A DNA stretch of 15,258 bases. Origin: Candidatus Desantisbacteria bacterium CG1_02_49_89 (GTDB lineage Bacteria > Desantisbacteria > UBA1551). Where the stretch lies: the NCBI GenBank assembly GCA_001871075.1, contig MNUP01000087.1:1-15258 (forward strand). Direction: 5' to 3'. Numbering within the stretch: position 1 is the stretch's first letter; each line of letters begins with the position of its first letter. The translations under genes and the position numbers were made by a program. Positions 1 through 15,258 of this stretch are shown here, piece after piece. The notes beneath the pieces were generated by a model, which was not told the DNA's origin, did not search any database, and saw only the letters and a list, made by a program, of their open reading frames with translations.

Positions 1-2
1 CC

Positions 3-317
3 TGCTGCCACAACTTCCCCCACAGCGACAAAGACACCGATCCCTACGAATGGCTGCGCAGGTTCGCGAAGGTCTCCCCGGTCATCCATCTGCAGCAGAC
101 AAACGCGAAGGAAAGCCACCACTGGCCCTTCACCAAGATACACAACCAGCTGGGCATAATAAACCCCGACAAGGTCATCGAAGCCATAGAGGCATCCGGG
201 TCTAAGGAAAATTACCTTATGCTTGAAATATTCCACCCGCTTTCAGCCAGCGAAAAACAGATAATCAGCGACCTCTCGGAAAGCGTGCAATATTGGAGGA
301 AGTATGTCTCAGATTAG
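3..317 (+). CDS. sugar phosphate isomerase/epimerase-like TIM-barrel protein, C-terminal part
   Basis: An open frame enters from the left edge and stops at a TAG at 315-317, giving about 104 C-terminal residues. The stretch HLQQTNAKESHHWPFT, then NQLGIINPDKVIEAIEASG, LMLEIFHP and a closing VQYWRKYV resembles the end of xylose-isomerase-like TIM-barrel enzymes of the sugar phosphate isomerase/epimerase group, some of which act on phosphorylated tetroses. It overlaps the start of the first permease by 14 bases, so the genes are probably translationally coupled and the enzyme likely handles the sugar imported by the transporter. The N-terminal half, with most metal ligands, lies outside the window, so the substrate cannot be named. 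Family assignment is from motif memory and is moderate. Confidence 0.6.
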   Translation, partial: CCHNFPHSDKDTDPYEWLRRFAKVSPVIHLQQTNAKESHHWPFTKIHNQLGIINPDKVIEAIEASGSKENYLMLEIFHPLSASEKQIISDLSESVQYWRKYVSD

Positions 318-1233
318 CGCGCCCGCCAGGCGGAAGCACTTAAGGGAGAACCTTACGGGATTCGCGTTCCTGGCCCCGAACGGCATAGGCTTCCTGGTAT
401 TCGGCTTCCTGCCTATATTCGCCTCGCTTTTCCTGAGCTTCGCGTCCTGGGAACTCATCACGCCGATAAAATGGATAGGGTTCAGGAACTTCGTCGGCAT
501 CCTCGGTTTCCACAAAGACGGAGCCTCGGTCTTCCCCAACGACCCTTATTTCTGGAAATACCTTCTGAACACGTTTTATTTCATGATAGGCATACCCCTG
601 GGAATGGCAACATCGCTCATACTGGCGCTGCTGATGAACCAGAAGATCAAAGGCATAAACATTTTCAGGACCATCTACTTCATGCCGGTTGTTTCCTCAA
701 TGATAGCCTGCGCGCTTTTATGGAGGTGGATCTACCACCCGGAGGTGGGCCTGCTCAACATGTTCCTTTACCTGTTCCACATAAAAGGGCCTGACTGGCT
801 GGGCTCAATGGCATGGGCAAAACCGTCCCTCATTGTGATGGGCATATGGAAGGGAGCGGGTTACAACATGCTTCTTTACCTCGCGGCCCTGCAGGGAGTG
901 CCTGAAGAGCTCTACGAAGCGGCGCGGGTGGACGGCGCCAACAAATGGCGGCAATTCTGGGGCATCACCTGGCCGCTGCTGGGGCCCATAAACTTCCTTA
1001 TGATAATAATGGGCGTTATCGGCGGGTTCCAGTCGTTCGACGTGCAGTATGTTATGACGGGGGGAGGGCCCGCGAACTCCACGAAAACAATGGTGTTCTA
1101 CATATACGAAAAGGCGTTCACGATGTTCCAGATGGGTTACGCCGCCGCGATCGCCTGGATACTCGCGGCGATGATATTTGTCTTCACGTTCCTGCAGTGG
1201 AAGTCCATGGGAAAGAAGGTGTTCTATGTCTAA
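304..1233 (+). CDS. sugar ABC transporter permease, MalF/UgpA type
   Basis: Inner-membrane permease of a carbohydrate ABC importer, 309 residues, the usual size. Hydrophobic segments are visible near residues 20-48, 84-111, 124-143, 172-196, 230-250 and 278-300, fitting six membrane passes. The cytoplasmic EAA loop that docks on the ATPase is at about 201-220 (EELYEAARVDGANKWRQFWG), and GGGPANST near 253-260 is typical of MalF/UgpA-like subunits. The ATG at 304 follows GGAGG at 296-300, a close ribosome site, and lies inside the end of the preceding isomerase gene. The second permease begins 8 bases before its stop. The binding protein and ATPase are not in the window, so the substrate is unknown; the adjacent isomerase suggests a sugar or polyol. 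Confidence 0.93.
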   Translation: MSQISAPARRKHLRENLTGFAFLAPNGIGFLVFGFLPIFASLFLSFASWELITPIKWIGFRNFVGILGFHKDGASVFPNDPYFWKYLLNTFYFMIGIPLGMATSLILALLMNQKIKGINIFRTIYFMPVVSSMIACALLWRWIYHPEVGLLNMFLYLFHIKGPDWLGSMAWAKPSLIVMGIWKGAGYNMLLYLAALQGVPEELYEAARVDGANKWRQFWGITWPLLGPINFLMIIMGVIGGFQSFDVQYVMTGGGPANSTKTMVFYIYEKAFTMFQMGYAAAIAWILAAMIFVFTFLQWKSMGKKVFYV

Positions 1234-2113
1234 CAACACCTCCCTGTCTCTGGCGCAGTCAAAAAAGCGCAGGTTTATAAAGGAAACGGCGCAGAAGGCG
1301 GTTGTTTACGTCCTGCTCAGCGTTGTGGGCGTGTTCATGCTGGTCCCGTTCATGTGGATGGTCACAACGTCCCTGAAGGACGCCGGTTCGGTTTTTGTTT
1401 TCTCCTGGATACCAAGGCAGTTCGAGTGGCGCAATTACGTGGAAGCGTGGAAGGGCGGGCCCACCGGGGTCTCGTTCACCAGGTTTTTCATGAACAGTAT
1501 ATTTGTCAGCTCCCTGGTAACGTTCGGTCAGGTGTTCACCTGCGCGTTTGCCGCGTTCGCGTTCGCCCGCCTGAAGTTCTGGGGCAGGGACAAGTTATTC
1601 CTGGCATACCTGGGCACGATGATGATACCCGGCGCGGTTACGATGATACCGGTTTATATCCTTCTGTCGTCCAGATACCTGAACTGGGTGAACTCGTACA
1701 AGGCGCTCATAATACCCGGCATGTTCGGCGGCGCCTTCGGCACGTTCCTTTTAAGGCAGTTCTTCCTTACCATACCCAAGGACCTTGAGGACGCTGCGAG
1801 GATCGACGGCTGCTCGACATTCGGGATTTTCTGGCGCATAATCCTGCCTCTTTCAAAACCGGCGCTGGCGACCCTGACCACGTTCACGTTCATGGGGGTC
1901 TGGAACGATTTCATCTGGCCGCTCATAGTAATAAATACTATGGAAAAGAAAACCCTGCCCGTGGCGCTGGCGTCTTTCCAGGGGATGTACTCGACTGACT
2001 GGCACCTGCTGATGGCCGCGTCCACGATCGTGCTTATGCCGGTGCTGATCGTTTACCTGTTCAACCAGCGTTTCTTTGTCAGGGGCATTGTTTTAACCGG
2101 GCTCAAGCAATAG
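1226..2113 (+). CDS. sugar ABC transporter permease, MalG/UgpE type
   Basis: Second inner-membrane permease of the same carbohydrate importer, 295 residues from the chosen ATG at 1226. That start is preferred over an in-frame ATG at 1178 because AGAAGG sits at 1214-1219 just upstream, and it gives a MalG-like cytoplasmic N-terminus before the first membrane segment (about 25-49). The EAA loop is at about 186-210 (LEDAARIDGCSTFGIFWR), followed by the MalG-type GVWNDFIWPLIV region and a short C-terminal tail ending near TGLKQ. It overlaps the first permease by 8 bases, so both are co-translated and expected to form the heterodimeric channel. The operon appears to end here: an 80-base repeat block follows. 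Confidence 0.93.
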   Translation: MSNNTSLSLAQSKKRRFIKETAQKAVVYVLLSVVGVFMLVPFMWMVTTSLKDAGSVFVFSWIPRQFEWRNYVEAWKGGPTGVSFTRFFMNSIFVSSLVTFGQVFTCAFAAFAFARLKFWGRDKLFLAYLGTMMIPGAVTMIPVYILLSSRYLNWVNSYKALIIPGMFGGAFGTFLLRQFFLTIPKDLEDAARIDGCSTFGIFWRIILPLSKPALATLTTFTFMGVWNDFIWPLIVINTMEKKTLPVALASFQGMYSTDWHLLMAASTIVLMPVLIVYLFNQRFFVRGIVLTGLKQ

Positions 2114-2119
2114 GAGATC

Positions 2120-2190
2120 CGTCGGGCGTCTTACGTCTTACGTCGTGCGTATCTAAACGTATGACGTACGACTTACGACGTACGACGATG
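2120..2190. repeat. ACGTACGAC-type quasi-palindromic repeat block
   Basis: The gap between the permease and tadB consists almost wholly of the words TACGTC, GTACGAC and TTACGAC in alternating orientation. TACGTCGTGCG at about 2139-2149 and CGTATGACGTA at 2158-2168 pair around a short loop, with wobble at the two differing positions. A related block lies inside the following gene at 2302-2338. There is no clear ribosome site before tadB because this block reaches almost to its ATG. Function is unknown. Confidence 0.8.
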
Positions 2191-2194
2191 TAAA

Positions 2195-2899
2195 ATGGAA
2201 ATACTAAAATACTGCGCTATTGGGCTGGCATTTGCCGCGGTTTATCTGCTGATCTCCGAGATCGGCAGATCTTCTTTTAAAATTACCGGTAAACCGGCTG
2301 GTCTTACGTCCGACGTACGACGTATGACGTCCGACGTTCTGTCCCGGCTGTTCCGCCGCGGGCAGACGCTTGAAGCGCAGCTTCCGGGCGCCCTTGATTT
2401 CCTCGCAAGCTCCCTGCGGTCCGGCTCAAGCGTCACACAGGCGATAAGCCTGCTCGCGGACGAATTCCCCCAGCCTGTATCCGGCGAGTTCGGCATGGTA
2501 TTAAAAGAAACCAGGATGGGCCTGCCCTTGCAGGAATCCCTTGAAAATCTCAGGAAACGGGTCAGGAACGCGGACCTTGACCTTGCGGTGACGTCTATAA
2601 TCATCTCGCGGGAAACAGGGGCCAGCCTTTCAGAGGTGCTGGGCAAGATCTCTTCGGTCATACGGGAACGCGGAAAAATAATAGGCAAGGCGAAAGCCCT
2701 TGTAAGCCAGGGCAAGATGCAGTCAATAGTGGTGGGGGTCCTGCCCGTCATTTTATGTTTCGTGATACTGGCGGTTGACCCCGGCTACATAATGCCGCTT
2801 TTTCGTAGACCCCTGGGATGGGCGATGATCGCCGCGGCTTGCGGCCTGGAATTCCTCGGGGTATTCTTTATAAGAAAGATCACACGGATTGAGGTTTAA
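2195..2899 (+). CDS. tadB: TadB-like type II secretion system F family protein
   Basis: Inner-membrane platform protein of a Tad (tight adherence) pilus/type II secretion system, 234 residues. Residues 3-22 form one membrane segment, the T2SF cytoplasmic domain spans about 60-170 (LPGALDFLASSLRSGSSVTQ, then SRETGASLSEVLGKISSVI), and two hydrophobic segments lie near 174-193 and 208-226. It is shorter than most TadB proteins, which usually run to about 300 residues with an extra N-terminal membrane region. The next gene is a second T2SF protein, the usual TadB-TadC pair. Residues about 37-48 (LTSDVRRMTSDV) are encoded by a dispersed repeat carried in frame. No Shine-Dalgarno sequence precedes the ATG because a repeat block abuts it. 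The ATPase TadA and the pilin are not in the window. Confidence 0.85.
   Translation: MEILKYCAIGLAFAAVYLLISEIGRSSFKITGKPAGLTSDVRRMTSDVLSRLFRRGQTLEAQLPGALDFLASSLRSGSSVTQAISLLADEFPQPVSGEFGMVLKETRMGLPLQESLENLRKRVRNADLDLAVTSIIISRETGASLSEVLGKISSVIRERGKIIGKAKALVSQGKMQSIVVGVLPVILCFVILAVDPGYIMPLFRRPLGWAMIAAACGLEFLGVFFIRKITRIEV
2302..2338. repeat. ACGTACGAC-type repeat inside tadB
   Basis: Within the tadB reading frame the words TTACGTC, GACGTACGAC and TATGACGTC recur, the same vocabulary as the intergenic block at 2120-2190. The stretch keeps the frame open and encodes the near-tandem peptide TSDVRRMTSDV in the linker between the first membrane segment and the T2SF domain, a place likely to tolerate insertions. 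Confidence 0.75.
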
Positions 2900-2905
2900 C
2901 CGCAC

Positions 2906-2980
2906 GTCATTGCGAGGTCGCCTTGGGCGACCGCGGCAATCCCTTTAAAAAATAGATTGCTTCGTTTCACTCGCAATGAC
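2906..2980. repeat. GTCATTGCGAG...CTCGCAATGAC terminal-inverted-repeat element
   Basis: An exact 11-base inverted pair (2906-2916 and 2970-2980) encloses a hairpin, GGTCGCC-TTG-GGCGACC at 2916-2932, and a second pairing of GCAATC with GATTGC. There is no reading frame inside, so it resembles a miniature or REP-like dispersed element. It fills most of the tadB-tadC gap. A second member with the same ends lies at 15129-15211. Similar GTCATTGCGAG palindromes are, from memory, found in many unrelated bacterial genomes. Confidence 0.88.
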
Positions 2981-3010
2981 ATACGATAGTCAAATTAGAA
3001 AAGGACAAAT

Positions 3011-3826
3011 ATGCTTTTATTGATAGCTTCAATGCTTCTGTTTCTGGCATTGTTCCTCGCAATCAGCGGGCTGTTGCGGACGGCGCGTGCGCCGAAGATA
3101 GAGAAAGGATCCTTCAGGCGCATGCTGGACAAAATAGGAACACTTAACAGCAGGCTGGAACTGCATAATTACAGGGACGGGACGCGCAGGAAACTGGATT
3201 ACGCCGGATACCCGGATCTCAGCGTTGATTCGTTCCTTGCCGTAAAAGAACTTGCTGGGGTAATCCTGCTCGCTATCCTTATTTATGCCACAGGGAATAT
3301 CAGCCCCGTTGCGGTGCTGGTCCCGGTCATCGGTTTTTTCCTGCCTGACCTGTGGCTGGGCGAAAAGGTGAGCCGCAGAAAAAATGGGATAATCAGAGAG
3401 CTTCCTTATTTCCTGGACATGGTTGCGCTGTGCGTTGAGGCAGGGCTTGATTTCGGCGCCGCGATCAACCGGATACTTGAGAAATCATCGCGCACCCCGC
3501 TTACCCGGGAGATCAGCATTATGCAGCAGGAAATAAAGGTCGGCAAGGGCAGGGAAGAAGCCCTGCGCAACCTGGCCGCGAGAACGGACATCCAGGAGGT
3601 CTCATCCTTCATTTCCAGCCTGATCCAGGCAGACAGGACCGGGGCAAGCCTTGGCCAGACCCTCAGGGTACAGTCGGAGCAGATAAGGACCGCGATATTC
3701 CAGAAGGCGGAAAAAACCGCGCATGAAGCGCCCGTTAAGATGCTTTTCCCGATGGTGCTTTTTATATTCCCGGTCATTTTCATTGTGCTTCTAGGCCCGG
3801 TTGTTTTGCAGATGATAGGGCGCTAA
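3011..3826 (+). CDS. tadC: TadC-like type II secretion system F family protein
   Basis: Second inner-membrane platform subunit of the Tad system, 271 residues. An N-terminal membrane segment (about 2-22) is followed by two hydrophobic stretches (about 80-94 and 98-112), the T2SF domain at about 128-240 (LPYFLDMVALCVEAGLDFGA, then RTGASLGQTLRVQSEQIR) and a strongly hydrophobic C-terminal segment at about 243-268. The motif order and length match TadC. AAGGA at 3001-3005 is well placed before the ATG. Its separation from tadB is due to the inserted palindromic element at 2906-2980; otherwise the genes would be nearly adjacent. With TadB it is expected to form the membrane base on which the ATPase acts. 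Confidence 0.88.
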   Translation: MLLLIASMLLFLALFLAISGLLRTARAPKIEKGSFRRMLDKIGTLNSRLELHNYRDGTRRKLDYAGYPDLSVDSFLAVKELAGVILLAILIYATGNISPVAVLVPVIGFFLPDLWLGEKVSRRKNGIIRELPYFLDMVALCVEAGLDFGAAINRILEKSSRTPLTREISIMQQEIKVGKGREEALRNLAARTDIQEVSSFISSLIQADRTGASLGQTLRVQSEQIRTAIFQKAEKTAHEAPVKMLFPMVLFIFPVIFIVLLGPVVLQMIGR

Positions 3827-3831
3827 ATTGT

Positions 3832-3864
3832 TATAACGATTTAACAACGATTCTATAACGATTT
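3832..3864. repeat. three tandem 11-bp units, TATAACGATTT type
   Basis: TATAACGATTT (3832-3842), AACAACGATTC (3843-3853) and TATAACGATTT (3854-3864) are consecutive 11-base units in the tadC-FHA gap. The last unit leads directly into AAGGAG, the ribosome site of the FHA gene. Confidence 0.75.
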
Positions 3865-3877
3865 TAAGGAGTTAAAC

Positions 3878-4759
3878 ATGGCCCGCTTAACAGTAATGCG
3901 AGGCGACAAAGAAGGCTGGGTCGCAGAGCTGCCCCAGAAGGAGTTTACGATCGGCCGCGACCCCACGAACGACTTCATCATTTCCGACATCGCGGTATCC
4001 AGGAAACACGCGATCATAAGATTCAGGTCCGGCAAATACAGCATACAGGATTACAGCGTTAACGGGACGAAGATCGGGGACAAGCGTATAAAGAAAACAG
4101 TGCTGGAAGAAGGGGATAAGATCGAGATAGGCGGCACCTTGTTCAGGTTCGAAACAGAAGCACCTCTCAGGCACCTTCAAAAGGTCAAACAACCTGAACC
4201 CTCTTCGGCCGTGCGCGAAACGGCCGAAGGCACTACCGTGATAAAAACCCCTGCGCGCGCTTCACGCTCCGCGCAGCCGTTCTGGTATATCCTGCTTGCC
4301 GTTGCCGCGGTATCCGCGGCTTTTTACTTTTCCTTTAAGGCACCTATAAAAAGAATATCTGTTTTCAAAACAGAAACAGCGAAGATCCTGCCGTTCGCGC
4401 CGTCCGCGGAACACTCTTCAGACCCGCAGTATTATTTCAGCATGGCAAACCGCCTGTACAAAGAAAAAGGCGTGAACGACTCCAACCTGTTTTTCACCAT
4501 CCAGTATCTTCGGAAAGGGCTGGAGCTTTACACAGGAGGGGACTCGGAAACCGTTTCTTTCGTCACGCGGAAAATGGCGGATATCGGCAAAGAACTTGAA
4601 ACAAAGGTAAAAGACGAGATGTTCGGCGCCTACCAGGCGTTCCACCTGGACAACACACAAGACTGCCGCGCGCACCTGGAAAGCGTAATGCGCCTTGTGC
4701 CGGACCCTTCAGATCCGTATCACCGTTCAGCTCGCGCCAAGCTTTCCGCATTAAAATAG
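3878..4759 (+). CDS. FHA-domain single-pass membrane protein of the Tad locus
   Basis: A 293-residue protein with an N-terminal forkhead-associated domain (about 1-95) that should bind phosphothreonine peptides. The key features are GR at 26-27, SRKH at 41-44 and NGT at 62-64. A linker of about 35 residues leads to one membrane segment (about 134-153, FWYILLAVAAVSAAFYFSF) and an extracytoplasmic C-terminal region of about 135 residues without a family I recognise. AAGGAG at 3864-3869 supports the ATG. FHA proteins are common companions of tad genes and probably recruit a phosphorylated secretion component. The TAG stop (4757-4759) lies inside the left repeat of the transposase cassette that follows, so the present last residues may not be the ancestral C-terminus. 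Confidence 0.87.
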   Translation: MARLTVMRGDKEGWVAELPQKEFTIGRDPTNDFIISDIAVSRKHAIIRFRSGKYSIQDYSVNGTKIGDKRIKKTVLEEGDKIEIGGTLFRFETEAPLRHLQKVKQPEPSSAVRETAEGTTVIKTPARASRSAQPFWYILLAVAAVSAAFYFSFKAPIKRISVFKTETAKILPFAPSAEHSSDPQYYFSMANRLYKEKGVNDSNLFFTIQYLRKGLELYTGGDSETVSFVTRKMADIGKELETKVKDEMFGAYQAFHLDNTQDCRAHLESVMRLVPDPSDPYHRSARAKLSALK

Positions 4760-4774
4760 GGACAGCCCCTATTT
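4754..4774 (-). repeat. REP hairpin, left end of RAYT cassette
   Basis: AAATAGGG (4754-4761), loop ACAGC, CCCTATTT (4767-4774). It is the reverse complement of the other full copies and contains the TAG stop of the FHA gene. Confidence 0.88.
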
Positions 4775-4832
4775 ATAATAACTCAAATAAATCAAGCGAA
4801 TTATTGAGTCTAAATCCAAAAAGGATTGAAAT

Positions 4833-5498
4833 ATGCCAAGAATTGCAAGGGCGGTCTGTGTAGATCTTCCACATCATGTTACGCAAAGAGGAAATAACCA
4901 ACAAAAGGTTTTTAAAAGAAAAAATGACCATGCATTCTATATTTCTTTAATGCGTAAATATAGCAAGATATTAAAACTGGAGATCTGGTCTTACTGTCTA
5001 ATGCCAAATCATGTTCATTTCATAGTTGTTCCGCGAGAACCTGATTCTATGGCAAAAACCTTTGACGTGGTTCATATGCTATACTCTCAATATTTTAACA
5101 GTAAAATGAACCGCAAGGGACACCTCTGGCAATCTCGATTTTATTCCTGCCTTTTAGATAACGATCATTTATGCGCAGCTGCTCGCTATATTGAAAGGAA
5201 TCCCGTAAGAGCGCGCATTGTTGACCGGCCGGAGGAATATCGCTGGTCCAGCGCTTATGCGCACATAAACAAAACTCCGGATAGACTTCTATCCGGTGAT
5301 TGTTTTCTTACTCATGAAATAACAGATTGGAAGAAATTCCTGACACATCCGGATGATGAAAAAATCCTTGAAAAACTGCGGAGCCGCACCAGATCAGGAC
5401 GTCCCGCAGGCAATGATGACTTTATAACAAATATAGAAAACAAACTGGGTAGAAGTTTTAATACAAGACCGAAAGGCAGACCCAGAAAACCTCAATAA
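4833..5498 (+). CDS. REP-associated tyrosine transposase (RAYT, Y1_Tnp family)
   Basis: Single-strand DNA transposase-like enzyme of the HUH class, 221 residues. The N-terminal HHVTQRGNN (about 14-22) and the metal-binding HUH motif MPNHVHFIV with His60 and His62 are clear. GHLWQSRFYSC (about 96-106) and ARYIERNPVRA (about 117-127), which contains the likely nucleophile Tyr119, match the family order. RAYT proteins recognise and cut their cognate REP hairpins. Inverted hairpins flank this gene and further copies lie 6-8 kb away, consistent with that role. The gene is more AT-rich than its neighbours, which fits acquired DNA. The ATG at 4833 follows AAAAAGGATTGAA, a fair ribosome site. All expected motifs are intact, so it may be active. 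Confidence 0.93.
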   Translation: MPRIARAVCVDLPHHVTQRGNNQQKVFKRKNDHAFYISLMRKYSKILKLEIWSYCLMPNHVHFIVVPREPDSMAKTFDVVHMLYSQYFNSKMNRKGHLWQSRFYSCLLDNDHLCAAARYIERNPVRARIVDRPEEYRWSSAYAHINKTPDRLLSGDCFLTHEITDWKKFLTHPDDEKILEKLRSRTRSGRPAGNDDFITNIENKLGRSFNTRPKGRPRKPQ

Positions 5499-5513
5499 AA
5501 TCAAGAAAATAAA

Positions 5514-5534
5514 AAATGGGGGCTGTCCCTATTT
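5514..5534 (+). repeat. REP hairpin, right end of RAYT cassette
   Basis: AAATGGGG (5514-5521), loop GCTGT, CCCTATTT (5527-5534). One G-T wobble replaces the A-T pair of the other copies. It touches the ATG of the metallophosphoesterase and leaves no room for a normal ribosome site. Confidence 0.88.
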
Positions 5535-6260
5535 ATGAAGTATGGAATTATATCTGACATTCATGGAAATTTAGAAGCCCTTAACGCCTGCCTTGAGTTC
5601 CTCGAAGGGACGGTAAAGGCATATATATGCGCCGGGGACATCGTTGGCTACGGCCCCCGCCCCAACGAATGCGTTGAAGCGGTCAGTAAGATCTCCGAAT
5701 TAGACGGGACTGTTGTAATATCCGGCAACCACGACCTTGCAGCCGTAGACTTGAAAGATGTTTCCTTTTTCAAAGAAGACGCGAAAAAAGCCATCCTGTG
5801 GACCGCGAAAGTCCTGACAGGCGAAAACAGGGATTTCATCTCAAAGCTCAAAACAAGGATCGACGCGCCGCATTTCACAGTGGCGCACGGCAGCCCCCGG
5901 GAGCCGGAAGATGAATACCTTATAGACGGCTACGCGATGAAAGAAAATCTTGCGTTCTTTAAAACAAAGGTCTGTTTTGTGGGCCACTCCCACATACCCC
6001 TGTTTTACGACAGGGGGCTTGTTATACTGGCTGACGGGGGCAAGGTGAAGGTCGTTGCCAGGAATAAAGCGATAGCAAGCCTTGGCTCTGTGGGCCAGCC
6101 AAGGGACAGGAACCCGTCCGCGTGCGCCGGTGTTTATGACGACAGGACAGGGGAGATCCTGGTGAAACGCTTCCCCTACAACATCCGCAAAACCCAGGAA
6201 GACATGGCGGCAGCCGGCCTGCCGCGGTCCTTGATCGAGCGATTAGCGCTGGGCATATAA
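5535..6260 (+). CDS. calcineurin-like metallophosphoesterase
   Basis: A predicted cytoplasmic dinuclear-metal phosphoesterase of 241 residues. The ligand motifs are in family order: SDIHGN (Asp8, His10), GDIVGYG (Asp35), GNHD (Asn65, His66), VAHGSP near residue 117 and a late GHSH near 150. These match the YfcE/MJ0936-like branch, whose members hydrolyse small phosphodiesters; the substrate here is unknown. The start is fixed by the conserved MKYGIISDIHGN opening. The ATG directly abuts the right hairpin of the RAYT cassette, so the native leader and ribosome site have been displaced and expression may depend on readthrough or on the cassette. It may once have followed the Tad genes directly. 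Confidence 0.9.
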   Translation: MKYGIISDIHGNLEALNACLEFLEGTVKAYICAGDIVGYGPRPNECVEAVSKISELDGTVVISGNHDLAAVDLKDVSFFKEDAKKAILWTAKVLTGENRDFISKLKTRIDAPHFTVAHGSPREPEDEYLIDGYAMKENLAFFKTKVCFVGHSHIPLFYDRGLVILADGGKVKVVARNKAIASLGSVGQPRDRNPSACAGVYDDRTGEILVKRFPYNIRKTQEDMAAAGLPRSLIERLALGI

Positions 6261-6265
6261 ATACA

Positions 6266-6296
6266 GTCATGGGCCACGAGTCATGGGTCATGGGTG
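6266..6296. repeat. TCATGGGTCATGGG-type repeat, left of four-helix-bundle gene
   Basis: The words GTCATGGG, GAGTCATGGG and TCATGGG follow each other here. The reverse complement, with related spacing, lies at 6677-6706 on the far side of the four-helix-bundle gene, so the two blocks form an imperfect inverted pair of about 30 bases. Confidence 0.78.
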
Positions 6297-6301
6297 AAAA
6301 A

Positions 6302-6671
6302 ATGGAAAAAATAAAAAGCTACAGAAATTTAGAGATCTGGCAGAAAAGCGTTGACTTAGTTACTGAAATTAGTTACTGAAATTTATAATATTACGAAAAC
6401 GTTCCCTTCGGAAGAGAAATTTGGCTTGATAAGCCAGATGACAAGAGCAGCGTCTTCTATTCCTTCCAATATTGCCGAAGGTTTCAGAAGAAGGTACAGC
6501 AATGAATTCAGGCAGTTTTTGCATATGTCGCTTGGTTCTATTGCGGAGCTCGAAACTCAGATCACAATCGCACAAAGACTTGGCTATATAGATAAAACAA
6601 GGGAAGAAACATTTTTAGGGGAATTGGATAAAATATCCAGGATGACTATGGGTCTTATAAAAAAGTTGTAG
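6302..6671 (+). pseudogene. four-helix-bundle protein (23S rRNA intervening-sequence protein family), frameshifted
   Basis: The ATG at 6302 opens MEKIKSYRNLEIWQKSVDLVTEI, the typical start of the four-helix-bundle/S23 family, but the frame stops at a TGA at 6377-6379 after 25 codons. The block TTAGTTACTGAAA occurs twice in tandem (6356-6368, 6369-6381). Removing one copy restores one frame of about 118 residues that continues YNITKTFPSEEKFGLISQM, then AASSIPSNIAEGFRRRYSNE and a normal C-terminus to the TAG at 6669-6671. The gene is thus inactivated by a single 13-base duplication, which looks recent because the rest is intact. A downstream ATG at 6426 leaves only the last 81 residues. Family members occur inside 23S rRNA intervening sequences and as free genes; their role is uncertain. 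Sequencing or assembly error is the alternative. Confidence 0.85.
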
Positions 6672-6676
6672 TTTTT

Positions 6677-6706
6677 ACTCATGACTCATAACCCATGACT
6701 CATGAC
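6677..6706. repeat. TCATGACTCATAACCCATGA-type repeat, right of four-helix-bundle gene
   Basis: Inverted partner of 6266-6296, made of ACTCATGAC, TCATAACCCATGAC and TCATGAC. It ends five bases before the AGGAGG ribosome site of the next gene. Confidence 0.78.
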
Positions 6707-6723
6707 AAAACGAGGAGGCCATA

Positions 6724-7212
6724 GTGATTAAGGTTAAAATTGAGGGCGTGGTATTAGATTTGAAATCCAACCTGCCCATAATAGTCCTGAGGGATGACAA
6801 GCAGAGGGTCCTGCCGATATCAGTGGGCTTGTTCGAGGCGCAGGCGATAGCGTTCGCCATGGAAGGCATCAAGATCCCCCGGCCTCTCACTCACGACCTT
6901 GCCAAAAGCATAATAGAAAAACTCGGGGCAAAGGTAATGCGGGTGGAGCTCACGGAATTGAAAGGCAATACCTATTTCGCCTACATTATAATGAAGCCGA
7001 AGGATGGTGAGGAGATAAGGATCGATTCCAGGCCCAGCGACGCGATAGCCATCGCCCTGCGGTTCCAGGCGCAGATATTCGCCTCCGAGGAACTGCTCCT
7101 GCTGCGGGAAACCTACAAACCAATAGACGAATCCGAGGTGAAATCCTTCAGGGAGATTATCGACAAACTGCCTCCGGATGAATTTTGGAAAAAGCTCCGC
7201 GACAAAAAATAA
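6724..7212 (+). CDS. bifunctional nuclease family protein (DUF151)
   Basis: A 162-residue protein matching the bifunctional nuclease (BFN, DUF151) family throughout: an opening VKIEGVVLDLKSNLPIIVLRD, the RVLPISVGLFEAQAIAFAME core, then PLTHDLAKSIIEKLGAKVMR and the signature SRPSDAIAIALRFQAQIFA near residues 103-119. Plant members cut DNA and RNA; bacterial ones are widespread and poorly characterised. The start codon is GTG at 6724 with AGGAGG at 6712-6717 six bases before it, the clearest ribosome site in the window. It is preceded by the four-helix-bundle cassette and followed within six bases by the repeat of the first GxxExxY cassette, but looks intact and chromosomal. Confidence 0.9.
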   Translation: MIKVKIEGVVLDLKSNLPIIVLRDDKQRVLPISVGLFEAQAIAFAMEGIKIPRPLTHDLAKSIIEKLGAKVMRVELTELKGNTYFAYIIMKPKDGEEIRIDSRPSDAIAIALRFQAQIFASEELLLLRETYKPIDESEVKSFREIIDKLPPDEFWKKLRDKK

Positions 7213-7217
7213 CCCTT

Positions 7218-7320
7218 TTAACCACGGTGCACACGGATACACACTGAGTATATTTTCAATTTAAACTAACCAACTAACAACTGATAACTGTCTTTGATAA
7301 CCACGGATGCACACGGATTA
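7218..7320. repeat. ACCACGGATGCACACGGAT-type repeats, left side of GxxExxY cassette 1
   Basis: Two copies point the same way: an outer one at 7218-7250 (AACCACGGTGCACACGGATA core) and an inner one at 7297-7320 (AACCACGGATGCACACGGAT core). Between them is an AT-rich spacer with the words AACTAACCAACTAACAACTG. Both have inverted partners to the right of the GxxExxY gene. Confidence 0.82.
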
Positions 7321-7354
7321 ACATAGTTTATTTTAAAATTAAAAAGGAATAAAG

Positions 7355-7759
7355 GTGAATAATAAAAGAATTGGGCTATTTAGTTCGGCAAGGAATCTAC
7401 TATATGAAGAATTGACAGGAAAAATAATTAATGCCGCCTTTAAAGTTCAGAATGAATTGGGATGTGGATTACTTGAAAAAATATACGAAAACGCTCTTGC
7501 CTGGGAACTGGAGCTAAACAACGAAAAGGTCTCAACTCAAAAAGAATATAAGGTATTTTACAGAGAAAAGGAAGTTGGTATATATTATGCCGATCTAATA
7601 ATAAGCGATAAAGTGATCATTGAGATAAAAACAGCAGAAATGATAGACAATATTCATCGTGCTCAGATCTTAAACTATTTAAAAATATCGGGTCTAAGAG
7701 TTGGCTTGATAATTAATTTTGCAAAACCAAAACTAGAATATGAAAGATTTATTATCTAA
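7355..7759 (+). CDS. GxxExxY protein (predicted PD-(D/E)XK fold), copy 1
   Basis: A 134-residue protein named for the motif GLLEKIY (about 39-45). The later stretch ADLIISDKVIIEIKTAE contains the D...ExK pattern of the PD-(D/E)XK nuclease superfamily, followed by AQILNYLKISGLRVGLIINF, typical of this family. Function is not established; nuclease activity is inferred from the fold prediction. The GTG start at 7355 has AAAGGA about eight bases upstream. The TAA stop (7757-7759) is formed by the first bases of the right-hand repeat. The gene is AT-rich compared with its neighbours and is enclosed by two nested pairs of inverted repeats, suggesting it arrived as a unit. A divergent homologue lies at 9930-10316 inside a different repeat family. 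Confidence 0.87.
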   Translation: MNNKRIGLFSSARNLLYEELTGKIINAAFKVQNELGCGLLEKIYENALAWELELNNEKVSTQKEYKVFYREKEVGIYYADLIISDKVIIEIKTAEMIDNIHRAQILNYLKISGLRVGLIINFAKPKLEYERFII

Positions 7760-7857
7760 CCGTGTGCATCTGTGGTTACTAAAGGTTATTATCCATAGAA
7801 GTTAGAAGTTTAAGCCAAAGATGTAATCCGAGTGTATCCGTGTGCATCTGTGGTTAC
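7757..7857. repeat. inverted partners of the ACCACGGATGCACACGGAT repeats, right side of cassette 1
   Basis: The inner copy at 7757-7778 (CCGTGTGCATCTGTGGTTA) pairs with 7297-7320. The outer copy at 7824-7857 (GTATCCGTGTGCATCTGTGG core) pairs with 7218-7250, so order and nesting are preserved on both sides of the gene. The outer copy ends just before the ribosome site of the next gene. Confidence 0.82.
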
Positions 7858-7867
7858 AAAGGATTTC

Positions 7868-9412
7868 ATGAAAAAAATAATATTGATATCCGTGGTTTTT
7901 TGTTTTTCCGTGGTTGCTTTCCGGGCGAGCGCGCAGGTGAGGAAGCCGGCGGTGGCGGGGCAGTTCTACCCGGCTGACAAAGCCCAACTGCAGGAGATGA
8001 TAAACTTCTTCCTTGAGAGCGCTGAGCCTTCCGGCCTGCCCGCGAACGCGAACAGCCGCCTCATAGGCGTTATAGTCCCTCACGCCGGCTACTTGTATTC
8101 AGGGCAGGTGGCGGCGTATGCTTACAAATTATTGGGGACAGTCACCTTTATCAGTGTCCCCATAACGGTCATTATCGCGGGGCCAAGCCACAGGTTCGCT
8201 CTTGATAAAATAGCCATTTATCCCTCGGGAACGTGGGAAACACCCCTGGGCAAAGTAAAGGTTGACACTGTTGCTGCCGGGATGCTGATGAACAGGAGCG
8301 CGATGATGCAGGAACTTGAACAGGCACACGCCACGGAGCACTCGCTTGAGGTTCAGGTCCCGTTCCTGCAGACGGTCCTGAAGGATTTTATGATAGTGCC
8401 CCTGGTCCTGGGTTACCCCCCGAACATCACCGCTGACGCGCTCACGAACGCCATAATAGATTCAGGGCTGTACAAGCGCCTGGGCAAAGACCTTATTCTG
8501 ATAGCTTCATCCGATATGTCGCACTACCATCCCTACGCTTCCGCCTGTATGATGGATGGAGCCTGCCTCACGGACATAGGATCGCTTGATATAAATACAT
8601 ATAAGGATAACGCGAGCAGGGGATCCACCGAAATGTGCGGGTCAGGGCCCGTTCTTGCGCTCCTTCAGATCGCGAAGAAACTCGGTGCGAAAGCAAAAGT
8701 GCTTAAATACGCGAACTCAGGAGATGTGCCCGCAGGGGACAAAGCAAGCGTTGTGGGCTACTGCGCCGTCGTTTTTTACACCGATACAAACGTAGTGGCA
8801 GAGCTTGCTCTGCCTAAAAATAGTAGCGGTGCGACGTTTCGTCGCACAGTTGAGGAAAAAGGGGGTGTTAAAATGCTTACCGATGCCCAGAAGAAAAGAT
8901 TGCTTCAGATAGCAAGGCAGACCCTTGAACAGTATATAAGGAGCAAGAAGGTCCCTGAGATTACTGAAACTGACCCGGTACTGACGGAAAAGAGGGGAGG
9001 TTTTGTAACCCTGACAAAGAACGGCCAGTTGAGAGGGTGTATTGGGTATATCCAGCCGGTTCTCCCGCTTTACCAAACAGTATCAAAAATGGCGATAGAA
9101 GCTTCCACGGCAGACCCCAGGTTTCCTGAAGTCCAGGCAAATGAACTTAAAGATATTCATATTGAAATATCAGCACTTACACCTATAGAGTTATTAAAAG
9201 ATGTTAATAAGATAGAAGTAGGGAAACACGGGCTTATTATCAAGAAGGGATTTAACCAGGGATTACTGCTTCCCCAGGTGGCAACTGACTATGGCTGGGA
9301 TAAATGGCAGTTCCTTGACCAGACCTGCGTAAAAGCAGGCCTTCCTCCCGGGTCCTGGAAGGATAAGGACGCCCAGATCTTTGTTTTCTCGGCAGAGGTG
9401 TTCGGAGAATAG
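7868..9412 (+). CDS. exported Memo-AMMECR1 fusion (AmmeMemoRadiSam system proteins B and A)
   Basis: A 514-residue fusion. The ATG at 7868 is chosen over an upstream in-frame start in the repeat because AAAGGA precedes it and MKKIILISVVFCFSVVAF with ASAQ is a good signal peptide. The Memo domain (about 24-315) has VPHAGYLYSG, AGPSHRF, TEHSLEVQVPFL, SSDMSHYHP and MCGSGP; the first two His and this Cys match the metal site described for human MEMO1. The AMMECR1 domain (about 336-514) has LRGCIGYIQP, STADPRFP and ISALTP. A and B proteins usually accompany a radical SAM enzyme, none of which is in the window; the system's role is unknown. The linker is encoded by two adjacent perfect hairpins, and an internal in-frame ATG at 8873 with GGGGGTG before it could start the AMMECR1 part separately. 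Confidence 0.9.
   Translation: MKKIILISVVFCFSVVAFRASAQVRKPAVAGQFYPADKAQLQEMINFFLESAEPSGLPANANSRLIGVIVPHAGYLYSGQVAAYAYKLLGTVTFISVPITVIIAGPSHRFALDKIAIYPSGTWETPLGKVKVDTVAAGMLMNRSAMMQELEQAHATEHSLEVQVPFLQTVLKDFMIVPLVLGYPPNITADALTNAIIDSGLYKRLGKDLILIASSDMSHYHPYASACMMDGACLTDIGSLDINTYKDNASRGSTEMCGSGPVLALLQIAKKLGAKAKVLKYANSGDVPAGDKASVVGYCAVVFYTDTNVVAELALPKNSSGATFRRTVEEKGGVKMLTDAQKKRLLQIARQTLEQYIRSKKVPEITETDPVLTEKRGGFVTLTKNGQLRGCIGYIQPVLPLYQTVSKMAIEASTADPRFPEVQANELKDIHIEISALTPIELLKDVNKIEVGKHGLIIKKGFNQGLLLPQVATDYGWDKWQFLDQTCVKAGLPPGSWKDKDAQIFVFSAEVFGE
8797..8847. repeat. two consecutive perfect hairpins in the interdomain linker
   Basis: GGCAGAGC-TT-GCTCTGCC at 8797-8814 and GTGCGACG-TTT-CGTCGCAC at 8829-8847 are perfect 8-base stems, both translated as part of the Memo-AMMECR1 linker. 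They look like palindromic elements inserted in frame, or the remnant of an intergenic region between once-separate genes. Confidence 0.8.
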
Positions 9413-9419
9413 CAAAAAC

Positions 9420-9537
9420 TGTTAGGTGAAGATGTTAGGAGAAAATGTTAGGTAAAAATGTTATTTAACGCTGTTATTTTATTAACAACCCTAACATCTT
9501 TGCCTAACATTAGTTCATAACATCATTAAAATAACAG
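9420..9537. repeat. TGTTAGGTGAAGATGTTAGG-type inverted repeat block
   Basis: The word ATGTTAGG or ATGTTA recurs four times at 9419-9464. The arm TGTTAGGTGAAGATGTTAGG (9420-9439) has an inverted partner at 9490-9509 differing at two transition positions. CTGTTATTTT (9471-9480) pairs exactly with AAAATAACAG (9528-9537). The block lies just after the AMMECR1 stop. It contains no convincing terminator T-tract and encloses no gene. Confidence 0.78.
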
Positions 9538-9565
9538 TTATTTCACAATTTATTTCACAATTTAC

Positions 9566-9594
9566 TTGACATTTAAGCCAATATATGCTATATT
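9566..9594 (+). promoter_or_regulatory. strong sigma70-type promoter for the riboswitch leader
   Basis: TTGACA at 9566-9571, a 17-base spacer, then TATATT at 9589-9594: consensus -35 and near-consensus -10 at ideal spacing. Transcription should start near 9601, about 70 bases before the riboswitch. Confidence 0.75.
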
Positions 9595-9671
9595 ATATAT
9601 AATCAAAGGTATAGCTACATTAAAGACATTTAAGACATTAGAAGATCATTTTTGACAATTGTTTGAATCGA

Positions 9672-9764
9672 GTCCTTCAAAGGCAAATCCCGGGAAACCG
9701 GGAATTGCGCAAAACTATAGGTTCTAAAACCGATAAGGTTATGAACGCCAGGTTACCAGGGGAC
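9672..9764 (+). ncRNA. cyclic-di-GMP-I (GEMM) riboswitch aptamer
   Basis: The layout matches the GEMM-I class. P1 can form from GTCC (9672-9675) with GGAC (9761-9764). GGCAAA at 9682-9687 leads into a hairpin closed by a GAAA tetraloop (TCCCGG-GAAA-CCGGGA, 9688-9703), then GCGCAAA (9707-9713), the expected tetraloop-receptor side. The second hairpin pairs GTTC (9721-9724) with GAAC (9743-9746) and AACC (9728-9731) with GGTT (9737-9740), and ends in GCCAGGTTACCA, equivalent to the family's GGGGTTACC. The ligand could be c-di-GMP or, in variants, cGAMP. It lies 30 bases upstream of a terminator. Assigned from remembered consensus. Confidence 0.82.
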
Positions 9765-9788
9765 ATTTATCTGCATCTGGACCGTTAG

Positions 9789-9842
9789 AACCCATTTGTC
9801 TCAATGGCTGCGTTCATGCCTTTGAGGTGAATGGTTTTTTTT
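9789..9842 (+). terminator. riboswitch-linked intrinsic terminator
   Basis: AACCCATTTGTCTCAA (9789-9804) pairs with TTGAGGTGAATGGTTT (9822-9837), with several wobbles and one mismatch, followed by eight T (9835-9842). GCGTTCAT in the loop (9810-9817) is the exact complement of ATGAACGC (9741-9748) inside the aptamer's second stem, offering a mutually exclusive pairing. If ligand binding holds the aptamer strand, the terminator should be favoured (an OFF switch); the direction is inferred. Confidence 0.75.
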
Positions 9843-9868
9843 ATCTTCTCATTGGACAAAAAAATAGG

Positions 9869-9915
9869 TCAATACACAAGATAAACCACGGAGACACAGA
9901 GGCACAGAGAAATAT
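9869..9915. repeat. ACCACGGAGACACAGAGGCACAGAG-type repeat, left side of GxxExxY cassette 2
   Basis: ATAAACCACGGAGACACAGA followed by GGCACAGAGAAATA. Inverted copies lie to the right of the gene at 10318-10372 and 10386-10440. The family is related to, but distinct from, the repeats of cassette 1. Confidence 0.82.
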
Positions 9916-9929
9916 AGGGGTTGTAGAAG

Positions 9930-10316
9930 ATGAAAAATACACCTTTAATTGAAGAGGAATTAACAAACAAGATCATAGCTGCTGCTATTGAAGTCCACAG
10001 TAACCTTGGTCCGGGATTACTGGAATCTGTATATGAAGAATGCCTTTGTAGAGAATTATCGTCGAGAAACATACCGTTTGAACGCCAGAAAGCAATTCCG
10101 ATCAACTATAAGGGTGAACAGATAGATTATAATTACAAAATAGATATGATAATCGATAACAAGGTTATAGTGGAACTTAAATGCGTAGAGCATATTTTGC
10201 CTGTTCACGAAGCGCAGGTATTAACCTATTTAAAATTAGCAAATATTAAAGTAGGTTTAATATTAAATTTCTATGCAGCTGTTTTACATAATGGTATCAA
10301 AAGGTTAGTTTTATAA
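9930..10316 (+). CDS. GxxExxY protein (predicted PD-(D/E)XK fold), copy 2
   Basis: A 128-residue homologue of the gene at 7355. The naming motif is GLLESVY (about 29-35) within VHSNLGPGLLESVYEECLCREL, and the nuclease-like core is KIDMIIDNKVIVELKCVE (D...ExK), followed by AQVLTYLKLANIKVGLILNF. The N-terminal LTNKIIAAAIEVH aligns with LTGKIINAAFKVQ of copy 1; by eye the two are clearly homologous but diverged, so this is not a local duplication. The ATG at 9930 lacks a strong ribosome site. The gene is AT-rich, lies between inverted repeats, and is the first gene downstream of the c-di-GMP riboswitch terminator, so its transcription may be under that switch whether or not it was the original target. 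Confidence 0.87.
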   Translation: MKNTPLIEEELTNKIIAAAIEVHSNLGPGLLESVYEECLCRELSSRNIPFERQKAIPINYKGEQIDYNYKIDMIIDNKVIVELKCVEHILPVHEAQVLTYLKLANIKVGLILNFYAAVLHNGIKRLVL

Positions 10317-10317
10317 T

Positions 10318-10440
10318 GGTATTGAGACAAATAGATTACTCTGTGTCTCCGTGCCTCTGTGGTTTATCCTTTTTAGCTTTGTATCGGTATTGAGACAAAT
10401 AGATTACTCTGTGTCTCCGTGCCTCTGTGGTTTATCCTTT
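10318..10440. repeat. two identical 55-bp direct copies of the CTCTGTGTCTCCGTGCCTCTG repeat
   Basis: The 55 bases at 10318-10372 recur without change at 10386-10440, a 68-base period. Each is the inverted partner of the left-hand repeat at 9869-9915. The second copy runs to the ATG at 10441 just before the winged-helix gene. Perfect identity suggests a recent duplication. Confidence 0.9.
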
Positions 10441-10452
10441 ATGGGGGTCTAT

Positions 10453-10755
10453 ATGAACGGAAATGGGATATTGCAAAAATTATTCACGTCGCGGGCGAGA
10501 GTGAAGCTCCTGAGCACGCTGGTCCTGCACCCGGACAGGTCCTTCTTTATGCGCGAGATCGCCAGGGAGACCGGCGAAACCTTCTCAAACATACGCAAGG
10601 AGATAAAGAACTTGGAGGAACTGAAGATAATAACCGGGGAACAGAACCACAGGGCTAAGTACTATATAATAAATACAGAGCATTATTTGTACCCTGAGCT
10701 CAAAGGCCTGGTGGTCAAGACTGAAGAATCAGAAGCAGTAACAAGTAACAAGTAA
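10453..10755 (+). CDS. winged helix-turn-helix regulator, nucleotidyltransferase-associated type
   Basis: About 100 residues from the ATG at 10453, preferred because GGGGGT lies just before it and because in-frame starts at 10351 and 10441 would translate repeat sequence or lack a ribosome site. RARVKLLSTLVLHPDRSFFMREIARETGETFSNIRKEIKNL is a winged-helix DNA-binding domain, and the tail YYIINTEHYLYPELKGLVVKT resembles the segment that, in many proteins of candidate-phylum bacteria, links such a domain to a nucleotidyltransferase domain. Here the protein ends right after KT in EESEAVTSNK, whose last codons and stop come from a triplicated 7-base repeat. The next gene but one repeat block away is a nucleotidyltransferase, so this may be a detached regulatory half or an autonomous repressor of the toxin-antitoxin genes. 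Confidence 0.78.
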   Translation: MNGNGILQKLFTSRARVKLLSTLVLHPDRSFFMREIARETGETFSNIRKEIKNLEELKIITGEQNHRAKYYIINTEHYLYPELKGLVVKTEESEAVTSNK

Positions 10756-10757
10756 CA
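10737..10757. repeat. three tandem AGTAACA units at the 3' end of the winged-helix gene
   Basis: AGTAACA occurs three times without a gap. It encodes the final residues and supplies the TAA stop. Confidence 0.8.
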
Positions 10758-10793
10758 AGCTAAAGGATCCATAAAATTTCCACGAAATCACTC

Positions 10794-10841
10794 CGCCCGT
10801 CTTTCAGCGGGCGAGACTTCGCCCACCTTAAAGGATGGGCG
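10794..10841. repeat. GC-rich double hairpin
   Basis: CGCCCG (10794-10799) pairs with CGGGCG (10808-10813), and CGCCCACCTT (10820-10829) pairs with AAGGATGGGCG (10831-10841) with a bulge. GGGCGA and TCGCCC in the middle allow an alternative fold. It sits inside an AT-rich ACCACGAAAGCACGAAA-type repeat (about 10778-10863), as if a GC-rich palindrome entered an older repeat. No gene is seen between 10756 and 10986. Confidence 0.6.
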
Positions 10842-10879
10842 AGGAAACCACGAAAGCACGAAAATAGATTTATTTTGTT

Positions 10880-10981
10880 CATGACTAATGACAGGAGACG
10901 AATGACGGTAGTTTAAATCCCGCTCGAAGATCCCTGTTAAAGGCTTTTTACAGGGATCTTGCGAAAGGGACTTAAAAAGCA
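10880..10981. repeat. CAGGGATCTT-family repeat, copy 1
   Basis: It contains GTAGTTTAAATCCCG and a hairpin ATCCCTGT (10930-10937)/ACAGGGAT (10950-10957) around TAAAGGCTTTTT, then CTTGCGAAAGGGACTTAAAAAGC. Related copies at 12650-12683, 13101-13165 and 14433-14541 are confined to the HEPN/MNT region. Confidence 0.78.
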
Positions 10982-10986
10982 CTGAT

Positions 10987-11430
10987 ATGAAGATAATGGG
11001 ATTGCAAAAAGTAAAATTGGGAAAGACAGCGAAGAAGTTCAGGCTGAAACTAATAATGGCTTTCGGGTCCCAGGTAAACGGAAAAACCCATCCCAAAAGC
11101 GACCTGGATATAGCCGTGTTATTCCCGAGCGGGGATTTTACATTTAAAAAATACGGCGAATTGCATAGCTCTCTCCTGGACGTTTTCCCCGGCTATGAAG
11201 TGGATATGGTCATATTAAACCGGGCTGACCCGCTGCTTCTTAAGAAAATAAACGAAAACCCGCTGCTGCTGTTTGGCAAAAAAAGGGATTTTGACGAATT
11301 CAGGATATACGCGTTTAACCGGTATGAAGATTATAGGCCGTATCTGGCTATGGAAGAAAAAATCGTGGATAACCTGGTAACGGAGATGCGAAATGAATAT
11401 AGACAAGGTTCTGGTAAAAAGAAAGTTTAG
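10987..11430 (+). CDS. MNT-domain nucleotidyltransferase antitoxin, module 1 (MntA-like)
   Basis: A 147-residue minimal nucleotidyltransferase. FGSQVNGKTHPKSDLDIAVL (about 26-45) is the GSx(9-10)DxD signature and YEVDMVILN supplies the likely third acidic residue; the C-terminal half carries YAFNRYEDYRPYLAMEE, typical of MntA partners of DUF86 HepT toxins. In characterised pairs the antitoxin adds AMP to a tyrosine of the toxin. The gene overlaps the following toxin by 38 bases, standard for this pair. No ribosome site is evident before the ATG at 10987, which lies five bases after a repeat; an internal ATG at 10996 is an alternative start. The function as antitoxin is inferred from the pairing and motifs. 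Confidence 0.85.
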   Translation: MKIMGLQKVKLGKTAKKFRLKLIMAFGSQVNGKTHPKSDLDIAVLFPSGDFTFKKYGELHSSLLDVFPGYEVDMVILNRADPLLLKKINENPLLLFGKKRDFDEFRIYAFNRYEDYRPYLAMEEKIVDNLVTEMRNEYRQGSGKKKV

Positions 11431-11926
11431 CCTGATAATCAGCGATATGCTCAGGTTAAAACCCATGGCAAAACTTACGATCAAAGAATATAGGGCGGAA
11501 TTTGAGAATGAGATCCTTGCCGAAAGATACCTTGAAAGAATAATAGGCAGGACGATAGACGTAAATTACCATTCGATAGCAGGCCTTGGCAATCCGCCGC
11601 CTAAGGATTACTATGAATCCTTCGTTGAAATGGGCGAGCTTGGCATTATATCAATTGCGCTGGCTGAAAAAATGGCAAAGGCGTCAGGCCTGCGCAACCG
11701 CCTTGCTCATGAATACAACGGCATTGATGAAAAGAAGGTCTTTGAGTCAATAAAAATCTGCCTGGAAGGATTTGCCCGAATATATGCATCAGGTAAACAG
11801 TTATTTAAAGAATCTTCCGCATTAGTTCCTTGGTTAATGAGCAGGGAATCATCTCTTACAGTTTCAGTGCCTGAATTTACGTTGATAAATAAGGGTTTAA
11901 AAAAATGGGGGCTGTCCCTATTTTAG
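11393..11926 (+). CDS. HepT-like HEPN ribonuclease toxin (DUF86), module 1, with repeat-derived tail
   Basis: A 177-residue HEPN toxin of the DUF86/HepT family, which cleaves RNA. The domain runs from about 27 to 140 (YLERIIGRTIDVNYHSIA near 44-61) and ends with the active-site motif RNRLAHEY (about 102-109), that is Rx4H followed by xY, the tyrosine being the AMPylation site in studied homologues. Family members usually end near 140 residues. Here about 31 additional residues after KESSALVP are encoded by a dispersed repeat at 11832-11923 whose last part is the RAYT hairpin, giving the tail LKKWGLSLF and the TAG just after it. The start overlaps the antitoxin; an internal ATG at 11465 is possible. 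The core motifs are intact, so activity is plausible. Confidence 0.85.
   Translation: MNIDKVLVKRKFSLIISDMLRLKPMAKLTIKEYRAEFENEILAERYLERIIGRTIDVNYHSIAGLGNPPPKDYYESFVEMGELGIISIALAEKMAKASGLRNRLAHEYNGIDEKKVFESIKICLEGFARIYASGKQLFKESSALVPWLMSRESSLTVSVPEFTLINKGLKKWGLSLF
11832..11923. repeat. composite repeat ending in a RAYT-type hairpin, copy 1
   Basis: It begins TTGGTTAATGAGCA, has a variable middle, then TTTCAGTGCCTGAATTT, GTTGATAAATAAGG and the hairpin AAATGGGG-GCTGT-CCCTATTT (11903-11923). The second copy is at 13164-13256. The first copy is read as the C-terminus of the HepT gene. Confidence 0.88.
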
Positions 11927-11944
11927 AAAACATTTGGAGGCAAT

Positions 11945-12271
11945 ATGAACAATAAAATAAGAAAGGTGATAGATGAAATTGTCAGGAAACTGAAAACTAA
12001 ATATAGGCCTGAAAGGGTAATACTTTTCGGTTCATTCGCAAACGGAAAACCGACAAAAGATTCGGATATTGATTTGTTGATAATAAAAGAAACAAGTAAG
12101 GAAAAAATTAATAGATTCGTAGAAGTAAAGAAAGCCATTTATAATCCTGAACGCGGCATTCCTGTTTCACCGATAGTCTTGACGGAAAAAGAACTAAACA
12201 ACAGAATTGAAATAGGAGATGACTTCATAAAAGAAATAATCAAAGAAGGAGTGATGATTTATGAAAAATGA
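11945..12271 (+). CDS. MNT-domain nucleotidyltransferase, module 2
   Basis: A 108-residue minimal nucleotidyltransferase. FGSFANGKPTKDSDIDLLII (about 29-48) is the GSx(9-10)DxD signature, and the lysine- and glutamate-rich remainder with GIPVSPIVLTEKEL fits short MNT proteins that pair with HEPN proteins. GGAGG at 11936-11940 supports the ATG at 11945. The partner gene starts 11 bases before its stop. It is not a close copy of module 1: it is shorter, has a different C-terminus and resembles the HI0073 type. It begins 18 bases after the repeat-supplied stop of module 1, so it may be co-transcribed with it. Confidence 0.86.
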   Translation: MNNKIRKVIDEIVRKLKTKYRPERVILFGSFANGKPTKDSDIDLLIIKETSKEKINRFVEVKKAIYNPERGIPVSPIVLTEKELNNRIEIGDDFIKEIIKEGVMIYEK

Positions 12272-12644
12272 AATTGTGGAAGAGTGGTTTGAAAGAGGAA
12301 AGCATGACCTGGATGCTGCCAGGATTGTTATGGAAGAAAAAGGCTATCCGGATGTTATAATGATGCTTCTGCATCAGGCACTTGAAAAATACATCAAGGG
12401 ACACCTTATCATGCAAGGTTGGAAATTAAAAAAGATCCATGATCTTGAAACGCTTTTTACAGAAGCTGGTAAGCATGATAAAATTTTTGCAAAACATCTG
12501 GATCTTGGGAGAATCCTTACTGCTTATTATTATGAAAACCGCTATCCTCCGGGGCCAATACCCGGAATTAATAAAAAGAAAATTAGGACTATATACAGCA
12601 CGACATTAAAAATAATAAAACTTTTTATAAAAAAACACAGTTAA
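12261..12644 (+). CDS. HEPN-domain protein, module 2
   Basis: A 127-residue all-helical HEPN-domain protein: VEEWFERGKHDLDAARIVME at the start, HQALEKYIKGHLIMQGW (about 38-54), KKIHDLETLF (about 57-66) and YYYENRYPPG (about 90-99), the order seen in the HEPN (PF05168-like) family. The classical Rx4-6H ribonuclease motif is not visible, so it may work by binding or be regulated differently from module 1. It overlaps its nucleotidyltransferase by 11 bases, so the two are co-translated. A toxin-antitoxin role is likely by analogy with other MNT-HEPN pairs but not shown by the sequence. Confidence 0.85.
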   Translation: MKNEIVEEWFERGKHDLDAARIVMEEKGYPDVIMMLLHQALEKYIKGHLIMQGWKLKKIHDLETLFTEAGKHDKIFAKHLDLGRILTAYYYENRYPPGPIPGINKKKIRTIYSTTLKIIKLFIKKHS

Positions 12645-12649
12645 GATTG

Positions 12650-12683
12650 TTACAGGGATCTTGCAAAAGAGATTTAAAAGGCT
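12650..12683. repeat. CAGGGATCTT-family repeat, copy 2 (partial)
   Basis: ACAGGGATCTTGCAAAAGAG and ATTTAAAAGGC match the right half of copy 1, without the upstream arm of the hairpin. Confidence 0.72.
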
Positions 12684-12687
12684 CAGC

Positions 12688-12805
12688 CGCGGATTCACAC
12701 GGATGAAGGATTAACCACGGAGACCCCCTGCAGCTGCTGCGCAGCTCAACGCAGGGGCCTGCGCGCCAGAACCAAGCGGATGGCGCTTCGGACGGAGGCA
12801 CGGAG
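12688..12805. repeat. ACCACGGAG repeat interrupted by a GC-rich palindrome
   Basis: CGGATTCACACGGATGAAGG and TTAACCACGGAGA (to about 12723) belong to the ACCACGGA families of the GxxExxY cassettes; CGGAGGCACGGAG resumes at 12793. Between them lies a GC-rich insert with CCCCTGC (12725-12731) pairing with GCAGGGG (12751-12757) and inner stems. No gene is visible between 12645 and 12846. Confidence 0.65.
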
Positions 12806-12823
12806 TATTCCTTGCATATGTAA

Positions 12824-12843
12824 CTCAGGACTTCAGTCCTGAG
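12824..12843. repeat. CTCAGGACT-TC-AGTCCTGAG hairpin
   Basis: A perfect 9-base stem with a 2-base spacer, preceded by CATATGTAA. The homologue at 14307-14326 has a compensating base-pair change (A-T to G-C). It lies immediately before the zinc-finger gene. Confidence 0.85.
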
Positions 12844-12858
12844 AAAGTGAAAGAAAAA

Positions 12859-13095
12859 ATGAAACAAATGAAATGCAGTATTGAAAAGTGCCGCGGGGAA
12901 TATAAAAAACAGGATACTATTCATACGGTGCGCTACAAGGGGAAGGTGATCGTCATTGATCATGTCCCCGCTGAAGTGTGTTCTGTCTGCGGTGACGTGC
13001 TTTTAAGCCCGAAAACAACCCGCAAGATCGAAGCTCTATTGCAAAAATCACCTTGCCCGGTGAATACAGCGCCGCTTTATGAATTTGTCGCATAA
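12859..13095 (+). CDS. YgiT/MqsA-type zinc-finger protein, orphan
   Basis: A small protein of about 78 residues. MKCSIEKCRGEYKKQD and later AEVCSVCGDVLL supply two cysteine pairs (Cx4C here in place of the usual CxxC, then CxxCG), and HTVRYKGKVIVIDHVPAEVC matches the YgiT-type zinc-finger domain found at the N-terminus of MqsA-like antitoxins. The usual partner, a short toxin such as DUF4258, is absent on both sides, and no DNA-binding domain follows. The start is uncertain: GTG at 12847, ATG at 12859 and ATG at 12868 are in frame, and none has a strong ribosome site. The gene lies among HEPN/MNT modules in a toxin-antitoxin-rich stretch, probably a solitary remnant. Confidence 0.75.
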   Translation: MKQMKCSIEKCRGEYKKQDTIHTVRYKGKVIVIDHVPAEVCSVCGDVLLSPKTTRKIEALLQKSPCPVNTAPLYEFVA

Positions 13096-13100
13096 TTTTT

Positions 13101-13165
13101 GTAGTGATCTTACAAAAGAGATTCAAAAGGCACAAGAGTATAGCAGCTTAAATCCCGCAGGAATT
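13101..13165. repeat. CAGGGATCTT-family repeat, copy 3
   Basis: GTAGTGATCTTACAAAAGAG and ATTCAAAAGGCAC match the right half of copy 1; TTAAATCCCGCAGGA then matches its left half, so the order of the halves is permuted here. Confidence 0.68.
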
Positions 13166-13256
13166 GTTAATGAGCAAAAAATTGTATCCCATGGTTTCAG
13201 TGCCTGAATTTCCGTTGATAAATAAGGATTTAAAAAAATAGGGGCTGTCCCTATTT
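13164..13256. repeat. composite repeat ending in a RAYT-type hairpin, copy 2
   Basis: It matches 11832-11923 from TTGTTAATGAGCA through TTTCAGTGCCTGAATTT and GTTGATAAATAAGG to the hairpin AAATAGGG-GCTGT-CCCTATTT (13236-13256). Identity is high over the last 60 bases and low in the centre. This copy is intergenic and ends 16 bases before the start of the third nucleotidyltransferase. Confidence 0.88.
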
Positions 13257-13272
13257 AAAAAAGGAAAGTGAA

Positions 13273-13761
13273 ATGTTGAAACCTCGACTGTCATCTCAAG
13301 GCGGGTCAAGCCCCTCCTGCGCTAAAGCTTCGGCGGGCAAGCCTGGCCCCAAGAGTGTTAAGAGATATAAAAAAGGCAATTTTAAGCCTGACAAGGTATT
13401 TGAAAATTATGTCATGGGCTGGAAGGAAACTGTTCTGTTGAGGAAGAAAAATCTTAACAACCTCTACAGAGAAATGTTAGCCGGGCTGAAAGAAAGCATA
13501 AAGATCTTCAGGGCTTATCCTCTGGTGCGCCGGGTAGTCCTTTTCGGTTCTCTTCTTGACCCGGATTTTTTTGACGGACGTTCAGACATAGACCTGGCAT
13601 ACCTGGGCGAAATCACCGGAAAAGAGTATTTCTTCATATTGAACACGCTCGAAAACCTGTTTTCAAGAGAAGTCAATCTGGTTGATCTGAAAACCTGTGA
13701 CAAAAAATTAAAAGAAAACGTGGAAAAGACAGGGAAAATTATTTACCGCAAAGGAGACTGA
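13273..13761 (+). CDS. MNT-domain nucleotidyltransferase, module 3, with repeat-encoded N-terminal insert
   Basis: A 162-residue protein. The nucleotidyltransferase signature is FGSLLDPDFFDGRSDIDLAY (about 91-110): GS then DxD with a longer spacer than in modules 1 and 2, and VNLVDLKTC gives the third acidic position. AAGGAAA at 13261-13267 supports the ATG at 13273. Codons 7-26 (SSQGGSSPSCAKASAGKPGP) come from a 60-base GC-rich palindromic element, exactly 20 codons, so the frame survives; removing it joins MLKPRL to KSVKRY. Similar CAKASAGKPG peptides recur, from memory, at the ends of proteins in candidate-phylum genomes. The next gene starts one base after its stop, so the two form a co-translated pair, the third of its kind here. 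Confidence 0.84.
   Translation: MLKPRLSSQGGSSPSCAKASAGKPGPKSVKRYKKGNFKPDKVFENYVMGWKETVLLRKKNLNNLYREMLAGLKESIKIFRAYPLVRRVVLFGSLLDPDFFDGRSDIDLAYLGEITGKEYFFILNTLENLFSREVNLVDLKTCDKKLKENVEKTGKIIYRKGD
13291..13350. repeat. GC-rich palindromic element inside module 3 nucleotidyltransferase
   Basis: A 60-base GC-rich stretch in a gene that is otherwise AT-rich, with GGG-TCAAG-CCC and the imperfect pairing of CCTGCGC with GGCGGGC around TAAAGCTTC. Its length is a multiple of three, so it acts as an in-frame insert. Confidence 0.7.
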
Positions 13762-13762
13762 A

Positions 13763-14257
13763 ATGTCCGTTGAATCGCAAAAATTACTCAGGGTAAAAAG
13801 CGTCATTACGAATGAGATCAAGAGCATTATGGCGATCGAAACGGACCTGAAAAAATGGAAGTCGCTGCATGGCAGATCGCCGGGGCCATTCGAAATAAGA
13901 GCAGCCGGCTCGCTGCTGCAGGATTTCTATAACTGCATAGAAAGAATTTTTGAAATGATAGGCAGAGACTTGAATGGCGGCATACCGGCAAGCGATGACT
14001 GGCATAAGGAAATTCTAAACAATATGGCTATGGGCATAGAAAAGGTAAGGCCTGCCGTTATATCTGAGAATTTAAAGAAGGACCTGAATAACTATCTTAA
14101 ATTCAGGCATTTGTTCAGAAACATTTACGGAGCCAAATTAGAATGGAGCAAGATGGAATTTTTGGTTAGCGGACTGCCGGAAGCTTTCAAAAAGTTTGAA
14201 AAGGAAATAAAGGTATTCTGCAGATTTCTTGACAAGGCATCGGAAGAAATAAAATAA
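13763..14257 (+). CDS. HepT-like HEPN protein, module 3
   Basis: A 164-residue helical protein resembling the larger HepT-like family. RAAGSLLQDFYNCIERIFEMI (about 46-66), the SDDWHKEIL segment (about 77-85) and YLKFRHLFRNIYGAKLEW (about 112-129) appear in the family order. The region equivalent to the Rx4HxY active site of module 1 reads RHLFRNIY, with Asn where His would be expected; from memory this family varies here, so loss of activity is not certain. AAAGGAG at 13750-13756 precedes the ATG at 13763, one base after the nucleotidyltransferase stop. Pairing and context indicate the putative toxin of a third nucleotidyltransferase-HEPN module. Confidence 0.8.
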   Translation: MSVESQKLLRVKSVITNEIKSIMAIETDLKKWKSLHGRSPGPFEIRAAGSLLQDFYNCIERIFEMIGRDLNGGIPASDDWHKEILNNMAMGIEKVRPAVISENLKKDLNNYLKFRHLFRNIYGAKLEWSKMEFLVSGLPEAFKKFEKEIKVFCRFLDKASEEIK

Positions 14258-14273
14258 ACAGGAAGTATTTGAA

Positions 14274-14326
14274 CACGGAAACACAGAGTATTTCTTAAAT
14301 ATGTAACTCAGGGCTTCAGCCCTGAA
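14274..14326. repeat. ACACGGAAACACAGAGTATT repeat with covarying hairpin
   Basis: It matches about 12798-12846: ACAGAGTATTTCTT, ATATGTAA and a hairpin CTCAGGGCT (14307-14315)/AGCCCTGA (14318-14325). The central pair is G-C here and A-T at 12824-12843. Confidence 0.82.
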
Positions 14327-14384
14327 AAAGCAGTTTAAATCTCAAGGAACACCGCTTTTTTCCTTTTAAATATATAAAGAATAA

Positions 14385-14432
14385 AAATAGTGCTGTGCCC
14401 GCCAGTCAGTGTGGCGCGGCCTGTCCCTATTT
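14385..14432. repeat. degenerate RAYT-type hairpin remnants
   Basis: AAATAGTGCTGTGCCC (14385-14400) resembles the left part of the hairpin repeat, and CTGTCCCTATTT (14421-14432) is its exact right part. A short GC-rich stretch separates them. Confidence 0.6.
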
Positions 14433-14541
14433 AAAGAGATTTAAAAGGCTTTTAGTTAACAAGAAGAATGAAAGTAGTTTGAATCTCGTGAATCCCTGTT
14501 AAAGGCTTTTCACAGGGATTTAAAGAGATTTAAAAAGCTAA
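14433..14541. repeat. CAGGGATCTT-family repeat, copy 4
   Basis: AAAGAGATTTAAAAGGCTTT, then GTAGTTTGAATCTCG, a hairpin AATCCCTGT (14491-14499)/ACAGGGATT (14512-14520) and AAAGAGATTTAAAAAGC. It is closest to copy 1. The whole gap 14258-14568 is built from repeats and holds no gene I can see. Confidence 0.78.
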
Positions 14542-14568
14542 GAATATATCCTGAATCCATGTAAAAAA

Positions 14569-15108
14569 ATGTTATTCAAAAAAATTATGAAAAAAGAAAG
14601 CGTTAACCGCATATTGGGCAAGCTTGCGATTTTAATAATTACAGCTTTGATGGCATTCAATGCTGAAGCAATGGAAGGTGATACAATATGGATAAGACCT
14701 TTTGATATTGGAGGCAACGAATATGCTTTTGGAGCAGCTGTTGATAAAAACAAAAATGTAATAGTAACAGGGGGCAATGATGGTGGTGCCTGCATCACCG
14801 TTAAATATGATTCAAACGGAAATACTCAATGGGCACAGCTGTTCCAAGGCCGCGGAACAGGAATTGCTGTTGATCCAAATAATAATAATATCATAGTTGT
14901 TGGATACAATACTGAGAGCGGGAGTGAAGACTGGCTTGTAGTGAAATATAATCCGGACGGAGATAGTGAATGGGTAAGGATATTTGATTACGCAGGAGGC
15001 AGTGATCAGGCAACAAGCGTGCGCGTTGATTCGCTTGGCAACATATATGTTGCAGGATATATTGATAATATATCAAATGTCGATTATTTTCTAGTGTGGT
15101 GTCTCTAA
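14569..15108 (+). CDS. exported beta-propeller (SBBP-like) protein, interrupted
   Basis: A reading frame of 179 residues that opens with a signal peptide (KLAILIITALMAFNAEA, with a likely cut after AEA). Repeating units follow, each with an Asp-Asn turn, a VTGG or VAGY strand, a KYD or KYN strand and a NTQW or DSEW strand: FGAAVDKNKNVIVTGG, ITVKYDSNGNTQWAQLF, GIAVDPNNNNIIVVGYN, WLVVKYNPDGDSEWVRIF, SVRVDSLGNIYVAGYI. This is the SBBP/beta-propeller pattern of secreted proteins. After VDYFLV, where KYD would be expected, the frame runs WCL and stops inside an inserted element that begins at 15093. The protein is therefore truncated, and the rest probably continues beyond the window. An ATG at 14587 is an alternative start; neither has a clear ribosome site. 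Confidence 0.8.
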   Translation: MLFKKIMKKESVNRILGKLAILIITALMAFNAEAMEGDTIWIRPFDIGGNEYAFGAAVDKNKNVIVTGGNDGGACITVKYDSNGNTQWAQLFQGRGTGIAVDPNNNNIIVVGYNTESGSEDWLVVKYNPDGDSEWVRIFDYAGGSDQATSVRVDSLGNIYVAGYIDNISNVDYFLVWCL

Positions 15109-15258
15109 CAGATCTTTACATTTGGGCTGTCATTGCGAGGAGTGTTAACGACGAAGCAATCTCGACCTAAAAATCGAGATTGCCACGCTCCCTTTGGTCG
15201 CTCGCAATGACAACTCAAAGCAGAATCAAATGTCAAGGGATTTATGTGACACCACACT
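15093..15258. mobile_element. terminal-inverted-repeat element (MITE-like) disrupting the SBBP-like gene
   Basis: AGTGTGGTGTC (15093-15103) and GACACCACACT (15248-15258) are exact inverted ends; similarity continues inward (CTTTACATTTG against CTTGACATTTG in reverse complement). The element is 166 bases, too short for a transposase, and has a smaller palindromic element nested inside. The ends could be read as TA-GTGTGGTGTC, which would suit a TA-target element, but the right flank is outside the window. Confidence 0.75.
15129..15211. repeat. GTCATTGCGAG...CTCGCAATGAC element, nested copy
   Basis: It has the same exact 11-base ends as 2906-2980 (15129-15139 and 15201-15211). An internal perfect 10-base stem GCAATCTCGA (15156-15165)/TCGAGATTGC (15174-15183) is present. 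It lies within the larger terminal-repeat element. Confidence 0.87.

Follow-up and report, generated by a model that had tools for sequence, protein, structure and literature searches.

Cassettes of the window

The window, that is the whole stretch of 15,258 nucleotides analyzed here, contains a RAYT gene, a four-helix-bundle S23 gene (23S_rRNA_IVP) and two GxxExxY genes (PDDEXK_3), each located between inverted repeats. All four cassettes had been proposed in an earlier note on this DNA and were recovered where that note had placed them. We know of no function for the S23/four-helix-bundle or GxxExxY genes.

The RAYT/Y1_Tnp gene (4833..5498, forward strand) was identified by PF01797 (E 3e-13) and is RAYT-like, with an NF047646 score of 71.6 bits, under the cut-off of 80. 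Its left arm at 4754..4779 (forward strand) is a hairpin-type repeat, GGGACAG..CCCCTATTT, which is 88% complementary to the right arm at 5509..5534 (reverse strand; inverted repeat I7). The RAYT cassette shares the window with the S23 and GxxExxY cassettes. It alone encodes a Y1 transposase; PF01797 (Y1/HUH) gave no match to the window S23 and GxxExxY genes, and transposases were absent from the S23 and GxxExxY cassettes.

The S23 gene (6303..6671, forward strand) was assigned by PF05635 (E 1e-34), and its part 6363-6671 scored above the TIGR02436 cut-off. An exact 13-bp stretch, duplicated in tandem at 6356-6381, shifts the reading frame, and this copy is therefore either broken or misassembled. 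The 31-nt left array (6265..6295, forward strand; inverted repeats I8/I12) reads AGT CATG GGC CACG AGT CATG GGT CATG GGT, or five cores joined by four 4-nt linkers, while the right array (6677..6707, reverse strand) has the reverse complement TGT CATG AGT CATG GGT TATG AGT CATG AGT; both were recognized from their sequence and from inverted repeats. A gene-less array of the S23 type, AGTAACA three times followed by AGC, was found by sequence at 10737..10760 (forward strand), overlapping the 3' end of an HTH gene.

GxxExxY copy 1 (7355..7759, forward strand; PF13366, E 1.6e-37; TIGR04256 above cut-off) is preceded on the forward strand by an outer array (7223..7248) of three CAC... cores with a pitch of 9-10 and by an inner array, CACGGATGCACACGGATTAACATAG, at 7302..7326. 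It is followed on the reverse strand by an inner (7760..7775) and an outer (7828..7853) array, both identified as inverted repeats. The whole forms a single imperfect inverted repeat of 107 nt, with 7211-7317 opposed to 7760-7865 and the outer and inner pairs in mirror order, so that the repeats were correctly described as doubled and nested. GxxExxY copy 2 (9930..10316, forward strand; PF13366, E 3.3e-45; TIGR04256, 157 bits) has a left array, CCACGGAGACACAGAGGCACAGAG, at 9886..9909 (forward strand; inverted repeats I1/I3), with three cores at a pitch of 8. Its right array (10339..10362, reverse strand; inverted repeat) recurs at 10407..10430 (reverse strand) within a 68-nt direct duplication (direct repeat D1, inverted repeat I3).

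In profile searches S23 (PF05635/TIGR02436) exceeded the curated TIGR02436 cut-off, and GxxExxY (PF13366/TIGR04256) was likewise above cut-off with the PD-(D/E)XK residues kept. No catalytic residue set is visible in S23. The structures 2gsc and 2rld contain five chains each, and the Xanthomonas S23p has been described as a toroidal homopentamer (PMC4990558). GxxExxY copy 1 is a predicted PD-(D/E)XK nuclease which retains the invariant E, D, E-x-K and Q residues, and GxxExxY could itself cut DNA. A GxxExxY structure model (mean pLDDT 65) does not suffice for a claim of function; its best fold matches, at Z of about 6, comprise unrelated proteins as well as PD-(D/E)XK nucleases. In PADLOC neither S23 nor RAYT matched a defence system, and GxxExxY had only weak matches of the Cas4-like or PDC-S11 kind; no relative of GxxExxY was found in the viral contigs searched. 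Among 290 diverse genomes, 112 carry S23/four-helix-bundle genes and 69 carry GxxExxY genes.

Tandem arrays at the cassette ends

The flanks of 104 S23 genes drawn across Bacteria and Archaea were compared with those of 104 size-matched ORFs. Inverted arrays, mostly with a 7-8-nt unit, flank 81 of the S23 genes versus two of the controls (Fisher p 2e-33), and the enrichment over size-matched genes that the earlier note had proposed to look for is thus present. In the source genome an inverted-repeat score of at least 15 was reached by 6/8 S23, 4/5 GxxExxY and 7/9 Y1_Tnp ORFs versus 2/133 other ORFs. Flanking inverted arrays were also found at 27 of 29 S23 genes of Lysobacterales, and flanking arrays at 9 of 10 on cyanobacterial plasmids. 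Approximately one-fifth to one-quarter of S23 genes have no clear inverted repeat.

The arms had been described as simple inverted repeats; inverted they are, but those of S23 and GxxExxY are short tandem arrays with a pitch specific to the family. Among 108 clear S23 arms the period is 7 in 88 and 8 in 15, whereas 36 of 38 GxxExxY arms have periods of 8-10. The S23 arrays consist of conserved cores joined by variable linkers; the GxxExxY arms have CRCRRAK cores, at most three, with a pitch of 8-10 nt, and no longer chain was present among those counted. The S23-type unit changes from one cassette to another, with 74 distinct 7-nt units among the 88 arms. The suggestion that each cassette has its own repeat family therefore applies to the unit sequence, which varies by copy, but not to the architecture, of which there is one per protein family. 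Unit and protein are co-inherited: unit sequence follows the relatedness of the proteins (Mantel r 0.21, p 0.002), a correlation that the earlier note had proposed to test.

Gene-less arrays are narrow in length (mode 31 nt), with 4-5 cores in 50 of 55 and four cores as common as five, unlike simulated geometric arrays, which have a broad length tail; some S23 arms reach 26 units. Earlier work, cited in PMC4692102, ascribed heptameric simple repeats to polymerase slippage, and the arrays might accordingly be ordinary microsatellites lying by chance beside small genes. This is highly improbable given the mirror arrangement about the gene, the narrow unit number, the variable linkers between conserved cores and the flank enrichment. 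Furthermore, 353 kb of S23-negative genomes contained no period-7 array; 394 kb of S23-positive genomes contained 13, of which 4 flank an S23. Slippage as the only origin was rejected on the unit-number and control data.

Genomic positions and gene-less arrays

In two families S23 occupies the accB-accC interval; the S23-free junction in relatives measures 10-12 nt, and a cassette-free phosphoesterase-BFN junction of 58 nt was found in genome G001. Occupied and empty orthologous sites, the latter sought at the suggestion of the earlier note, thus both exist, the empty junctions being too diverged for reading a target-site duplication. The occurrence of S23 is patchy: it is found on plasmids and within operons, for example in the nrdB/nrdA and cas6/cas4 gaps, its positions are scattered across an order, and the source genome holds up to ten S23 genes, mostly with unrelated units and at sporadic positions. 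The empty sites and scattered loci are consistent with mobility. Near-identical S23 cassettes at distant sites within one genome were not found in the multi-copy genomes searched; the closest same-genome pairs are neighbours and only local duplicates, and no recent same-genome transposition was found among these genomes. The proposal that the cassettes are transposase-free mobile or repeat-maintenance systems is thus partly supported: the empty sites are compatible with its mobile part, and the long retention of S23 in accB-accC suits domestication or maintenance just as well.

Whole-genome pattern counts revealed that dispersed arrays depend on the gene. GGGAWTN arrays gave 20-426 matches in all eight Lysobacterales genomes with S23 in accB-accC versus 0-1 in 12 relatives without it; 20 kb sampled from each of 20 Lysobacterales genomes, too small a sample, yielded one versus zero period-7 arrays. 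Triple arrays of the GxxExxY type were present in 10/12 gene-positive versus 1/19 gene-negative genomes (p 1.5e-5; reversed-pattern control 0). Two genomes with GxxExxY (G141 and G270) had zero matches to the ACCAC-type pattern, and one in which no GxxExxY was detected (G009) had 13. Gene-less arrays fit the S23 arms of the same genome better than 60 foreign draws, and the AAT/ATT preference of dispersed arrays tracks the S23 arms only roughly. The earlier note held that repeats equally common in gaps without these genes would speak against it; gene-less arrays do far outnumber cassettes, but genomes without the gene have almost none of them. REPINs are likewise nearly absent where RAYT is lacking.

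Two other readings bear on these arrays. S23 and GxxExxY could be host regulators or RNA-processing proteins, with flanking arrays as autoregulatory operator or mRNA sites and dispersed arrays as an immobile regulon. Retention in accB-accC would suit this, as would the Geobacter tandem hepta- and octamers, interpreted as global regulator sites in PMC2700814, and the location of most Xanthomonas arrays between the same genes in two species (PMC4692102). We nevertheless consider it unlikely, in view of the number, mostly unrelated units and scatter of S23 genes, their patchy presence on plasmids and in operon gaps, and the 20 of 68 gene-less arrays lying within ORFs. Less probable still is an RNA-level explanation in which pairing of the arms would give the S23 transcript a stem that is removed or processed like 23S rRNA intervening sequences (IVS), the arrays being RNase III-type stems. 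The arms are inverted and complementary, and S23p is present in rRNA IVS elements whose terminal stem measures 28 bp (PMC4990558), but none of the 60 scanned S23 loci lies in rRNA, most gene-less arrays lack a near inverted partner (9 of 45 are paired within 160 nt), and a tandem heptad is unnecessary for a stem.

A probable gene-array partnership and its relation to known systems

The bond with the repeats that had been proposed for S23 and GxxExxY, analogous to that of RAYTs with REPs, is strongly supported by the combination of flank enrichment, unit-protein tracking and gene-dependent gene-less arrays. These cassettes are probably two-part gene-array elements similar to RAYT/REPIN but without the Y1 transposase, each with a short array in inverted orientation on either side of a single small gene; in S23 this array has mostly 4-5 short cores at a 7-nt (sometimes 8-nt) pitch with variable linkers. 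An oligomer of the encoded protein would bind the cassette's own array with one protomer at each unit, and the protein would hold, copy or maintain its own ends and the gene-less arrays elsewhere in the genome. In S23, a reported homopentamer, each heptad may be read by one protomer; with no catalytic residue set visible, S23 would depend on an enzyme of the host or on one acting in trans. Drift of the binding specificity would leave each cassette and array population with its own unit.

More tentatively, and with doubt prevailing, they may represent mobile or self-maintaining DNA of a class whose oligomeric protein, not a transposase, reads its tandem array with one subunit on each repeat unit. 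The unit number would mirror the oligomer (a pentamer versus about five cores in S23; three cores in GxxExxY), and specificity and unit would change together so rapidly that almost every cassette has a private heptamer. If true, most heptameric repeats in bacterial genomes would stem from elements of the S23/GxxExxY type. Linking genes and arrays offers a testable role for both, in which the array is read and maintained by the protein. The link also carries the RAYT/REPIN idea over to two unrelated protein folds, a sign that partnerships of gene and repeat may be a general route of persistence for tiny bacterial elements.

The cassettes resemble RAYT/REPIN systems in that a small gene is framed by a repeat which is also dispersed genome-wide and dependent on the gene. 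In both, one gene copy is often accompanied by tens to hundreds of gene-less copies in the same genome, and vertical retention is long in places (PMC8049555). S23 and GxxExxY differ in having no Y1/HUH domain, and in ends that are tandem arrays of limited cores with a cassette-specific unit rather than palindromic REPs. Inverted ends and gene-less derivatives are shared with MITEs and insertion sequences, but the S23 and GxxExxY cassettes have no transposase and their end sequences differ from copy to copy. The four-helix-bundle family of the DGR accessory protein Avd (bAvd) is related, although its profiles PF22296 (25.8 bits) and NF033474 (27.6 bits) scored under their cut-offs; no reverse transcriptase or variable repeat is seen in this window. 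The 23S rRNA IVS of Leptospira, Coxiella and Brucella carry the same S23p family between terminal inverted repeats (PMC4990558); the elements described here are located in operons of protein genes or in gaps between genes, and they end in heptad arrays. No rRNA match was found in the window or at the 60 S23 loci, and identity with such IVS was rejected.

To our knowledge, the Xanthomonas and cyanobacterial heptameric repeats have been catalogued for years and their origin is not agreed. No literature linking S23 or GxxExxY to flanking or dispersed repeats was found, and the available portions of the STRR papers describe the arrays alone and do not mention S23. The STRR and heptameric repeats (Xanthomonas GGGAATC, Nostoc GGGGA(C/T)T, Geobacter, Beggiatoaceae TAACTGA) have the same 7-nt pitch, about four units and often convergent pairs; for Xanthomonas, 186 and 183 arrays with 70 and 75 convergent pairs are given in PMC4692102. 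The S23 arrays, including those of cyanobacterial plasmid loci, are likewise tandem 7-nt units in several copies. The comparison covered Xanthomonas, where the S23 arms are GGGAATC, and cyanobacteria; in both, the heptameric repeats match the ends of S23 cassettes, which are likely their source.

Four cassettes and the arrays that frame them

The window is an entire contig (C114) of a draft genome of 2.48 Mb. The earlier note had placed in it four single-gene cassettes, and all four were confirmed in the window sequence: the RAYT (Y1_Tnp) cassette at 4754-5534, the S23 four-helix-bundle cassette at 6265-6707, and GxxExxY copies 1 and 2 at 7211-7865 and 9886-10430. This genome contains 10 matches to S23, 5 to GxxExxY and 10 to Y1_Tnp. 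Strong inverted repeats were identified in the 200-nt flanks of 6/8 S23, 4/5 GxxExxY and 7/9 Y1 ORFs versus 2/133 other ORFs. Judged by eye, these two resemble a speB-like gene and smpB; both are likewise enclosed by such arrays, so ordinary genes can also be framed by them.

Nearly all S23 arms in this genome consist of one short unit in a row, the unit differing by copy (GCTCATA, CGTGTAA, CAGTGGT, ACGTCGT, AAATTGT and GGTTAAA among them). Those in the window are each 31 nt long, with five cores (mostly NGT) and 4-nt linkers, while GxxExxY arms carry CAC(A/G)GA(G/T)-like cores at a pitch of 8-10 nt. The period was 7 in 88 and 8 in 15 of 108 clear S23 arms, and 8-10 in 36 of 38 GxxExxY arms. 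Seventy-four different units were found among the 88 period-7 arms, and G exceeded C in the upstream S23 arm in 101/108. This genome is also rich in a further, distinct family of 9-nt arrays, AGTTTACAGAGTTTACA... (loci L065, 6273-6400, and L071, 622-699, and others), for which no partner gene was found.

Several other features were observed in the window. A c-di-GMP-I riboswitch (9672-9760; RF01051, 53 bits) lies directly upstream of GxxExxY copy 2, and this cassette may now split the riboswitch from an HTH gene formerly under its control. Hairpin-forming repeats occur within the Memo-AMMECR1 reading frame at 8134-8161 (GGGGACAGTCACC..GTGTCCCC, RAYT-repeat-like) and 8829-8847 (GTGCGACGTTTCGTCGCAC). 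A hairpin of TGTTAGG units spaced by about 13 nt, without a gene, is located at 9420-9524, and nucleotidyltransferase/HEPN-type gene pairs are clustered at 10987-14257 (PADLOC matches PDC-S09 and PDC-M05A).

Distribution in other genomes

Among 290 diverse genomes, S23 was present in 112 and GxxExxY in 69. In the first samples a strong inverted repeat accompanied 20/28 S23 and 16/29 GxxExxY genes versus 6/348 control positions. In a test of the kind proposed by the earlier note, enrichment held against size-matched ORFs of the same loci: inverted repeats flanked 81/104 S23 genes versus 2/104 controls (Fisher p 2e-33). For a named set drawn from one genome-collection scan, whose members range from Xanthomonas to Planctomycetes, Bacteroidetes, Nitrospirae, Chloroflexi, Clostridia and Methanophagales, the figure was 55/79, and for S23 genes of Xanthomonas's order it was 27/29. 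Heptamer arms were found at 9 of 10 cyanobacterial plasmid S23 genes (units including TAGGGAG, AACAGGG, AGCTTTT, AAAAGGG, AGGGTGT and AGGTGAC); these are STRR-type heptamers. Some of these genes separate nrdB from nrdA or cas6 from cas4; the cyanobacterial cassettes with these positions are L222, L225 and L230, and those at cas6-cas4 belong to two type I-D CRISPR operons whose heptamers differ. At locus L280 (3938-4556), close to an S23 cassette, matches to the Acido-Lenti-1 sRNA (RF01687) seem to belong to a dispersed hairpin repeat.

Inheritance, gene-dependence and empty sites

Unit sequence follows protein relatedness, a second point that the earlier note proposed to check. Same-genome S23 pairs with identities of 68% and 80% have the unit in common, and those of lower identity mostly differ; when all clear cases were taken together, the Mantel correlation was 0.21 (p 0.002), driven by pairs above 60% identity.

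Period-7 arrays numbered 0 in 353 kb of S23-negative genomes, 44 kb of which came from G001, the sole same-order comparison genome, versus 13 in 394 kb of S23-positive genomes, 4 of the 13 flanking an S23; a 280-kb sample of this genome that included no S23 contained 37. In some Lysobacterales an S23 lies between accB and accC (both assigned from sequence), with GGGA(A/T)TC arms. This is the unit of the Xanthomonas repeats published in PMC4692102, which reports 186 arrays for X. campestris, mostly of four units, with 70 convergent pairs. The genomes of loci L234, L237 and L238 have one S23 apiece. Eight accB-accC S23 genomes gave 291, 337, 413, 354, 426, 57, 98 and 20 matches to GGGAWTN x3 (the S23 being broken in the last), versus 0 in eleven relatives and 1 in a twelfth (Fisher 8e-6; 7e-5 if the single match is counted). 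Array-positive genomes are not simply one clade, since by accC identity some are nearer to Xanthomonas (100-91%) and others more distant from it (83-78%) than the negatives are (88-89%). The GxxExxY triple-array pattern occurred in 10/12 gene-positive versus 1/19 gene-negative genomes, and 130 times in this genome (reversed-pattern control, 0). Both patterns were picked after the arms were seen, and matches were counted per scan position, so that long arrays count more than once. In genome G009 thirteen GxxExxY-type triple arrays were present and no GxxExxY gene was detected; the partner may have been lost or may have diverged.

Cassette-free orthologous sites, a further check suggested in the earlier note, were found. 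The accB-accC site is occupied in Xanthomonas, Luteimonas and Dokdonella (Rhodanobacteraceae, a family other than that of Xanthomonas), and is a 10-12 nt gap with no array in relatives at about 89% accC identity. In G001 neither S23 nor GxxExxY was found; the syntenic gap between phosphoesterase and BFN measures 58 nt there, and its BFN-AMMECR1 gap has no cassette. These differences would fit either gain or loss of a cassette, and no target-site duplication was readable at the sites compared.

Proposed partnership and known systems

Gene-less arrays, sampled in 280 kb of this genome chosen regardless of S23 and GxxExxY genes, showed a sharp mode at 31 nt (20/88), aligning as five conserved triplets and four more variable 4-nt linkers. 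Cores numbered 4 or 5 in 50/55, much narrower than a simulated geometric unit number; array ends were set by matching columns, so the claim is held to 4-5 cores rather than strictly five. S23-adjacent arms also include longer arrays, and GxxExxY-type CRCRRAK chains reach at most three cores. PMC4990558 describes the S23p of Xanthomonas as a toroidal homopentamer, and both solved S23 homologues have five chains. Together with the 4-5 cores, this makes it an attractive hypothesis that one S23 protomer would read each array unit.

We propose that each protein would bind its own array as an oligomer, that paired arrays would mark the ends of the element, and that the same protein would act in trans on gene-less copies, as RAYT does on REPINs (PMC8049555). 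Since GxxExxY keeps the residues of its predicted PD-(D/E)XK fold, it could by itself nick or cut the DNA of its arrays. No catalytic residue set is visible in S23; strand transfer or copying would thus need another enzyme to supply it. The main rival explanation is that a host regulator is involved, the arrays being its regulon. Directly seen are the array architecture, its enrichment, co-inheritance, gene-dependence, and sites both with and without a cassette. Enrichment, co-inheritance and gene-dependence argue for the RAYT-REP-like bond of S23 and GxxExxY with their repeats that the earlier note suggested; its binding, stoichiometry and mobility components we infer. In PMC text on GxxExxY, on S23/four-helix-bundle proteins with repeats and on heptamer repeats, a coverage mostly outside subscription papers, no paper tied either gene to these arrays. 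The S23 and GxxExxY partnerships are alike in logic to RAYT/REPIN systems but lack the defining Y1 transposase, and are therefore not counted as members.
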